Shown: positions 1 through 64,000 of the stretch, one piece after another
Numbering within the stretch: the first letter of the stretch is position 1
Layout of the letters: the number at the start of each line of letters is the position of its first letter
Assembly: GCF_900094585.1 (NCBI RefSeq)
Contig: NZ_FMAG01000012.1
Span: forward strand, 1-64,000
Direction of reading: 5' to 3'
Origin: Martinezella multihospitum
GTDB taxonomy: Bacteria; Pseudomonadota; Alphaproteobacteria; Rhizobiales; Rhizobiaceae
DNA length: 64,000 nt
Notes under the pieces: generated by a model
What the model was told of the DNA's origin: nothing
The model's database searches: none
The model's input: only the letters and a program-made list of their open reading frames with translations
Translations under genes and position numbers: made by a program

Positions 1-23
1 GGGGAGAGCGACTGTCTTATCAG

Positions 24-1285
<1,262 letters not shown>

Positions 1286-1390
1286 AAAGCATTTCCGCTT
1301 TTCTTCGAATCGCGACAACGCTCTAGGCTCTTGTTTCCTTGCGCATTCCGGACGGAAAATCGCTACGCACTTTTCCTGGAAATGCTCTAG
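1286..1390. repeat. RIME-like intergenic mosaic repeat, copy A
   Basis: About 105 bp with internal imperfect palindromes. It is closely similar in the same orientation to 61573-61675: both carry a CGCTTTTCTTCGAATCGCGA-type left arm, GCGGAAAA(C/T)CGCTA(C/T)GCAC in the middle and TTTTCCTGGAA(A/T)TGCTCTA at the right end. A more diverged inverted copy lies at 26889-26990. Size and palindromic design fit the RIME class described for Rhizobium. It sits between the IS and the ndvA terminator. Confidence 0.7.
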
Positions 1391-1395
1391 ACAGC

Positions 1396-1429
1396 AAAAA
1401 GCCGGGAGAGCGTCGCTCTCCCGGCTTTG
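1396..1429 (-). terminator. Rho-independent terminator of ndvA
   Basis: Perfect 15-bp inverted repeat (AAAGCCGGGAGAGCG and its complement) followed on the minus strand by a T-run, about 20 bases past the ndvA stop codon. Confidence 0.9.
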
Positions 1430-1450
1430 ATCTTGGACCCCTTGCGAAGA

Positions 1451-3220
1451 TCAGGCGGCTTCGTGCTCCGTCGTGTGTGCCTTGCGGACTTCCTCGTCCG
1501 TCAGGATGCCGCTGGCGCGCAGCAGGGCGGCGAAGCGGCCGTTGCTCTGGCTGAGCTCGTTGAAGCTGCCGTTCTCGATGATGCGGCCGTTGTCCAGGAA
1601 GAGGACCATGTCGGCCTCGCGAACCGTCGACAGGCGGTGCGCGATGATGAAGGTCGTGCGGTTCTGGCGCAGGTTGTCGATCGCCGTCTTGACCCGGTTT
1701 TCGGTTTCGACGTCGAGCGCGCTGGTGGCTTCGTCGAGCACGAGGATCGGCGCATCCTTGAGGATGGCGCGGGCGATTGCGATACGCTGGCGTTCACCAC
1801 CCGAGAGCTTGTTGCCACGCTCGCCGACGCGGGTATCGTAGCCGCCTTCGCGGGTTTCGATGAAGTCGTTGGCAGCGGCGGCCTGCGCGGCACGAACCAT
1901 TTCTTCCTGCGTCGCACCTTCGCGGCCGAGGCGAATGTTGTCGCTGATCGAGCGATTCAGCAGGCCGGCATCCTGGAAGACGGTGGCGATGAAGCGGCGC
2001 AGCGACTTGCGGGTCACCTTGGTGATGTCGTGACCGTCGACGAGGATCTGGCCCTTCTGCGGGTCGAAGACGCGCTGCAGCAGGTTGACGAGCGTCGTCT
2101 TGCCAGCGCCGGTCGGGCCGACGATGGCGACGGTCTGGCCGGCCTTCACCGTGAAGGAGATGTCGTGCAGGCCCTGCGAGGAGTTGGCGAAGCCGAAGGA
2201 TACGTCGCGGAACTCCACTTCGCCCTTGACGTCCTTGATTTCGGCAAGGCCGGCTGGCTCTTCGCGGTCACGAACGGAATCTTCCAGCGTGTAGAAGTCC
2301 ACGAGCTTGGCGCGCGCTTCGAAAATCTGGTTGGCGAAGTTGCGCAGCTGCTCCAGGCGGCCGATCAGCACGTTGGCGAAGGCGATGAAGGTGATCAGCG
2401 CACCAAGGCTCAGGCTGCCGTCCTGGACGAGGACGGTACCGATCATCAGGATCGCCATCATGGCCACGGTCGAGGCCGTGCGGTTCAGAGCGCCGGCAAG
2501 AGCCCACCAGTCGAGGACCGGATACTGGGCCTCCAGCAGACGTTCGGTGAAGGACTTCAGCGCCTTGGTTTCAGCTTCGATGCGGTTGTAGCTGTGCAGC
2601 ACCGAAACGTTGCTGATCGAGTCGCTCACATGCGAGAAGACGGTATTGTAGTGGCTTTCGACCGAGGTCTGGCCATCTTTCGTACGATTCATGACCAGCC
2701 GGCCGATGATCCAGTAGAAGACGCCGAGCAGGACGAGGACTGCGGACAGGCGCAGGTCCATGGCCATGGCTGTCGGAATCATGATGACGAGCGCAACGGC
2801 GGTCGACAGATGGTTGCGCATGAATTCGAGCCACAGGCCGAACAGCGCTTCGCAGGCGCGCAGCAGCGTGTTCAGCGCGCTCGCCGTGCCGCGCTGGCTA
2901 TGCCAGGAGAGCGGCATCGAGATGATGCGGCCGAATGCTTCGGTGAGCAGGGAGGCGCGGCGGCCATGCGCAAGGCGGTCGGCCTCGCGGGACACCACGA
3001 TGAAGGCGACAGCACTGAAGACGGCAAAGCCGGCCCACAGCACCATGGTCGGCGTGACGGCTTCTTTCTTGGCAATGGCGTCGAAGATGCGGCCGAACAG
3101 AACCGGTTCATAGATGGTGGTCATCGCAAGCGCGATGTTTGCGATCACGACCATCCAAACGCGGTATCGATACGCGCCAAGATACTTCAGGGCTCTTGCA
3201 TAGACTTTGAACAGTGACAC
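1451..3220 (-). CDS. ndvA: Cyclic beta-(1,2)-glucan ABC exporter NdvA/ChvA
   Basis: Fused permease-ATPase (589 aa, homodimer-type half transporter) of the inner membrane that exports cyclic beta-1,2-glucan to the periplasm, needed for osmoadaptation and for nodule invasion or attachment in rhizobia and agrobacteria. Residues 1-310 form the six-helix ABC membrane domain. The C-terminal ATPase shows Walker A GPTGAGKT (about 368-375), LSGGE (about 472-476) and Walker B ILVLDE (about 492-497). The protein resembles S. meliloti NdvA throughout. I chose the GTG at 3220 (MSLFKVYARAL), which matches the known N-terminus and has a GAGGG ribosome site 8 bases upstream; another GTG lies three codons earlier at 3229. 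Monocistronic, ending at a strong terminator, divergent from expR. Confidence 0.97.
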   Translation of the reverse strand: MSLFKVYARALKYLGAYRYRVWMVVIANIALAMTTIYEPVLFGRIFDAIAKKEAVTPTMVLWAGFAVFSAVAFIVVSREADRLAHGRRASLLTEAFGRIISMPLSWHSQRGTASALNTLLRACEALFGLWLEFMRNHLSTAVALVIMIPTAMAMDLRLSAVLVLLGVFYWIIGRLVMNRTKDGQTSVESHYNTVFSHVSDSISNVSVLHSYNRIEAETKALKSFTERLLEAQYPVLDWWALAGALNRTASTVAMMAILMIGTVLVQDGSLSLGALITFIAFANVLIGRLEQLRNFANQIFEARAKLVDFYTLEDSVRDREEPAGLAEIKDVKGEVEFRDVSFGFANSSQGLHDISFTVKAGQTVAIVGPTGAGKTTLVNLLQRVFDPQKGQILVDGHDITKVTRKSLRRFIATVFQDAGLLNRSISDNIRLGREGATQEEMVRAAQAAAANDFIETREGGYDTRVGERGNKLSGGERQRIAIARAILKDAPILVLDEATSALDVETENRVKTAIDNLRQNRTTFIIAHRLSTVREADMVLFLDNGRIIENGSFNELSQSNGRFAALLRASGILTDEEVRKAHTTEHEAA

Positions 3221-3597
3221 GTCAGGCACCCTCTGTGCATCAGCAAAACTCGGAATGCTGCGACACTACAGATCGGTACCTGAACCGGCGATTAACGGAA
3301 TCTGAAGCTGTTTTTTCAAGGGAATTTCCCGCGCAGCGCGTGCCGTCGCAGCCAGGTGCTATCGGCCGCCGCAGAAATGTGACACTTTGGGAACGACCCC
3401 GCCGCGGCATCATCCGTTACTATTAAGTCACGCCGAAGGCGGCCATTCAGGGTTGAATGGCAAAAAAATCGCCAAAGGCGTTCAATTTCGCGTCGGCCTG
3501 AGTATGTTGCCGGCGATTAAGCGCGCTAGGGGGCCTGGCGAGCAGGGTGGCAATGCTCGTCCGCCGATAATTCAGGCTGCGAGGCCGAGGGGTAAAT
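3221..3597. promoter_or_regulatory. ndvA-expR divergent intergenic region
   Basis: About 377 bases between divergent genes, so it must hold the promoters of both. No sigma-70-like pair stands out clearly and no gene is supported. A GAGGGG element directly before the GTG at 3598 serves as the expR ribosome site. Confidence 0.5.
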
Positions 3598-4338
3598 GTG
3601 AATATCCATTCGCTAATACAATTGCTTGTGGTCATCGAAGAATGCAAGCGTACCAAGGATGTCGTGGCCGAGCTCGAGCTTGTGCTCCGTTCCTACAAAT
3701 TCGATTTCTACGGTTTGCTGAGGCAGACGCGGCCGAATGTCGATATCGCCAACTTCATGCTGGCGGGCCGCTGGCCCGATCAATGGCCGCTGACCTATGT
3801 CCGCAAGAGATACATGCTCGTCGACCCTGTAGCGCGCTATGCCACCCGGGCGCAGCGCCCCTTCCGCTGGAGCGATGCCGTGACTGCGCACAAATCGGAT
3901 CCGCTCCGGCGCCGGATGGAGCAGATGATGGCGGATGCCCGTGCCAACGGGCTTATCGACGGCTATATTTTTCCGATTCACGGACGAAGCGGCCTGCTCG
4001 GCAGCATGACGATCGGCGGTGAGGCGGTCGATCTTTCCCCGACGGAGCTTTCGCTCTTCGATGCCGTGGCCAGAAAGGCTTTCTGGCGGCTTCTGGAGCT
4101 GCGTGACGAAGCGCAATCGCTCGAGGAACAGGGGAAGGCCGATCTGAAACTGACCAAGCGCGAGATGGAGGTGCTCAACCATCTGGCCGACGGCATGACC
4201 TCGATCGAGATCAGCCGGCTGCTGAAGATTTCCAATCATACCGTCGACTGGTACATGAACAGCATCCAGGAAAAGCTGAAGGCCAGAAATCGGCAGCACA
4301 TCGTCGCCATCGCTTTCAGAAACGGACTTATTCCGTAA
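3598..4338 (+). CDS. expR: LuxR-type quorum-sensing regulator, ExpR-like
   Basis: LuxR family protein of 246 aa: an N-terminal acyl-homoserine-lactone-binding domain (about 15-165) and a C-terminal helix-turn-helix (about 183-245). Residues that contact AHL in the family are present: W63, Y67, D76, P77, W91 and G118. There is no luxI-type synthase in the window, so it is a LuxR solo here. The identity rests on family plus position: in S. meliloti, expR lies between ndvA and pyc, the same arrangement as here. ExpR binds long-chain AHLs and controls exopolysaccharide and motility genes there. GTG start with a GAGGGG site upstream. Exact regulon in this strain is unknown. Confidence 0.85.
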   Translation: MNIHSLIQLLVVIEECKRTKDVVAELELVLRSYKFDFYGLLRQTRPNVDIANFMLAGRWPDQWPLTYVRKRYMLVDPVARYATRAQRPFRWSDAVTAHKSDPLRRRMEQMMADARANGLIDGYIFPIHGRSGLLGSMTIGGEAVDLSPTELSLFDAVARKAFWRLLELRDEAQSLEEQGKADLKLTKREMEVLNHLADGMTSIEISRLLKISNHTVDWYMNSIQEKLKARNRQHIVAIAFRNGLIP

Positions 4339-4454
4339 CGGCAACTATTTTGATGTCGGATGTCGCAGGAGAAATTGAACTTCCCGTGACAAGAAGTTAA
4401 GAATTCTCTTCGCGGGTGCAGCATTGCCCGTTTCGATGCCGTGAGGAGACAGCA

Positions 4455-7400
4455 TTGCCCATTTCCAAGATCCTGGTTGCCAACCGTTCCGAAATCGCCA
4501 TCCGCGTATTCCGCGCCGCCAACGAGCTTGGCATAAAAACGGTGGCCATCTGGGCCGAGGAAGACAAACTCGCGCTGCATCGCTTCAAGGCGGACGAGAG
4601 CTATCAGGTCGGCCGCGGTCCGCATCTTGCCCGTGATCTCGGGCCGATCGAGAGCTATCTGTCGATCGACGAGATCATCCGCGTCGCCAAGCTTTCCGGC
4701 GCCGACGCGATCCATCCGGGCTACGGTCTTCTGTCGGAAAGCCCTGAATTCGTCGATGCCTGCGATGCCGCCGGCATCATCTTCATCGGCCCGCGCGCCG
4801 ATACGATGCGCCAGCTCGGCAACAAGGTCGCCGCCCGCAATCTCGCGATCTCGGTCGGCGTGCCCGTCGTGCCGGCCACCGATCCCTTGCCTGACGATAT
4901 GAAGGAAGTCGCCAAGATGGCGGCCGAGATCGGCTATCCGGTCATGCTCAAAGCTTCCTGGGGCGGCGGCGGCCGCGGCATGCGCGCCATCCGCTCCGAG
5001 GCCGATCTCGCCAAGGAAGTGACGGAGGCCAAGCGCGAAGCGAAGGCCGCCTTCGGCAAGGACGAGGTCTATCTCGAAAAGCTCGTCGAGCGCGCCCGCC
5101 ACGTCGAAAGCCAGATCCTCGGCGACACGCACGGCAATGTCGTGCACCTGTTCGAACGCGACTGTTCGGTTCAGCGCCGCAACCAGAAGGTCGTCGAGCG
5201 TGCGCCGGCGCCCTATCTTACCGATGCGCAGCGTCAGGAGCTGGCCGCCTATTCGCTGAAGATCGCCAAGGCGACGAATTATGTCGGCGCCGGCACCGTC
5301 GAATATCTGATGGATGCCGATACCGGCAAATTCTACTTCATCGAAGTCAATCCGCGTATCCAGGTCGAGCATACCGTTACCGAAGTCGTCACCGGCATCG
5401 ATATCGTCAAGGCGCAGATCCATATCCTCGACGGCTTTGCCATCGGCACGCCGGAATCGGGCGTTCCGAAGCAGGAAGACATCCGGCTCAACGGCCATGC
5501 GCTGCAGTGCCGCGTGACGACGGAAGACCCGGAGCATAACTTCATTCCGGATTACGGCCGCATCACCGCCTATCGTTCGGCTTCGGGTTTCGGCATCCGT
5601 CTGGACGGCGGCACGTCCTATTCGGGTGCGATCATCACCCGCTATTATGATCCGCTGCTGGTGAAGGTGACGGCCTGGGCGCCGAACCCGCAGGAGGCGA
5701 TCGCCCGCATGTACCGTGCGCTGCGCGAATTCCGCATCCGTGGCGTCGCGACGAACCTTACCTTCCTCGAAGCGATCATCACGCACGAGAAATTCCGCGA
5801 CAACAGCTATACGACGCGCTTCATCGATTCCACGCCGGAACTGTTCCAGCAGGTCAAGCGCCAGGACCGCGCCACGAAGCTTCTGACCTATCTCGCTGAC
5901 GTCACGGTCAACGGCCATCCCGAAACGCGCGGCCGTCCGGAGCCTTCGGCAAAGGCCGCCCAACCGGTGCTGCCCTATATCGACAGCGCTATTCCGGATG
6001 GAACCAAGCAGCTCCTCGACAAGCTCGGCCCGCAGAAATTCGCCGAATGGATGCGCGGCGAGAAGCGCGTGCTGATGACCGACACGACGATGCGCGACGG
6101 CCATCAATCGCTGCTTGCGACGCGCATGCGTACCTATGACATCGCCAGCATCGCCGGCACCTATGCGCGCGCCCTGCCGCAGCTTCTGTCGCTGGAGTGC
6201 TGGGGCGGCGCCACCTTCGACGTCTCCATGCGCTTCCTCACCGAAGATCCGTGGGAGCGCCTGTCGCTGATCCGCGAGGGTGCGCCTAACCTGCTTCTGC
6301 AGATGCTGCTGCGTGGCGCCAACGGCGTCGGCTACACCAACTATCCCGACAATGTCGTGAAATACTTCGTCCGCCAGGCAGCCAAGGGCGGCGTCGATCT
6401 CTTCCGTGTCTTCGACTGCCTGAACTGGGTCGAAAACATGCGCGTGTCGATGGATGCCGTTGCCGAGGAGAACAAGCTCTGCGAAGCGGCGATCTGCTAC
6501 ACGGGTGATATCCTGAACTCGGCGCGCCCGAAATACGATCTGAAATATTATACCGATCTCGCCGTCGAGCTGGAAAAGGCCGGTGCCCACATCATCGCGC
6601 TGAAGGATATGGCCGGCCTTCTGAAGCCGGCGGCCGCCAAGGTGCTATTCAAGGCGCTGCGCGAGGCGACGGGTCTGCCGATCCACTTCCACACGCATGA
6701 TACATCGGGCATTGCCGCTGCAACCGTACTTGCTGCGGTCGACGCCGGCGTCGATGCCGTCGATGCGGCGATGGATGCGCTGTCCGGCAATACCTCGCAG
6801 CCCTGCCTCGGCTCGATCGTCGAAGCCCTCAAGGGTTCCGAGCGCGATCCGGGGCTCGATCCCGAATGGATCCGCCGCATCTCCTTCTACTGGGAAGCCG
6901 TGCGCCACCAGTACGCCGCCTTCGAAAGCGACCTCAAGGGTCCGGCTTCGGAAGTCTATCTTCACGAAATGCCGGGCGGCCAGTTCACCAACCTCAAGGA
7001 ACAGGCCCGCTCGCTCGGTCTCGAGACCCGCTGGCACCAGGTGGCGCAGGCCTATGCCGATGCCAACCAGATGTTCGGCGATATCGTCAAGGTGACGCCA
7101 TCCTCCAAGGTCGTCGGCGACATGGCGCTGATGATGGTGAGCCAGGACCTGACGGTTGCCGATGTCGAAAACCCGGCCAAGGATATCGCCTTCCCGGATT
7201 CGGTCGTCTCGATGCTGAAGGGTGATCTCGGCCAGCCGCCGTCGGGATGGCCGGAAGCGCTGCAAAAGAAAGCGCTGAAGGGCGACAAACCCTATGTCGT
7301 TCGCCCCGGCTCCCTGCTTGCCGAAGCTGATCTCGATGCCGAGCGTAAGGTCATCGAGACCAAGCTGGAGCGCAAGGTCGACGACTTCGAATTCGCCTCC

Positions 7401-7916
7401 TACCTGATGTATCCGAAGGTCTTCACCGACTATGCGCTGGCCGCCGACACCTACGGCCCCGTCTCGGTGCTGCCGACGCCGGCCTATTTCTACGGTCTGA
7501 AGGAAGGCGACGAGCTGTTTGCCGAGATCGAGAAGGGCAAGACGCTCGTGATCGTCAACCAGGCGATGACGACGACCGACGACAAGGGCATGGTGACGGT
7601 GTTCTTCGAACTCAACGGCCAGCCGCGCCGCATCAAGGTGCCGGATCGCGCCCATGGTGCTTCCGGCAGTGCCGTGCGCCGCAAGGCCGAGACCGGCAAT
7701 GCCGCCCATGTCGGTGCGCCGATGCCGGGCGTCATCTCGACGGTGTTCGTCTCGCCCGGTCAGGCGATCAAGGCCGGTGACGTGCTCGTGTCCATCGAGG
7801 CCATGAAGATGGAAACGGCACTGCACGCCGAAAAGGACGGCACGATCTCCGAAGTGCTGGTGCGCGCCGGCGACCAGATCGATGCCAAGGATCTGCTTGT
7901 CGTCTACGGCGCCTGA
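4455..7916 (+). CDS. pyc: Pyruvate carboxylase
   Basis: Single-chain biotin enzyme (1153 aa) converting pyruvate, bicarbonate and ATP to oxaloacetate, the main anaplerotic step in rhizobia growing on sugars. Order of domains: biotin carboxylase with ATP-grasp (about 1-450; glycine-rich GGGGRGMR), carboxyltransferase (about 530-810; TDTTMRDGHQSLLATR, metal-binding HFHTHDTSG), conserved PYC/OADA region, and C-terminal biotinyl domain with AMKM (biotinyl Lys about 1118). I chose the TTG at 4455 (MPISKILVAN), which matches other rhizobial Pyc proteins and has a GAGGAG site at about 4443-4448. The frame is open 13 codons further upstream but without a ribosome site. Confidence 0.97.
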   Translation: MPISKILVANRSEIAIRVFRAANELGIKTVAIWAEEDKLALHRFKADESYQVGRGPHLARDLGPIESYLSIDEIIRVAKLSGADAIHPGYGLLSESPEFVDACDAAGIIFIGPRADTMRQLGNKVAARNLAISVGVPVVPATDPLPDDMKEVAKMAAEIGYPVMLKASWGGGGRGMRAIRSEADLAKEVTEAKREAKAAFGKDEVYLEKLVERARHVESQILGDTHGNVVHLFERDCSVQRRNQKVVERAPAPYLTDAQRQELAAYSLKIAKATNYVGAGTVEYLMDADTGKFYFIEVNPRIQVEHTVTEVVTGIDIVKAQIHILDGFAIGTPESGVPKQEDIRLNGHALQCRVTTEDPEHNFIPDYGRITAYRSASGFGIRLDGGTSYSGAIITRYYDPLLVKVTAWAPNPQEAIARMYRALREFRIRGVATNLTFLEAIITHEKFRDNSYTTRFIDSTPELFQQVKRQDRATKLLTYLADVTVNGHPETRGRPEPSAKAAQPVLPYIDSAIPDGTKQLLDKLGPQKFAEWMRGEKRVLMTDTTMRDGHQSLLATRMRTYDIASIAGTYARALPQLLSLECWGGATFDVSMRFLTEDPWERLSLIREGAPNLLLQMLLRGANGVGYTNYPDNVVKYFVRQAAKGGVDLFRVFDCLNWVENMRVSMDAVAEENKLCEAAICYTGDILNSARPKYDLKYYTDLAVELEKAGAHIIALKDMAGLLKPAAAKVLFKALREATGLPIHFHTHDTSGIAAATVLAAVDAGVDAVDAAMDALSGNTSQPCLGSIVEALKGSERDPGLDPEWIRRISFYWEAVRHQYAAFESDLKGPASEVYLHEMPGGQFTNLKEQARSLGLETRWHQVAQAYADANQMFGDIVKVTPSSKVVGDMALMMVSQDLTVADVENPAKDIAFPDSVVSMLKGDLGQPPSGWPEALQKKALKGDKPYVVRPGSLLAEADLDAERKVIETKLERKVDDFEFASYLMYPKVFTDYALAADTYGPVSVLPTPAYFYGLKEGDELFAEIEKGKTLVIVNQAMTTTDDKGMVTVFFELNGQPRRIKVPDRAHGASGSAVRRKAETGNAAHVGAPMPGVISTVFVSPGQAIKAGDVLVSIEAMKMETALHAEKDGTISEVLVRAGDQIDAKDLLVVYGA

Positions 7917-7933
7917 GCGTCCATAGAGATACG

Positions 7934-7963
7934 AAAAGGGCCGGCTCCAATCCGGCCCTTTTT
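7934..7963 (+). terminator. Rho-independent terminator of pyc
   Basis: AAAAGGGCCGG and CCGGCCCTTTTT arms separated by a 7-base loop, starting 17 bases after the pyc stop. Confidence 0.9.
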
Positions 7964-7991
7964 GTGCAGCTTTTCGGACAGAGGCGCAGCC

Positions 7992-8813
7992 ATGACTGAT
8001 CGTTCCCTGCATATCGGGCAATACGACGTTACACTTCTGCTCGACGGCCTCTTCGAGGCGCCGGCGGATATGTTGATCCACGCGGATGGCGATGCTGCCC
8101 GGCAGCACGCGATCGCAAGCTGGGGCAAGCCGACGCTTCAGGTGGATGTGAACTGCTTCCTTCTGCGCGGGCCTGCCGGGGTTCTTCTGATCGATGCCGG
8201 CACGGGTACGTCATGGGGGCCGAAATACGGCCATGCACGATCGGCATTGCAGGAAGCGGGTGTTTCGCCGGATGAAATCCAGGGCGTCTTGCTCACCCAT
8301 ATCCATGGCGATCATGCACTCGGTCTGTTCGATGGCGACGAGCCATACTTCCCGCATGCAGAGGTGTTCGTACCGGAGCGTGATATCGCCTTCTTCACTG
8401 ACCAGGCTGAGCGTGAGGCGCTGCCGGAGGCGAGACGCGGCGGCTTCAAGATTGCCGAGCAGCTGCAGCGCATCTACGGCGCGCGCATAAGGCGGATCGG
8501 GCCAGGCGAAGTGCTTGTTGGCATAGAGGCGCGTTCGCTGCCGGGGCACACGCCCGGCCACACAGGCTATTTGCTTTGCGGCGGCGACAATTCCTTGCTG
8601 ATCTGGGGCGATACCTTGCATGTGGGGGATCTGCAGCCCGGCGATCCGAAGATCGGCCTAGCCTATGATCTCGATCCAGGGCAGGCTGCCAGAACCCGCC
8701 AAGTGGCTCTGGAAGATGCGGCCCGCGAAGGCTGGATCGTCGCCGGCGGCCACATCACCGGCTTTGGACGCGTGCGGCGGGAAGCGAAGGACTACAAGAT
8801 CGGACCGGTGTGA
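7992..8813 (+). CDS. MBL-fold metallo-hydrolase
   Basis: Metallo-beta-lactamase-fold protein of 273 aa. The metal motif is THIHGDHALG (H103, H105, D107, H108), followed by the downstream histidine of LPGHTPGHTGY (about 180-190) and GDTLHVGD. This arrangement is that of quorum-lactonase / glyoxalase-II-like hydrolases, but substrate cannot be read from sequence. A lactonase role next to expR would be attractive but is only speculation. ATG at 7992 chosen over an upstream in-frame codon at 7962 that lies inside the pyc terminator. It converges on the MFS gene with 14 bases between stops. Confidence 0.8.
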   Translation: MTDRSLHIGQYDVTLLLDGLFEAPADMLIHADGDAARQHAIASWGKPTLQVDVNCFLLRGPAGVLLIDAGTGTSWGPKYGHARSALQEAGVSPDEIQGVLLTHIHGDHALGLFDGDEPYFPHAEVFVPERDIAFFTDQAEREALPEARRGGFKIAEQLQRIYGARIRRIGPGEVLVGIEARSLPGHTPGHTGYLLCGGDNSLLIWGDTLHVGDLQPGDPKIGLAYDLDPGQAARTRQVALEDAAREGWIVAGGHITGFGRVRREAKDYKIGPV

Positions 8814-8827
8814 AAACAATCCGCTGG

Positions 8828-10087
8828 TCATGTAACCGAACCCGTCTTGCGCCGCTCCGCGAAGGCAGCCCAGAATGCCACCAGCAGCGCGAGCAATGCT
8901 GACATCAGCATCAGGACGAACAGGGTATGGATCGTCGGTGATCGCTCAAGGAATAGTCCGGCAATGGAGCCGATGACCGCGCCGCCCGATATCCGCATGG
9001 CGGCGGCGAGCCCCGCGGCCGTCCCGACCATATCTGATCGTACCGACATCGCGCCGCTATTGGCGGCCGGCATGGTGAGGCCGTTGCCGATGCCGATGAA
9101 GATGCAGGGGCCGAAGAGCGCCCAAACATGAGTCGTGCCGGACAGCGACAGGGCAAGGCCTGATATCAAGCCGATACAGGTCAGAAACCGCGCTATGACA
9201 AGGATCATGCCGAGCGGAATGCGTGCCCCATAGCGGCCGGCCAGATAGCTGCCCAGAATGAAGCCGGCGGGAACCAGGCCCATATAGAAGCCGAGCATAG
9301 CGCTCGAGCCACCAAGCGTGTCGCCGATCGTGAGCGGCGCCCCACCGAGGAAGATGTAAAGCACGCCCATCGAGCAGGCCATGCAGAGCGTATAGGCCCA
9401 GAACCGCTGCGAACGCAGAAGCAGTCCATAGGAGGCGATGTAGTTTCTGCGTGTACCTGATGCAGGCGCCCTCGATCCCTTCAATTCATGCAGAGACAGA
9501 AGAAAGGCTGCGATGCCGAGGATTGCGAGGACGACGAAGCTTGCCTGCCAGCCGAACACTTCGTCCAGCGAGCCGCCGAACAGCGGGCCGACCATGGGTG
9601 CCAGCGCCCATCCCATGGCGAGATAGCCGAATTTGCTTGCTGCCTCGCGATCGTTTGAGGTTTTCTTGATGATGACGAGCGCGACGGAGTAGCAGGGTCC
9701 GATGCACGCCTGCATCATGCGGCACAGCAGGAAGATGCCGATATTCGGAGCGAACACACAGCCGATCGAGGTAACGATGAAGATCGAGAGCGCCGTCAGG
9801 ACGACCGGCCTGCGGCCGAACCGATCCGATATCGCGCCGCCGATGGCTTCAAGGGCTGCCGTGACGATGGAAAAGCCGGCGACGGAGAGGTTCACGAGGG
9901 CGAAATCGGCGTGGAATGCCACAGCGATCTTCGGCAACGATGGCAGGATCATATTCACCGGCAACACGGCAAGCGCCGAGAGCAGGATGAGGGTTATCAG
10001 CCGCGGCTGTGCGGCGGTTCTTTCGGTGGTCGTATCGTCGGTTGCTTGCTTGGATGAATGATCGATGCGGCTTTCGGTGTGCGTCAT
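8828..10087 (-). CDS. MFS drug-resistance transporter, Bcr/CflA-like
   Basis: Major facilitator of 419 aa with about 12 membrane segments after a hydrophilic N-terminus of about 30 residues. ISDRFGRRPV is the MFS motif A between helices 2 and 3, and the GWALAPMVGPLFGG region resembles the antiporter motif C. The family exports drugs or small metabolites by proton antiport. The gene is preceded by a structured RNA with an intrinsic terminator (see 10150-10260), which suggests leader-based control. Confidence 0.8.
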   Translation of the reverse strand: MTHTESRIDHSSKQATDDTTTERTAAQPRLITLILLSALAVLPVNMILPSLPKIAVAFHADFALVNLSVAGFSIVTAALEAIGGAISDRFGRRPVVLTALSIFIVTSIGCVFAPNIGIFLLCRMMQACIGPCYSVALVIIKKTSNDREAASKFGYLAMGWALAPMVGPLFGGSLDEVFGWQASFVVLAILGIAAFLLSLHELKGSRAPASGTRRNYIASYGLLLRSQRFWAYTLCMACSMGVLYIFLGGAPLTIGDTLGGSSAMLGFYMGLVPAGFILGSYLAGRYGARIPLGMILVIARFLTCIGLISGLALSLSGTTHVWALFGPCIFIGIGNGLTMPAANSGAMSVRSDMVGTAAGLAAAMRISGGAVIGSIAGLFLERSPTIHTLFVLMLMSALLALLVAFWAAFAERRKTGSVT

Positions 10088-10149
10088 GGCCTTGTCCGTC
10101 GTATGGATGGGGAGTCGAGGGTGATCTGACGAGGCGCTGCCCGGATTTC

Positions 10150-10260
10150 AGGCAATAAAAAAGGCCCCGTCAGGAGCCTGCTTACCGCGCATGGGTGCTT
10201 TCGCCGGATGGTTACACCATCTTGCCCATGCGCCTTCCTACCACTACGAGAACGAGTGCC
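10150..10260 (-). ncRNA. Candidate structured leader RNA or small RNA with terminator
   Basis: On the minus strand a GCGCATGGG / CCCATGCGC stem encloses an ATGGT-GTAA-CCAT hairpin and a GCGAAAGC loop. A short linker leads to an AGGCTCC-TGAC-GGGGCCT hairpin followed by six or more T. The T-run ends about 65 bases before the MFS start at 10087. This is the layout of an attenuated 5' leader (aptamer plus terminator), but an independent sRNA ending there would look the same. I do not recognise it as TPP, SAM, cobalamin, glycine, fluoride or guanidine classes. Confidence 0.5.
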
Positions 10261-10354
10261 GTATCCATGAGATTAGAGCTAACCGCAAAGCGGCCCAGCG
10301 TCAATGCGCGGCTTTGCCCCAATATGAAGCCATTTTCGGCCCAGGTCGGCGGGC

Positions 10355-11116
10355 TCAGATGTCGTAGCTGAGCCCGGAATTCAGTGTTGAGATGAATTGC
10401 TTCGTCCGCTCCTGCGAAGGATTGGAGAAGACATTGCGCGAGGAGCCGGTCTCGACGATGTTGCCCGCTTCCAGAAACACGACATTGTTGGCAATCTTCG
10501 AGGCAAGCCGCAGGTCGTGGGTTGCCATGACCATGGTCGTGCCTTCATTGGCGAGCTTGCCCAGCACATCGACCACTTCGGCCGCCAGTTCCGGATCGAG
10601 CGCCGAGGTCGGTTCGTCGCAGAGCAGCACGCGCGGCGAGGGGGCGAGCGCGCGGGCAATCGCCACGCGCTGCTGCTGGCCGCCCGAAAGCGTCGAGGGC
10701 CAGGCATCGATCTTGTGGGCCATGCCGACCTTAGTCAAAAGCTCGACGGCGCGGGCGCGGGCCTTCTCGGCCGGCCAGCGCAACACGGTCGTCAGGCCTT
10801 CCATGACGTTCTGGATTGCGGTCTGATGCGGAAAGAGCTGGAAATTCTGGAAGACCATGCCGGTCTGGCGGCGGATCTTCTGGATCTCCTGCCATGCGGG
10901 CTTTTTGCCCGGCTGGAAAGTAGCCGTCTCGTCGCCGATGCGGATCGTGCCGGCAGTCGGGATTTCCAGGAGATTGATGCAGCGAAGCAGCGTGCTCTTG
11001 CCGCCGCCGGAGGGCCCCACGAGTGCCGTCACCGTGCCTTCGGGGATCATCAGGCTGATGTCCTTGAGGATGACGTTGTCGCCGAAGCGCTTTTCGATAT
11101 GCGAAAGCTCGATCAT
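10355..11116 (-). CDS. Polar amino acid ABC transporter ATPase
   Basis: Import ATPase of 253 aa. Walker A GPSGGGKST (about 33-41), LSGGQQQR signature, Walker B VLLCDEPTSALD. It is a typical GlnQ/HisP/TcyC-type subunit that powers the adjacent permease. ATG at 11116 (MIELSHIEKRFG) overlaps the permease stop by 4 bases (ATGA), so the two are translationally coupled. The frame stays open far upstream, but that part is a shadow of the permease. Confidence 0.9.
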   Translation of the reverse strand: MIELSHIEKRFGDNVILKDISLMIPEGTVTALVGPSGGGKSTLLRCINLLEIPTAGTIRIGDETATFQPGKKPAWQEIQKIRRQTGMVFQNFQLFPHQTAIQNVMEGLTTVLRWPAEKARARAVELLTKVGMAHKIDAWPSTLSGGQQQRVAIARALAPSPRVLLCDEPTSALDPELAAEVVDVLGKLANEGTTMVMATHDLRLASKIANNVVFLEAGNIVETGSSRNVFSNPSQERTKQFISTLNSGLSYDI

Positions 11117-11793
11117 GCCTGTGCCTCCAGCGTGCCGCCGGAACGGGCGAAGCGGCGTTCGAGGTAGCCCTGTAGCGTCGACAGGAAGGTGCTGAGCACG
11201 AGATAGATGATGGCGGCCTCGATATAAAGGATCAGCGGCTCGTAGGTCGTTGCCACGATGCGCTGCGCGGCCTGAAACAGCTCCGGCACGGTAATGGCGG
11301 CGGCGAGCGACGTATCCTTGACCAGCGAGATGAAGGTGTTCGACAGCGGCGGCACGGCAACGCGCGCTGCCTGCGGCAGGATGGTGCGGCTCATGGCCTG
11401 GCGCCAGTTCATGCCGATCGAATAGGCCGCTTCCCACTGACCTTTCGGCACGGAGGAGATGACGGCGCGGATGATTTCGGACGTATAGGCGCCGACGCTG
11501 AGCGTAAAGCCGATGACGGCGGCCGGAAAGGCGTCGAGCAGGATGCCGAGGCTCGGCAGGCCGTAGAAGATGACGAAGAGCTGTACGAGCAGCGGCGTGC
11601 CGCGGATCACCCAGACATAGAAGCGGGCGATCGCCACCAGCGGCGCCGGGCCGAACAGTCTGACGACGGCAGTAAGCAAACCGAGCAGCAGACCGAGGAC
11701 GAAGGTAATCAAGGTGAGCGGGATGGTGAAGACGAGCCCTGCCCAAAGCAGCGTGCCCAATGACTCCCACATCAGTTGCAACCAATGCTCCAC
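11113..11793 (-). CDS. Polar amino acid ABC transporter permease
   Basis: HisM/TcyB-type permease (226 aa) with about five membrane helices. It carries the family's cytoplasmic EAA loop around WEAAYSIGMNWRQAMSRTILPQA (only its core is given here), which contacts the ATPase. It lies between the binding protein and the ATPase gene in one minus-strand operon. Cystine or another polar amino acid is the likely substrate by overall resemblance; not certain. Confidence 0.88.
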   Translation of the reverse strand: MEHWLQLMWESLGTLLWAGLVFTIPLTLITFVLGLLLGLLTAVVRLFGPAPLVAIARFYVWVIRGTPLLVQLFVIFYGLPSLGILLDAFPAAVIGFTLSVGAYTSEIIRAVISSVPKGQWEAAYSIGMNWRQAMSRTILPQAARVAVPPLSNTFISLVKDTSLAAAITVPELFQAAQRIVATTYEPLILYIEAAIIYLVLSTFLSTLQGYLERRFARSGGTLEAQA

Positions 11794-11815
11794 GGAGAAG
11801 CCTTTCGATAAGAGA

Positions 11816-11843
11816 ATGCGTCCGGAGGTGACCCCGGACGCAT
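11816..11843 (-). other. Inter-cistronic stem-loop
   Basis: Perfect 10-bp inverted repeat ATGCGTCCGG with an 8-base loop between the binding-protein gene and the permease gene. There is no T-run on the coding strand. Such hairpins commonly stabilise the upstream binding-protein mRNA so that it is made in excess over the membrane subunits. Confidence 0.6.
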
Positions 11844-11878
11844 CTTTTTCACAGTTTTATGTCGCTGCCTATGCCCTC

Positions 11879-12652
11879 TTACTTCGAAACATCCTGTCCG
11901 AAGTATTTCTTGGAGATCTTGTCATAGGTGCCGTCAGCCTTGATGTCGGCCAGCGCCTTATTGATCGCATCAAGCAGTTCCGGCTCTCCCTTGCGGATGA
12001 TGACGGCGGAGAAATCGGCGTTGGACTGCTGTGCGACGATCTTCACCGGAGCGTCGGGCTTGTGCTTCTTGAAATCGAGGAAGGAGAGGCTGTCGTTGAT
12101 GGTCGCATCGGCACGGCCGGTCAGGACCAGCTGGATCGACTGGTCGAAGCCATCGGTGCCGACGAGCTCGGCGCCGGCCTCGGTTGCGAGCTTGCCGAAG
12201 TTGCTGGTCAGCGACTGCGCGGACTTCTTGCCCTTGAGATCGGCGAAATCCTTGATGTCGGTGTTGCTGTCCTTGACGATCAGCACGGCCTTGGAGGCGA
12301 TATAGGGCTCGGAGAAGTCATACTTCTTCTTGCGAGCTTCGGTGACGCCGACTTCGTTGATGACGGCGTCGTAGCGGTTGGCATCAAGGCCGGCGATCAG
12401 GCCGTCCCACTTGCCTTCCAGGAACTGCGCCTTGACGCCAAGCTTGCCGGCGATCGCTTCGGCGATCTCGACGTCGAAGCCGGTCAGCTTGCCGCTCTCG
12501 TCATGAAAGGTGAAGGGCGCATAGGTCCCTTCCGTGCCGACCTTGAATACGCCGGCCGACTGGATCGCCTTGAGGTTTTCGCCGGCATGGGCGGGGAGCA
12601 GGAATGCAGCCTGCACGAGGGCGGCGGCGGCAACAGTCTTCAACCAGTTCAT
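11879..12652 (-). CDS. Polar amino acid ABC transporter substrate-binding protein
   Basis: Periplasmic SBP_bac_3 family protein (257 aa from the ATG at 12652). Signal peptide MNWLKTVAAAALVQAAFL with cleavage near AHA-GE. Mature part starts LKAIQSAGVFKVGTEGTYAPF, then LTGFDVEIAEAIA, typical of FliY/TcyA-like cystine or polar amino acid binders. The ATG at 12652 follows GGAAGAG at good spacing; an in-frame ATG at 12682 would add 10 basic residues and has weaker support. First gene of the three-gene transporter operon. Confidence 0.88.
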   Translation of the reverse strand: MNWLKTVAAAALVQAAFLLPAHAGENLKAIQSAGVFKVGTEGTYAPFTFHDESGKLTGFDVEIAEAIAGKLGVKAQFLEGKWDGLIAGLDANRYDAVINEVGVTEARKKKYDFSEPYIASKAVLIVKDSNTDIKDFADLKGKKSAQSLTSNFGKLATEAGAELVGTDGFDQSIQLVLTGRADATINDSLSFLDFKKHKPDAPVKIVAQQSNADFSAVIIRKGEPELLDAINKALADIKADGTYDKISKKYFGQDVSK

Positions 12653-13079
12653 CGTTCTCTTCCGTTTCTGGAGCGGTTTCATTCAATGTCGCATACATCG
12701 CAGAAAAATTGCATCGCGAAAGCGTAGAAAACTGCGAGATAAATGGGCAATTGCGAATATTTTTCTCAAAGAACAGCGGATCGAGCCGTCAGGAGAGACG
12801 AGGCTTCCGTCTCCGTCGATAATTGCTGACCAATGTGGCAGCGCAGCATAGTGACAATTCTCGATGTTGCCCTACTTCTCCCAACGTTGCTCCATTTCTC
12901 TCAATGTTGCCTATTGCAGCATTTGGTTGTGTCTTTGGTGCGGCATTATTCATGCAGGGCATGCGCGCTATCAAGGTCTCCTATCGGTTTGCCGGGAGAC
13001 GCGGGCGGCAATCAAAATGCGTTTCTATTAGGAATTGCAGTGCAGGAATTGATCTGACACAGCCCGAAGAGGTGACGAA
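12653..13079. other. AT-richer intergenic region, divergent promoters
   Basis: About 427 bases between divergent genes. It carries a 20-bp tandem repeat (separate entry) and no convincing gene. Open frames here show no coding character or ribosome sites. Confidence 0.5.
12864..12917. repeat. Three-copy 20-bp direct repeat, operator-like
   Basis: Units A(T/C)GTTGC(C/T)C(T/C)A(C/T)TTCTC(C/T)CA start at 12864 and 12884, and a partial third copy ATGTTGCCTATTGC starts at 12904. The exact 20-base spacing puts every copy on the same face of the helix, as in an array of regulator sites. It lies upstream of both the amino acid transporter operon and the esterase/acyltransferase operon. Confidence 0.55.
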
Positions 13080-14156
13080 TTGTCCATCATAGCGCGCTGG
13101 CGGCCTTGGCCGGTTCGTGAGCTTCACGTCGTGGCTGCGTCACTTCTTCTGAGCGTGTCTGTATTCATACCAACCTTTCCAACCTTTGCGGCGGATACGA
13201 TCGAGCGGCCATCGAAATGGATCGGCCGTGTTGCAGCCAGCGATGCAGCTTTTGGCTGGCCCGGCAGCGGCTTTGCGCTGCGTTTCGAAGGCACCTCGCT
13301 CTCGGTTACCCTCGTCGATACCGGACAAAACAGCCTGGAGATCGAATTGGACGGTGTTCCCCAGCGCCTTGATCTGCAGGCGGGGCAGCACCGATACCAG
13401 CTTGCCGATGGCTTGCAGCGAGGCGCCCATAGCGTTCGCGCGACGCGCCGCACCGAAGGATGGGTTGGCGATACCACATTCGTTTCCGCCGAAACAGACG
13501 GGTCGTTCCTCCCAGCAGAGGCATCGACCGAAGAGATGGTGGCAATAGGAGACTCCATCACTGCAGGCTACGGCGTCGAGGGTGTCGGTCCCGGATGCAA
13601 ATTCAGCCCCGGAACTGAAAATCAATATCTGACATATGCCGCTGTCGCAGCGCGTAGCCTCGGGATGGAGCTTACGACGCTCGCGGTTTCGGGCATCGGC
13701 CTTTCGCGTGCTCGCGAGGGCACGAAAACCATGCTTGACGTCATCGACAATGGGACGTTGTTGAGAAGCGGTGCGCCCGGCCTTCCCGACGAGCGCGTTT
13801 CCGCCGTCGTCATCAATCTGGGGACGAACGACTTTTCGGACGGCAAGAATCCCGGCGATTTCGGCGGGGAATACGCCAAGCTTCTCTCCAGGCTCAGATA
13901 TCAGTTTCCAAAAGCGTATCTCTACGCCGCGCTCGGGCCGATGATGCCTCAGAAGGATTTCGATACGGCCGAGAAAGCAATCAAGGCCGCCGTCCAGACG
14001 AGCGTCGCGAAAGGCGAAAGCCGCCTTCGATATCTGAATTTGCGCGTCAAACCGAAGGATTTTGGATGCAACTGGCATCCAAGCCGCAGCACCCAGGCGG
14101 CAATGGCGGATGTGTTGGAACAAGCAATCAAAGCGGATCGGGGCCGTCATGGTTAA
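13080..14156 (+). CDS. Secreted SGNH esterase, carbohydrate esterase 2-like
   Basis: 358 aa with a signal peptide (hydrophobic 17-37, cleavage near TFAADT), an N-terminal beta-sandwich (about 45-145) and a C-terminal SGNH hydrolase domain. Catalytic blocks seen: GDSITAG with nucleophile S159, GTND (248-251), and the terminal WHPS with H333. The two-domain build is that of CE2 acetyl esterases that deacetylate polysaccharides in the periplasm or outside. TTG start at 13080 with GAAGAGGTG directly upstream. The stop overlaps the start of an acyltransferase gene, so acetyl removal and acetyl addition are coupled at translation. Confidence 0.8.
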   Translation: MSIIARWRPWPVRELHVVAASLLLSVSVFIPTFPTFAADTIERPSKWIGRVAASDAAFGWPGSGFALRFEGTSLSVTLVDTGQNSLEIELDGVPQRLDLQAGQHRYQLADGLQRGAHSVRATRRTEGWVGDTTFVSAETDGSFLPAEASTEEMVAIGDSITAGYGVEGVGPGCKFSPGTENQYLTYAAVAARSLGMELTTLAVSGIGLSRAREGTKTMLDVIDNGTLLRSGAPGLPDERVSAVVINLGTNDFSDGKNPGDFGGEYAKLLSRLRYQFPKAYLYAALGPMMPQKDFDTAEKAIKAAVQTSVAKGESRLRYLNLRVKPKDFGCNWHPSRSTQAAMADVLEQAIKADRGRHG

Positions 14157-15222
14157 CGAGCAGGTGCTTTCCATTCGGCGGCCAAACTCGAAACAATTGG
14201 ACTCTCTCCAGTTTCTCCGGTTTGTGGCCGCCTTCTCTGTCGTTCTCTTTCATTTCGGACGCACTCTTGTGCTCGAGTACCATGTCGATCGCAATTATTT
14301 CGACATGGGCGCCGCCGGCGTCGACATTTTCTTCGTTCTGAGCGGCTTCATCATCAGCTACTCCTCCGATCCGGGACGCGGGCTTGTCTATTTCGCACGC
14401 AAGCGCGTTGCGAGAATAGTTCCGCTCTACTGGTTGCTGACGCTGGTGATCGTCTTGATCGCGCTCGTGAAGCCCAACCTGCTCAATTCGACTGTGGTGA
14501 CCGTGGACACGGTCATCAAATCTCTTCTTTTCATCCCTTATCAGAAAAGCGGAGGCGCCGTACAACCGATCCTTTTCCTGGGCTGGACGCTTTGTTACGA
14601 GGTGTTTTTCTACGTAATCTACGGTGCCTGCCTGATCTTTGGCGCCAGGGCAACCTGGTTTGCCTCCGCAGCCATCCTCTTCCTGATCGCGCTGCATGCG
14701 ATTTGGCCCGCGGGATCCGTCGAATGGCGTTTCTATACAAATCCGATACTGATCGAATTCGTTCTCGGCATGATGCTTCACAAGGCGTATTCGGCTTATA
14801 GCGCCATCAGGAGCGGGTCGAATGTCGCCGCCTTTGTGCTCGTTCTCCTGGCATGCGGGGCCTACTTCCTTATTGTGACACTTGCCGGTCCCAGCCTCTT
14901 CGCCTCGAGCCTGTTTGCGATCCTTTTCGTCTTGGGCTTCCTGCTCATGCGGCTGCCGTCCGGGAAACTATGGGCCATTCCGGTTCTGCTGGGAGACGCG
15001 TCCTACTCGCTCTACCTCGTTCACCCCTACACGTTTCAGCTTCCGGTCAAATTGCTGGGCAAGCACCTCTCCCTGCCCGTTGTGACCGGAATATTGACGC
15101 TGGTCACGCTTTGCACGATCGGGATCTCGGTGGCGCTTTTCAAATTCTTCGAACGGCCGATGCAGGCTTTTCTGATGCGGCGGCCACGACCCGTCGAACG
15201 GACCGCCGCTGTCGCGGAATGA
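14149..15222 (+). CDS. Membrane O-acyltransferase (acyltransferase 3 family)
   Basis: Integral membrane protein of 357 aa with about 10 helices. The N-terminus LDSLQFLRFVAAFSVVLFHF is the family's first helix with the conserved R and H. Members such as OafA and ExoH transfer acetyl or succinyl groups to LPS, exopolysaccharide or Nod factors. ATG at 14149 overlaps the esterase stop by 8 bases. The acceptor glycan is unknown. Confidence 0.85.
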   Translation: MVNEQVLSIRRPNSKQLDSLQFLRFVAAFSVVLFHFGRTLVLEYHVDRNYFDMGAAGVDIFFVLSGFIISYSSDPGRGLVYFARKRVARIVPLYWLLTLVIVLIALVKPNLLNSTVVTVDTVIKSLLFIPYQKSGGAVQPILFLGWTLCYEVFFYVIYGACLIFGARATWFASAAILFLIALHAIWPAGSVEWRFYTNPILIEFVLGMMLHKAYSAYSAIRSGSNVAAFVLVLLACGAYFLIVTLAGPSLFASSLFAILFVLGFLLMRLPSGKLWAIPVLLGDASYSLYLVHPYTFQLPVKLLGKHLSLPVVTGILTLVTLCTIGISVALFKFFERPMQAFLMRRPRPVERTAAVAE

Positions 15223-15304
15223 AATCCAACATCTTGTTGCGGGTTGGGAGTTTCGCTCGCCTGGCGGTTTGCGCTTGTGCCTGCGGAAAACGCATTGATC
15301 CGGT

Positions 15305-15823
15305 TCAAGTCGCCGCCGTGCGCCGCTTTTCCCATTCTTCGACTATGAGTGCCACCAATGTGTCGAGCGGCCGGGTGGTGTCGATTTCCAGGTCGTATCG
15401 GCAGTAGTTGTGCGTCTTCAGATGGTAACGGGCTTCGCCGATATAGCGGTTGCCACGTTCTCTCTCGCGACGTTCAACCTCTTCGATCGGTGCATGCACA
15501 CCGACCCAGAACACGTCGAGATTCGCCAGCAAACTTTCGAGGTGGTCGGCCCAGCTCTGTTCCTCGACGATATGCTCCACAATCAGATCGTTGCCGGCAT
15601 TGGCGAAGGCAGCGATGGAGCGATGAAATCCATCGAAGAATCTGCTGCGCTCACCCGGTGACCCCGCGGCGGCGTTACGTTTCAACGCCCGAAAACCTGC
15701 ATCTGCCAATTGATCCGAGGCATAGTAGCAAAACTCCGGCAGCACTTCTCTCAGTGCTTTCGCCAAGGTCGATTTGCCTGCGCTGGATGTGCCATTCAGG
15801 AAGATAATGCGGCCAGGGATCAT
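15305..15823 (-). CDS. Chloramphenicol phosphotransferase-like P-loop kinase
   Basis: Protein of 172 aa starting MIPGRIIFLNGTSSAGKST. The P-loop GTSSAGKS sits at residues 10-17, SDQLAD follows, and later comes the VGVHAPIEEVERRERERGNR region typical of CPT-family (PF07931-type) kinases. These phosphorylate small hydroxyl compounds; chloramphenicol itself need not be the substrate. I used the ATG at 15823; the frame is open to 15898 but the extra residues are unlike the family. It converges on the acyltransferase. Confidence 0.75.
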   Translation of the reverse strand: MIPGRIIFLNGTSSAGKSTLAKALREVLPEFCYYASDQLADAGFRALKRNAAAGSPGERSRFFDGFHRSIAAFANAGNDLIVEHIVEEQSWADHLESLLANLDVFWVGVHAPIEEVERRERERGNRYIGEARYHLKTHNYCRYDLEIDTTRPLDTLVALIVEEWEKRRTAAT

Positions 15824-15975
15824 GCGGTATCCGATTCCAATCACTCTTCGAGGGCTGCAACGTTCACCATGCCGATGCCTTGTCTGATGTCGTGGCAAAA
15901 GAGATCGAATCGCAACCTATATGTGTGTCTGTACAGAATATAGGCTTTTATGATTGTAACAGTGGTCGGCGGTCA

Positions 15976-16848
15976 TCAAGCCGCGGCCGTTCGCCGCTTC
16001 ATCCGCTCGCTGATAATGATGATGAAGCCGGCGCTGAGGATCAGGATGGCACCGATGAAGGTGTTGGCGCCGGGGATATCGCCCCAGATCAGGTAACCGA
16101 GCAGGAAGGCCCAGACCAGCGAGGTATATTCGAACGGCGCGAGCACCGAGACGGGTGCCTGGCGCATGCCTTCGAAGAGAGCGAGCTGGCCGGCGCCGGC
16201 GATGATGCCGGTCAAGCCGAGCAGGACAATCTGAAACGGCGTCGGCGTCTGCCAGTGGATGATCGCCATGCCCGCGGTCAGGATGATGAACATGATGTTG
16301 GAGACGGCCATCTGGATATGGCTTTTCTCGTGCAGTGCGGTCTTGCGCAAAAGCACCATGCCGCATGCCCAGAGGACGGCTGCCTGCAGCGCCAGATAGA
16401 CCGGCCAGGAGATCGACAGGCCGACGGGATTGGAGGCAATCACCACGCCGCAGAAGCCGACACCGACCGCCATCCAGCGGGCGATGGTGACCTTTTCGCG
16501 CAGCACGATGGTCGCCAGAATCGTGCCGACGATTGGCGCTGCGTAATAGAGTGTCGTCACCTCGGCGAGCTGCAGATAGGAGGCGGCCGAATAATAGGAA
16601 ATCCAGGCGATGAGGATGATGATGCTGCGCACGATCATCGGCTTGATGATCGGCGAGCGCGCCACCTTATGGACGAGCGCCGGACCTTCGAAAACGAAGC
16701 AGCCGGCAAGAATGGTGCAGCTTCGGATGAACAGGACTTGCCAGACGGGGATGGAAGCGACGAGCAGCTTCACCGCCGAATCATGCGCAGTGAACAGCAT
16801 GTAGGCAAACACCGTAAGCAGGATGCCATAGCCGATGGAGTTTTTCAC
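15976..16848 (-). CDS. EamA/DMT-family exporter
   Basis: 290 aa, about 10 membrane helices arranged as two EamA repeats. The end of the second repeat reads APFEYTSLVWAFLLGYLIWGD. Members export amino acids, nucleosides or other metabolites; substrate not readable. Single gene, divergent from the MFS gene at 17104 with about 255 bases between them. Confidence 0.8.
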   Translation of the reverse strand: MKNSIGYGILLTVFAYMLFTAHDSAVKLLVASIPVWQVLFIRSCTILAGCFVFEGPALVHKVARSPIIKPMIVRSIIILIAWISYYSAASYLQLAEVTTLYYAAPIVGTILATIVLREKVTIARWMAVGVGFCGVVIASNPVGLSISWPVYLALQAAVLWACGMVLLRKTALHEKSHIQMAVSNIMFIILTAGMAIIHWQTPTPFQIVLLGLTGIIAGAGQLALFEGMRQAPVSVLAPFEYTSLVWAFLLGYLIWGDIPGANTFIGAILILSAGFIIIISERMKRRTAAA

Positions 16849-17103
16849 GGGGATGCACCAGAGGATGACCCGACTTGGGGCCGGCTGAAGAATCTTTCAG
16901 GCCTCAACCGATAGGAGCCTACTTTTTCGGCGTCAATAGGACATTTTGCCGATGGCGTGCGCATATGAATGATTTATTCGGGGTTGTGGCGTCTTTGCCT
17001 CCGCTTTAACAGACGGAGACGAAATGTGACCGTTTCGGCTTTTTCGATCGTTGAGATTTCAATCGATTTAAATAGACTGCGGCGCAAATTTGGAGGAATT
17101 TTC

Positions 17104-18303
17104 ATGGACAACGGGATGAGAATGGAGGGCTTGAAGGAGCGCAGGAGCCCGTTTTTCACCAAATCGCGTGCTGCGGTGTCGCTGATGTTTCTCATGAACG
17201 GCTTCATGGTCGGCTGCTGGGCACCGAAAATTCCCGAATTCGCCGAGCGGCTGCAACTGTCCAAATTCGAGCTCGGCCTGATGATCCTCGTCTTCGGTGT
17301 TGGCTCCCTCGTCATGATGCCGCTCGCCGGCGCGCAGATCGCTGTGCGCGGCTCGCGCGTTGTCGTGCAGGCCTTTGCGGTGCTGCTGCTGCCTATGATC
17401 CTGGCGCTGACGCTGGCGCCGAATGTCTGGACGGCGGCGATCGCGCTCTTTCTCTTCGGCGGTTTCATCGGCGCCATGGATGTGGCGATGAACGCCAATG
17501 CCGTCTCGGTCGAAAAATCCATGCGTCGGGCGATCATGTCCTCCTGCCATGCCTTCTGGAGCCTGGGCGGCCTGTTGGGTTCGGCGATCGGCGGGCTACT
17601 GATCTCGCGCTGGGGCATTCTAGGCCATGCCGAAGCCTCGACCGCCATCGCCATTGTTTTCTTGGTATTTGCCTGGCCGATGGTCCTAAGCGATCAGCCG
17701 CATCATGATGAGGCCAAGCCGAAGGCAAAGCTGCCGATGATTCCACTTCCCTGGCTGCTCGGCATGGTCGCGCTGTTCTGTATGGTGCCGGAGGGCGCGG
17801 TGCTCGACTGGAGCGCGCTCTATCTCAGCCAGGAAAAGGGCGCGTCGGTGGCGCTGTCGGGCTTCGGCTTTGCCGCTTTCTCGGCCACCATGGCGACCAT
17901 GCGTTTTGCCGGCGATTTCGTGCGCGACTGGCTCGGCGCCATCAAGACGCTACGGGTCTGCACGGTCTTTGCCATCGTCGGCATGCTGACGGCAGCGCTC
18001 GCGCCGAATGCCGAGATCGCCATTCTCGGCTTTGCGCTCTGCGGCATCGGCATTTCCAACATGGTGCCGATCGCGTTTTCGGCGGCCGGCAACATTCCGG
18101 GGCTGCAGCCCGGCATCGCCATTTCGGTCGTCACGACGCTCGGTTATTCCGGCATGCTGGTCGCCCCGTCGGCGATCGGCTTTGCCGCCGAGCATGTCGG
18201 CTTCTCGCCGGTGCTGATGGCGCTGCCGGTGATGCTGTTGGTCGTGCTGGCGCTGTCGTCGCTGGCGCGCTACGCTGACGGCATTGGAGATGCCAAGCAT
18301 TAA
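17104..18303 (+). CDS. MFS transporter, YbjJ-like
   Basis: Major facilitator of 399 aa with about 12 helices. It resembles the YbjJ / fucose-permease-like branch (GFMVGCWAPKIPEFAERLQLS at the N-terminus). ATG at 17104 has GGAGGA at about 17092, which decides the start; the frame is open to 16969 without a ribosome site. Substrate unknown. Confidence 0.78.
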   Translation: MDNGMRMEGLKERRSPFFTKSRAAVSLMFLMNGFMVGCWAPKIPEFAERLQLSKFELGLMILVFGVGSLVMMPLAGAQIAVRGSRVVVQAFAVLLLPMILALTLAPNVWTAAIALFLFGGFIGAMDVAMNANAVSVEKSMRRAIMSSCHAFWSLGGLLGSAIGGLLISRWGILGHAEASTAIAIVFLVFAWPMVLSDQPHHDEAKPKAKLPMIPLPWLLGMVALFCMVPEGAVLDWSALYLSQEKGASVALSGFGFAAFSATMATMRFAGDFVRDWLGAIKTLRVCTVFAIVGMLTAALAPNAEIAILGFALCGIGISNMVPIAFSAAGNIPGLQPGIAISVVTTLGYSGMLVAPSAIGFAAEHVGFSPVLMALPVMLLVVLALSSLARYADGIGDAKH

Positions 18304-18430
18304 TTTCGTCGTTTTTGCCCGGTAACGGCTAAAGCCCGACCGATCAAAAGAGATCGCCGCAGCGGTTGACAACGGCCGCTTCGTGATCCACCTGAAAGGC
18401 ACCCGTTTCAAAGGCCTGCGAGAGCTTTCC

Positions 18431-19684
18431 ATGTCGTCCGCCACCGATTTCGACCCGAAACCGCGCCGCTCCTCCGTTGCCGTCGATGTCGGCGGCGTGA
18501 TCGTCGGCGGCGGTGCCCCCGTCGTCGTGCAGTCCATGACCAATACCGACACGGCCGATGTCGATTCGACCGTCGCCCAGGTCGCTGCCCTCTACAAAGC
18601 CGGCTCCGAGCTCGTTCGCATCACCGTCGATCGCGATGAAAGCGCTGCCGCCGTGCCGAAGATCCGCGAGCGGCTGCTGCGTCTCGGCATGGACGTGCCG
18701 CTGATCGGCGATTTCCATTATATCGGCCACAAGCTGCTCGCCGATCATCCGGCCTGCGCCGAGGCGCTGGCGAAATACCGCATCAATCCCGGCAATGTCG
18801 GCTTCAAGGACAAGAAGGACAAGCAGTTCGCCGAGATCATCGAGATGGCGATCCGCTACGACAAGCCGGTGCGCATCGGCGTCAACTGGGGTTCGCTCGA
18901 TCAGGATTTGCTGACCGCGCTGATGGACAAGAATGCGGCCGAAGGTTCGCCGCTGTCGGCCCGGCAGGTGACGCGTGAGACGATCGTGCAGTCGGCGCTG
19001 ATCTCGGCCGATCTTGCCGAGGAAATCGGCCTGCCGCGCAACCGCATCATCCTGTCGGCCAAGGTCAGCCAGGTGCAGGATCTGATAGCCGTCTACTCCA
19101 TGCTGTCGGAGCGCTCCGACCATGCGCTTCACCTTGGTCTCACTGAGGCCGGCATGGGCTCGAAGGGCATCGTCGCCTCTTCCGCCGCCATGGGCTATGT
19201 GCTGCAGCACGGTATCGGCGACACGATCCGCGTTTCCTTGACCCCGGAGCCGAATGGCGACCGCACCCGCGAGGTGCAGGTGGCGCAGGAATTGCTGCAG
19301 GTCATGGGCTTCCGTCAGTTCATCCCTGTCGTCGCGGCTTGTCCCGGCTGCGGCCGTACGACGTCGACGGTCTTCCAGGAACTCGCGCAGAACATCCAGA
19401 ACGACATCCGCAAGAACATGCCGGTCTGGCGCGAGAAGTATCCTGGTGTCGAGGCACTGAACGTTGCCGTCATGGGCTGCATCGTCAACGGTCCGGGCGA
19501 AAGCAAGCATGCCGATATCGGCATTTCGCTGCCCGGCACCGGCGAAACGCCGGCCGCACCTGTCTTCATCGATGGCCAGAAGGCGATGACGCTGCGCGGC
19601 CCGAACATCGCCTCCGACTTCGAGGCGCTGGTGACCGACTACATCGAGAAGCGGTTCGGCCAGAAGAACGTCGCGGCGGAGTGA
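18431..19684 (+). CDS. ispG: 4-hydroxy-3-methylbut-2-enyl diphosphate synthase
   Basis: IspG/GcpE (417 aa) of the non-mevalonate isoprenoid pathway: turns MEcPP into HMBPP by reductive ring opening. TIM-barrel (about 1-290) then [4Fe-4S] domain. Cluster ligands are visible as C304 and C307 (CPGCG), C350 (GCIVNG) and E357 (NGPGE). Length is normal for the shorter bacterial form. ATG at 18431 follows GAGAGC; the frame is open to 18383 upstream. Converges on the LysE gene. Confidence 0.96.
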
Positions 19685-19706
19685 CCCGCCGCCAGGGAGA
19701 CCGGGG

Positions 19707-20348
19707 TTATATATTGCTCGTCAGCAGCTTGATGCCGGCGAAGCAATAGAAGCCGGCCATGACGCCCTCGATCCAGCGGCGCGCATTGCGATAGATTTTC
19801 AGCGCATGCGAGGTCGAAAACAGGATCGCATAGCCCATGAACGCCAGAAAGCCGGTCACGCCGCAGACGCCGATGATCAGCAGCGCGACCGAACCTGGTG
19901 CGCCCTGCGGCATGCCGAGCGCGATGATGGCGAGCCAGGCGAAGATGGCCTTCGGGTTGGTAACGTGGATGCCGTAGCCGCGCAGGATCAGCGATTTGAA
20001 GCTGGGCGTTTTCGGGCCTTCGGTGGCGGTCGGAAGCTCTCCGCTCGCTCGCACGGCGCGGAATGCCTTGTAGGCGAGGTAGAGCAGATAGAGGCCGCCG
20101 AAGATCTTCAGAACCTCCAGCGCCATCGCATAGGTCTGCAGCAGCGTGGCGAGACCCGCCGCGGCGGCAATCGCCCAAGTTAGCGAGCCACCGAAGATGC
20201 CGAGCGCCAGGGTCATGCCGGCCTTGCGGCCATGGGTCATCGATGTGCCGATGATGGCCATGATGGCGGGGCCGGGACTGATGACGGCAATGATATAAGC
20301 GATGTAGGCCGGCAGGATGTGCGGCAGATAGGCAAGCGTTTCGCGCAT
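19707..20348 (-). CDS. LysE/RhtB-family amino acid exporter
   Basis: Membrane protein of 213 aa with about six helices. Family motif near the N-terminus: ISPGPAIMAIIGTSMTHGRK. Exports amino acids or homoserine-type compounds; specificity not readable. ATG at 20348 (MRETLAYLP) chosen; an in-frame ATG 14 codons upstream adds a hydrophilic stretch unlike the family. Confidence 0.85.
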   Translation of the reverse strand: MRETLAYLPHILPAYIAYIIAVISPGPAIMAIIGTSMTHGRKAGMTLALGIFGGSLTWAIAAAAGLATLLQTYAMALEVLKIFGGLYLLYLAYKAFRAVRASGELPTATEGPKTPSFKSLILRGYGIHVTNPKAIFAWLAIIALGMPQGAPGSVALLIIGVCGVTGFLAFMGYAILFSTSHALKIYRNARRWIEGVMAGFYCFAGIKLLTSNI

Positions 20349-20588
20349 GGAGACTATTCCCGAAGCGTTGGCCGGCGCGAAGAATTCCACGTCTACAGGT
20401 CAACACGGTGCCGGAATGTGTCATAGAATGCAGCGGAAATCACCCGGCGATGCCATGGATTCTTGTGATGGTGACATTCCTCAGCTGAATGGGTAGCCGT
20501 AGCGGAATGGATGGCAGATGCCCATCGCTATTCTCGTCGGAAGGTCATTCGTCCGCCGTCGGGCAAGACCGTGTGGAAGTCTTCGGAA

Positions 20589-21503
20589 TCAGCTCTTGCG
20601 GTTCGCAACGAAGCGGGCGGTTTCCGTTAGGACATCCGCCTTGTCGCCATAGCCGGACAGCAGGTCGGCGGCGTCGTTCACCAGCTTTGCGAGCGTCGTT
20701 TCGGCCCATTCCCGGCCGTGCAGGGCGACAAGCGTTCCCTTGCCGCGGGCGGCATCCTTGCCGGTCGCCTTGCCCATGGTGGCGGCGTCGGCCGTCAGGT
20801 CGAGCAGGTCGTCGGCAAGCTGGAAGGCAAGGCCGATCTTTTCACCGAAGGTCCGAAGGCGCTTGCGGTCTTCGGTCGAAGCTCCAGCGATGATAGCGCC
20901 GGCCTCACAGGCAAAACGGATCAGTGCGCCCGTCTTCATCGCCTGCAGCGTCGTTATGCCGTTTTCGTCGGGCGTTTCTTTCTCCGCGGCGAGATCAAGC
21001 GCCTGGCCGCCAGCCATGCCGCCGATGCCGGCCGCGCGTGACAGCGCCAGCACGAGCGCCATTTTCCGGTCCGCCGGCAGCTCCGTTTCGGGTGCTGCGA
21101 TAATGTCGAAGGCGTAGGTCAGGAGGCTATCGCCCGCCAGGATCGCGGTGGCGTAGTCGAAGGCGATATGCACCGTCGGCTGGCCGCGGCGCAGGTCGTC
21201 GTCGTCCATGGCAGGCAGGTCGTCATGGACGAGGGAATAGCAGTGCACGCATTCGAGTGCCGCGCCGACCCTGAGCGCCGCTTCTGCATTGCCGCCGAGA
21301 AGCGCCGCAGATTCCATGACGAGGAAGGGTCGTAGCCGCTTGCCTCCGTTCAGGACGCCATGACGCATCGCGCTCAGGAGCCTGTCGGGGCGGACGATCT
21401 CGTCATTGAGGCCGGTATCGGCCAGCAGCCGCGTCAGCAGTGCCTCGGTCTTGCCGGCATTGACCCTGAGCCGCTGTTCGAATGAGGTATCGGTGCTGTC
21501 CAT
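20589..21503 (-). CDS. ispA: Polyprenyl (farnesyl/geranyl) diphosphate synthase
   Basis: 304 aa all-alpha prenyltransferase. First Asp-rich motif DDLPAMDDDDLRRG, second DDLLD, and GGKRLRP near the N-terminus that binds IPP. With a short-chain-type FARM (residues CYSLVHDDLPAMDDDD) it most likely makes farnesyl diphosphate from DMAPP and IPP, feeding quinones, undecaprenol and hopanoids. The frame runs open to 21986, but the family start is MDSTDTSFEQ at 21503. Divergent from mtgA. Confidence 0.93.
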   Translation of the reverse strand: MDSTDTSFEQRLRVNAGKTEALLTRLLADTGLNDEIVRPDRLLSAMRHGVLNGGKRLRPFLVMESAALLGGNAEAALRVGAALECVHCYSLVHDDLPAMDDDDLRRGQPTVHIAFDYATAILAGDSLLTYAFDIIAAPETELPADRKMALVLALSRAAGIGGMAGGQALDLAAEKETPDENGITTLQAMKTGALIRFACEAGAIIAGASTEDRKRLRTFGEKIGLAFQLADDLLDLTADAATMGKATGKDAARGKGTLVALHGREWAETTLAKLVNDAADLLSGYGDKADVLTETARFVANRKS

Positions 21504-21665
21504 GGCCGCTGTTTGGCATGAGAGGCGGTTGCTGGCAACGAGAATTGTCAACAGCCGGGTGGGGAATTGCGTCGCACTCTGGTCATCGCTTTGTGTAGAC
21601 GATATGACGAGTGCAGCATCAGAGCGTTTCCCGGATATATGAAGGCCTACCGGGATGGAGCGACC

Positions 21666-22430
21666 GTGGACGTCAGGCATTTGGACATATCGACGGACAA
21701 TGAGGAGGAGGAAGCCGAGGTGCCGCGACGCTCCTCCCTGCTGGCGCGCTTCAGGGACCGGCCGTTCTGGCAGCGCATCGTCCTCGTCCTGATCGCCCTC
21801 TTGCTGCTGCCTTACTTCTTCATCATCGCCTATGTGCTGCCGTTCATCCATCCCGTTTCCACCCTGATGATAGGCGATGCCGTCACCTTTCAGGGATATG
21901 ACCGTCGCTGGGTTCCGCTGGATAAAATCGCGCCGGTGCTGGTGAAATCCGTCATGGTCTCGGAGGACGGGCAGTTCTGCTTTCACGGTGGTGTCGATTG
22001 GGGCGAGATGCGGGTTCTCGTCGAGGAGACGCTGAGCGGCAAATCCACCCGCGGCGGCAGCACCATCCCGATGCAGACCGTCAAGAACCTGTTTTTATGG
22101 AACAGCCGCTCCTTCGTGCGCAAGACACTGGAACTGCCGCTTGCGGTTTCCGCCTCGGCCGTCTGGTCGAAGCGTCGGATGATGGAGATCTATCTCAATA
22201 TCGCCGAATGGGGACCGGGCATCTACGGCATCGAGGCGGCGGCACGCCACCATTTCAAGGTGCCGGCCTCCAAGCTCACGGCACGTCAGGCAGCCCTTCT
22301 TGCCGTATCGCTTCCCAATCCGATCGATCGGGTGGCAAGCAAGCCGGGACGGGGCCTCAGCCAGCTCGCCTCGTTGATCCAGCGCCGCGCGCGCAATGCC
22401 GACGCATATATCAAATGCCTTTATGATTGA
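21666..22430 (+). CDS. mtgA: Monofunctional peptidoglycan glycosyltransferase
   Basis: GT51 enzyme (254 aa) that polymerises lipid II into glycan strands. One transmembrane helix ([20 protein letters not shown]), then catalytic motifs: [14 protein letters not shown] with the catalytic Glu, [15 protein letters not shown], and [17 protein letters not shown]. There is no transpeptidase domain. I prefer the GTG at 21666, which has GGATGGAG 5 bases upstream; in-frame ATGs at 21639 and 21567 are possible but have poor ribosome sites. Confidence 0.93.
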
Positions 22431-22603
22431 GATCAGAACTTGTCGTTCGATCGGCTTGGCGTCATCTGGCATTGTTGACCATGACGTAAGGGCGGGTGAT
22501 CTACCAATGACGATCGGATAGCCGGCTTCCCGTGCGTTCGAGGACATGAACCATTTCGAGAACTCTTCCCCTTCGAGTTCCGACGCTAAAAAGGAACAAG
22601 ATC

Positions 22604-23251
22604 GTGAGCAAGCTGACCCTCTATATCGGCAACAAGAATTATTCCTCCTGGTCGTTCCGGCCGTGGATCGCGCTCGAAGGCTGCGGCATAGCTTTCGAGG
22701 AAATGCTGATCCCTTTCGATTTTCCGGCGGGCAATCCAAACATTCGCGAGGTTTCGCCGACGGGCAAGGTGCCGATGCTGGTGCATGACGGCTTCAAGGT
22801 CTGGGAGTCGCTTGCCATCATCGAATATGTGGCCGAGCTTTTCCCCGATGCCGGTCTTATGCCCAGGGATCGGCAGGCCCGCGCACTGGCGCGATCCTAC
22901 AGCATGGAGATGCTTTCGGGCTTCAGTGCCTTGCGCAATGCCTGCCCGATGGACATGCGTCGCCCGGTAAGCCGCCTCGACCTGCCGGAAGGGGTGATGG
23001 AAGACGTGGCGCGCATCGAAGCCATCTGGCGCGAGGCTCGTTCCCGCTCCGGCGGCCCCTTCCTGTTCGGAGCATTCTCCGGAGCCGATGCCATGTTCGC
23101 TCCGGTCGTCAGCCGCCTGGAACGGTACGATATTGCCGTCTCCGCTGATACGGGGGACTATATGGCTGTCATGAAAGCTCTGCCTGCCTGGAAGAAATGG
23201 GAAGAAGCGGCGCTGAAGGAAACATGGATCGTGCCGCAGGACGAGGCTTGA
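22604..23251 (+). CDS. Glutathione S-transferase family protein
   Basis: 215 aa. N-terminal thioredoxin-fold half (LTLYIGNKNYSSWSFRPWIAL; catalytic Ser/Tyr region near residues 13-17; VPMLVHDG and ESLAIIEYV for glutathione binding) and a helical C-terminal half. GTG start after AAAGGAAC. Close to the YfcF-like or maleylacetoacetate-isomerase-like branches; substrate unknown. Confidence 0.85.
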   Translation: MSKLTLYIGNKNYSSWSFRPWIALEGCGIAFEEMLIPFDFPAGNPNIREVSPTGKVPMLVHDGFKVWESLAIIEYVAELFPDAGLMPRDRQARALARSYSMEMLSGFSALRNACPMDMRRPVSRLDLPEGVMEDVARIEAIWREARSRSGGPFLFGAFSGADAMFAPVVSRLERYDIAVSADTGDYMAVMKALPAWKKWEEAALKETWIVPQDEA

Positions 23252-23431
23252 CCGCCAGATTCGCCCCCGAATATTCGAGAATCCGGCGCGACCGGCAAAA
23301 AATGCGGGAAGGGACTGGTCAAAGCCCGGCAAGCCATGTATAAGCCCGCCCAATTTCCGAAATTGATGCATGTCTGTTTCGGCCGCCTTGCTGGCCGTGG
23401 ATATGTTTCGTCCGTACATGGAGTAACGAGA

Positions 23432-23617
23432 ATGGCTGTACCGAAGAGAAAAACGAGCCCGTCCAAGCGCGGTATGCGCCGCTCTGCTGACGCCCTGAAG
23501 GCTCCGACCTACGTCGAAGACAAGAACTCCGGCGAACTGCGTCGTCCGCACCACATCGACCTGAAGACCGGCATGTATCGCGGCCGTCAGGTTCTGACGC
23601 CGAAGGAAAGCGCATAA
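23432..23617 (+). CDS. rpmF: 50S ribosomal protein L32
   Basis: 61 aa basic protein beginning [20 protein letters not shown], a full match in length and N-terminus to alphaproteobacterial L32. No zinc-ribbon cysteines, as usual for this group. Own terminator follows. Confidence 0.97.
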
Positions 23618-23646
23618 TCTAGCGCTGCCTTGTTGGCATGAATGAG

Positions 23647-23674
23647 AAGGCTGGCGCTTCGCCGGCCTTTTTCT
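23647..23674 (+). terminator. Rho-independent terminator of rpmF
   Basis: 9-bp stem AAGGCTGGC / GCCGGCCTT with 5-base loop then a T-run, 29 bases after the rpmF stop. Confidence 0.88.
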
Positions 23675-23731
23675 GTTTGGATCGGGGCGTGTTGGTGGGA
23701 CGAAGCGACCGCTCTTGTGCCATACGGCTGA

Positions 23732-23780
23732 TACCCCCTCTGTCCCTTTCGGGACATCTCCCCCACAAGGGGGGAGATTG
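23732..23780. repeat. Rhizobial palindromic repeat, left arm
   Basis: About 49 bp, ACCCCCTCTGTCCCTTTCGG then ACATCTCCCCCACAAGGGGG and GAGATTG. It is itself palindromic in the CTCCCCC-ACAA-GGGGGGAG part. A mirrored copy lies at 23872-23920, so the two could pair over about 90 bases. This family is common between genes in Rhizobiales. Confidence 0.75.
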
Positions 23781-23871
23781 TTGGGAATATGTCGCCCCGC
23801 TTCGGCAAGCAAACTGATTTAGTTTCTGCAGTTGCGATTGTCGCTTGAGGCGAGAAAGTGCCGCGCGTTAC

Positions 23872-23920
23872 CAATCTCCCCCCTTGTGGGGGAGATGTCA
23901 CGTCAGTGACAGAGGGGGGT
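23872..23920. repeat. Rhizobial palindromic repeat, right arm
   Basis: Inverted copy of 23732-23780: CAATCTCCCCCCTTGTGGGG, GAGATGTCACGTCAGTGACA, GAGGGGGGT. It lies about 40 bases past the phaR stop on the opposite strand, so it may also act as a stop signal between convergent rpmF and phaR. Confidence 0.75.
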
Positions 23921-23958
23921 GAAAATTCTCCAAGAATTCATGAGCGCATTGCCTTGCA

Positions 23959-24531
23959 TCAAAGGCTATCCAGCTTGTTCTGCATGGCGCGGAGCTGTTC
24001 CTTCAGCTCGTCGATGTCCTTGGCTTCGGCCTTGCGGCTTTCCTTGGCCGGCGGCTGCATGAAGGGGGAGAACATCTGCATGGCCTGCTGGAACATCTCG
24101 GTGTTGCGGCGGACCTGTTCCTCGACCATCTGCATGGGCAACTGCAGGTTCTTGCCGAGAGGCGTTTCGCCGAAAGCGCGATTGATCTGCTCGCGCATCT
24201 GGGTCTGCTGCTCCGTGAAGGCGCGCATCGAATGCTCGAGGAAGCTCGGCACGACCATCTGCATCTGGTCGCCATAATAGCCGATCAACTGCCGCAGGAA
24301 GGATATCGGCAGCAGCGTGTTGCCGGTCTTCGATTCCTGTTCGAAAATGATCTGTGTCAGGACCGAATGCGTAATGTCTTCACCGCTCTTGGCGTCCTGG
24401 ACGATGAATTCCTCGCCCTTCTTCACCATCTCCGCCAGATCGTCCAGCGTCACATAGGTGCTGGTGCCGGTATTGTACAGGCGGCGATTGGCATACTTCT
24501 TGATTACGATCTGGCCCTCATTCTTTGCCAT
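23959..24531 (-). CDS. phaR: Polyhydroxyalkanoate synthesis regulator PhaR/AniA
   Basis: 190 aa. N-terminal DNA/PHB-associated domain (IVIKKYANRRLYNTGTSTYV, about 8-70) then two PHB-accumulation regulatory segments, ending in a Lys/Glu-rich coiled coil. PhaR senses PHB granules and controls phasin and carbon-flow genes; in rhizobia (as AniA) it alters carbon partition between PHB and exopolysaccharide. Start at 24531 (MAKNEGQIV) after GGAGAC. Divergent from phaA with about 240 bases shared. Confidence 0.93.
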   Translation of the reverse strand: MAKNEGQIVIKKYANRRLYNTGTSTYVTLDDLAEMVKKGEEFIVQDAKSGEDITHSVLTQIIFEQESKTGNTLLPISFLRQLIGYYGDQMQMVVPSFLEHSMRAFTEQQTQMREQINRAFGETPLGKNLQLPMQMVEEQVRRNTEMFQQAMQMFSPFMQPPAKESRKAEAKDIDELKEQLRAMQNKLDSL

Positions 24532-24772
24532 TATCAGTCTCCTGGCCCCGTCTGATTGTATGGAATATTCCTCCACTCCGGAGTGTAGACGCAAAAGAAG
24601 CTTGGTGACAATCGGTTTGTGCGATGCGGCAAGGCCTTTCCTTTGATTGGATTTTTTGAAGGCGGTGACAGCTTCGTGAAATCTGCACGATGAAAATTCT
24701 TGCTGTTTGACTCAGAAGCAAAGCTTTGACAGTTTCGCCTCATATACGTGTCCATTCTGTGAGGAGGCTTCC

Positions 24773-25954
24773 ATGAGCAGTTCATCCATCGTCGTCGCCA
24801 GCGCTGCCCGCACCGCGGTCGGTTCGTTCAACGGCGCTTTCGCGACCGTTCCGGCGCATGAACTCGGCGCGGCTGCGATCAAGGGTGCGCTGGAGCGCGC
24901 CGGTGTCGATGCCAAGGAAGTCGACGAAGTGATTCTCGGCCAGGTGCTTCAGGCCGGCGAAGGGCAGAACCCGGCCCGCCAGGCTGCGATGAAGGCCGGC
25001 ATTCCGCAGGAAGCGACCGCCTGGGGCGTGAACCAGCTTTGCGGCTCTGGCCTGCGCGCCGTCGCACTTGGCCTGCAGCAGATCGCGACGGGTGACGCCA
25101 AGATCATCGTCGCCGGCGGCCAGGAATCCATGTCGATGGCGCCGCATGCTGCCAATCTTCGCTCGGGCACCAAGATGGGCGACATGAAAATGATCGACAC
25201 CATGATCAAGGATGGCCTGACGGACGCCTTCTATGGCTATCACATGGGCATTACGGCGGAAAATATCGCCCGCCAATGGCAGCTTTCCCGCGAGGAGCAG
25301 GATCAGTTTGCCGTTTCCTCGCAGAACAAGGCCGAAGCCGCCCAGAAGGCTGGCCGCTTCAGGGACGAGATCATTCCCTTCACCATTCAGACGCGCAAGG
25401 GCGACATCATCGTCGATGCCGACGAATATATCCGCCACGGCGCGACGATCGATGCCATGACGAAGCTGCGCCCGGCCTTCGACAAGGAAGGCACGGTTAC
25501 GGCCGGCAACGCTTCCGGCCTCAACGACGGTGCCGCCGCTGCCGTGCTGATGACCGAAACGGAAGCCTCGCGCCGCGGTATCCAGCCGCTGGCCCGCATC
25601 GTCTCCTGGGCAACGGCCGGCGTCGACCCGCAGATCATGGGGACCGGACCGATCCCGGCCTCCTGCAAGGCATTGGAGAAGGCCGGCTGGTCCGTCAACG
25701 ACCTCGATCTTGTCGAGGCCAATGAGGCGTTTGCCGCCCAGGCGTGCGCCGTCAACAAGGACCTCGGCTGGGATACGTCGATCGTCAACGTCAATGGCGG
25801 CGCGATCGCGATCGGCCACCCGATCGGCGCCTCGGGCGCCCGCGTCCTCAATACGCTGCTGTTCGAAATGAAGCGCCGCGGTGCCCGCAAGGGGCTTGCC
25901 ACGCTGTGCATCGGCGGCGGCATGGGTGTCGCCATGTGCTTCGAGGCGCTCTAG
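24773..25954 (+). CDS. phaA: Acetyl-CoA acetyltransferase (beta-ketothiolase)
   Basis: 393 aa thiolase condensing two acetyl-CoA into acetoacetyl-CoA, first step of PHB synthesis. Catalytic residues are visible: C90 in [10 protein letters not shown], His in [10 protein letters not shown] and Cys in LCIGGGMG near the C-terminus. ATG at 24773 has GAGGAGG upstream; the 22 codons further upstream are not coding. phaB follows after 209 bases that contain a strong hairpin and a palindrome, so phaB probably also has its own signals. Confidence 0.95.
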
Positions 25955-25961
25955 AGCCGGA

Positions 25962-25990
25962 TGATTTTAGGTCTGTTCGACCTAAAATCT
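25962..25990. other. Hairpin after phaA
   Basis: GATTTTAGGT and ACCTAAAATC form a perfect 10-bp stem with a CTGTTCG loop a few bases after the phaA stop. It is too A/T-rich and lacks a T-run, so it is a weak terminator at best, perhaps an mRNA-stabilising hairpin. It forms the left part of a rhizobial repeat that ends at 26066. Confidence 0.6.
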
Positions 25991-26015
25991 GAATCCGCTT
26001 TAGAATCAAAGAAGC

Positions 26016-26066
26016 AGAGCATGATGTCGTCCGAAACCGCTCACATTTTTCGGCATCATGCTCTAA
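26016..26066. repeat. Rhizobial palindromic repeat between phaA and phaB
   Basis: AGAGCATGATG at the left and CATCATGCTCT at the right are perfect 11-bp inverted repeats around CCGAAACCGCTCACATTTTT. This exact palindrome type is frequent between genes in Rhizobiales. It differs from the A/B/D mosaic copies in this window. Confidence 0.7.
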
Positions 26067-26163
26067 GCGTCTTGAACGAAATTTCCGGAAGAAGTGGTGA
26101 AAACGGAGCGGGCGACCCGGCATTCGGGCGTCCAGCCTCCGCAGCAACAAAGGGGAGTGGCAC

Positions 26164-26889
26164 ATGAGCAGAGTGGCATTGGTAACCGGGGGTACGCGCG
26201 GCATCGGGGCTGCCATTTCGATGGCGCTGCACAATGCGGGCTATAAGGTGGCGGCGACCTATGCCGGCAACGACGAAAAGGCCCGCGCTTTCCACGATGT
26301 GACGGGTATTTCGGTGCACAAGTGGGACGTGACCGATTATGAGGCGTGCGGCAAAGGCATCGCCAAGGTCGAGCACGATCTCGGCCACGTCGACGTCCTG
26401 GTCAACAATGCCGGCATCACCCGCGACGCCATGTTCCACAAGATGACGCCGCAGCAGTGGCACGAGGTCATCAACACCAACTTGACCGGCTTGTTCAACA
26501 TGACACATCAGGTCTGGCAGGGCATGCGCGACCGCAGCTTCGGCCGCGTCATCAACATCTCCTCGATCAACGGCCAGAAGGGGCAGATGGGGCAGGCGAA
26601 CTATTCCGCCGCCAAGGCCGGTGATCTCGGCTTCACCAAGGCACTGGCCCAGGAAGGTGCTGCCAAGAACATCACGGTCAATGCGATTTGCCCGGGCTAT
26701 ATCGGTACGGAGATGGTGCTGGCGGTGCCGGAAAAGGTGCTGAACGAGCGCATCATCCCGCAGATTCCCGTTGGACGTCTCGGTGAGCCAGAGGAAATCG
26801 CCCGCATCGCGGTCTTCCTCGCCAGCGACGATGCCGGCTTCATCACGGGATCGACGATCACAGCCAATGGCGGCCAGTTCTTCGTCTAA
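26164..26889 (+). CDS. phaB: Acetoacetyl-CoA reductase
   Basis: 241 aa short-chain dehydrogenase making (R)-3-hydroxybutyryl-CoA from acetoacetyl-CoA with NADPH. Rossmann motif TGGTRGIG (8-15), NNAG (81-84), catalytic Ser near 133-134, Y147 and K151 (YSAAK). Preceded by AAAGGGGAG. Second enzyme of PHB synthesis; the polymerase gene phaC is not in the window. Confidence 0.95.
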   Translation: MSRVALVTGGTRGIGAAISMALHNAGYKVAATYAGNDEKARAFHDVTGISVHKWDVTDYEACGKGIAKVEHDLGHVDVLVNNAGITRDAMFHKMTPQQWHEVINTNLTGLFNMTHQVWQGMRDRSFGRVINISSINGQKGQMGQANYSAAKAGDLGFTKALAQEGAAKNITVNAICPGYIGTEMVLAVPEKVLNERIIPQIPVGRLGEPEEIARIAVFLASDDAGFITGSTITANGGQFFV

Positions 26890-26990
26890 GCGATTCCAGC
26901 GAAAGCGCAGGGCAGTGTTCCCGCCCGAAGCTATGCAAAGGCAATGAGATGGAGCGGTTCGGAGCTTTTTCGGAAGGCTGAACCGCTTCA
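26889..26990. repeat. RIME-like mosaic repeat, copy D (inverted)
   Basis: Reads as a diverged reverse complement of copies A (1286) and B (61573): AGCGATTCCAGCGAAAG at the start, GCAATGAGATGGAGCGGTTC in the centre and GGCTGAACCGCTTC at the end, with an internal GAGCGGTTC / GAACCGCTTC palindrome. It begins at the phaB stop codon. Confidence 0.6.
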
Positions 26991-27035
26991 GGCCGTTTTA
27001 AGGGCGGATAGGAATTCCCAGGCCCAGGCCCGCAA

Positions 27036-27209
27036 TCATCCCTGGTTTGAATTTGCCTGCTGTCGCTGCCGTGGCTTGAATTCGAGGACGACGGCTTCAA
27101 GGGCTACCTGCCGCTTTTCCTTGCCGCGTGCTCTTGCCGCGCTGGCGAGCGCGTAGAAAGTCGTGCCGATGAGCACGAGTGCTGCAATGCTTGCGATGAT
27201 TGCGGCCAT
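27036..27209 (-). CDS. Small single-pass membrane protein (57 aa)
   Basis: Unrecognised 57-residue protein. Residues 2-20 (MAAIIASIAALVLIGTTFY) form one hydrophobic helix, followed by a basic cytoplasm-type tail (ARARGKEKRQ) and a hydrophilic end rich in Q, R and N. The ATG at 27209 has AAAGGA 8 bases upstream. Part of a run of three small minus-strand genes for envelope proteins. Function unknown. Confidence 0.65.
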   Translation of the reverse strand: MAAIIASIAALVLIGTTFYALASAARARGKEKRQVALEAVVLEFKPRQRQQANSNQG

Positions 27210-27358
27210 GATGCCGTTCCTTTCTCAAAACACTGCTACCTTCCCGCGGCCGATGGCGCGGGAAAGAGATTTTCCTGAAGGAACTGTCGTTCCGTGAGTT
27301 TGTTTCAAGAACGGGTCCTGACCGCCCATCAAAAACGATCGGTCAGGTGATGCCGGCT

Positions 27359-27613
27359 TTAGCGGCAGCGAGCTTCATAACGGCGACCATAGCGGTCGCG
27401 GTAGATGCAATAGCCGCGACGATCTTCCGAACGTCCGATGAGGTTGCCGACCACGCCGCCAGCGACTGCGCCGACAGCAGCGCCACCCCAGCTATGCGTG
27501 GCTACGCCGCCGATCAGCGCGCCTGTACCGGCGCCGATGGCCGTGCCTTTTTCCGTTGACGTGCACGATGCCAATGCGCCGAGGAGGGCGATCGCGACGA
27601 TGATCTTCTTCAT
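27359..27613 (-). CDS. Glycine-zipper lipoprotein
   Basis: 84 aa. Signal peptide MKKIIVAIALLGALAS with lipobox LASC (lipidated Cys at 17), then a glycine-zipper segment (GTAIGAGTGALIGGV... GAAVGAVAGGVVGNLIG) and a basic, Tyr/Arg-rich tail YCIYRDRYGRRYEARCR. It resembles small outer-membrane YMGG/SlyB-type glycine-zipper lipoproteins often linked to envelope stress. Starts after GGGAGC. Confidence 0.8.
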   Translation of the reverse strand: MKKIIVAIALLGALASCTSTEKGTAIGAGTGALIGGVATHSWGGAAVGAVAGGVVGNLIGRSEDRRGYCIYRDRYGRRYEARCR

Positions 27614-27659
27614 GGTGTTAGCTCCCTAGTGTTGCGAGGTTTTGACAATAACCTGCGGA

Positions 27660-27815
27660 TCAGATCCGCCCCATCAATAACAGAATGAGGACAATGACGA
27701 GAACAAGCCCGAGACCACCCGATGGGCCATACCCCCATGCCCGGCTGTAACCCCAGCTGGGTAGTGCGCCGATCAGCAGCAGAATCAGTATCACAAGCAA
27801 TACCGTACCAAGCAT
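27660..27815 (-). CDS. DUF3309 small membrane protein
   Basis: 51 aa beginning MLGTVLLVILILLLIGALPS, then WGYSRAWGYGPSGGLGL and a second hydrophobic helix ending LLLMGRI: the DUF3309 pattern of two helices around a WGYGPSGG loop. Preceded by GGAGGAGAC on the minus strand, a strong ribosome site that decides the start at 27815 over an in-frame ATG at 27944. An EcfG-like promoter lies about 130 bases upstream. Function unknown; the family is often reported with stress genes. Confidence 0.85.
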   Translation of the reverse strand: MLGTVLLVILILLLIGALPSWGYSRAWGYGPSGGLGLVLVIVLILLLMGRI

Positions 27816-27947
27816 GATGTGTCTCCTCCATGTCCATCGCTTGAATATCCCGCCGATATCGCTTTCCGATCCGGCGTTATCCTTCCAGCGCTCCAGCTCA
27901 AATCTGCTTCCAGGGAATGGGCTGAGTTCCTCAATTCTGTTCATAGA

Positions 27948-27972
27948 AACTTGCGTGCTCGATAATTGTTCC
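27948..27972 (-). promoter_or_regulatory. Possible EcfG (general stress) promoter
   Basis: Minus strand reads GGAAC, 16 bases, then AGTT. The alphaproteobacterial EcfG/RpoE2 consensus is GGAAC-N16-17-CGTT, so there is one mismatch in the -10 box. It would drive the DUF3309 gene with a leader of about 125 bases. Confidence 0.45.
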
Positions 27973-28114
27973 GGCTAAGAAATAAAAATGCGAGTGCGCA
28001 GTGGCCCGGATTTTCAGGGAAACGTTAATGCGATGACATCGTGTGACGGTTGCGGGAACGACGGGAGACCTGCTCGTATGGTTAAAATATGATTAAAATA
28101 CAATGGGTTGTGGT

Positions 28115-28163
28115 GAACGAAACGGGAAAGGCCTGATGTCTGTGATTCGTCGGCGATTCGTTC
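28115..28163 (+). repeat. 49-bp unit, copy 1
   Basis: Begins GAACGAAACGGGAAAG and ends GATTCGTCGGCGATTCGTTC, with the two blocks exactly 29 bases apart. The outer GAACGAA and TTCGTTC are a perfect inverted repeat. Followed after 16 bases by GTTAACG. Confidence 0.8.
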
Positions 28164-28367
28164 TCTATTTGGACTTGGGTTAACGGCGAGGCTCCTCAGG
28201 CGCGCCGTCAGCGGCGCCGGAAGGGCGAAGCAGAACCACAGGCGGATCGCGTAGATGGTGTTTTCGTCGGCCGATCGGTTAATTTGCGGCAGGCCTGCGG
28301 GCGGCTCGTTCATTCATGGCAGTGCTATTTCGCGATCCTGTTCCGACGAAATACAACATGTAGCCGT

Positions 28368-28416
28368 GAACAAATACGATACCTGCCCCTATCCGCGATT
28401 CGTCACCGATTCGTTC
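28368..28416 (+). repeat. 49-bp unit, copy 2
   Basis: GAACAAATACGATAC, then GATTCGTCACCGATTCGTTC at the same 29-base offset. Preceded by ATGTAGCCGT and followed by GTGTTAATGG, both with counterparts at other copies. Confidence 0.85.
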
Positions 28417-28583
28417 CGGGTTTGATCGATGTGTTAATGGCTGCACCTTTTGCGTGTATTTGTCGATTCATTATAGCTGCGCTCGCTAAAAGATTAATCA
28501 CAATCGCAGATTCGACCGGAATCCGGCTCTCAACCATTCAGAGTCCGGTGTGTCCTTGCTGCGGAAACGCTAGATGTTGTGGA

Positions 28584-28632
28584 GAACAAAAACGGAATCG
28601 CTTGGAATCTGCGATTCGTCGCCGATTCGTTC
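28584..28632 (+). repeat. 49-bp unit, copy 3
   Basis: GAACAAAAACGGAATCGC, then GATTCGTCGCCGATTCGTTC at the 29-base offset. Four GANTC sites in this copy. GAATCGC and GCGATTC form a perfect 7-bp stem inside it. Followed by GATGTTAACGCC. Confidence 0.85.
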
Positions 28633-28827
28633 CGGCTTTGGCCTGGATGTTAACGCCGTCGGCTGATTCATGGGAAACTTCATTATTTACAGATCATTAA
28701 CCATGATACGACGCGAAATTTCGCTGGCTGAGGATTCTCCGCTTGACTCCTTTTGCCTTGGAAAAGCTGCGCAAACAGGATTCAGCATTTGGTGGGAATC
28801 TTTTCATTGAAATCCATATGTAGTCGT

Positions 28828-28842
28828 GAACAAATAAGGAAC
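28828..28842. promoter_or_regulatory. Possible LexA box (GAAC-N7-GAAC)
   Basis: Exact match to the alphaproteobacterial SOS operator GAAC-N7-GAAC. The same position in copies 1-3 is a decayed form. It lies about 230 bases before the helicase gene at 29073. One box by chance is not rare, so this is tentative. Confidence 0.35.
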
Positions 28843-28876
28843 CCGACGGAGTCAGCGATTCGTCTCCGATTCGTTC
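28828..28876 (+). repeat. 49-bp unit, copy 4
   Basis: GAACAAATAAGGAAC, then GATTCGTCTCCGATTCGTTC at the 29-base offset. Preceded by ATGTAGTCGT as in copy 2. The left block is a perfect GAAC-N7-GAAC sequence. Confidence 0.85.
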
Positions 28877-29072
28877 TCAAGCTGTTCCGGAATCGCCGGG
28901 ACTCGCATGGGGTGCAGCCAAAATGTAGCTTGTGGTTGAAGCGATCAAATATGAAATCGATTGTTGCTTTATCTGTTTTTTCATTCGGGTCTTGCCTTTG
29001 TCACATATGGTCGTCATCTGTTCGTTTCCTCCAAGAGGAACATGCTGATCGGAAGACGGTAGTTTCTCGCCT

Positions 29073-32000
29073 ATGCACGGACCTATGACTCAGACTTCGC
29101 AGCCCATGATCCTGAGCGGACGCGGCGTGACCGCGGTGCTCGGACCGACCAATACCGGCAAAACCCATTATGCCATCGAGCGCATGGTGGCACACGGCAG
29201 CGGCGTGATCGGCCTGCCGTTGCGGCTGCTTGCCCGCGAGGTCTATACGCGCGTCGTCGAAAAGGTCGGGGCGCACAATGTCGCGCTCGTGACCGGCGAG
29301 GAAAAGATATCGCCGCCCAATGCGCGTTATTCGGTCTGCACCGTCGAGGCCATGCCGCGCGAGACACGCGCCTCCTTCGTCGCCATCGACGAGGTGCAGC
29401 TTGCCGGCGATCTTGAGCGGGGTCATATCTTCACCGACCGTATCCTGCATCTGCGCGGGCGCGATGAAACCCTGCTGCTTGGCGCGGGTACCATGCGGCC
29501 GATCCTCGAGCAGCTTCTGCCTGGTATTACCGTTCTGGAGCGGCCGCGGCTTTCCCATCTTTTCTATGCTGGGCAGAAAAAGATCACCCGGCTGCCGCAG
29601 CGCACCGCGATCGTCGCTTTTTCCGCCGACGAGGTTTACGGGATCGCGGAGCTTATCCGCCGTCAGCGCGGCGGCGCGGCCGTCGTTCTCGGAGCGCTCA
29701 GCCCGCGCACCCGCAATGCGCAGGTCGCGCTCTACCAGGCCGGCGATGTTGAATATCTGGTTGCCACCGATGCGATCGGCATGGGCCTCAATCTCGATGT
29801 CGATCACGTCGCCTTCGCCCAGGATCGCAAGTTCGACGGCTATCAGTTCCGCAATCTTAATCCGGCCGAGCTCGGCCAGATCGCCGGTCGCGCCGGCCGC
29901 CATCTCAAGGACGGCACGTTCGGCGTGACAGGGCAGGTGGATCCCTTCGACGACGAACTCGTGCGCCGGATCGAGGGACACGAATTCGACATGGTCAAGG
30001 TGCTGCAATGGCGCACCAAGGATCTGGATTTTGCTTCGATTGCGGCGTTGCGTGCAAGTTTGGAAGACGCGCCTCGCGTGCAGGGCTTGACGCGGGCGCT
30101 GCCTGCGGTAGACCAGCAGGCGTTGGAATATCTGTCACGCGATCTGGAGATAGTCGATCTTGCCAGCAACCCGGCTCGGGTTGAGAAATTATGGGAGGCC
30201 TGTGCGCTTCCAGACTATCGGCGCATTACGCCTGCCCAGCACGCCGATCTCATTGCCGCCCTCTTTTCCGACCTTGTGCGCTATGGCACGGTGAAGGAGG
30301 AATTTCTTGCCGAACAGGTGCATCGCGCCGATCGGACGGATGGCGAGATCGACACGCTTTCGGCGCGAATCGCGCAGATAAGGACTTGGACCTATGTGTC
30401 GAACCGGCCCGGCTGGCTTGCCGATCCGACACACTGGCAAGAAAAGACGCGGGAAATCGAAGATCGATTGTCCGACGCGTTACATGAGAGGTTGACGAAA
30501 CGCTTTGTTGATCGCAGGACATCTGTGCTCATGAAGCGCCTGAGAGAGAATGCGATGCTGGAAGCTGAAATCAGTGTGAATGGAGATGTCTTCGTTGAGG
30601 GACATCATGTGGGACAGTTGACCGGATTCCGGTTCACGCCTATCGCAGGGACCGAAGGCCCGGATGCCAAGGCTGTCCAGACGGCCTCGCAGAAGGCGCT
30701 GGCGCTGGAATTCGAGGCACGTGCCGCACGCATGCATGCGGCCGGCAACGGCGATCTCGCGATCAGCGCCGATGGCCTGGTGCGTTGGCTCGGCGATCCC
30801 GTGGCGCGGCTTTCGGGCAGCGATCACGTCATGCGTCCGCGCGTCATCCTGCTCGCCGACGAGCAGCTGACGGGCAATGCGCGCGATCATGTCGCGGCGC
30901 GTATCGAGCGCTTTGTGAACCACCACATCAGCACGATCCTGAAGCCGCTGGACGATCTGCAGCGCGCTGAGGATCTGCAGGGCCTTGCCAAGGGGCTGGC
31001 CTTCCAGCTGGTGGAAAACCTCGGCGTTCTGTTCCGCCGCGACGTCACGGAAGAAGTGAAGTCGCTGGATCAGGATGGGCGCGCCTCCATGCGCCGCTAC
31101 GGCGTTCGCTTCGGCGCCTACCATATTTTCGTGCCCGCGCTTCTGAAGCCGGCTCCGGCCGAACTCATCACGCTGCTCTGGGCGCTGAAGAATGATGGTC
31201 TCGACAAGCCGGGCTATGGCGATCTGATCCCGGTTCTTGCTGCCGGCCGCACCTCGGTCGTCACCGATCCGGGCTATGAGCGCACGTTCTACAAGCTTGC
31301 GGGCTTCCGGTTCCTCGGCAAGCGCGCGGTGCGTATCGATATTCTGGAGCGCCTGGCGGACCTCATTCGTCCGCTGCTGCAGTGGAAGCCCGGCCAGGCT
31401 TCGCGCCCCGACGGCGCCTATGACGGCCGTCGCTTCACGACGACGACTGCGATGCTCTCCATCCTCGGCGCGACGCTTGAGGACATGGAAGAAATCCTCA
31501 AGGGCCTCGGTTATCGCGCCGATGCGGTGAAGGCGGAGGAGGCCACGGCCTTCCTCGCTCAGCAGGATGCGGCCGCAGCACCAGCGGCACCGGCAGCTGA
31601 CGCCGTTGCCGAAAAAGCCGATCATGACGATGCCGATGGTTCGAGCGACGAGCCGGCTAAGGAAACGGAAGCCGTTGCGCAGGAAGCAGCTCCGGCTGCG
31701 GATGTCTCGGCTGAATCGGTTGCCGTGGCGACTGAGGTTGCCGAGGCTACCGAAGCTGGAGCCGTTGTCGCGGAAGCGGCTGAGCCCAAGCCGGTTCTGC
31801 TTTGGCGTCTGGGTGGTCGAAGCGACCATCAGCAGCGCCAGGGCGGTCGTGGCCATGGTGATCGTCGCGGCCAGCAGGGCGAAGGCCGTGGTCAGCACGG
31901 CAATCGCCGTGGCGGTGGCGAGCAGGCAGCCGGCGAAGGCAATCGCGAGGGTGGTCGTGATCGTCGCGATGGGCGCGACAATCGTGAAGCTCGCGGCGGC

Positions 32001-32228
32001 GACAACAAGGGTCCGCGCGGCAATCGCGAAGGTGGCCGTCCCCAGCATCAGGGCAATCGCGGCGAACGGGGTGATCGTCAGGAGCGCGGTGAGCGGAACG
32101 ATCGCAACAATCGCGGCGCGTCGCAGCCGTTGCGTTTCGAAGCCAAGCCGCCGCGCAAGGAAAAGCCGATCGATCCGGATTCTCCTTTCGCAAAGCTTGC
32201 TGCCCTCAAGGAGCAGATGAAGAAATAG
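29073..32228 (+). CDS. mgpS: SUV3-like ATP-dependent RNA helicase (MgpS-type)
   Basis: 1051 aa superfamily 2 helicase. The first 330 residues hold the motor: Walker A GPTNTGKTH (about 24-32), motif II AIDEVQLA (DEVQ rather than DEAD), GAGTMRP, and motif VI QIAGRAGRH, the pattern of mitochondrial SUV3. A middle SUV3-specific part follows (about 330-840). The tail is unusual: an Ala/Glu-rich acidic linker (about 840-930), then about 100 residues rich in R, G, N, Q and H like RGG boxes, ending with a basic segment. Likely an RNA helicase with its own RNA-tethering tail. Start ATG 29073; ATG 29085 is an equal candidate. An S4 protein gene follows 3 bases after the stop. Confidence 0.85.
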   Translation: MHGPMTQTSQPMILSGRGVTAVLGPTNTGKTHYAIERMVAHGSGVIGLPLRLLAREVYTRVVEKVGAHNVALVTGEEKISPPNARYSVCTVEAMPRETRASFVAIDEVQLAGDLERGHIFTDRILHLRGRDETLLLGAGTMRPILEQLLPGITVLERPRLSHLFYAGQKKITRLPQRTAIVAFSADEVYGIAELIRRQRGGAAVVLGALSPRTRNAQVALYQAGDVEYLVATDAIGMGLNLDVDHVAFAQDRKFDGYQFRNLNPAELGQIAGRAGRHLKDGTFGVTGQVDPFDDELVRRIEGHEFDMVKVLQWRTKDLDFASIAALRASLEDAPRVQGLTRALPAVDQQALEYLSRDLEIVDLASNPARVEKLWEACALPDYRRITPAQHADLIAALFSDLVRYGTVKEEFLAEQVHRADRTDGEIDTLSARIAQIRTWTYVSNRPGWLADPTHWQEKTREIEDRLSDALHERLTKRFVDRRTSVLMKRLRENAMLEAEISVNGDVFVEGHHVGQLTGFRFTPIAGTEGPDAKAVQTASQKALALEFEARAARMHAAGNGDLAISADGLVRWLGDPVARLSGSDHVMRPRVILLADEQLTGNARDHVAARIERFVNHHISTILKPLDDLQRAEDLQGLAKGLAFQLVENLGVLFRRDVTEEVKSLDQDGRASMRRYGVRFGAYHIFVPALLKPAPAELITLLWALKNDGLDKPGYGDLIPVLAAGRTSVVTDPGYERTFYKLAGFRFLGKRAVRIDILERLADLIRPLLQWKPGQASRPDGAYDGRRFTTTTAMLSILGATLEDMEEILKGLGYRADAVKAEEATAFLAQQDAAAAPAAPAADAVAEKADHDDADGSSDEPAKETEAVAQEAAPAADVSAESVAVATEVAEATEAGAVVAEAAEPKPVLLWRLGGRSDHQQRQGGRGHGDRRGQQGEGRGQHGNRRGGGEQAAGEGNREGGRDRRDGRDNREARGGDNKGPRGNREGGRPQHQGNRGERGDRQERGERNDRNNRGASQPLRFEAKPPRKEKPIDPDSPFAKLAALKEQMKK

Positions 32229-32231
32229 GTC

Positions 32232-32636
32232 ATGACGGACGAGAAACAGCCATTTTCCGGTTCGCGCCAGCGTATCGACAAATGGCTGTTCTTTGCCCGC
32301 ATGGTGAAATCCCGCTCGCTGGCGCAGCTCTATGTGCAGAACGGCAGCGTCAGGGTGAATGGCGAGCGGGTGGCCCAGCCGAGCTTCGGCGTCAAGGCTG
32401 GCGACCGCATCGAGTTGTCGCTCGAGCGGCGCGACGTCATTCTGATCGTGCGCGCACCCGGCGATCGCAGGGGGCCATTCGAGGAAGCCAAGCTGCTTTA
32501 CGAAGATCTGACGCCGCCCCCGGATGAGACAAAACGTCTCACCCCGTTCGAGCAGGCGTTGCGAGCGCCGGGCAGCGGCAGACCCACGAAACGGGATCGG
32601 CGCGCAATCGACCGCCTCACCTCCGACGACGATTAG
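32232..32636 (+). CDS. S4-domain RNA-binding protein (Hsp15-like)
   Basis: 134 aa with an N-terminal S4 domain (about 13-75: RIDKWLFFARMVKSRSLAQ, GSVRVNGERV, VKAGDRIEL) and a basic C-terminus. HslR/Hsp15 binds stalled 50S subunits carrying peptidyl-tRNA. Starting 3 bases after the helicase stop, it is clearly in its operon, consistent with a shared RNA or ribosome-related job. Confidence 0.85.
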   Translation: MTDEKQPFSGSRQRIDKWLFFARMVKSRSLAQLYVQNGSVRVNGERVAQPSFGVKAGDRIELSLERRDVILIVRAPGDRRGPFEEAKLLYEDLTPPPDETKRLTPFEQALRAPGSGRPTKRDRRAIDRLTSDDD

Positions 32637-32842
32637 AAAACTCTGCCTGTCGCGGGCGGTTTTCAAGATTGTTTGTCCTTGAAATTGGCTGACAAAGTCG
32701 ATACCTCACGATCAACCTGCCGGTAACCCGCCGGACGGCGCGTTTGTGCGTGACGCATTCGTCTGCCCGTTCGGCTCCGTGGAAAGGTGCGACGTTCCAG
32801 GTTGCGCATCCGCGGGAACTAGAGACATTCCTGGAGTGCTTC

Positions 32843-33181
32843 ATGACATATGTCGTGACCGACAATTGCATCCGCTGCAAATACACCGACTGCGTGGAAG
32901 TCTGCCCCGTCGACTGCTTCTACGAAGGCGAGAACTTCCTCGTCATCCATCCCGACGAATGCATCGATTGCGGTGTCTGCGAGCCGGAATGTCCTGCCGA
33001 GGCGATCAAGCCCGATACGGAGCCGGGTCTCGACAAGTGGCTGAAGGTCAATGCGGAATACGCCGCCATCTGGCCGAACATCACGGTCAAGCGCGACCCG
33101 ATGCCGGAAGCCAAGGAAATGGACGGCGAACAGGGTAAATTCGAGAAATATTTCTCGACCAATCCCGGTGCGGGCGACTGA
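32843..33181 (+). CDS. fdxA: Seven-iron ferredoxin FdxA
   Basis: 112 aa. Cysteine sets [14 protein letters not shown] and [12 protein letters not shown] bind one [3Fe-4S] and one [4Fe-4S] cluster, as in the Azotobacter FdI type. Longer C-terminal tail ([10 protein letters not shown]...) is normal for this class. ATG at 32843 with GGAG 8 bases upstream; the frame is open 33 codons further but lacks a ribosome site. Electron carrier, partner unknown. Confidence 0.95.
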
Positions 33182-33580
33182 TCGAAGGTCGTGACAGGCC
33201 GTCGATAAAGGTGTAGTCGATATCGCAGAAAGCGAATCATTGCCGTTGGGCCGCTGGTCGGTCAACGTGGCCATTTTGGCGCGCGTGCAGCAAATTATTG
33301 ATTTCCTCAGATTTTTGTGATAGGTTCCTCACACTGATCCACTGCGGCATTTCGCATGCCCAAAACCATCACGAAAGCAAATCACCAATCCGTACGCGGT
33401 TTCCTTGACATATCAACGTATTGTGTTGTCGGGTCCCGGATCGCGATGGATGGGTTTCTGTTTGCATAAGTCTGGCTGGACCAGGATGAAGTGACCCGAC
33501 GGTACGTCCGTCTCATCCGGGCCTGACTGACCCGGCACCCCGGCCCTAACGGGGCGCGTAACAGGGAGTTTTTGAAAAGA
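33182..33580. promoter_or_regulatory. carD upstream region
   Basis: About 400 gene-free bases. A TTGACA at 33405 is the best -35 candidate, but no matching -10 box at 16-18 bases is convincing. A CCCCGG-CCCTAA-CGGGGCG hairpin lies near 33538-33556, just before the AGGGAG ribosome site. A long leader is possible. Confidence 0.4.
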
Positions 33581-34153
33581 ATGACGACCCAGCAGAAAAA
33601 ACCTTCAGCAGCACGCCACGGCTTCAAGACTGGTGAAGCGATCGTTTATCCGGCCCATGGTGTCGGCACGATCACTGCGATCGAAGAACAAGAAGTCGCA
33701 GGCATGAAGCTCGAGCTGTTCGTAATCGACTTCGAGAAAGACAAGATGCGTCTGAAGGTGCCGGTGGCCAAGGCCATGAGTATCGGCATGCGCAAGCTTT
33801 CCGAGACGGATTTCGTCGAGCGTGCATTGAAGGTCGTGCAGGGCAAGGCCCGCGTGAAGCGCACCATGTGGTCGCGCCGCGCGCAGGAATACGATGCCAA
33901 GATCAATTCCGGCGATCTGATCTCGATCGCGGAGGTCGTTCGCGATCTCTATCGCGCCGAGAACCAGCCGGAGCAATCCTATTCCGAACGCCAGCTTTAC
34001 GAAGCTGCTCTTGATCGCATGGCGCGCGAAATTGCCGCCGTCAACAAGATGTCGGAAACCGAAGCCGTTCGCCTTGTCGAGACCAATCTGAACAAAGGCC
34101 CGAAGCGCGGCAAAGTCGTCGACGACGACGACTCGCAGGACGAAGCCGCATAA
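33581..34153 (+). CDS. CarD-family transcription regulator
   Basis: 190 aa. N-terminal RNA-polymerase-interaction domain (FKTGEAIVYPAHGVGTITAIE, about 15-70) and a helical C-terminal DNA-binding part (about 75-165), ending in an acidic tail DDDDSQDEAA. CarD proteins bind the RNAP beta subunit and stabilise open promoter complexes, notably at rRNA promoters. ATG at 33581 gives the usual N-terminus MTTQQKK; a TTG at 33572 is closer to AGGGAG and cannot be excluded. Confidence 0.92.
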   Translation: MTTQQKKPSAARHGFKTGEAIVYPAHGVGTITAIEEQEVAGMKLELFVIDFEKDKMRLKVPVAKAMSIGMRKLSETDFVERALKVVQGKARVKRTMWSRRAQEYDAKINSGDLISIAEVVRDLYRAENQPEQSYSERQLYEAALDRMAREIAAVNKMSETEAVRLVETNLNKGPKRGKVVDDDDSQDEAA

Positions 34154-34176
34154 GGCCAAGACGCCACCATTGCTTC

Positions 34177-34207
34177 AAAAAACCCGGCCTTCGTGCCGGG
34201 TTTTTTC
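34177..34207 (+). terminator. Rho-independent terminator of carD
   Basis: AAAAAACCCGGC and GCCGGGTTTTTT arms with a short CTTCGT loop, 24 bases after the carD stop. The following EcfG-type promoter starts only a few bases later. Confidence 0.92.
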
Positions 34208-34210
34208 TTT

Positions 34211-34235
34211 GGAACCTTTTCCGTTCTGCCGCGTT
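34211..34235 (+). promoter_or_regulatory. EcfG (RpoE2) general-stress promoter
   Basis: GGAAC at 34211-34215, 16 bases, CGTT at 34232-34235: an exact match to the alphaproteobacterial EcfG/RpoE2 consensus. The next plus-strand genes are a 26-codon frame at 34327 and rpoH2 at 34561. In S. meliloti rpoH2 belongs to the RpoE2 regulon, which supports this reading. Confidence 0.75.
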
Positions 34236-34326
34236 TAAGCCTCGTGTTGGCGGTCGGTGTGGGTGCGCTCCTGTGGAGAAGGGGTTCCATACAGACCGTA
34301 TTATAGACATTCACGAGGACCGGCCT

Positions 34327-34407
34327 ATGCGTTTTCACTCGAAGCTCCCCGGCGATCTGAAGATGCTTCAATCGCCAGACCCGTTCGATGAGATCGAACT
34401 AGACTAG
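34327..34407 (+). CDS. Possible 26-aa small protein in the rpoH2 leader
   Basis: Short frame MRFHSKLPGDLKMLQSPDPF then DEIELD. GAGGA lies 7 bases before the ATG. The peptide is hydrophilic with an acidic end and no membrane segment. It sits between the EcfG-type promoter and rpoH2, so it could be a stress-induced microprotein or a leader peptide. Not recognised; evidence is only the ribosome site and position. Confidence 0.35.
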   Translation: MRFHSKLPGDLKMLQSPDPFDEIELD

Positions 34408-34560
34408 TCATCGATCATCCGGTCAGCCGGATATCGGTTTCCAATTCGCAATTTCATTCATTGATTTCCATCCGAACAGCGATGTTCGGAAACGATGCTT
34501 GCTGCCCTTTTCGTCGACCGCGGCATAGAGACGATTTGAGGCCGAACCCAGGAGATGCAT

Positions 34561-35424
34561 ATGACGAATATGTCTGCAGATCGGCGCATGATCAAAGTTG
34601 CGATGGCTGCTCCCTATCTCGATCGCGATGAAGAACACGATCTCGCCATTCGCTGGAAGGACCACGAGGATCGTGGTGCCCGCAATCAGATCGCAACCGC
34701 CCATATGCGCCTCGTCATTTCCATGGCGGGGAAATTTCGTAATTTCGGATTGCCGATGAGCGATCTGGTGCAGGAAGGTTATGTCGGCCTGTTGGAGGCC
34801 GCTGCCCGTTTCGAACCGGAACGTGAGGTTCGCTTCTCCACCTATGCAAGCTGGTGGATACGCGCTTCGATCCAGGACTATATCCTGCGCAACTGGTCGA
34901 TCGTACGCGGCGGCACGAGTTCCGCCCAGAAGGCGCTGTTCTTCAATTTGCGCCGCTTGCGCGCCAAGCTTGCCCGCAGCAATTCCAGCGTCACCGTCCA
35001 GTCCATCCACGAGGAAATCGCCGTCACGCTCGGCGTCAGCCTCGCCGACGTGCAGACGATGGATGCGCGCCTTTCCAGTAGCGATACCTCGCTGCAGGCG
35101 CCTTCGATAGCCGGTGATTCCGAAAGCGCCGAACGCATCGATTTTCTGATCAGCGACGAGCCTCTTCCCGACGAGCAGGTCTCCGACATGATCGATGGCG
35201 AACGCCGTCGCATCTGGCTGGCATCGGCGCTGAAGCATCTCAACGAGCGCGAAATGAAGATCATCCGGGCGCGTCGCCTTGTCGAGGATGGCGCAACGCT
35301 GGAAGAGCTTGGCGCCGATCTCGGCATTTCCAAGGAGCGCGTGCGGCAGATCGAAAGCCGCGCCATGGACAAGCTCCGCAACGCGCTTGTCGATGCAGAC
35401 CCGCGCATGGCAAGCTACGCCTGA
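34561..35424 (+). CDS. rpoH2: RNA polymerase sigma factor RpoH2
   Basis: Sigma-70 family heat-shock-type factor, 287 aa. Region 2 (about 45-115; DLVQEGYVGLLEAAARFEPE, FSTYASWWIRASIQDYI), RpoH box QKALFFNLRRLRAKL, then region 4 (about 225-280; LEELGADLGISKERVRQIE). The sequence is the shorter, more diverged RpoH2 type that follows EcfG in stationary, osmotic and oxidative stress rather than classic heat shock. ATG at 34561 lies 6 bases after AGGAG; an ATG at 34555 is too close to it. A TCTTCTCCC-GGCT-GGGAGAAGA hairpin separates it from the convergent gene. Confidence 0.94.
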   Translation: MTNMSADRRMIKVAMAAPYLDRDEEHDLAIRWKDHEDRGARNQIATAHMRLVISMAGKFRNFGLPMSDLVQEGYVGLLEAAARFEPEREVRFSTYASWWIRASIQDYILRNWSIVRGGTSSAQKALFFNLRRLRAKLARSNSSVTVQSIHEEIAVTLGVSLADVQTMDARLSSSDTSLQAPSIAGDSESAERIDFLISDEPLPDEQVSDMIDGERRRIWLASALKHLNEREMKIIRARRLVEDGATLEELGADLGISKERVRQIESRAMDKLRNALVDADPRMASYA

Positions 35425-35429
35425 GGCAG

Positions 35430-35453
35430 ATCTTCTCCCGGCTGGGAGAAGAG
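35430..35453. terminator. Hairpin between convergent rpoH2 and protease genes
   Basis: TCTTCTCCC and GGGAGAAGA form a 9-bp perfect stem with a GGCT loop in the 34 bases between the two stop codons. No T-run on either strand, so termination efficiency is uncertain. Confidence 0.55.
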
Positions 35454-35458
35454 CCGAT

Positions 35459-36991
35459 CTATTCCGAGATAATTTTGACCCTGTCGCCCGGTGCAATCGT
35501 TGCCCCGGTTGGTAGGGCATTGATCAGTTTGAACAGGTCGAGCTTGCGATCGGTGCCCATCATGCGGGCAGCGAGCGTGGTGATGGTGTCGCCAGACTTG
35601 ACGGTGACGACACGCACGCGCAGCGGCTTCAGCGAAGCCGCCTCTTCCGGCGTCATATGCCGGAAGCTCGCGCGCAGGACATTGGCGGTCTGATCGAGCT
35701 GGGCGATATTTCCTTTCGGCACTGCCGTCAGGAAACGGAAGATCTGCGTGCGATCGCGAATGACGGTGACATCGAAATCCCAGCGATCGGCGGAGGCGCG
35801 TGCTGTCGCAGCGGGCATGCCATTGACGGTGATCGACTGGATCGAATTGGGATCGAGGCCCGTGACCCAGCCGCTGGAAATATAGTTCGTCAGATTCTGG
35901 TTCTGGGTATCGGCAACACCGTCGAAACGGATGGCGATATCTCCGGGGCCAGTCGCCATGACGGCTTCGACCTTGTTGTCGATCCGGAAGTCGGGCGGCA
36001 CGTCGAAGCGGATACCCAGGCCGCCATGCAGGAAGGTCTGGCCACGCACATAGCCTTCCTCGGGGCTGTCGCCATAGAGCAGGCCATCGATGCCGTTCAG
36101 ATAATAATCGCGGCCGATGTCGCCGACCTTGCCTTCCTCACCGAATTCGCGGGCATGCGCCTTGGCAAGATCGATGCGCTGCGGCGTGCTCGGATGGCTC
36201 GAAAGGAAGTCCAGGCTCTGGTCGGCATCGGAATTGGCCGACATGAAGCGGCTGTAGTCTTCCATGGCGTTCAGGAAGCGGGCGGCAGCATAAGGATCGT
36301 AGCCGGCCTGGCCGAGCGTGCGGATGCCGATCTCGTCGGCCTGGAGCTCCTGCTGGCGCGAGAAGGCGGCGAGACGCAGCTTGCCGCGCGCGAGCGCCTG
36401 CTTGCCGGCGAGATCGCTCGACAGGACTTCCGAAACGACGCGGCTGGCGATGACTTCGGCTTCCTCGCGTTTCTGCCGCTCGATGCCGTGATTGGCGGTG
36501 ACGTGCGCCATCTCGTGCGACAGCACGGCGGCGACTTCAGAAGCGTCGTTGGCGAGCGCCAAGAGACCGCGCGTCACATAGAGATAGCCGCCCGGCAGCG
36601 CGAAGGCGTTGATCGAGGGCGAATTGAGAATGGTGATGCGGTAGGACTGCTGCGGATTTTCCGAGACGCTGGTGAGCGCGCCGGCGATGCGGGCGACGAG
36701 CCGCTCGGTCTTGGCATCCTTATATTCGCCGCCGTAGCTCGCAAGGATGCGTGGATGCTCGCGAGCGCCCATCTGCGCGCGGGGATCGTTCTTCTGGACT
36801 TCGGAGACGATCTGCGGATTGGCGGAGGGGGAAACGCTCGGCTGATAGGATTGGTCCAGCACCGTCTGGCAGCTGTTCAATATCAATGCGGCCGCAAGGA
36901 AGGGGACAAAGCGGCGCAAACGGGCTGCGACGGTCGCACTGATCCTTCGTTCTGCTCGCTTGCTCTGCTTCAGGACCTGTATCCTACTCAT
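35459..36991 (-). CDS. M48-family periplasmic metalloprotease lipoprotein (BepA-like) with LysM
   Basis: 510 aa from the ATG at 36991. N-terminal membrane signal with lipobox-like LNSC (Cys 41). The zinc site is HEMAH (H159, E160, H163) with ligand E215 in ELQADE. Protease domain about 70-260; then a Rhizobiales-type extension and a C-terminal LysM-like segment (VTVKSGDTITTLAARM) that may bind peptidoglycan. BepA-type enzymes degrade or assist misassembled outer-membrane proteins. An upstream ATG at 37063 is possible. Neighbour of rpoH2, which fits an envelope-stress role, but co-regulation is not shown. Confidence 0.85.
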   Translation of the reverse strand: MSRIQVLKQSKRAERRISATVAARLRRFVPFLAAALILNSCQTVLDQSYQPSVSPSANPQIVSEVQKNDPRAQMGAREHPRILASYGGEYKDAKTERLVARIAGALTSVSENPQQSYRITILNSPSINAFALPGGYLYVTRGLLALANDASEVAAVLSHEMAHVTANHGIERQKREEAEVIASRVVSEVLSSDLAGKQALARGKLRLAAFSRQQELQADEIGIRTLGQAGYDPYAAARFLNAMEDYSRFMSANSDADQSLDFLSSHPSTPQRIDLAKAHAREFGEEGKVGDIGRDYYLNGIDGLLYGDSPEEGYVRGQTFLHGGLGIRFDVPPDFRIDNKVEAVMATGPGDIAIRFDGVADTQNQNLTNYISSGWVTGLDPNSIQSITVNGMPAATARASADRWDFDVTVIRDRTQIFRFLTAVPKGNIAQLDQTANVLRASFRHMTPEEAASLKPLRVRVVTVKSGDTITTLAARMMGTDRKLDLFKLINALPTGATIAPGDRVKIISE

Positions 36992-37261
36992 TTCGCTGTC
37001 ATGCCGGCTCGGCGTCAAATCCGGTTGATCGTTACCGGGCCGATCATCGTCGCGCGCCGACAAAGGTTACTTCCGCCCCCATCGATCCGCATTTACCCGG
37101 ACGGTCTCCACCCCTTGCTGTAGCCGATTTTGGCACCGGTTGCATAGCGAGACTCCGTTTAAATGTGGCGGCGTTGTATTTTAGCAAGCATTCCCCAGGA
37201 CTTTCAGCCGCTTGCCGCGACGAAATTAAGGCAAAACCGGCGGCAAGATGCTGCGGTGCAA

Positions 37262-37990
37262 TCAATGCTGCAGAAATGTGGTCAATGCCGGAATGCCGTT
37301 CGTTTCCAGGAAAGTCTTGATGGGAGCGGCGAGCCTGATCGTGCCGCCATCGATGAAGACGGCGTGGTCGGCAAGGCGCCGCACTTCGGCCGGATCATGC
37401 GAGACGATCAGCACCGTGTTGCCGGTTTCGCGGTGCAGGGTTTTCAGGAGTTCGACCATGCCGGAGCGCAGGCCGGGATCGAGGGCGGCGAAGGGTTCGT
37501 CGAGCAAAAGGATCGGCTTGTCGCGTACCAGCGCCCGTGCGAAGGCGGCGCGCTGCCGTTCGCCGCCGGAGAGCGTGCCCGGCTTGCGCGCCTCGAAGTC
37601 AGGCAGTCCGACGCGCGCCAGGGCTTTCGAGACCCTTTGCCGATCCTGCGCCGAGAGCCTCAGCGATGGGCTGATGCCGAGACCGACATTGGTGAAGAGG
37701 TCGAGATGGGCAAAGAGGTTGTTGTCCTGGAAGACGAGCGACACGGGCCGTTCGGCGGGGTGCAGGCCGGTTACGTCTTGTCCGGCAAGCAGAATGTGGC
37801 CCCGATCCGGCGGTTCGAAGCCGGCTAGCAAATTGAGGAAGGTCGATTTTCCTGATCCTGACGGTCCGGCGACGGCGATGATCTTGCCTTGTGGCAAGGT
37901 GCAGTCGAAGTGAAAATCATGGGTGCCGAGGCGCAACTCGACACCGGCCATGGCGATGCCCTGTTCCCTGATGTCATTGCCGTCAGTCAT
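37262..37990 (-). CDS. thiQ: Thiamine ABC transporter ATPase
   Basis: 242 aa. Walker [18 protein letters not shown], Walker [15 protein letters not shown]. Short ATPase without the C-terminal OB domain, as in ThiQ. Start at 37990 ([11 protein letters not shown]) overlaps the end of thiP by 8 bases; ATGs at 38008 and 38038 are alternatives. Last gene of thiBPQ. Confidence 0.9.
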
Positions 37991-39626
37991 GTCGCCTGCT
38001 TTCGTCATCGCGTGCGCCCTGGCCGGCCGTGCCGGCAATGGTCAGGAGAAGACATACCAGGCCAAGGATCAAGGCGTATCCATCGGCATCATTGGTGCGG
38101 TAGCTGCCGAGCTTGCTATAGACCAGCCAGGGCAGGGTCATCAGGCTGTCCGAGCCGAAGAGGGCCACGGCGCCGAGATCGCCGAGCGACAGGGCCATGG
38201 CGAAGGAGAGTGCCGTAAAGAGCGGCTTGCGCAAGCCGGGCCAATCGATGAGGCGAAGGCGGGAAATGCCGTGCAGGCCGAGGCTTGCCGCCAGCCGCTC
38301 GGTGCGGCTGACATGGACCGCATAGGCCGGCTCGATGACGCGGATAACGAAGGGCAGCGCCATCAGCGCGTTGATGATAACGATCAGAATGGCGGCGAAG
38401 CGGCTCGGATCGCCCAATGGCCGGAGCGCCAGGAACCAGCCGGTTGCCAGCACGATCGGCGGGACCAGCAGGATGAGCGAGGCGCTTCCGCTCAGTGCGA
38501 GTGCGAAGCCACGCAGGCCGATGGTCTTGCGGCGGTCTGCCGATATCGCTGATCGGGCGCGAATGATCGCAAAGGATATCAGGACGGCCAGAAGCCCGGC
38601 GGCGAGCGCGATCGCCAGGCTGGTGACAACCGCCTGCAGGAAGATCGGCTGGCCAGCGAGCTTGAAGAGATTTGCCTCAAGGCCGGTGACGACGACCGAA
38701 GCGAGCGGCAGGCCGAGAAAGAGCGTGGCGAGCGATAGGAGAAGGGCGTCAACCGCTCTGGCTGCCGGCGCCTGCCCATCGATGCGTCGCAGGGCGCGAC
38801 CGCTGGTCAACCCATGATCGTCGGGGGCGCGAAACAGCGTCATGGCGCCGAGGACGAGGAGCGTGACGACGATTTGCAGCAGCGACAACATGACGGCACG
38901 GCCCGGATCGAAATCGAAGCGCAGCGCCTGATAGATCGCCACTTCCAGCGTCGTCGCAGCCGGACCGCCGCCAAGGATCAGGACCAGTGTGAAGCTGGTG
39001 GCGCAGAGCATGAAGATCAGGCCAGCAATACCGGGAATGAGGCCGCGCAGGACCGGCCATTCGACGAAGCGAAAGACCGAGGCGGGCCGCATGCCTAGCC
39101 CACCGGCCACGAGCCAGTATTCCGCCGGCACGCGCTCCAGCCCGGCAAGCATAAGCCGGCAGGCGAGCGGCATGTTGAAGAAGACATGCGCAAGCAGGAT
39201 GCCGGTAAGACCGTAGATGCTGACGGGCTGCAACAGGCCGAGGGTGGCGAGTGCCTGATTGAGCAGCCCCTGCCGGCCCCATATGCCGAGCAGGCCAAGC
39301 GCGCCAATCAGCACGGGCAGGCCCATCGGCACGGCCATCAGCCGGATCAGCCACAATCGGCCGGGAAAGCGCGGCTGGCGCGCCAGTGCGCGCGCGACCG
39401 GAATGGCGAGCACAACGGAAAGCAGCGTCGAGAGCACTGCCTGCAGCAGCGTGAAGCGCAGGACGCGCAGCAAGTAGGGATCTGTCAGGGGATTGGTGCC
39501 GCCGGATTCGATGCCGGCGGCGAGCAGAACGAGCACAGCGATCCCCACGAAGAGCGCGATGCCGGCGAGGCTGAATGCCCCGCCGGAAATGGCGCGTCTT
39601 CGCTCTGGTGCCGTGAGTATCGTCAA
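37983..39626 (-). CDS. thiP: Thiamine ABC transporter permease
   Basis: 547 aa with two fused permease domains, about 12 helices, each with an EAA loop ([23 protein letters not shown] near 175 is the first, [21 protein letters not shown] near 445 the second; only parts of them listed). This duplicated form is typical for ThiP. Starts 4 bases after the thiB stop. Confidence 0.92.
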
Positions 39627-39630
39627 GGCA

Positions 39631-40659
39631 TCAGTTGCCGCTGGTGGCGGCCAGCCATTCGTCGATCCAGGCCTTGCGGTTCTTATCGACGTCGGCGGGG
39701 CTCATCAGGAAGGTCTTCGAGGGCACCACGAGCTTGCTGAAGGCGTCCGGCAGCGGCTCCGAAGTCGCCGAGGCCGGCATCATCCAGTTGCTTGTCGGGA
39801 TGATATCCTGGAAGCCGGGCGAGATCATGAACTTCAGGAAGTCGCGCGCAAGCTCCTTGTTCGGCGAGGACTTGATGAGGCCGGCGACCTCGATCTGGAT
39901 GTAATGCCCTTCCGAGAAAGCGGCCGCCTGATAGCGGTCGGTCTTGTCCTCGATCATGTGATAGGCAGGCGATGTCGTATAGGAAAGGACCATCGGCGCT
40001 TCGCCCTTGGTGAAGAGGTCATAGGCTTCCGACCAGCCGGGGGTGACGGTCAGGATGCGGCCCTTGAGCTTTGCCCAGGCATCGGCGGCCTTGTCACCAT
40101 AGATCGACTTGACCCAGAGCAGCAGGCCGAGGCCGGGCGTCGAGGTGCGCGGGTCTTCGATAACGATCTTCTGGGCGGGGTCGCCTTCGACGAGATCCTT
40201 CATGCTTTTCGGCGGGTTCTTGACCGTCTGGCTGTCGTAGATCACGGCGAAATGGCCGTAATCGTAAGGCACGAAGACATCGTCCTTGAAGTTGCCGGGA
40301 ACCTTGAGGGTCGAGGTATCGACGCCGCTGGTGTCGAACAGGCCGGTATCCTTGGCTTCATCGACGAGATTGGTATCGAGGCCGAGAACCACATCGGCCT
40401 TGGTGCCCGTCCCTTCCAGCTTCAGGCGCGAGAGAAGTGCGACGCCATCGGTGACGGCGACGTAGTTGACCGTGCAGCCGCAGGTCTTCTCGAAGGCGGC
40501 CTTGACCTTGGCGCCCGGACCCCAGTCGGCGGTGAAGCTTTCATAGGTGTAGATGGTGAGCGTCTTGTCGGCTGCAGCGGCAGGCTGCGCGACGAAGAAC
40601 GTCGTTCCGGCGGCAAGGGCCAGGCCGGCGAAGAATGACAATAGCGAACGGTGTTGCAT
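39631..40659 (-). CDS. thiB: Thiamine/TPP-binding periplasmic protein
   Basis: 342 aa. Signal peptide ending QPAAAADK (cleavage near 29/30). Type II binding-protein fold; family features LTIYTYESF at the mature N-terminus and [20 protein letters not shown] in the ligand region. Binds thiamine, thiamine monophosphate or TPP for ThiPQ. AAGGAGG lies 8 bases upstream of the ATG. Expression is gated by the TPP riboswitch directly upstream. Confidence 0.93.
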
Positions 40660-40724
40660 GACAGCGCCTCCTTTTTTGGTTTCGTCTTGAAGGGGAAAAG
40701 GGCGCTATGATTTCGTCACGCGTC

Positions 40725-40820
40725 TAATCCCTCCGCCGGTGTTAGCCGGATCAGGTTCCGCGGGTTGGCCGGTGAAAGCCTCTCAGCCAGATGTTCAAAA
40801 GAACACAGGGCACCCCGTTA
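40725..40820 (-). ncRNA. TPP riboswitch (THI element)
   Basis: Minus strand shows the full consensus: ACGGGGTGCC at the 5' side, GGCTGAGAGG (pyrimidine-sensor helix), then AACCCGCGGAACCTGATCCG and GGCTAACACCGGCGGAGGGA. It ends 65 bases before thiB. Binding of TPP is expected to repress thiBPQ, probably by hiding the thiB ribosome site, since no terminator lies in between. Confidence 0.97.
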
Positions 40821-40898
40821 GAGCGTCGGCAGATTTAGCCTTGTGACGAAGGGATGACAAGGGAAATGATTCCCTTGTCGATTGCAGGCGGAGGGAGG

Positions 40899-42440
40899 TT
40901 ACTCGGCCGCATGCGCGGCCGCTGTCGTGCTGTTGTCGAATTTCTTCGCGGCACCCGGAAGCTGCACGTTCCTCAGCGTCAGCGCGGTCAAAAGGCCAAG
41001 CAGGCAGATGCCGGCGGCCGTCATGAACAGCGGGCTGAAGGCGCTCGCATAGGCATTGGCGACCGCTTCGCGGGTGGCGTCGGGCAAGGCTGCCATCATC
41101 TTCGGCGTCAGCTGCTCGATATCGGATACGCCTGATATGGAGATTCCGACATTGCCGAGCTTGGCGGCGATGATGGCGCCGTAGACGGAAATGGCGATCG
41201 AGGCGCCGCCCATGCGCGAAAGCGTGACGGCGCCGGTTGCTGCACCGACGTCACGGGCAGCTGCTGCGTTCTGTACCCCGATAACAGGCACCTGCTGCGC
41301 AAGACCGATGCCGATGCCATGCAGCAGCATCAGGCCGCCGATGACGACGATGGGCGTGCCGGCTGGCAGGAAGGCAAGCGCGCCGAATGCGATGGCGCTG
41401 CAGGCAGCACTTGCGACGGCGAAGGGCTTGTAGCGGCCCCTCGCGGCGATCAGCCGGCCGGCGGAGAGCGAACCGCAGACGATGCCGCCGGTCAGGAGAA
41501 TGAACAGCAGCCCGGCCATCGAGGGCGAAAGGCCCGTCGTCGTCTGCAGGAAGAGCGCGAAATAATTCACCATGCCGATGGCAACGGCACCGCTGGTGAT
41601 CGAGATGATCAGCAGAAGGCCGAATGTCGGATTGCGAAACAGCGTCATCGGCACGATGGGCTCTGGTGCGCGGCGCTCGATGAAAACCCAGGCGATGGCA
41701 CAGATCACGCCGAAAGCGATGATGCCGAGGCATTGCGGCGACAGCAGCGATCCGAAAAGCTCCGTACCGTCGGCGGCAAGCACGATGCTCGTCGTCGTCA
41801 GCGCAAGAACGATCGCGCCGGCATAGTCGATCTTCGGGCGTCGGGCCGGTTTGCGATAGGGAAGCATGGTGGCAAGGCCGGCCAGTACGATAAAGCCGAT
41901 CGGCACATTGACGAGGAAGATCGAGCGCCAGCCGAAGAGATCGCTCATCGTGCCGCCGAGAACGGGGCCGATGGCGCCGGAAGCCATGAGCACGAGGCTC
42001 GAATAGCTCTGGTAGCGGGCGCGTTCGCGCGGTTCGAAGAGGTCGGCGTTGACGGCGAAGATCGACACGAGGATGCCGCCGCCGCCGAGGCCCTGAAGGA
42101 CGCGGGCGGCGATCAGCGTATCCATCGAGACGGCAAGGCCGCAGACGGCGGAGCCGATCGTGAAGATGGCGATCGCCGTCATCATCACATATTTGCGGCC
42201 GAAGAGATCGCCGAGCTTGCCGTAGACGGGCATGACGGCGGAGAGCGAGAGAAGATAGGCCGAGCCGATCCAGCCGAAGCGCTCCAGATGCCCGAACTCG
42301 CCGACGATCGTCGGCAGTGCCGTCGAGACGATCTGGTTGTCGAGCGTTGCCATGAACATGGCGGTCATCAGAAACAGGAAGAGGATAAGCCGCCGCTTAT
42401 GATCCGCCACGAGCGGCGTGAAGGTTGTCTGCATGTCCAT
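40899..42440 (-). CDS. MFS multidrug efflux transporter (DHA2/EmrB-like, 14 helices)
   Basis: 513 aa. Motif A GKLGDLFGRKYVMM, and ATLDNQIVSTALPTI in helix 1, mark the DHA2 drug:H+ antiporters. Start at 42440 (MDMQTTF); the open frame upstream to 42629 runs into the divergent marR gene and is not real. Most likely repressed by the MarR protein encoded divergently. Confidence 0.85.
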   Translation of the reverse strand: MDMQTTFTPLVADHKRRLILFLFLMTAMFMATLDNQIVSTALPTIVGEFGHLERFGWIGSAYLLSLSAVMPVYGKLGDLFGRKYVMMTAIAIFTIGSAVCGLAVSMDTLIAARVLQGLGGGGILVSIFAVNADLFEPRERARYQSYSSLVLMASGAIGPVLGGTMSDLFGWRSIFLVNVPIGFIVLAGLATMLPYRKPARRPKIDYAGAIVLALTTTSIVLAADGTELFGSLLSPQCLGIIAFGVICAIAWVFIERRAPEPIVPMTLFRNPTFGLLLIISITSGAVAIGMVNYFALFLQTTTGLSPSMAGLLFILLTGGIVCGSLSAGRLIAARGRYKPFAVASAACSAIAFGALAFLPAGTPIVVIGGLMLLHGIGIGLAQQVPVIGVQNAAAARDVGAATGAVTLSRMGGASIAISVYGAIIAAKLGNVGISISGVSDIEQLTPKMMAALPDATREAVANAYASAFSPLFMTAAGICLLGLLTALTLRNVQLPGAAKKFDNSTTAAAHAAE

Positions 42441-42516
42441 GGGGCAGGAAATCCGAGCTTGGCCGAAACGCTGCGCGGTCGATCGAATGCGCGGGACGCC
42501 CCGGTTTTCATAGTTG

Positions 42517-42553
42517 AGATATATGTGCCAATAGCATATAATTGTCAATGACA
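42517..42553. promoter_or_regulatory. Palindromes between MFS and marR genes
   Basis: ATATATG-TGCCAATA-GCATATA (42519-42538) is an imperfect inverted repeat, and TGTCAATGACA (42543-42553) is a perfect 11-base palindrome. Both lie in the shared upstream region of 167 bases and are good operator candidates for the MarR repressor. Confidence 0.5.
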
Positions 42554-42607
42554 GGTGAATGCTGTTTGCATGTTTTATTTGTTTTCTGCCTCTGATATGG
42601 TGGAAAG

Positions 42608-43135
42608 ATGACATCTGCGACGAATACACGTGAAATTGAAGCCCAGGCCCTGACCGACGACGAGAATCTCCTGCGCATCGGCCATGCGATGACGCGCATG
42701 CGTCTGCTGACGGGCCGCCGCATGATCGGCAGGCTTGCCATCCAGAGCGTGGCGCCGGGTCTCGAGCTGTCGCATCTCGACGTGCTCGATGTCGTCAGGC
42801 GGGCGGAGGCAACGGGTGAAGTCACGGTCGGCACGATTGCCGAGATGCTGCGTATCGACCCGTCGCGGGCAAGCCGCATCGTTGCCGACATGGTGACGCG
42901 CGGCGTGTTGCGGCGCAAGGCATCGCAGGCGGATGCGCGTCGCATCGTCGTGGTGCTCACCGCGCTCGGCCAAAGATTGCTGTCGGAAATCCAGGCGCAG
43001 AAATATTCCGTCATCGGCAGCATTTTTGCCGATTGGACGCCGGAGGAGATCGAGAGCTTCTCGCTGCTGTTCGACCGTTATGTCAGCGGCTACGAGCAGG
43101 TTTTCCAGGCGCGCATCAAGGAAACGGACGACTGA
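42608..43135 (+). CDS. MarR-family regulator
   Basis: 175 aa winged-helix protein. Recognition region VGTIAEMLRIDPSRASRIVADMVTRG (about 78-100), wing RRKASQADARRIVVVLT. It is divergent from a drug exporter, the usual layout of MarR-type autoregulated efflux control. Ligand unknown. Confidence 0.85.
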   Translation: MTSATNTREIEAQALTDDENLLRIGHAMTRMRLLTGRRMIGRLAIQSVAPGLELSHLDVLDVVRRAEATGEVTVGTIAEMLRIDPSRASRIVADMVTRGVLRRKASQADARRIVVVLTALGQRLLSEIQAQKYSVIGSIFADWTPEEIESFSLLFDRYVSGYEQVFQARIKETDD

Positions 43136-43207
43136 GCCGCCGTCGCAGCCGTTCTTGCCCATGGTACTCTTCCCTAGGGATATGACTTTGCGCTATGGGC
43201 ATGCCTC

Positions 43208-43861
43208 ATGAGCCAGTCCACCACCTTCACCATCTTGCTTGGCGGCGAGCTCCGTCTGACGGAGCGGTTGCGCGCTGCGGTTTCCGGCAGTCGTTTCATC
43301 GCGGCCGATGGCGGCATGCGCCATGCAATCGCGCTTGGTGTGAAGCCTGAACTGTGGGTCGGCGATTTCGATTCCACACCTGCAGATTTGCAGGCCGCCT
43401 TCCCCAATGTGCCCAGGCAGCCCTATCCGGCAGCGAAAGCGGCGACTGATGGCGAGATCGCCGTCTCGGAAGCGATCGATCGCGGTGCCAAAAGACTGAT
43501 CCTGGCGGGTGCCATGGGCGGCGAACGCTCCGATCATGCGATCCAGCACCTGCTTTATGGCGTGCATCTCGCCGAAAAGGGCCTCGATGTCTTGCTGACT
43601 TCCGGTGACGAGGAGGCGGTGCCGCTTCCGCCCGGCGATCTGACGCTGGCGCTGCCGGCCGGTTCGCTGTTCTCCGTTCTCGGGTTCAGCGATCTGACGG
43701 GCCTGTTCATCGATAATGCCCGATACCCCTTGCGCGATTTCCATTTGTCCTTCGGTGGATCGCGCACCATTTCCAACGTGGCGGAAGGCGATGTGCGCTT
43801 CTCGCTCGGCAGCGGCAGGGCGATCGTCCTTGCCCGCCCTTATGACCTTTCCGGAGTCTGA
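43208..43861 (+). CDS. thiN: Thiamine pyrophosphokinase
   Basis: 217 aa. ADGGMRHAIALGVKPELWVGDFDST (about 33-57; only key parts matter: DGG and GDFDS bind ATP/Mg and thiamine), KAATDGEIAV, and GAMGGERSDHAIQHL. Makes TPP from thiamine and ATP. The transporter thiBPQ lies 2.5 kb away on the other strand, so uptake and activation are encoded close together. The ABC-F gene follows 2 bases after the stop. Confidence 0.92.
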   Translation: MSQSTTFTILLGGELRLTERLRAAVSGSRFIAADGGMRHAIALGVKPELWVGDFDSTPADLQAAFPNVPRQPYPAAKAATDGEIAVSEAIDRGAKRLILAGAMGGERSDHAIQHLLYGVHLAEKGLDVLLTSGDEEAVPLPPGDLTLALPAGSLFSVLGFSDLTGLFIDNARYPLRDFHLSFGGSRTISNVAEGDVRFSLGSGRAIVLARPYDLSGV

Positions 43862-43863
43862 TC

Positions 43864-45693
43864 TTGGCCCCTCCCATTCTGAAACTCGACGACATCTTCC
43901 TGAGCTTTGGCGGTGCGCCCTTGCTCTCCGGTGCCGGCCTGCAGGTGGAGCCGGGCGACAAGATCTGCCTTGTCGGCCGCAACGGCTCTGGTAAGTCGAC
44001 GCTCTTGAAGATCGCCGCCGGTCTCGTCGAGGCGCAATCGGGCGAAGTGTTCCGCCACCCGTCGTCGACCGTGCGTTATCTCGAGCAGGCGCCGGATTTT
44101 GCCGGTTACAAGACGGTTGCCGCCTATGCCGAAGCCGGCCTCGGGCCTGGCGACGATCCCTATCGCGTTACCTATCTCCTTTCCCATCTCGGCCTGACCG
44201 GCGAGGAAGATCCGAAGAATCTTTCCGGCGGCGAGGCGCGTCGCGCGGCTCTCGCCCGCGTCATGGCGCCGGAGCCGGATATTCTGCTGCTCGACGAGCC
44301 GACGAACCATCTGGACCTGCCGACCATCGAATGGCTGGAAGGCGAGTTGCAGAAGAGCCGCAGCGCGCTGGTGCTGATCTCGCACGACCGACGTTTTTTG
44401 GAGAAGGTCTCGACCGCGACCGTCTGGCTCGATCGCGGTACCTCGCGCCGGCTGGACAGAGGATTCGCCCATTTCGAAGCCTGGCGCGATCAGGTGCTGG
44501 AAGCCGAAGAGCTGGAGCAGCACAAGCTCGGCAAGCAGATCGAGCGCGAAGAGCACTGGCTGCGCTACGGCGTAACGGCCCGGCGCAAGCGCAACATGCG
44601 CCGGCTCGGCGAATTGCAGGACATGCGCTCGCGCTATCGCGGTCACAAAGGTGCTTTGGGCACGGTGCAGGCGGCTGCTTCCGATGCGCAGGAAAGCGGC
44701 AAGCTGGTGATCGAGGCGGACAAGATCACCAAGACCTATAATGATCGTACCATCGTCGCGCCGTTCTCGATCCGCGTGCATCGTGGCGATTGCATTGGTC
44801 TCGTCGGCCCGAACGGCGCCGGCAAGACGACACTTCTGAAGATGCTGACCGGCCAGCTGGAGCCGGATAGTGGCACGGTGAAGCTCGGCACCAATCTGGA
44901 GATCGCCACGCTCGACCAGAAGCGCGAGGAGCTGAACCCGGAAGATACGCTCGCCAACTATCTGACTGACGGTCGCGGCGAGAACCTGCTCGTCAACGGC
45001 GAGCAGCGGCATGTGACCGGCTACATGAAGGAATTCCTGTTCCAGCCGGAGCAGGCGCGCACGCCGATCAAGAATCTTTCCGGCGGCGAGCGTGCCCGGC
45101 TGATGCTGGCGCGCATCCTGTCGCGGCCGACCAATCTCCTGATCCTCGACGAACCGACGAACGATCTCGATATCGAGACGCTCGACCTGCTGCAGGAAAT
45201 CGTCTCCGGTTTTTCCGGCACGGTCATCCTCGTCAGCCATGACCGTGACTTTCTCGACCGCACCGTGACCTCAACGATTGCGCCCGCCGATCCGGAAGAG
45301 CCTGATGGGCGCTGGATCGAATACGCCGGCGGCTATTCCGACATGCTCGCCCAGCGCAAGGGGGCGATCGAGGAGCGCAAGCGGGCGGAGAAGGCAGCTG
45401 AAAAGCCGAAATCGGCCGAAGCCGCTGCGTCGACTGCAGATACCTCGAAGGGTAAAGGCAAGCTTTCCTACAAGCAGAAATTCGCGCTCGAAAATCTGCC
45501 GAAGGAAATGGCGAAGGCTGAAGCCGAGATTGCTGCCCGTGAAAAGAAGATGGCCGATCCGAACCTCTTTTCCAAGGATGCCGCTACGTTCAACCGTCTT
45601 GCGGCGGAGATGGAAAAGCTACGCGAAAGCCTGACCAAGATGGAAGAGGAATGGCTGGAGCTCGAAATGCTGCGCGAGGAGCTGGAGGGCTAA
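43864..45693 (+). CDS. ABC-F family ATPase (Uup-like)
   Basis: 609 aa soluble protein with two ABC cassettes: GRNGSGKST / LSGGEARRAAL / LLLDEPTNHLD and GPNGAGKTT / LSGGERARLML / LILDEPTNDLD. An interdomain linker is present (about 210-260), and a Lys/Glu-rich coiled-coil C-terminus (about 505-609) marks the Uup type. ABC-F proteins act on the ribosome or on DNA branch structures, not in transport. TTG start at 43864, 2 bases after thiN, so co-transcribed. Confidence 0.88.
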   Translation: MAPPILKLDDIFLSFGGAPLLSGAGLQVEPGDKICLVGRNGSGKSTLLKIAAGLVEAQSGEVFRHPSSTVRYLEQAPDFAGYKTVAAYAEAGLGPGDDPYRVTYLLSHLGLTGEEDPKNLSGGEARRAALARVMAPEPDILLLDEPTNHLDLPTIEWLEGELQKSRSALVLISHDRRFLEKVSTATVWLDRGTSRRLDRGFAHFEAWRDQVLEAEELEQHKLGKQIEREEHWLRYGVTARRKRNMRRLGELQDMRSRYRGHKGALGTVQAAASDAQESGKLVIEADKITKTYNDRTIVAPFSIRVHRGDCIGLVGPNGAGKTTLLKMLTGQLEPDSGTVKLGTNLEIATLDQKREELNPEDTLANYLTDGRGENLLVNGEQRHVTGYMKEFLFQPEQARTPIKNLSGGERARLMLARILSRPTNLLILDEPTNDLDIETLDLLQEIVSGFSGTVILVSHDRDFLDRTVTSTIAPADPEEPDGRWIEYAGGYSDMLAQRKGAIEERKRAEKAAEKPKSAEAAASTADTSKGKGKLSYKQKFALENLPKEMAKAEAEIAAREKKMADPNLFSKDAATFNRLAAEMEKLRESLTKMEEEWLELEMLREELEG

Positions 45694-46009
45694 GGCTCGT
45701 ATCTGCTCATCCTATGCGCGTCTTTACTATGCAGTAAAAACAATCGGTTGCGCTCGGTCGCAGCCGGCTCATTCCCTGTTGTCGAATCCGATAAACCGTT
45801 TATACATTAACGCATGCTGCCGGACGACGAGCCGGTTGATACCCCCGGGCCGACGCGGCCCGTGGCGCATGTTGGGGAAGTCCGAAGTGACCTGATTGGA
45901 TTGCGCCTGATGGCGACAGGTCCTTCGTGGAAAGTTGCAGACAAATTTCGTGAGCGCTTACCGTGATGACGGCGCTTGATGCCGCATGCGGTTTTTCGAG
46001 GGGGGCTTC
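45694..46009. other. Region upstream of the RND pump
   Basis: 316 bases without a supported gene. The GAGGGGGGC site just before 46010 is the only clear signal. No regulator gene is adjacent, and no promoter could be assigned with confidence. Confidence 0.4.
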
Positions 46010-47191
46010 ATGCCGATGCTGCCGCGTGCCGTTTTGTTAAGCTGTGCTATTGCCGTTTTCTCAAGCGCTCAAGCGCTCGCCCAAGGTGCTCCGTCGGCCC
46101 CGCCCGTCACGGTCGCCAAGCCTGTCATTCGCGATGTCGTCGACAGCGATGAATTCATCGGGCGCTTCCAGGCGGTCGATGAAGTTTCCGTCCGCTCGCG
46201 GGTGGGTGGCTACCTGCAAGAAGTGCATTTCAAGGATGGCGCCATGGTCAAGCAGGGCGACCTGCTTTTCGTCATCGACCAGCGGCCATTCGTGACCGCG
46301 CTGAACGAATCGACGGCCTCGCTCGAAGTGGCAAACTCATCACTCACGCTTGCCGATGCGCAATTCAAGCGCGCGCAATCGCTGTCGACAACAGGCAGCC
46401 AGTCGGCGTCGACCCTCGATGATCGCCGCCGCGATCTCGTCTCCGCCGAGGCGAATGTGCGCGGCGCGCAGGCGGCCGTCGACCGTGCCAATCTCGACAT
46501 GGATTTCACCAAGATTACCGCGCCGCTCAGTGGCCGCATCGACCGGCGGCTGATCTCCGTCGGCAATCTCGTGCAGGCCGACCAAACCGTTCTGACGACC
46601 ATCGTCTCGCTCGATCCCATCGATTTCTATTTCGACGTCGACGAGCGCCGGCTGCTCTCCTATGCCGACGAGGCCCGCAAGAACGGGAGCGCCCTGCAGC
46701 AGGGCGGCGGCGGGCTCGATGTGACCGTGACCATTGCCGATTCCCGTCAGAAGCCGTTCAAGGGCAAGCTCGATTTTGCCGAAAACCGCGTCGACAACGA
46801 AACCGGTACGATCCGCGTCCGTGCCAGCTTCCCCAATCCCGATTTCATCCTGCAGCCCGGCCTGTTCGGGCGCGTTCAGGTGCAAGGGTCCAACAGCTAC
46901 AAGGCGATCCTTGTTCCCGATGAGGCCATCGGTTCCGACCAGAACCAGCGTGTCGTCTATACCGTCGATACCGCCGGCAACATCACGCCGAAGTCCGTCC
47001 GCCTCGGGCCGAAGCTTTATGGCTATCGTGTCATCCGCGACGGCATGACCGGCGACGAGACCATCGTCGTCAACGGGCTGATGCGCATTCGGCCCGGCGT
47101 CAAGGTGACGCCGCAGCTGATCGAGCTGCCGCAGCAGGCGACGAATGACGAGCCGCCGGCTCAGGCCGATGCACAGGGGACGAGCCAATGA
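46010..47191 (+). CDS. RND efflux periplasmic adaptor
   Basis: 393 aa membrane-fusion protein. Signal peptide up to ALAQ; lipoyl/barrel-sandwich halves (VRSRVGGYLQEVHFKDGAMV and the matching FTKITAPLSGRIDRRLISVG), a helical hairpin between them (about 100-165), then beta-barrel. Bridges the inner-membrane pump to an outer-membrane TolC-type channel. ATG at 46010 follows GAGGGGGGC; an ATG at 45986 lacks a ribosome site. Confidence 0.9.
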   Translation: MPMLPRAVLLSCAIAVFSSAQALAQGAPSAPPVTVAKPVIRDVVDSDEFIGRFQAVDEVSVRSRVGGYLQEVHFKDGAMVKQGDLLFVIDQRPFVTALNESTASLEVANSSLTLADAQFKRAQSLSTTGSQSASTLDDRRRDLVSAEANVRGAQAAVDRANLDMDFTKITAPLSGRIDRRLISVGNLVQADQTVLTTIVSLDPIDFYFDVDERRLLSYADEARKNGSALQQGGGGLDVTVTIADSRQKPFKGKLDFAENRVDNETGTIRVRASFPNPDFILQPGLFGRVQVQGSNSYKAILVPDEAIGSDQNQRVVYTVDTAGNITPKSVRLGPKLYGYRVIRDGMTGDETIVVNGLMRIRPGVKVTPQLIELPQQATNDEPPAQADAQGTSQ

Positions 47192-50100
47192 GGTTTTCCC
47201 ATTTCTTCGTCGATCGGCCGATCTTCGCGTCGGTCCTATCCATCGTGCTGCTGATCGTCGGCGGCATTGCCTATTTCCAGCTGCCCGTGGCGCAATATCC
47301 CGAAGTCGCGCCGCCGACAATCGTCGTGCGTACCTCCTATCCCGGCGCTGACGCCCAAACCATTGCCGATACGGTGGCAACGCCGATCGAGCAGGAGGTC
47401 AACGGTGTCGAGGACATGCTCTATATGTCCTCGTATTCGAGCGCCGACGGTTCCATGGCGCTGACAATCACCTTCAAGCTCGGCACCGATCTCGACAAGG
47501 CGCAGGTGCTGGTGCAGAACCGCGTCGCCATCGCCGAGCCGCGCCTGCCCGACGACGTTCGCCGCATCGGCATCACCACGGTCAAAAGCTCGCCGGACCT
47601 GATGATGGTCGTGCACCTCCTGTCGCCGAACAACCGTTACGATCAGCTTTATATTTCCAACTACGCGCGCACGCGCATCCGTGACATTCTCGTCCGTCTG
47701 GATGGCGTCGGCGACGTGCAGCTCTTCGGCGAGCGGCAATATTCGCTGCGCATCTGGCTCGATCCGGAAAAGCTCGCGGCCTACGGCATGACTGCCGGCG
47801 ACATCGTGCAGGCCCTCAGGGACCAGAACGTGCAGGTATCCGGCGGCTCCATCGGCGGCCCGCCCGTCTCGGGCACGAATGCCTTCCAATATACGGTGAC
47901 AACGCAAGGGCGCTTTTCCGATGCCCGGCAATTCCGCTATGTCATCGTCAAGGCAACAGGCAATGGCCGTCTCGTACAGCTGCAGGATGTCGCGCGCATC
48001 GAGCTTGGCGCTCAGGATTACGTCACCAACAGCTATCTGAACGGCAGTCCGGCGGTTGCGCTCGGCGTCTTCGCCCGGCCTGGTACGAATGCGCTTGCCG
48101 CCGCTGCCGACATCCAGAAGACGATGGAGGACCTGTCGCAGGATTTTCCGCAGGGGCTTGAATACCGCATCATCTACAATCCCACCGAGTTCATCGCCGA
48201 GTCGATCCACGAGGTCTACAAGACGATCTTCGAGGCGGCCATTCTCGTCGCCATCGTCGTGCTGGTGTTCCTGCAATCCTGGCGAACGGCAATCATTCCG
48301 ATCGTCGCAATCCCCGTTTCGCTGATCGGCACCTTCGCCTTCCTGCTCGCCTTCGGCTTCTCGCTGAACATGCTGACGCTGTTCGGCCTGGTGCTTGCCA
48401 TCGGTATCGTCGTCGACGATGCGATCGTGGTGGTGGAGAATGTCGAGCGCAATCTGTCGCTCGGCATGACGCCGAAGGAGGCGTCGCATGTGACGATGAA
48501 CGAGGTGGGCACGGCCGTGCTTGCGATCTCGCTCGTGCTGATCGCGGTCTTCGTGCCGACGGCGTTTATCCCAGGCATCTCCGGTCAGTTCTACAGACAG
48601 TTCGCGGTGACGATTTCGGTCGCGACGGCGATCTCCTGTCTGAATTCGCTGACACTCTCACCGGCGATCGCGGCGATCGTGCTGCGCCCGCACAGCCACG
48701 AGAAATCCAACAATATCTTCGCGCGGTTCGGCCGCGCCTTGGGAGACGGGTTCAACCGCGGCTTCGAGCGGATGAGCCGCGGCTATTCCTGGATCGTGCG
48801 CCACCTTGTGACGACATGGGCGGCGCTCGCCTGCGCGCTTCTCGTCTTCGCCGGGCTGCTGGCCGGCACATGGTATATGGGCAGGATCGTGCCGCAGGGT
48901 TTCGTTCCCACCATGGACCAGGGCTATGCGATCGTCGTCGTGCAGCTGCCTGATGGCGCCTCGCTGGCGCGCACCAATGCCGTCATACAGAAGGCGACCG
49001 AGATCATCTCCAAGACGCCGGGCATTGCCAACGCCGTTGCCTTCGCCGGCTTCAACGGCGCGACCTTTACCAATGCATCCAATTCCGGTGTCATCTTTAC
49101 GCCGTTCAAGCCGTTCGAAGAGCGATTGAAGAGCGGAGATAGCGCCACCAAGATCATCGGACAGCTCTTCGGCAGCCTGCAGGGCATCCAGGAAGCCTTC
49201 ATCATCGCCATCCCGCCGCCGTCGATCCGCGGCATCGGCAATTCCGGCGGCTTCAAGATGCAGATCATGGACCGGGAAAATCCGGACATGCGCCGCATCC
49301 TGCCGCTCGCCTACCAGATGATGGGCGTTGCCGCGCAGAACAAGGGTGTCAGCGGGGTCTTTACGACATTCTCAGCCAACAGTCCGCAATATTTCCTGGC
49401 GATCGACCGCGACAAGGCGCGGGCGCTCAACGTGCCGATCCCGAATATCTTCGAGACGCTGTCGATCAATCTCGGCACATCCTACGTCAACGACTTCAAT
49501 GCCTTCGGCCGCGTTTACCAGGTGCGGGCGCAGGCCGATCAGCAATATCGCATGGAGCGGGAGGATATTCTGGCACTGAAGGTTCGTTCGGCGACCGGTG
49601 CGCTGGTGCCGCTCGGCACGCTGGTCGACATCCGCGATACGACCGGACCGACGCTCGTGCAACGCTACAACATGTATGTTTCGGTTCCCGTGCAGGGCAA
49701 TCCGGGGCCGGGGGTCTCCACCGGTACGGCGCTCGACACTATGGAGGGGATAGCAAAGAACCTGCTGCCGTCGGGAACGACCTTCGAATGGACGGAACTC
49801 GCCTACCAGGAGAAACATACCGGCAATACGGCGATCTACATCTTCGCGCTGTCGGTCATCTTCGTCTTCCTGGCGCTGTCGGCGCAGTATGAGAGCTGGA
49901 TCCTGCCGCTTGCCATCATCCTCATCGTGCCGTTGGCGGTTCTGGCGGCATTGATCGGCGTGCATCTCCGGGGGATGGACAACAATATCCTCACCCAGAT
50001 CGGCTTGATCGTGCTGATCGGCCTTGCAGCCAAGAACGCCATCCTGATCGTCGAGTTTGCGCGACAGGCGCAGGCTGAGGGAAAGAGTGCCGTCGAGGCG

Positions 50101-50364
50101 GCGATTGAGGCCAGCCATCTGCGTTTGCGCCCGATCCTGATGACGGCCTTTGCCTTCATCTTCGGCGTCGTGCCTCTGATGATCGCGACAGGCCCCGGCG
50201 CGGAAATGCGCCAGTCTCTCGGCACGGCCGTCTTCTCCGGTATGCTCGGCGTCACGCTGTTCGGCCTGTTCCTGACGCCGGTCTTCTACGTCGTCCTGCG
50301 CCGGCGGCGCAAGCAGGCGGAAACCGCTCAGGAGTCTTCGGCCACCGATGCCGCGGCACAATGA
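47188..50364 (+). CDS. RND multidrug efflux pump (AcrB/MexF-like)
   Basis: 1058 aa HAE1-class proton antiporter with 12 helices and two large periplasmic loops. Proton-relay pair DD is seen in LAIGIVVDDAIVVVENVER (helix 4). N-terminus MRFSHFFVDRPIFASVLSIV is typical. Start overlaps the adaptor stop by 4 bases (ATGA). No outer-membrane channel gene is present here, so the pump must use one encoded elsewhere. Confidence 0.93.
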   Translation: MRFSHFFVDRPIFASVLSIVLLIVGGIAYFQLPVAQYPEVAPPTIVVRTSYPGADAQTIADTVATPIEQEVNGVEDMLYMSSYSSADGSMALTITFKLGTDLDKAQVLVQNRVAIAEPRLPDDVRRIGITTVKSSPDLMMVVHLLSPNNRYDQLYISNYARTRIRDILVRLDGVGDVQLFGERQYSLRIWLDPEKLAAYGMTAGDIVQALRDQNVQVSGGSIGGPPVSGTNAFQYTVTTQGRFSDARQFRYVIVKATGNGRLVQLQDVARIELGAQDYVTNSYLNGSPAVALGVFARPGTNALAAAADIQKTMEDLSQDFPQGLEYRIIYNPTEFIAESIHEVYKTIFEAAILVAIVVLVFLQSWRTAIIPIVAIPVSLIGTFAFLLAFGFSLNMLTLFGLVLAIGIVVDDAIVVVENVERNLSLGMTPKEASHVTMNEVGTAVLAISLVLIAVFVPTAFIPGISGQFYRQFAVTISVATAISCLNSLTLSPAIAAIVLRPHSHEKSNNIFARFGRALGDGFNRGFERMSRGYSWIVRHLVTTWAALACALLVFAGLLAGTWYMGRIVPQGFVPTMDQGYAIVVVQLPDGASLARTNAVIQKATEIISKTPGIANAVAFAGFNGATFTNASNSGVIFTPFKPFEERLKSGDSATKIIGQLFGSLQGIQEAFIIAIPPPSIRGIGNSGGFKMQIMDRENPDMRRILPLAYQMMGVAAQNKGVSGVFTTFSANSPQYFLAIDRDKARALNVPIPNIFETLSINLGTSYVNDFNAFGRVYQVRAQADQQYRMEREDILALKVRSATGALVPLGTLVDIRDTTGPTLVQRYNMYVSVPVQGNPGPGVSTGTALDTMEGIAKNLLPSGTTFEWTELAYQEKHTGNTAIYIFALSVIFVFLALSAQYESWILPLAIILIVPLAVLAALIGVHLRGMDNNILTQIGLIVLIGLAAKNAILIVEFARQAQAEGKSAVEAAIEASHLRLRPILMTAFAFIFGVVPLMIATGPGAEMRQSLGTAVFSGMLGVTLFGLFLTPVFYVVLRRRRKQAETAQESSATDAAAQ

Positions 50365-50381
50365 TACCTGACGAAGTGGCT

Positions 50382-50430
50382 GGGTGTTTCACGGGAAACG
50401 CTCAGCCGCTCTATCTGATTGTTTTTACGC
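50382..50430 (+). terminator. Probable terminator of the RND operon
   Basis: GGCTG-GG-TGTTTC and GAAACGCTCAGCC form an imperfect hairpin; a GTTTTTAC T-run follows after about 18 bases, which is further than ideal. Confidence 0.45.
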
Positions 50431-50472
50431 GGCTTCAGATAGGAAGCTGCTGAGAGCTTTCCCGTAGCCGCC

Positions 50473-51201
50473 TTAAAGATGCGGATTGCGCGGCCGGTAT
50501 TTCCTAACCAGCTGCTGGTTGGTTTCCTTGGCGCCCGGCATATTGGCACTGAGGTAGACGGGCGGATTGCCATCCTTGCAGAGTTCGGCGGCGACATCGG
50601 CGAAGATCGCGTTCAGGACCGTCGTACCGACGGCCGTCGAGGCTGGCCCGACCTTCAGCTCCGTGCCCGGCAGGTCGATCATGGCATCGCCTGGCGGCAG
50701 GCCGTTGTCCAGCACGATATCAGCGATATCGGCCAGTCTCCGGCGGCCATTGGCGATGGCGGCCGAATAGGCAAGCGATGTGATGGCGATGACTGTCGCG
50801 CCGATTTCGCGGCCATAATCCGCCGCCTCGATCGGCGCGGCATTGACGCCGGAATTGGAGGCGATGACCAGCACGTCACCCGGCTGCATGCCGTAGCGTT
50901 CGAAGACCGGGCGGATGAGTCCTTCGGTGCGCTCATAGACCGAGCTGATGACAGCGCCTTCATGCAGCATGGCGGAGCCTACAAGCACGGGGATGGTGAA
51001 GGCGAGGCCGCCGGCGCGATAATGCACCTCTTCGGCCAGCATATGCGAGTGGCCGGTGCCGAAGACATAGACACGACGATCGGCACGCGCGGCCGCACAG
51101 ATGGCGGCCGAGGCCCGGGCCATGGGCTCGGCCAGCGTTTCACGCAAGGTTTCCAGCCGGCCGATGAGGGCGGTGAAATAGCTGTCCGTGACTGCGCTCA
51201 T
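50473..51201 (-). CDS. SIS-domain protein (UPF0309 type)
   Basis: 242 aa with one sugar-isomerase domain (about 40-190): [22 protein letters not shown] and [15 protein letters not shown]. Members bind phosphosugars. It is the last gene of the amino-sugar operon (GntR, SIS deaminase, nagA, this gene), 21 bases past nagA. Start at 51201 has AAAGGAGG at good spacing. Exact reaction unknown; isomerase or etherase for a phospho-amino-sugar is plausible. Confidence 0.8.
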
Positions 51202-51222
51202 GCCGCGCCTCCTTTTCAAATT

Positions 51223-52380
51223 TTAGGCCGAAGGCTGGCCGGAGATCCATGTTTCCGTGACTTCGATGCCGTCGTTGATGTGGACGAGATCGGCGCGGGT
51301 TCCGGGCGTGAGATGGCCGCGGTCGGCGAGCCGCAGGAAGCGGGCGGGGTAGGACGTCGCCATGCGCAGGGCCTCAGTCAGTGGCAGCTCAAGAATATTG
51401 ACGCCATAACGGATCGTCGAGGCCATATCGACGTCGGAGCCGGCCAGCGTGCCGTCGTCCAGCGTCAGCTTCGAGCAGTAGCCACCCTTGGTGCGATAGA
51501 CCGTGCGGCCGTTCAGCGTGAAGCTCGGAAGATCGGTGCCGACGAGCGACATCGCGTCTGTGACGAAGAACAGCCGGCCCTCGCCGCGCTTGGCGCGCAG
51601 CGCGACGCGGAGCGCGATCGGGTCGACATGGTGGCCATCGGCGATGATGCCGCACCAGGGAGCGGGGTGGTCGATCGCCGCGCCGACGAGACCCGGCATG
51701 CGATGACCCATCTGGCTCATGGCGTTGAAAAGGTGGGTGACGCCGCGAGCGCCGGCATCGAAGCGCGCATCGGCAGCTTCAGCCGTGCAATCGCTGTGGC
51801 CGATGCTGACGATGACACCGCCTTCGGCAAGCGCCTGCACCTGCCGCTCCGTGACCTGCTCGGCTGCAATCGTCACCAGAAGCGTGCCGATTTCCTCACG
51901 GGCGCGGATGAAGGTCCGGACGTCGCTATCTTCGACCGGGCGCATCAGTTCGGCAAGATGCGCGCCCTTGCGGGCCGGCGCCAGATGCGGGCCTTCCAGA
52001 TGCAGGCCGGCGACGCCGCGATTGGCCTTCACGGCCTCGACGGCCGCTTCGATGGATGCCGTTGTGGCGGCTGCGACATCGGTGATGAGCGTCGGCAGCA
52101 GCGATGTCGTGCCGTAGGGGCGGTGCCCGGCGGCGATCATGTACATGGAGTCGGCCGAGGGCTCGTCATTCAGCATACGGCCGCCACCGCCATTGACCTG
52201 AGCGTCGATGAAGCCGGGAGCAAGCACACCGCCGTTCAGCGCGATCGTCTCGGCATTGTCGGGTACGTCATTGGCGCCGGTGATGGCGTGGATGCGGCCA
52301 TTGCCGATGACAAGCGCGCTGTCTTCATGGAAGCGATCGCCATCGAAGATGCGGGCGCCGGTAAAGACCTTGTAGTCCAT
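51223..52380 (-). CDS. nagA: N-acetylglucosamine-6-phosphate deacetylase
   Basis: 385 aa amidohydrolase. GFIDAQVNGGGG replaces the usual HxH as is normal for NagA. Metal and substrate residues: HLEGPHL (Glu), IGHSDCTAEA and THLFNAM (His), FVTDAM (catalytic Asp). Removes acetyl from GlcNAc-6-P to give GlcN-6-P. ATG at 52380 overlaps the stop of the upstream SIS gene (TGATG). Confidence 0.93.
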   Translation of the reverse strand: MDYKVFTGARIFDGDRFHEDSALVIGNGRIHAITGANDVPDNAETIALNGGVLAPGFIDAQVNGGGGRMLNDEPSADSMYMIAAGHRPYGTTSLLPTLITDVAAATTASIEAAVEAVKANRGVAGLHLEGPHLAPARKGAHLAELMRPVEDSDVRTFIRAREEIGTLLVTIAAEQVTERQVQALAEGGVIVSIGHSDCTAEAADARFDAGARGVTHLFNAMSQMGHRMPGLVGAAIDHPAPWCGIIADGHHVDPIALRVALRAKRGEGRLFFVTDAMSLVGTDLPSFTLNGRTVYRTKGGYCSKLTLDDGTLAGSDVDMASTIRYGVNILELPLTEALRMATSYPARFLRLADRGHLTPGTRADLVHINDGIEVTETWISGQPSA

Positions 52381-53411
52381 CACATGGTCTCCGTTACCTT
52401 GAGAAGATTAGCCGGCTTGTCCGGATCGAAGCCTTTGCGACGCGTTACCGACTCGATGAGGCGATAATAGCATAGCAGCGATACCAGCGGATCGAGCAGG
52501 CCGTTGCCGGTGCTGGGCATGCGCAGGTTGATGCCGGCGAGTGGTGCGGTCGAGAAGGAGACGGCGGTCGCGCCGAGTTTCTGCAGGCGTTCGAGCGCCT
52601 GGGCATTGTTGGCGAAGGCGGCATCGTCGGGCGAGAAGGCGACGATCGGGAAGCCCGGCTGCACGAGGCGCATCGGGCCGTGCATGAGTTCGGCCAGCGA
52701 GAAGGCTTCGGCGTGAAGGCCGGCGGTTTCCTTGGCCTTCAGTGCCGCTTCCAGCGCGATCGCAAATGCGGGGCCGCGACCGCCGGTATAGAGCGAGGAG
52801 GCATTGAAGAGCACATCCTCGGCAGCCTTGCCGTCGATGCCTGAGGTAGCGGCCAGCGCTTCCGGCAGCTTGGCAAGGCCGTCGATCAGTGCCTTATCCT
52901 GCGAAACCGCAGCGGTGACGCCGGCAAGGGCTGCGACCGAGGCGATGAAGGATTTGGTGGCGGCGACGCTCTGTTCCTTGCCGGCATTGAGGCCGAGCAC
53001 GATGTCGGCTTCCTTGGCAAGCGGGCTGTCGGTGACGTTGACGACGGCGATGGTGGTGGCGCCGCCCTTCCTGGCCGCAGCCTGCATGGCGATGATGTCG
53101 GGGCTGCCGCCGGATTGCGAGACAGTGAAGTGGATGCCGCCTTTCAGGTGCAGCGGCGCGCCATAGACCGAGGCGATCGACGGGCCGACGGAGGCGACCG
53201 GGATGCCGCAGGAGATTTCCAGGAGGTATTTGAAAAAGGTGGCGGCGTGGTCGGACGAGCCGCGCGCTGCCGTCGTGATCAGCGACGGGCGGCCCGAGGA
53301 GAAGAGCTTCGCGATCTCGGCGAAAGCGGGCTTTTCCTTTTCAAGCAGCGTAGCAACCACCTCAGGCGATTGGCCGGCTTCCGTCAGCATCAGGGATTGG
53401 GTCTCGCTCAT
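52380..53411 (-). CDS. Two-SIS-domain GlcN-6-P deaminase/isomerase-like protein
   Basis: 343 aa with two SIS domains as in the isomerase half of GlmS but no glutaminase domain. ITTAARGSSDHAATFFKYLLE and SQSGGSPDIIAM in the first, GRGPAFAIALEAALKAKETAG and the end TRRKGFDPDKPANLLKVTET in the second. Given nagA next door, it likely acts as a NagB-II type deaminase, giving fructose-6-P and ammonia; AgaS-like activity is the alternative. Overlaps GntR (ATGA) and nagA. Confidence 0.85.
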   Translation of the reverse strand: MSETQSLMLTEAGQSPEVVATLLEKEKPAFAEIAKLFSSGRPSLITTAARGSSDHAATFFKYLLEISCGIPVASVGPSIASVYGAPLHLKGGIHFTVSQSGGSPDIIAMQAAARKGGATTIAVVNVTDSPLAKEADIVLGLNAGKEQSVAATKSFIASVAALAGVTAAVSQDKALIDGLAKLPEALAATSGIDGKAAEDVLFNASSLYTGGRGPAFAIALEAALKAKETAGLHAEAFSLAELMHGPMRLVQPGFPIVAFSPDDAAFANNAQALERLQKLGATAVSFSTAPLAGINLRMPSTGNGLLDPLVSLLCYYRLIESVTRRKGFDPDKPANLLKVTETM

Positions 53412-54181
53412 AGGTCATCTCCAATTCTCAATTCAGCAACAAAATCATAGGCATCGCCGCGATAGTGCGAGCGGGTGTATTCAACGACGCGCTGGTCGGC
53501 CAGGCGGGAAACGCGCTCGATCAGAAGCGCTGGCGCCCCGGCCTTGACGGTCAGGATCGATGCGGAGGTGGGGTCGAGCGTCACGGCGGTCAGCCTTTGC
53601 TGGGCGCGCACCGGCTTGAAGCCCTTGGCGGCGAGCGCATCGTAGAGGGAGCCTTCGGATATGGCGTCTTCGCCAAGGAATTTGATGGGAACGACGGCGC
53701 GCTCGATGGCAAGCGGCTGGCCATCCGCCAGGCGCAGGCGGTCAAGCCGCAGCACGGGCTCATCAAGGCCGAGACCTAGCAGGAACGATTCCTCCGGCGC
53801 CGGCGCGCTGACGGTACGTGACAGGATGCGCGCCGCCGGTTCGCGACCGCGCGAGCGCATATCGGCGGAGAAGGAGGAGAGGCGCCAGAGCGGTTGTTCG
53901 ATGCGCTCGACATGCTGCGAAACGAAGGTGCCGCTGCCGTGGCGGGATTCGATGACGCCCGAGGTGAGAAGGTCGCGATAGGCGGTTCTCACCGTGACGC
54001 GGCCGATCTGCAGGGCGCCGGCGAGATCGCGCTCGCCCGGAAGCGCCGTACCCGGTTTCAGCAGACCCTCTTGAATCAAGCCGGTCAGTGCCTGCGCCAG
54101 GCGCTTGTACAGCGGTCCGCTCGCGGTCCCGTCGCTCAAACCGCGATTGCTCAATTCGAGGATCAAACTGGTTCTATCCAT
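53408..54181 (-). CDS. GntR/HutC-family amino-sugar regulator
   Basis: 257 aa. N-terminal winged helix (about 20-90; ERDLAGALQIGRVTVRTAYRDL) and a UTRA ligand domain (about 105-250). By position it is a NagR/DasR-type repressor responding to GlcNAc-6-P or GlcN-6-P and controlling its own operon. ATG at 54181; the frame is open to 54235 but that includes the operator. Confidence 0.88.
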   Translation of the reverse strand: MDRTSLILELSNRGLSDGTASGPLYKRLAQALTGLIQEGLLKPGTALPGERDLAGALQIGRVTVRTAYRDLLTSGVIESRHGSGTFVSQHVERIEQPLWRLSSFSADMRSRGREPAARILSRTVSAPAPEESFLLGLGLDEPVLRLDRLRLADGQPLAIERAVVPIKFLGEDAISEGSLYDALAAKGFKPVRAQQRLTAVTLDPTSASILTVKAGAPALLIERVSRLADQRVVEYTRSHYRGDAYDFVAELRIGDDL

Positions 54182-54209
54182 GGTGTTTATATAGAACCTA
54201 TTTAGAACC
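54171..54209. promoter_or_regulatory. Likely operator of the amino-sugar operon
   Basis: GGTTCTA at about 54171 on one side of the start codon and two direct TAGAACC copies at 54192 and 54203 (11 bases apart) on the other side. The inverted GGTTCTA/TAGAACC pair resembles sites bound by GntR/HutC proteins of the NagR group and would allow autorepression. Confidence 0.55.
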
Positions 54210-54242
54210 AATTCACAAGGTGAATTTGGTCGCATCGCAAAA

Positions 54243-54282
54243 AAGAATCGGCCGGGCGTTTTGGACGCCCGGCCGATTTTTC
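54243..54282 (-). terminator. Rho-independent terminator of galM
   Basis: ATCGGCCGGGCGT and ACGCCCGGCCGAT arms with a short loop, followed on the minus strand by TTCTTTTTT. 20 bases after the galM stop. Confidence 0.92.
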
Positions 54283-54304
54283 AAGTGAGCGGGACATGCC
54301 CAAC

Positions 54305-55330
54305 TCAGTTCTTGGTGAAGATGTAATCCGTTTCCTGCCGCAACACCTCGCCCGGGCGGAGCACGGCATTGGGAAAGCCTTCGTGGTTGATGGCGTCGGG
54401 CCAGACCTGCGTTTCCAGGCAGAAGCCGGCGAACGGGCCGATCTTGCGGCCGTCATGGCCGGGAACCGGCACGTCCAGCTTGAAACCGGTATAGAACTGC
54501 ACGCCGGGCTCGGTGGTGCGGACCTCAAGCGACACGCCGGAATTGACGCTGCGGGCGAGCACGACGGAGCGCTTGGCGGTGCGTTCGGTCGACAGGCAGA
54601 AATTGTGGTCGTAAAGCGCCTGTTCGCTTCCGTCGAAGCGCTTCATCGGCGACATCTCGCGGAAATCGAAGACGGTGCCCTCGACGGAGCGGATCTCGCC
54701 GGTCGGGACCTGCTTGTCGTCCGTCGGCGTATAGTGATCGGCGGCGATCATGATGTCGTGGCCGAGCGCATCGTCACGACCGTCGAGGTTGAAATAGGCA
54801 TGCTGGCAGACATTGGCGAGCGTCGGCTGGTCGGTTGTGGATTCGTAGGTCACCGACAGTTCGCCGTTGCCATGCACCCAATAGGTCGCCTGGATCGTGC
54901 AGTTGCCGGGATAGCCGGCGCGGCCATCGGGATCGACGATCTTCAGGACGACGCGGTCGGTATCGTGCTCGACGATGGTCCAGTTGCGCTTGGCGATATT
55001 GTCCTTGCCGCCGTGCAGATGTGTGACGCCCTTCTCGTTGAGTTCGAGCTGGTACTGCTTACCATCAAGCGTGAAGCGGCCGGCGCCAATGCGGTTGGCG
55101 CAGCGGCCGGGCGTGGCGCCGAAATAGGAGGAATGAGCGGGATAATCGGCAAAATCGTCGAAGCCGAGCAGGAGCGAAGGCCCGTGGCCGTCAAGACGCA
55201 GATCCTGGATGACCGCGCCCCATGACATGATATGCGCCGTCAGGCCGCCGCCGACGATCTTGACGCGATAAACGGTATCCCCATCGGCCGTCGTCCCAAA
55301 AACTTCCCGCTGCAAAGTGCTTTCCGTCAT
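54305..55330 (-). CDS. galM: Aldose 1-epimerase (mutarotase)
   Basis: 341 aa beta-sandwich enzyme interconverting alpha and beta aldoses. Family motifs: GRCANRIGAGRFTLDG, HGG, catalytic His in CQHAYFNLDG and catalytic Glu in GFCLETQ. ATG at 55330 (MTESTLQREVFG). Single gene between the amino-sugar operon and a repeat region. Confidence 0.93.
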   Translation of the reverse strand: MTESTLQREVFGTTADGDTVYRVKIVGGGLTAHIMSWGAVIQDLRLDGHGPSLLLGFDDFADYPAHSSYFGATPGRCANRIGAGRFTLDGKQYQLELNEKGVTHLHGGKDNIAKRNWTIVEHDTDRVVLKIVDPDGRAGYPGNCTIQATYWVHGNGELSVTYESTTDQPTLANVCQHAYFNLDGRDDALGHDIMIAADHYTPTDDKQVPTGEIRSVEGTVFDFREMSPMKRFDGSEQALYDHNFCLSTERTAKRSVVLARSVNSGVSLEVRTTEPGVQFYTGFKLDVPVPGHDGRKIGPFAGFCLETQVWPDAINHEGFPNAVLRPGEVLRQETDYIFTKN

Positions 55331-55519
55331 ATCAACTCATCCATCGCTTTTGAGTATGTGAGGCCAGACCCTGCCTCCATTCGTGCGGTTCCGCAACCTG
55401 TCCGATGGCGAAATTTAGAGGCGGGCGGAGGAGAGGCAAGGCTCCGCCTAGTTCTCGAGACGCTACGCTGCGCTGGAAGTGTGCAATGCCTATGACAGAG
55501 CGGTCTGTTTCTGTAACAG

Positions 55520-55560
55520 CCCCTCACCCTAGCCCTCTCCCCGCTTGCGGGGAGAGGGGA
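55520..55560. repeat. Rhizobial palindromic repeat, left arm
   Basis: CCCCTCACCCTAGCCCTCTC then CCCGCTTGCGGGGAGAGGGG. The core CCCTCTCCCCG-CTTG-CGGGGAGAGGG is a strong hairpin. Confidence 0.8.
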
Positions 55561-55611
55561 CGACAGTGGCAGATGACTTGGCCTTTGGTTCGTGGTGAGG
55601 TCGCCGTAGAG

Positions 55612-55652
55612 CCCCCTCTCCCCGCTAGCGGGGAGAGGGTTGGGGTGAGGGG
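55612..55652. repeat. Rhizobial palindromic repeat, right arm
   Basis: Inverted copy of the left arm: CCCCCTCTCCCCGCTAGCGG then GGAGAGGGTTGGGGTGAGGG. The pair can form either two small hairpins or one long stem over 51 bases. Confidence 0.8.
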
Positions 55653-55717
55653 CCAGGCAGGAGGGTACAGCAGAACAGTGCGCGCGTGACTATTGCAAAA
55701 CCCAGGCTGATCCAGCC

Positions 55718-56911
55718 TTAGCGTGACAATTCCTTCGTCGCCTTTTCCAACCCGCCGAGCGTCAGGGGGTACATGCGATTGGTCATCAGCCGGCGGATCA
55801 TCGAGATCGAGGTCGTATGGCCCCAATAGCTTTCCGGCACGGGATTGATCCAGATGCATTTGCGGAAATGGCCGGTCATTCGGGCGAGCCAGGTCTCGCC
55901 AGCCTCCTTGTTCCAGTGCTCCACCGAGCCGCCTGGCTGAGTGATCTCATAAGGGCTCATGGAGGCGTCGCCGACGAAGGCGATGCGGTAGTCGGGGCCG
56001 AAGGTGCGGATCAGGTCATTCGTCGCCGTGATGTCGACGCGCCGGCGGCGATTGTCCTTCCACACGCCCTCGTAGAGACAGTTGTGGAAGTAAAAATATT
56101 CCATGTGGCGAAACTCCGCGCGGGCGGCGGAAAACAGTTCCTCGACGACGCGGATATGGTCGTCCATCGAGCCGCCGACGTCGAAGAACATCAGGAGTTT
56201 GACGGCGTTGCGCCGTTCCGGTCGGGTCTGGACGTCGAGATAGCCATGCTCGGCGGTGGAGCGGATGGTGCCGGAGAGGTCCAGCTCCTCGGCTGCCCCC
56301 TCGCGCACCCAGCGGCGCAGGCGTTTCAGGGCCACCTTGATGTTGCGGGTGCCGAGCTCGACGCCGTCGTCGAGATTCTGGAAGTCGCGCCGATCCCAGA
56401 CTTTTACCGCGCGGCGGTGGCGTGATGTTTCCTGGCCGATGCGCACGCCTTCCGGATTGTAGCCATAGGCGCCGAAGGGGGAGGTGCCTGCCGTGCCGAT
56501 CCACTTCGAGCCGCCCTGGTGCCGGCCTTTCTGTTCGGCCAGCCGCTGGCGCAGCGTCTCCATGAGCTTGTCGAAGCCGCCGAGCGCCTCGATCTCTCGT
56601 CTTTCCTCTTCGGTCAGATGCCGCTCGGCGAGCTTGCGCAGCCATTCCTCGGGTATGGCCCTCGGCTCGACCGCATCACCCTCGGTATTGCCGCCGATCG
56701 CCTCGACGCCGCGGAAATAGTCGGCAAAAATCTGATCGAAGCGATCGATGAAGCGCTCGTCCTTGATGAGCGTCGTGCGGGCCAGATAGTAGAAGGCCTC
56801 AACATCATAGTCGGCAATCCCTTCTTCCATTCCTTCAAGCAGCGACAGGAATTCCCGGAGCGTCACCGGTACCTTCGCTTCCTTCAGTTTCAGGAAGAAG
56901 GGAATGAACAA
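55718..56911 (-). CDS. VWA-domain protein (CoxE-like)
   Basis: 397 aa. Helical N-terminal part, then a C-terminal von Willebrand factor A domain (about 235-390). MIDAS-type motif is DVGGS in LLMFFDVGGSMDDH, where the classic form is DxSxS, so the middle Ser is Gly. VWA/CoxE proteins work with MoxR AAA ATPases as metal- or cofactor-insertion chaperones; a MoxR gene lies 1.8 kb upstream on the same strand. TTG start at 56911, 2 bases past the metA stop, so it is transcribed with metA. Confidence 0.85.
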   Translation of the reverse strand: MFIPFFLKLKEAKVPVTLREFLSLLEGMEEGIADYDVEAFYYLARTTLIKDERFIDRFDQIFADYFRGVEAIGGNTEGDAVEPRAIPEEWLRKLAERHLTEEERREIEALGGFDKLMETLRQRLAEQKGRHQGGSKWIGTAGTSPFGAYGYNPEGVRIGQETSRHRRAVKVWDRRDFQNLDDGVELGTRNIKVALKRLRRWVREGAAEELDLSGTIRSTAEHGYLDVQTRPERRNAVKLLMFFDVGGSMDDHIRVVEELFSAARAEFRHMEYFYFHNCLYEGVWKDNRRRRVDITATNDLIRTFGPDYRIAFVGDASMSPYEITQPGGSVEHWNKEAGETWLARMTGHFRKCIWINPVPESYWGHTTSISMIRRLMTNRMYPLTLGGLEKATKELSR

Positions 56912-56913
56912 GC

Positions 56914-57840
56914 CTATGACCTTTCCTGGCCGATCTCCTCCAGATCATACGGCGTGGTCTGGTAGATCTCGTTGATCCAGTTGCCGAAGAACAGATGCGC
57001 GTGGCTGCGCCACCGGTTCTGCGGGGGAATTTCCGGGTCGTTATGCGGGAAGTAGTTGTGCGGCATCTTGATCGGCACGCCCGAATTCACATCCCGGAAA
57101 TATTCGTCCGCCAGCGATGTGGAATCATACTCCACGTGATTGAACATGTAGAGCCGGTTGCAGGCCTGCTCGTGCACGAGGCAGACGCCCATCTCGCTCG
57201 AATCCATCAGGATCTGCAGGCCTGGCACTTTTTCGATGTCGGCGCGCTTCACTTCCGTCCAGCGCGAGACCGGAATGGCGAAATCGTCGGAGAAGCCGTT
57301 GAGGTAGACCGAGGAGGGCTTCAGGTTCTGGTGGCGATAGACGCCGAAGGCCTTTTCCGTCAGCGTATATTTCGGCACCTTGTGGAAATGGTAGATCGCC
57401 GCCATGGCGCCCCAGCAGACGTTCAGCGTCGAGTGGACATTGGTGGCCGTCCACTCGAAGATCTCCTGCATTTCCTTCCAGTAGGTGACGTCTTCATAAT
57501 CCAGCAGCTCGATCGGCGCGCCGGTGATGATGAAGCCGTCGAACTTGCGGTGCTTCACTTCTTCCCAGGTCTCGTAAAAAGCAAGCAGATGCTCTTCGGA
57601 GGTGTTCTTGGCCTTGTGCGCGCCGATGCGCACCAGCGAAAATTCCACCTGCAGCGGCGATGCGCCGACCAGGCGCGCCATCTGGACCTCGGTCTTGATC
57701 TTGTTCGGCATGAGGTTGAGAAGCCCGATCTGAAGGGGGCGGATATCCTGACGGAACGCCACCGTTTCGGTCATCACCCGCACACCCTCGCTCTGGAGGG
57801 TTTCAAACGCGGGGAGCGTATCGGGAATCTTGATGGGCAT
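56914..57840 (-). CDS. metA: Homoserine O-acyltransferase MetA
   Basis: 308 aa. First step of methionine synthesis: acylates homoserine (acetyl or succinyl donor cannot be told reliably by eye). Family residues: [12 protein letters not shown], catalytic Cys in NVCWGAMAA (near 142), catalytic His/Glu in HVEYD and the terminal [10 protein letters not shown] region. ATG at 57840. Preceded by a SAM-II riboswitch and terminator, so expression falls when SAM is plentiful. Confidence 0.94.
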
Positions 57841-57859
57841 TGTTTCACTCGCCAAATAC

Positions 57860-57895
57860 AAAAAAACCGGCCGCGATCATGAATCGCTACCGGTC
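57860..57895 (-). terminator. Terminator in the metA leader
   Basis: ACCGGTAGCGAT and ATCGCGGCCGGT pair with a TCATG loop, then seven T on the minus strand, 20 bases before metA. Placed directly after the SAM-II aptamer, it suggests control by premature termination. Confidence 0.8.
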
Positions 57896-57904
57896 CGCAC
57901 GCGG

Positions 57905-57962
57905 CCCTTTAGCGACTTATTTAACGTGGCTGCAAGCCGGCCGGCCAAATCACCACGAGAGA
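57905..57962 (-). ncRNA. SAM-II riboswitch
   Basis: Minus strand: TCGTGGTGATTTGGCC, then GCTTGCAGCCACGTTAAAT and GTCGCTAAAGGG. These match the SAM-II class (stem CGTGG/CCACG, pseudoknot segments, GCTAAA end) found upstream of metA and related genes in alphaproteobacteria. Confidence 0.92.
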
Positions 57963-58020
57963 GATTTCATAAACCTGTCATTCCGGCGGGTCAATGGGCT
58001 AACGGATAGGCCGGAGGCCG

Positions 58021-58165
58021 CCTCGCCCTTCGAGGCCCCGGCATTTGCGCTCACGCTTCAACGCCAAGGCACCTCAGGGTGAGGCGGAGAGAGTTTCCAA
58101 CACTGCGTGAAAGATCAGATCTCATGGTGAGGAGGCCCGCAGGGCCGTCTCGAACCACGAGGGCG
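58021..58165. repeat. Intergenic palindromic repeat
   Basis: Contains CCTCGCCCTTCGAGG, CACCTCAGGGTGAGG, CTCATGGTGAGGAGGC, CCGCAGGGC and CTCGAACCACGAGG: several short palindromes in a row, a known style of rhizobial intergenic repeat. No gene in this stretch. Confidence 0.6.
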
Positions 58166-58276
58166 GGTGGAATTTGCATCCCATTCCTGATGAGAAGGTA
58201 TTTGCCGACTCGTCGGCGGAAAATGCGGTAGTTGGCTTTATTTGTCCTGTTCCGGAGGCGGGACATCGGCCTCCGT

Positions 58277-58698
58277 TTACAGACGGTCGAGAAGTACTTC
58301 CATGTCATAGCCGAGACGTTTGCGTGCCTCGGCAATCGTCATCCAGAAAAAGCGGAAGCGGATGGGTTCGCCGCCGCCAAACGGGATCGCTTCCAAATGG
58401 AGCCATTCGGCGGGTGTAGTCTCAGGCACATCGCAACGGAAATAATGTCGCCGATGGCTATAGCTGCGTCCGTTCTTTTCAAAGCGGTAATCGCGGATGC
58501 CGAGCGGGTGCATAGTATCTGCAATCAGCCCTGTCTCCTCGGCAAATTCGCGCGCTGCTGCGAGCGCCAGATCTTCGCCTTCCTCGACCGTACCGCCCGG
58601 CACCTGCGGTTCGATTGTTGGGAAATCCGGCTCGTCGAAGACAAGAAGATGACCATCCCGAACGGCGCAGATCAGGACCTTGACGGCATCTGGCTGCA

Positions 58699-58699
<1 letters not shown>
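58277..58699 (-). CDS. NUDIX hydrolase
   Basis: 140 aa. NUDIX box is complete: GGTVEEGEDLALAAAREFAE then ETGL (G-x5-E-x7-REUxEExGU), about 36-58. Hydrolyses a nucleoside diphosphate derivative; substrate unknown. ATG overlaps the moxR stop by 1 base (TAATG). Confidence 0.9.
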
Positions 58700-59541
<842 letters not shown>

Positions 59542-59704
59542 CGGAAGGCTTTCTCAATCTTTCGAGTGCAAGCTAATTGCTGACCTTATTCGGTTCAAGA
59601 CGCGAAACCGTGTATATAGGAATGTGATCCCACCGATCTATTGCAAGGGTGGACATGAGGGCGGGTCATGATTAACTGACGGGACGCGTCGCAGGGAAGT
59701 GCTG

Positions 59705-61555
59705 ATGGCAGTTGAAAAGCAAGCCAAGCCGAATATCCAGGGAAACGAACAGGTCGGATACGATTTAAGCCTTTTCTTTCGGCTGAGGATGATGTTCTCC
59801 GCTTTCTGGAATTCGGCTGTTCGCATCAAGATTATTTCCCTGACAATCGCGCTCTTCGTGATCATCCTGGTCACGGCCTATGTCCAGGTGCTGCTCAACA
59901 ACTGGAATGCGCCTTTCTACGATTCGCTGGCAAGGCGCGATATTTCCGCTTTCTTCCATCAGCTCGGCGTCTTCGGCATCATCGCCGGCTCGCTGCTGGT
60001 CCTCAACGTCGTTCAGGCCTGGCTCAACCAGATGACCGCGCTCTACATGCGCGAAGGGCTGGCGCGCGATCTGGTCGATCAATGGCTGCAGGCCAAGCGC
60101 GCGCTTCGCCTTGCCTCTTCCGGCCTGATCGGCGTCAATCCCGACCAGCGGCTGCATGAGGACGCCCGCAATCTTGCCGAAAGCTCGACGGGGCTTGCCA
60201 TTGGGCTGGTGCAGGCGACGATCCTGCTCTTGAGCTTCATCGGCGTGCTCTGGGAGCTCTCCAGCGGCATGGTCTTTCACCTCAGGGGCATGAGCTTCTC
60301 TATTCCGGGCTACATGGTCTGGGCGGCGATCCTTTATGCGGGATCGGCGTCCTTCCTCAGCCAGTTCGTCGGTCGCCGTCTGGTGCGGCTGAATGCGGAT
60401 CGCTATTCGAAGGAAGCCGAGCTGCGCTTCGCGCTCATGCATGCCAACGAGCATATGCCGGCAATCACCATTGCTGGCGGCGAGGAGAACGAGCGGCGGC
60501 GGATCAATCTCGATATATCGGCCGTGCTTGCCGTCATCCGCCAGCTGGCCATCGCCAATACCAATCTCACCTGGGTTTCGGCCGGTTACGGCTGGCTGGT
60601 GCTGATCATTCCCATCCTGGTTGCCGCGCCCGCCTATTTCTCCGGCGGCCTGACCTTCGGCCAGCTGATGGTGGCGGTTGGCGCCTTCAATCAGGTCAAT
60701 TCGGCGCTGCGCTGGTATGTCGCCAATTTCGGGCCGATCGCCGAATGGCGTGCCACGCTGATGCGCGTGACCGATTTCCGCAAGGCACTGACGGAAATGG
60801 ACGATAAAACGCCGATGCCGCACACCCTCGTCTTCGAAAAGGCGGCGCCGGGCACGATGGTCTGGACCGATCTGGAGATTTCGACGAAGACCAACGACGA
60901 GGCGACGGAAAACGGCTTCCGGATCGCGGAAGGCACCGTGACGATCAATGCCGGCGAGCATGTGATGATCAACGGCGATCACGGCGTAAACCGCAGGTTG
61001 CTGTTCGAGGTGCTGGCGCATCAATGGTATAGCGGTTCCGGCACGGTCAGCCTGCCGCCGATGGACGATATGCTGTTCGTGCCGCACACGCCCTATGTGC
61101 CGACCGGCACGCTCAGGGAGGCAATCTGTTTTCCGGATGACCGCGACGCCTACGACGATGCCGCCGTCGATGAGGTCCTGGACAAGGTGGGGCTCGGCCG
61201 TCTGAAGAGCCGTCTCGATACGCAGGCTCGCTGGGATCGATTGCTCGATACCGAGGAGCAGAAAGCCGTCGGTTTTGCGCATCTGCTGCTCGCGAAGCCG
61301 AAATGGGTCGTCTTCGACGATGCCCTGGAAGGGCTGGAAGCTGAAGTTCAGGCGAAGGCCTTTGCCATGCTGGGCGAGCTGGAGGACGCGACCCTGATCT
61401 ATATCGGCCGCTCCGACGCCTTCATGCATGCCATGTCGCCGCGTGTCCTGCATCTGCAGTCCTTGGCTCCGCATGAGCACAGCACCGATATGCAAACGCC
61501 TTCCGAAATTGCCGGTGCGGCGCAGGTGGATGAGAAAAAGGCCAGTGCACCATAA
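59705..61555 (+). CDS. SbmA/BacA-YddA-like ABC transporter with degenerate ATPase
   Basis: 616 aa. N-terminal membrane part with about six helices (about 40-345) of the SbmA_BacA / YddA (ExsE-like) type. The C-terminal cassette has lost key residues: Walker A should read GxxGxGKS/T but is NGDHGVNRR (about 423-431); the LSGGQ signature is DTEEQ (about 515-519); Walker B ends VFDDALE with Asp where the catalytic Glu belongs; the switch His is Arg (IGRSD). The rest of the fold is retained at full length, so it is not simple decay. ATG at 59705 chosen; GTG 59699 is possible. Confidence 0.82.
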   Translation: MAVEKQAKPNIQGNEQVGYDLSLFFRLRMMFSAFWNSAVRIKIISLTIALFVIILVTAYVQVLLNNWNAPFYDSLARRDISAFFHQLGVFGIIAGSLLVLNVVQAWLNQMTALYMREGLARDLVDQWLQAKRALRLASSGLIGVNPDQRLHEDARNLAESSTGLAIGLVQATILLLSFIGVLWELSSGMVFHLRGMSFSIPGYMVWAAILYAGSASFLSQFVGRRLVRLNADRYSKEAELRFALMHANEHMPAITIAGGEENERRRINLDISAVLAVIRQLAIANTNLTWVSAGYGWLVLIIPILVAAPAYFSGGLTFGQLMVAVGAFNQVNSALRWYVANFGPIAEWRATLMRVTDFRKALTEMDDKTPMPHTLVFEKAAPGTMVWTDLEISTKTNDEATENGFRIAEGTVTINAGEHVMINGDHGVNRRLLFEVLAHQWYSGSGTVSLPPMDDMLFVPHTPYVPTGTLREAICFPDDRDAYDDAAVDEVLDKVGLGRLKSRLDTQARWDRLLDTEEQKAVGFAHLLLAKPKWVVFDDALEGLEAEVQAKAFAMLGELEDATLIYIGRSDAFMHAMSPRVLHLQSLAPHEHSTDMQTPSEIAGAAQVDEKKASAP

Positions 61556-61572
61556 CCAAGTGCGCCGTAACT

Positions 61573-61675
61573 AGAGCAGTTTCGCTTTTCTTCGAATCGC
61601 GAAAATGCTCTATCCCTTTGTTTTTACGCAATTCCAGGCGGAAAACCGCTATGCACTTTTCCTGGAATTGCTCTA
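61573..61675. repeat. RIME-like mosaic repeat, copy B
   Basis: Same family and orientation as copy A at 1286; starts AGAGCAGTTTCGCTTTTCTT and ends TTCCTGGAATTGCTCTA. The ends AGAGCA and TGCTCT are inverted. Confidence 0.75.
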
Positions 61676-61740
61676 CGGCGGCACGGCAAGTCTTCACGCA
61701 GCCGCTGCCGCTCTGGCTTACATTCTCCCAAAACGCAAAA

Positions 61741-61775
61741 TGCAAAACGCCCCGTCACGAGGACGAGGCGTTCTT
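61741..61775 (-). terminator. Probable terminator of efp
   Basis: AACGCC-T-CGTCC and GACGGGGCGTT arms (one mismatch) then TTTTGC on the minus strand, about 25 bases after the efp stop. Confidence 0.7.
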
Positions 61776-61797
61776 CATGCAAGCAGGTGGCCGAGGC

Positions 61798-62367
61798 TCA
61801 GTCCTTGGCGCGCTCGACGTAGGAATTGTCTTCCGTTGCGATGACGACGCGGGTGCCGGCGTTGATGTGCGGCGGCACCAGGGTGCGGATGCCGTTCGAC
61901 AGCATGGCGGGCTTGTAGGACGAGGATGCCGTCTGGCCCTTGACGACCGGCTCGGTCTCGGTGATCTCGAGCGTCACGTGGCGCGGCAGTTCGAGTGCCA
62001 GCGGGATGCCTTCGTGGATCGACAGGATGCAGGTCATGCCTTCCTGGAGGTAGGCCTTCTGGTCGCCCATGGTTTCGACATCGACGACGACCTGATCGTA
62101 GGTGGCCGGGTTCATGAAGTGGAAGCCTTCGCCGTCTTCATAAAGGTACTGGAAGTTCACGTCTTCGACGAAGGCGCGCTCGACCTGTTCGGTGGTGCGC
62201 CAGCGCTCGGAGACCTTCACGCCATCGACGATGCGGCGCATGTCGACCTGGGTGACCGGGGTGCCTTTGCCCGGATGAAAGTTCTGAGCGGTGAGAACGA
62301 CGTAGAGCTTGCCGTCGACGTCGAGAACGTTGCCCTTGCGGACGGAAGAGGCGATGACCTTGACCAT
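61798..62367 (-). CDS. efp: Elongation factor P
   Basis: 189 aa three-domain protein that rescues ribosomes stalled on polyproline. Tip loop FHPGKGTP carries K34, the residue that EpmA modifies with beta-lysine. AAGGAAG upstream of the ATG. Divergent from epmA and epmB, so the substrate and its modifying enzymes are encoded together. Confidence 0.96.
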
Positions 62368-62518
62368 AAGACTTCCTTGTAACGCTGCGTTTTGCGTCGT
62401 AGAGGGACTGTCTGAATGCTCTCCGAGACGCAGCTTTTGTTTGCTTGGGGGCGCAACTACCCTAAATCAACGGAAATTGCCACCCCCAAGGCGGCCGGTG
62501 CGCTGAAGAAAGCTAGGA

Positions 62519-63583
62519 ATGAAGCCAAAGACGAGCAAAGCGTCCCCCTGGTGGACCCGCAATGTCCATGCGGACCGGCGGCCGTTCCTCATTGGCCGCA
62601 ATGCCATCCAGGCGGCGCTGCGGGTTTTCTTCGCGCGCAACGACTTCATCGAGGTGGATACGGCGACGCTGCAGGTATCGCCTGGCAACGAGGCGCATCT
62701 GCATGCCTTCGAGACCGAGGCGCTGACGACTGACGGCAAGCCATCGCCTCTTTATCTCCACACTTCGCCGGAATTTGCCTGCAAGAAACTGCTGGCGGCC
62801 GGCGAAGAGCGCATTGCCTGCTTTGCGCATGTCTATCGCAATCGCGAGCGCGGGCCGCTGCATCATCCGGAATTCACCATGCTCGAATGGTATCGGGCCG
62901 GCGAGAGCTACGAGACCTTGATGGCGGATTGTGCCGCGCTGCTGGCGCTGGCGGCCGAAACGGTCGGGGCGAAAAAGCTGACCTATCGCGGCGCGGAGAC
63001 GGATCCTTTCCTGCTGCCCGAGCGCATCAGTGTCGCCGCGGCCTTCGAGCGTTATGCCGGCATCGATCTTTTTGCCTCCATCGGTCTCGATGGCTCGACG
63101 GATCGCGAGCGGCTGGCGGCGGATATGCGCAAGGCGGGCATTCGGGTTGCCGATGACGATCTCTGGCAGGATCTCTTCAGCCGCGTGCTGGTCGAGAAGA
63201 TCGAGCCGAACCTTGGTTTCGGTTGTCCGACCATTCTTGACGAATATCCCGTTTCAGAAGCGGCACTTGCCCGGCCTTCGGCCAGGGATCATCGCGTTGC
63301 CGAGCGTTTCGAGCTTTATGCCTGCGGCGTCGAGCTTGCCAATGCCTTCGGCGAGCTCACCAATGCCGAGGAGCAGCGCCGCCGCTTCGAGATCGAGATG
63401 GCGGAAAAGCAGCGCGTCTATGGCGAGACCTATCCGCTCGACGAGGATTTTCTGGAGGCGCTTGCCGTCATGCCCGATGCCAGCGGCATTGCGCTCGGCT
63501 TCGACCGGCTGGTGATGCTGGCAACCGGCGCCTCGCGGATCGAGCAGGTGCTCTGGGCGCCGGTTGCGGAGTATGACGCATGA
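62519..63583 (+). CDS. epmA: EF-P lysine ligase EpmA (GenX/PoxA)
   Basis: 354 aa class-II lysyl-tRNA-synthetase-like catalytic domain without the anticodon-binding part. Motif 2 CFAHVYRNRERGPLHHPEFT, ending ELYACGVELANAFGELT and motif 3 GIALGFDRLVML. Attaches (R)-beta-lysine to EF-P Lys34. Stop overlaps epmB by 4 bases. Confidence 0.94.
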   Translation: MKPKTSKASPWWTRNVHADRRPFLIGRNAIQAALRVFFARNDFIEVDTATLQVSPGNEAHLHAFETEALTTDGKPSPLYLHTSPEFACKKLLAAGEERIACFAHVYRNRERGPLHHPEFTMLEWYRAGESYETLMADCAALLALAAETVGAKKLTYRGAETDPFLLPERISVAAAFERYAGIDLFASIGLDGSTDRERLAADMRKAGIRVADDDLWQDLFSRVLVEKIEPNLGFGCPTILDEYPVSEAALARPSARDHRVAERFELYACGVELANAFGELTNAEEQRRRFEIEMAEKQRVYGETYPLDEDFLEALAVMPDASGIALGFDRLVMLATGASRIEQVLWAPVAEYDA

Positions 63584-64000
63584 ATGTGATGCGACCGATC
63601 CGGACTATCGGCGAGCTTGAGCGTGCCGGACTGATCGATGCCGATCAGGCGGTCGCGCTGGAAGCTGTGGCGGAGCGCTATGCCGTTGCCCTGACACCGA
63701 CCGTGACGCGCCTGATCGACCCCGCGAACCCCGCCGATCCCATTGCCCGGCAGTTCGTGCCGGATGCCGCCGAACTCATCGTCACGCCCGAGGAGCGGGC
63801 CGATCCGATCGGTGATCACGTGCATAGCCCGGTCGAAGGCATCGTCCATCGCTATCCGGACCGCGTGCTTCTGAAGGCCGTGCATGTCTGCCCGGTCTAT
63901 TGCCGCTTCTGCTTCCGCCGCGAGATGGTCGGACCGCAAGGGCTCGGCACGCTGGACGGTGATGCGCTCGACGGTGCCTTTGCCTATATCCGCGAGCATG
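63580..64000 (+). CDS. epmB: EF-P (R)-beta-lysine 2,3-aminomutase EpmB, partial
   Basis: First 140 codons only; the window ends inside the gene. N-terminus MNVMRPIRTIGELERAGLI. Radical-SAM cluster motif CPVYCRFC (CxxxCxxC) with FRREMVG after it, as in lysine 2,3-aminomutases. Makes (R)-beta-lysine for EpmA. ATG at 63580 overlaps the epmA stop (ATGA). Confidence 0.92.
   Translation, partial: MNVMRPIRTIGELERAGLIDADQAVALEAVAERYAVALTPTVTRLIDPANPADPIARQFVPDAAELIVTPEERADPIGDHVHSPVEGIVHRYPDRVLLKAVHVCPVYCRFCFRREMVGPQGLGTLDGDALDGAFAYIREH

Follow-up and report, generated by a model that had tools for sequence, protein, structure and literature searches.

The GATC cluster of the Escherichia coli oriC/SeqA system consists of dense methylation sites with near-helical spacing. 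Also close to the locus described here are the alphaproteobacterial promoters under CcrM/GcrA control, such as ctrA P1 and mipZ, with GANTC upstream. The extended motif YGAKTCG has been tied to GcrA activation in C. crescentus, and, apart from slightly preferring C, GcrA of B. subvibrioides did not favour an extended motif, as far as the accessible text of PMC7987155 goes. In vitro, GcrA of both S. meliloti and Brucella binds methylated GANTC, that of S. meliloti binding the methylated form better, and the known C. crescentus GcrA targets have on average 1.78 GANTC per 1-kb peak-centred window (both from the available part of PMC3667746), as against 22 in 761 bp here. Several GANTC per control region are also found in repABC origin modules, an Agrobacterium repABC/ori2 module having them arranged three plus three plus three (excerpt of PMC11514494). 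Like the CcrM/GcrA promoters, the present array has GANTC upstream and YGAKTCG, and its genome encodes a CcrM-type methylase and GcrA; unlike them, it is built of a four-copy repeated unit, with an ancestor common to several orders. It shares with repABC modules the multiple GANTC, but has more sites and a chromosomal helicase context, and no repABC genes were seen nearby. It resembles alphaproteobacterial LexA operators in its direct repeat with 11-bp period, present in both orientations in the proximal unit, and differs from them in its GATTCG core, in its GANTC conservation and in a distal GTTC-N7-GRYC followed by TTAA. No description of the array itself was found in the literature searched, which was largely open-access.

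The window, that is, the whole 64,000-nt stretch of DNA analysed (60.8% G+C), contains 104 GANTC, of which 22 lie at 28144-28900, within an array spanning 28144-28904 to which no strand is assigned. The sequence-only reading had picked out this cluster, and it stands: in 2000 shuffles of 28144-28904 that kept dinucleotides, the mean was 5.1 GANTC and the maximum 13. Among all 16 classes of NNxNN palindrome, counted over 28001-29072, GANTC ranks first with 22, followed by CGNCG with 16. The genome-wide ranking of GANTC density that had been suggested was run on 1,590,252 bases (1.59 Mb, 22%) of the same genome, where the mean was 1.43 per kb, the densest other 761 bp held 8 sites and the maximum among 2067 tiles was 7; an 800 kb sample, half from this genome and half from its relative G041, also reached at most 7 per 761 bp. 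Published Ensifer genomes have 0.90-1.83 GANTC per kb (PMC8725594, in the part available), and a warning that pentanucleotide biases can have other causes is found in the text seen of PMC3973325. Within the 22% of its own genome covered, the array is an extreme GANTC outlier; the window and the 1.59 Mb together hold one such cluster, the densest of all CcrM-site clusters there.

The array is composed of four direct unit copies on the + strand, with starts 216-253 bp apart, each centred on the core GATTCGTC-NN-CGATTCGTTC. Units 1 to 3 follow a distal-type layout, in which a GTGAAC-type arm is followed by the core, a short spacer and GTTAA. Unit 1 (28107-28184) has a GTGAAC arm, the core GATTCGTCGGCGATTCGTTC at 28144-28163 and then GTTAAC; unit 2 (28358-28437) has its core at 28397-28416 and GTTAA at 28433, and unit 3 (28574-28654) its core at 28613-28632 and GTTAAC at 28649. 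Unit 4 (28779-28904) has the proximal-type layout of GATTCAGCAT, GTGAAC arm, GAGTCAGC, core and GTTC-N7-GTTC: behind GATTCAGCAT come GAAC-N7-GAAC at 28828-28842, GAGTC at 28849, the core at 28857-28876, GTTC-N7-GTTC at 28873-28887, GAATC at 28890 and GACTC at 28900. The four exact cores occur only here, no second copy being present elsewhere in the genome at up to 1 mismatch; allowing up to 3 mismatches brought in 8 scattered sites, all with at least 2, against 2 for a reversed-pattern control. The 20-bp core contains two GATTC, 11 bp apart, and the four cores supply 8 of the 22 GANTC, the remaining 14 lying outside them. The earlier claim that the motif itself is enriched, and not one copied word, therefore holds in part: it is borne out by base swaps in the middle of conserved sites, and it fails for those 8 sites, which are one core in four copies.

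Two further motifs lie in the distal part of the array region. TTAA-N7-TTAA is matched ahead of unit 1 (28082-28096, + strand), and we take it to be a putative CtrA-type full site; in 20 same-genus loci the 1,050 bp preceding the helicase start were taken, and their leading 200 bases contain TTAA-N7-TTAA in 9 loci and TTAA-N7/8-TTAA in 16. The sequence TTAACCAT at 28697-28704 (+ strand), which we regard as a putative CtrA site of the 8-mer type, is seen again in 12 of the 20, at 250-550 bp ahead of the helicase. Inter-unit spacing is loose, because neighbouring units in four Rhizobium and Neorhizobium loci (L121, L093, L149, L151) are ~0.8-1.8 kb apart, compared with 0.2-0.3 kb.

Two open reading frames (138 and 111 aa) run over the array, at 28284-28700 and 28753-29088; they look spurious and repeat the peptide SAIRxRFV, which follows from a shared reading frame of the units. 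Taken at face value, these open frames would make the array a short conserved coding sequence for repeated SAIRxRFV peptides. We rejected this reading and give it next to no credence, since the reading frame is not kept among same-genus loci: the frame around each unit is open for 6 to 186 codons across 20 of them, and the array ORFs have no NCBIfam match at E 0.01.

Unit 4 was set beside 119 proximal units drawn from every locus, and a distal set of 193 units was compiled that also takes in units at unknown or >260 bp distance from a helicase; identical segments were dropped, while the genomes are related and some occur in both collections. In the proximal units GANTC occurs at offsets -61 (34%), -53 (21%), -18 (61%), -8 (90%), 0 and 11 (all), and downstream at 22 (39%), 32/33 (18%/16%) and 43 (19%), so that from offset 0 on the spacing is about one helical turn. 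Conservation of the 14 non-core GANTC was assessed over 20 alignable same-genus loci with our locus as reference. Their outer four bases are conserved at 0.684 versus 0.305 for 883 other 5-mers, a difference whose permutation test treats positions and loci as independent and so gives no strict probability. The middle base varies while GANTC is kept at 28796 (A/C/G/T), 28519 (A/T) and 28890 (A/C), and is constant wherever GANTC is kept at 28509, 28541, 28779 and 28849; the sites at 28465, 28605 and 28665 are poorly kept. Among well-kept 5-mers, three or more middle bases are seen for 11% of GANTC and 10% of the others, and the minor-base share at the middle position is 0.18 for GANTC against 0.074 (9 and 180 sites). 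At offset -61 of the proximal unit, all four middle bases occur across genera. The constant middle bases, the poorly kept sites and the near-equal shares of 11% and 10% speak against selection on GANTC as such; several non-core sites, however, stay GANTC under a changing N, so that selection seems to act on the methylation motif itself.

The array precedes a gene (29073-32228, + strand) for a 1051-aa protein with a SUV3-type DExH domain and a helicase C domain (PF22527 DEXQc_Suv3, 4.3e-26; PF00271, 5.2e-9); it matches SUV3 chains in the PDB (best 1.1e-35) and has no match in NCBIfam. An S4-domain gene (32232-32636, + strand), whose product matches the Hsp15 model below its cut-off only, starts 3 bases past the helicase gene and is likely to share an operon with it. 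Next come syntenic neighbours, a FdxA-type ferredoxin gene (32813-33181, + strand; fdxA is annotated at the same place in NZ_CP072868) and a CarD-family gene (33572-34153, + strand; domain match and annotated records). Annotated records of S. meliloti Ak57 and Rhizobium sp. NLR16a show the same order as the window, acetyl-CoA acetyltransferase, reductase, helicase, S4, ferredoxin, CarD and sigma-32, and the S. meliloti interval upstream of the helicase has 13 GANTC in 695 bp. Going by locus-tag order, the S. meliloti gene is presumably SMc03877 (mgpS). SMc03877 is listed among RNA helicases raised by acid stress in the portion of PMC4941405 at hand, and otherwise little on this helicase was found in the same largely open-access literature.

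The cluster had at first been described as not explained by any gene, a statement that gives way to a link between the element and the SUV3-like helicase gene, seen across the order and also in some orders beyond it. DNA of the array and its flank matches 97 of 100 relatives, the match outside the genus being the helicase gene itself. In the best-matching 30 of 60 same-genus genomes, our own included, the cluster has persisted, all 30 loci having 14-24 GANTC in the 1.2 kb ahead of the helicase start. An exact-core scan of species genomes returned at least 120 stretches (fewer genomes, as NC_008380, NZ_SRUU01000001 and NZ_JABAII010000004 each appear twice), including, among the matches listed, Rhizobium, Mesorhizobium, Brucella, Ochrobactrum, Bartonella, Ensifer, Hoeflea, Martelella and Ahrensia. 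The helicase lies downstream on the same strand in 99 of these at least 120 stretches and on the opposite strand in none; in those 99 the closest unit is 118-445 bp from the helicase start (median 183), and loci with one, two, three and four units within 1.5 kb number 18, 59, 15 and 7. The upstream kilobase contains 3 to 22 GANTC (median 10) in 89 loci among the matches listed. Of the remaining stretches listed, 12 end too soon (L129 included) and 9 were scored as 'other', among which L058 is a scoring miss with the helicase present and L149 is probably cut at the locus end; L112, L135, L153 and L155 are the chance matches dealt with below, and L087, L107 and L156 are true alphaproteobacterial exceptions. 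At order level, where the helicase is present in 192 of 199 genomes, the core at up to 1 mismatch is found in 28 of 199 and in 0 controls: in 19 it lies on the helicase strand less than 1 kb ahead of that gene, in 8 it lies elsewhere, and in one (G230) it could not be placed. Seven of the 8 were checked, and all 7 also score above 0 at the helicase with the matrix described below. At class level, 2 of 289 genomes match, our own and G353, in which one of three core copies is 198 bp ahead of the helicase. Judged from the sequences compared, the array is positioned ahead of the helicase gene and is conserved there.

Several occurrences were noted on the side. A palindromic version, GAACGAATC...GATTCGTTC, stands away from the helicase in Methylopila (L087, ~6111, reverse complement), Chelatococcus (L107, ~3104) and G250 (L219/L237, ~10190), its neighbours by eye being a papain-like amidase ORF in the first two and sdhB-like/pheT-like ORFs in the third. 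Three genomes of one genus (g52; L233, L234 and L235) have a one-mismatch core and TTAAC-like sites ~4 kb or less from GidB-like ORFs (by eye), with a ParA-like ORF nearby in two of the three, that is, a partition region. Plasmid p2 of Sinorhizobium sp. B11 carries a distal-type unit with a TTAA arm and no helicase (L341:6001-6095), the unit having an aldehyde dehydrogenase subunit gene on one side and a LysR gene on the other. In G353, an alphaproteobacterium outside the order, each of the three copies (L253, L254, L255) has three GATTC at exact 11-bp steps. Core matches in two Gammaproteobacteria MAGs, Streptomyces, Sinomonas and Paraburkholderia (L112, L129, L135, L153, L155) were set aside as chance, the GTGAAC arm being absent from their flanks by eye. 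Phage origin was likewise rejected: the sole exact match on a viral contig falls inside a long phage ORF, tape-measure-like by eye, and was taken as chance.

The most economical reading of the array is that of an operator/promoter region for the helicase gene. That this region has been amplified and is sensitive to CcrM methylation belongs to the reading, to which as a whole we assign about an even chance. Its readers would probably be GcrA and a LexA-like regulator binding GTTC-N7-GTTC, and the array probably also controls the S4 gene directly behind the helicase. Eight YGAKTCG sites lie upstream of the helicase, all on the + strand with starts at 28143-28867, and these are the 8 core sites of the four units. 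The genome encodes GcrA (profile match, PF07750, 4.1e-61, at C8) and a CcrM-type methylase (RAMA domain, PF18755, 2.6e-16, at C8); GcrA was not found in G353, an 84%-complete genome that carries the unit. We envisage that an ancient operator unit was multiplied to four copies in this Rhizobium lineage, with extra CcrM sites around it. CcrM would methylate these sites, leaving them fully methylated once it acts late in the cycle and half-methylated after fork passage; the methylation state would alter binding of GcrA and RNA polymerase, and helicase expression would then track the replication cycle. A second protein, bound to direct repeats one helical turn apart (GTTC-N7-GTTC, compare LexA of alphaproteobacteria), could bring in damage or stress, and the CtrA-type sites in the distal part could add a further cell-cycle input. 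Against the operator reading, unit 1 is ~930 bp from the helicase, a long way out if this were a simple promoter, and the unit is found away from the helicase in 8 of the 28 matching order-level genomes and on the Sinorhizobium plasmid. The motif preference of B. subvibrioides GcrA, the missing GcrA in G353 and the scarcity of GTTC-N7-GTTC in the distal set also count against it.

More distant helicase loci were searched with a 40-position scoring matrix built from nearer loci. Upstream of the helicase it scores above 0 in 46 of 54 other order-level regions, picked from the rows listed (45 of 52 distinct ones, as two genomes occur twice, L249/L318 positive and L252/L286 negative; for five, a near-exact unit at the helicase was known beforehand), and in 7 of 28 regions from other orders, taken from the best-scoring class-level rows, always on the coding (+) strand; none of 960 control tiles does so, and none of the 24 end stretches taken from recA loci. 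In the 1.59 Mb sample of our own genome the four units of the window score 45-57 and one unmasked site elsewhere reaches 0.3, so that a score barely above 0 proves nothing by itself; the high scores seen in L348 are masked-base artefacts. The consensus of 48 deep sites, chosen as best matches and including four that score below 0, is roughly GGAACGAA-n-GAATC-n5-GAGTCAGC-GATTCGG-n-TTCGTTC-nnGACTC-GTTCC. Upstream GANTC of the helicase is enriched in the order (6.65 versus 3.89 shuffled in 40 loci; 7.15 versus 4.28 in 13 loci), whereas the class set has none of this enrichment (mean 2.24 versus 3.47 shuffled; 29 loci, one of them from the order). For this reason the operator looks older than the GANTC cluster, which would have been elaborated later and, over the loci compared, reaches its highest density in this genus; since helicase upstream regions outside the order are not GANTC-rich, methylation may likewise be a later addition to the operator.

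The direct repeats allow a different account, in which the unit is a set of LexA boxes (GAAC-N7-GAA and GTTC-N7-GTTC), the GANTC are a by-product of GATTCGTTC-like half-sites and methylation has no role. Both boxes are present in 114 of the 119 proximal units; at the 48 deep sites GTTC-N7-GTTC is exact in 31 and within 1 mismatch in 41, and GAAC-N7-GAA occurs in 28. A perfect GAAC-N7-GAAC box is found upstream of recA in 4 of 12 genomes, that of G078 being identical to the proximal arm of locus L018, and the LexA motif GTTC-N7-GTTC can overlap GANTC, as stated in the part of PMC7987155 available. LexA boxes nevertheless leave unexplained the GANTC outside them that are kept while N changes, as well as the GATTCG core, seen in 47 of the 48 deep sites with a matrix that itself contained GATTCG. 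GTTC-N7-GTTC is mostly absent from the distal set (19 of 193 units), where GTTC-N7-GRYC (124 of 193) and a trailing TTAA (157 of 193) are found, and 8 of the 12 genomes, that of the window among them, have no perfect box at recA. We consider a purely LexA-based unit unlikely.

The sequence-only reading had also suggested a replication- or segregation-linked site. In 17 same-genus genomes a single contig carries both the array and hemE, which we take as the marker of oriC; the distance between them is ~110-160 kb in 16 and 324 kb in the other, G041; our own genome, with array and hemE on two contigs, is outside this count. In other families the distance runs from ~51 kb (G078) and 116 kb (G098) to 553 kb (G086) and 2.3 Mb (G093), so that a near-origin location is common in the genus and not a fixed property of the element. 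On both strands of 28001-29072 there is no TTWTNCACA and no exact TTATCCACA or TGATCCACA (DnaA boxes); one DnaA-box-like word, TTCTCCACA, which is TTATCCACA with one mismatch, overlaps the arm of unit 3 at 28578-28586 on the minus strand. The inconstant hemE distance and the lack of an exact box weaken the suggestion of such a site.

The same data bear on a methylation-dependent sequestration or timing locus of the SeqA/GATC kind, at which phased GANTC near the origin would bind or titrate a half-methylation sensor or mark origin-proximal replication, with the helicase as a passenger. The near-helical spacing, with offsets 0 and 11 in all 119 proximal units, the hemE distance within the genus, the one-mismatch box and the singularity of the cluster in the window and 1.59 Mb of the genome would all fit. 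However, the helicase link outlasts origin proximity in G093 and G086, no exact DnaA box is present, and in 77 of the 99 helicase-linked loci among the matches listed no more than two units lie within 1.5 kb, few for titration. The idea is thereby weakened, and we judge it distinctly improbable. A bolder version, for which we hold equally slender expectations, is a methylation-dependent chromosomal timer of Hyphomicrobiales, in which half-methylated, near-helically spaced GANTC would recruit a SeqA-like factor or a GcrA oligomer after fork passage, the helicase locus serving as a fixed address and the helicase being coupled to replication progress. Although its dense methylation sites and near-helical spacing recall the E. 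coli oriC/SeqA cluster, the array lies off the origin marker, lacks an exact DnaA box, has another methylase motif and is tied to one gene. A SeqA-type reader of half-methylated DNA is encoded in gammaproteobacteria only, according to the text of PMC5172544 that was accessible. Among the ideas of the sequence-only reading, a methylation-sensitive switch appears the likeliest.

Repeated small RNA genes occur in rhizobia, and the unit-wise repeats and strong conservation could also point to tandem small RNA genes or a structured leader RNA. On the + strand, consensus folding of the core does better than column-shuffled controls (z -3.1 for the proximal and -7.7 for the distal set), through one six-pair hairpin in the near-invariant core. 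This hairpin, however, sits in columns that barely vary and so would bring no covariation; folds of 155 bp show no structure in the distal set and only that core hairpin in the proximal set (z -2.1). Rfam gave no match at E up to 1 over 27000-29200, and the distance from unit to start codon ranges from ~90 to 560 bp. An RNA is thus a very improbable explanation.

Read as a methylation-sensitive operator, the array marks a control input for a helicase that is widespread in the order, and it provides a single clean locus for how the GANTC methylation state is read outside Caulobacter. The operator can be traced into several other families and some other orders, and such deep conservation in non-coding DNA is, in our judgement, unusual for bacteria. 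It may link CcrM, CtrA and possibly SOS control to the unwinding of nucleic acids.
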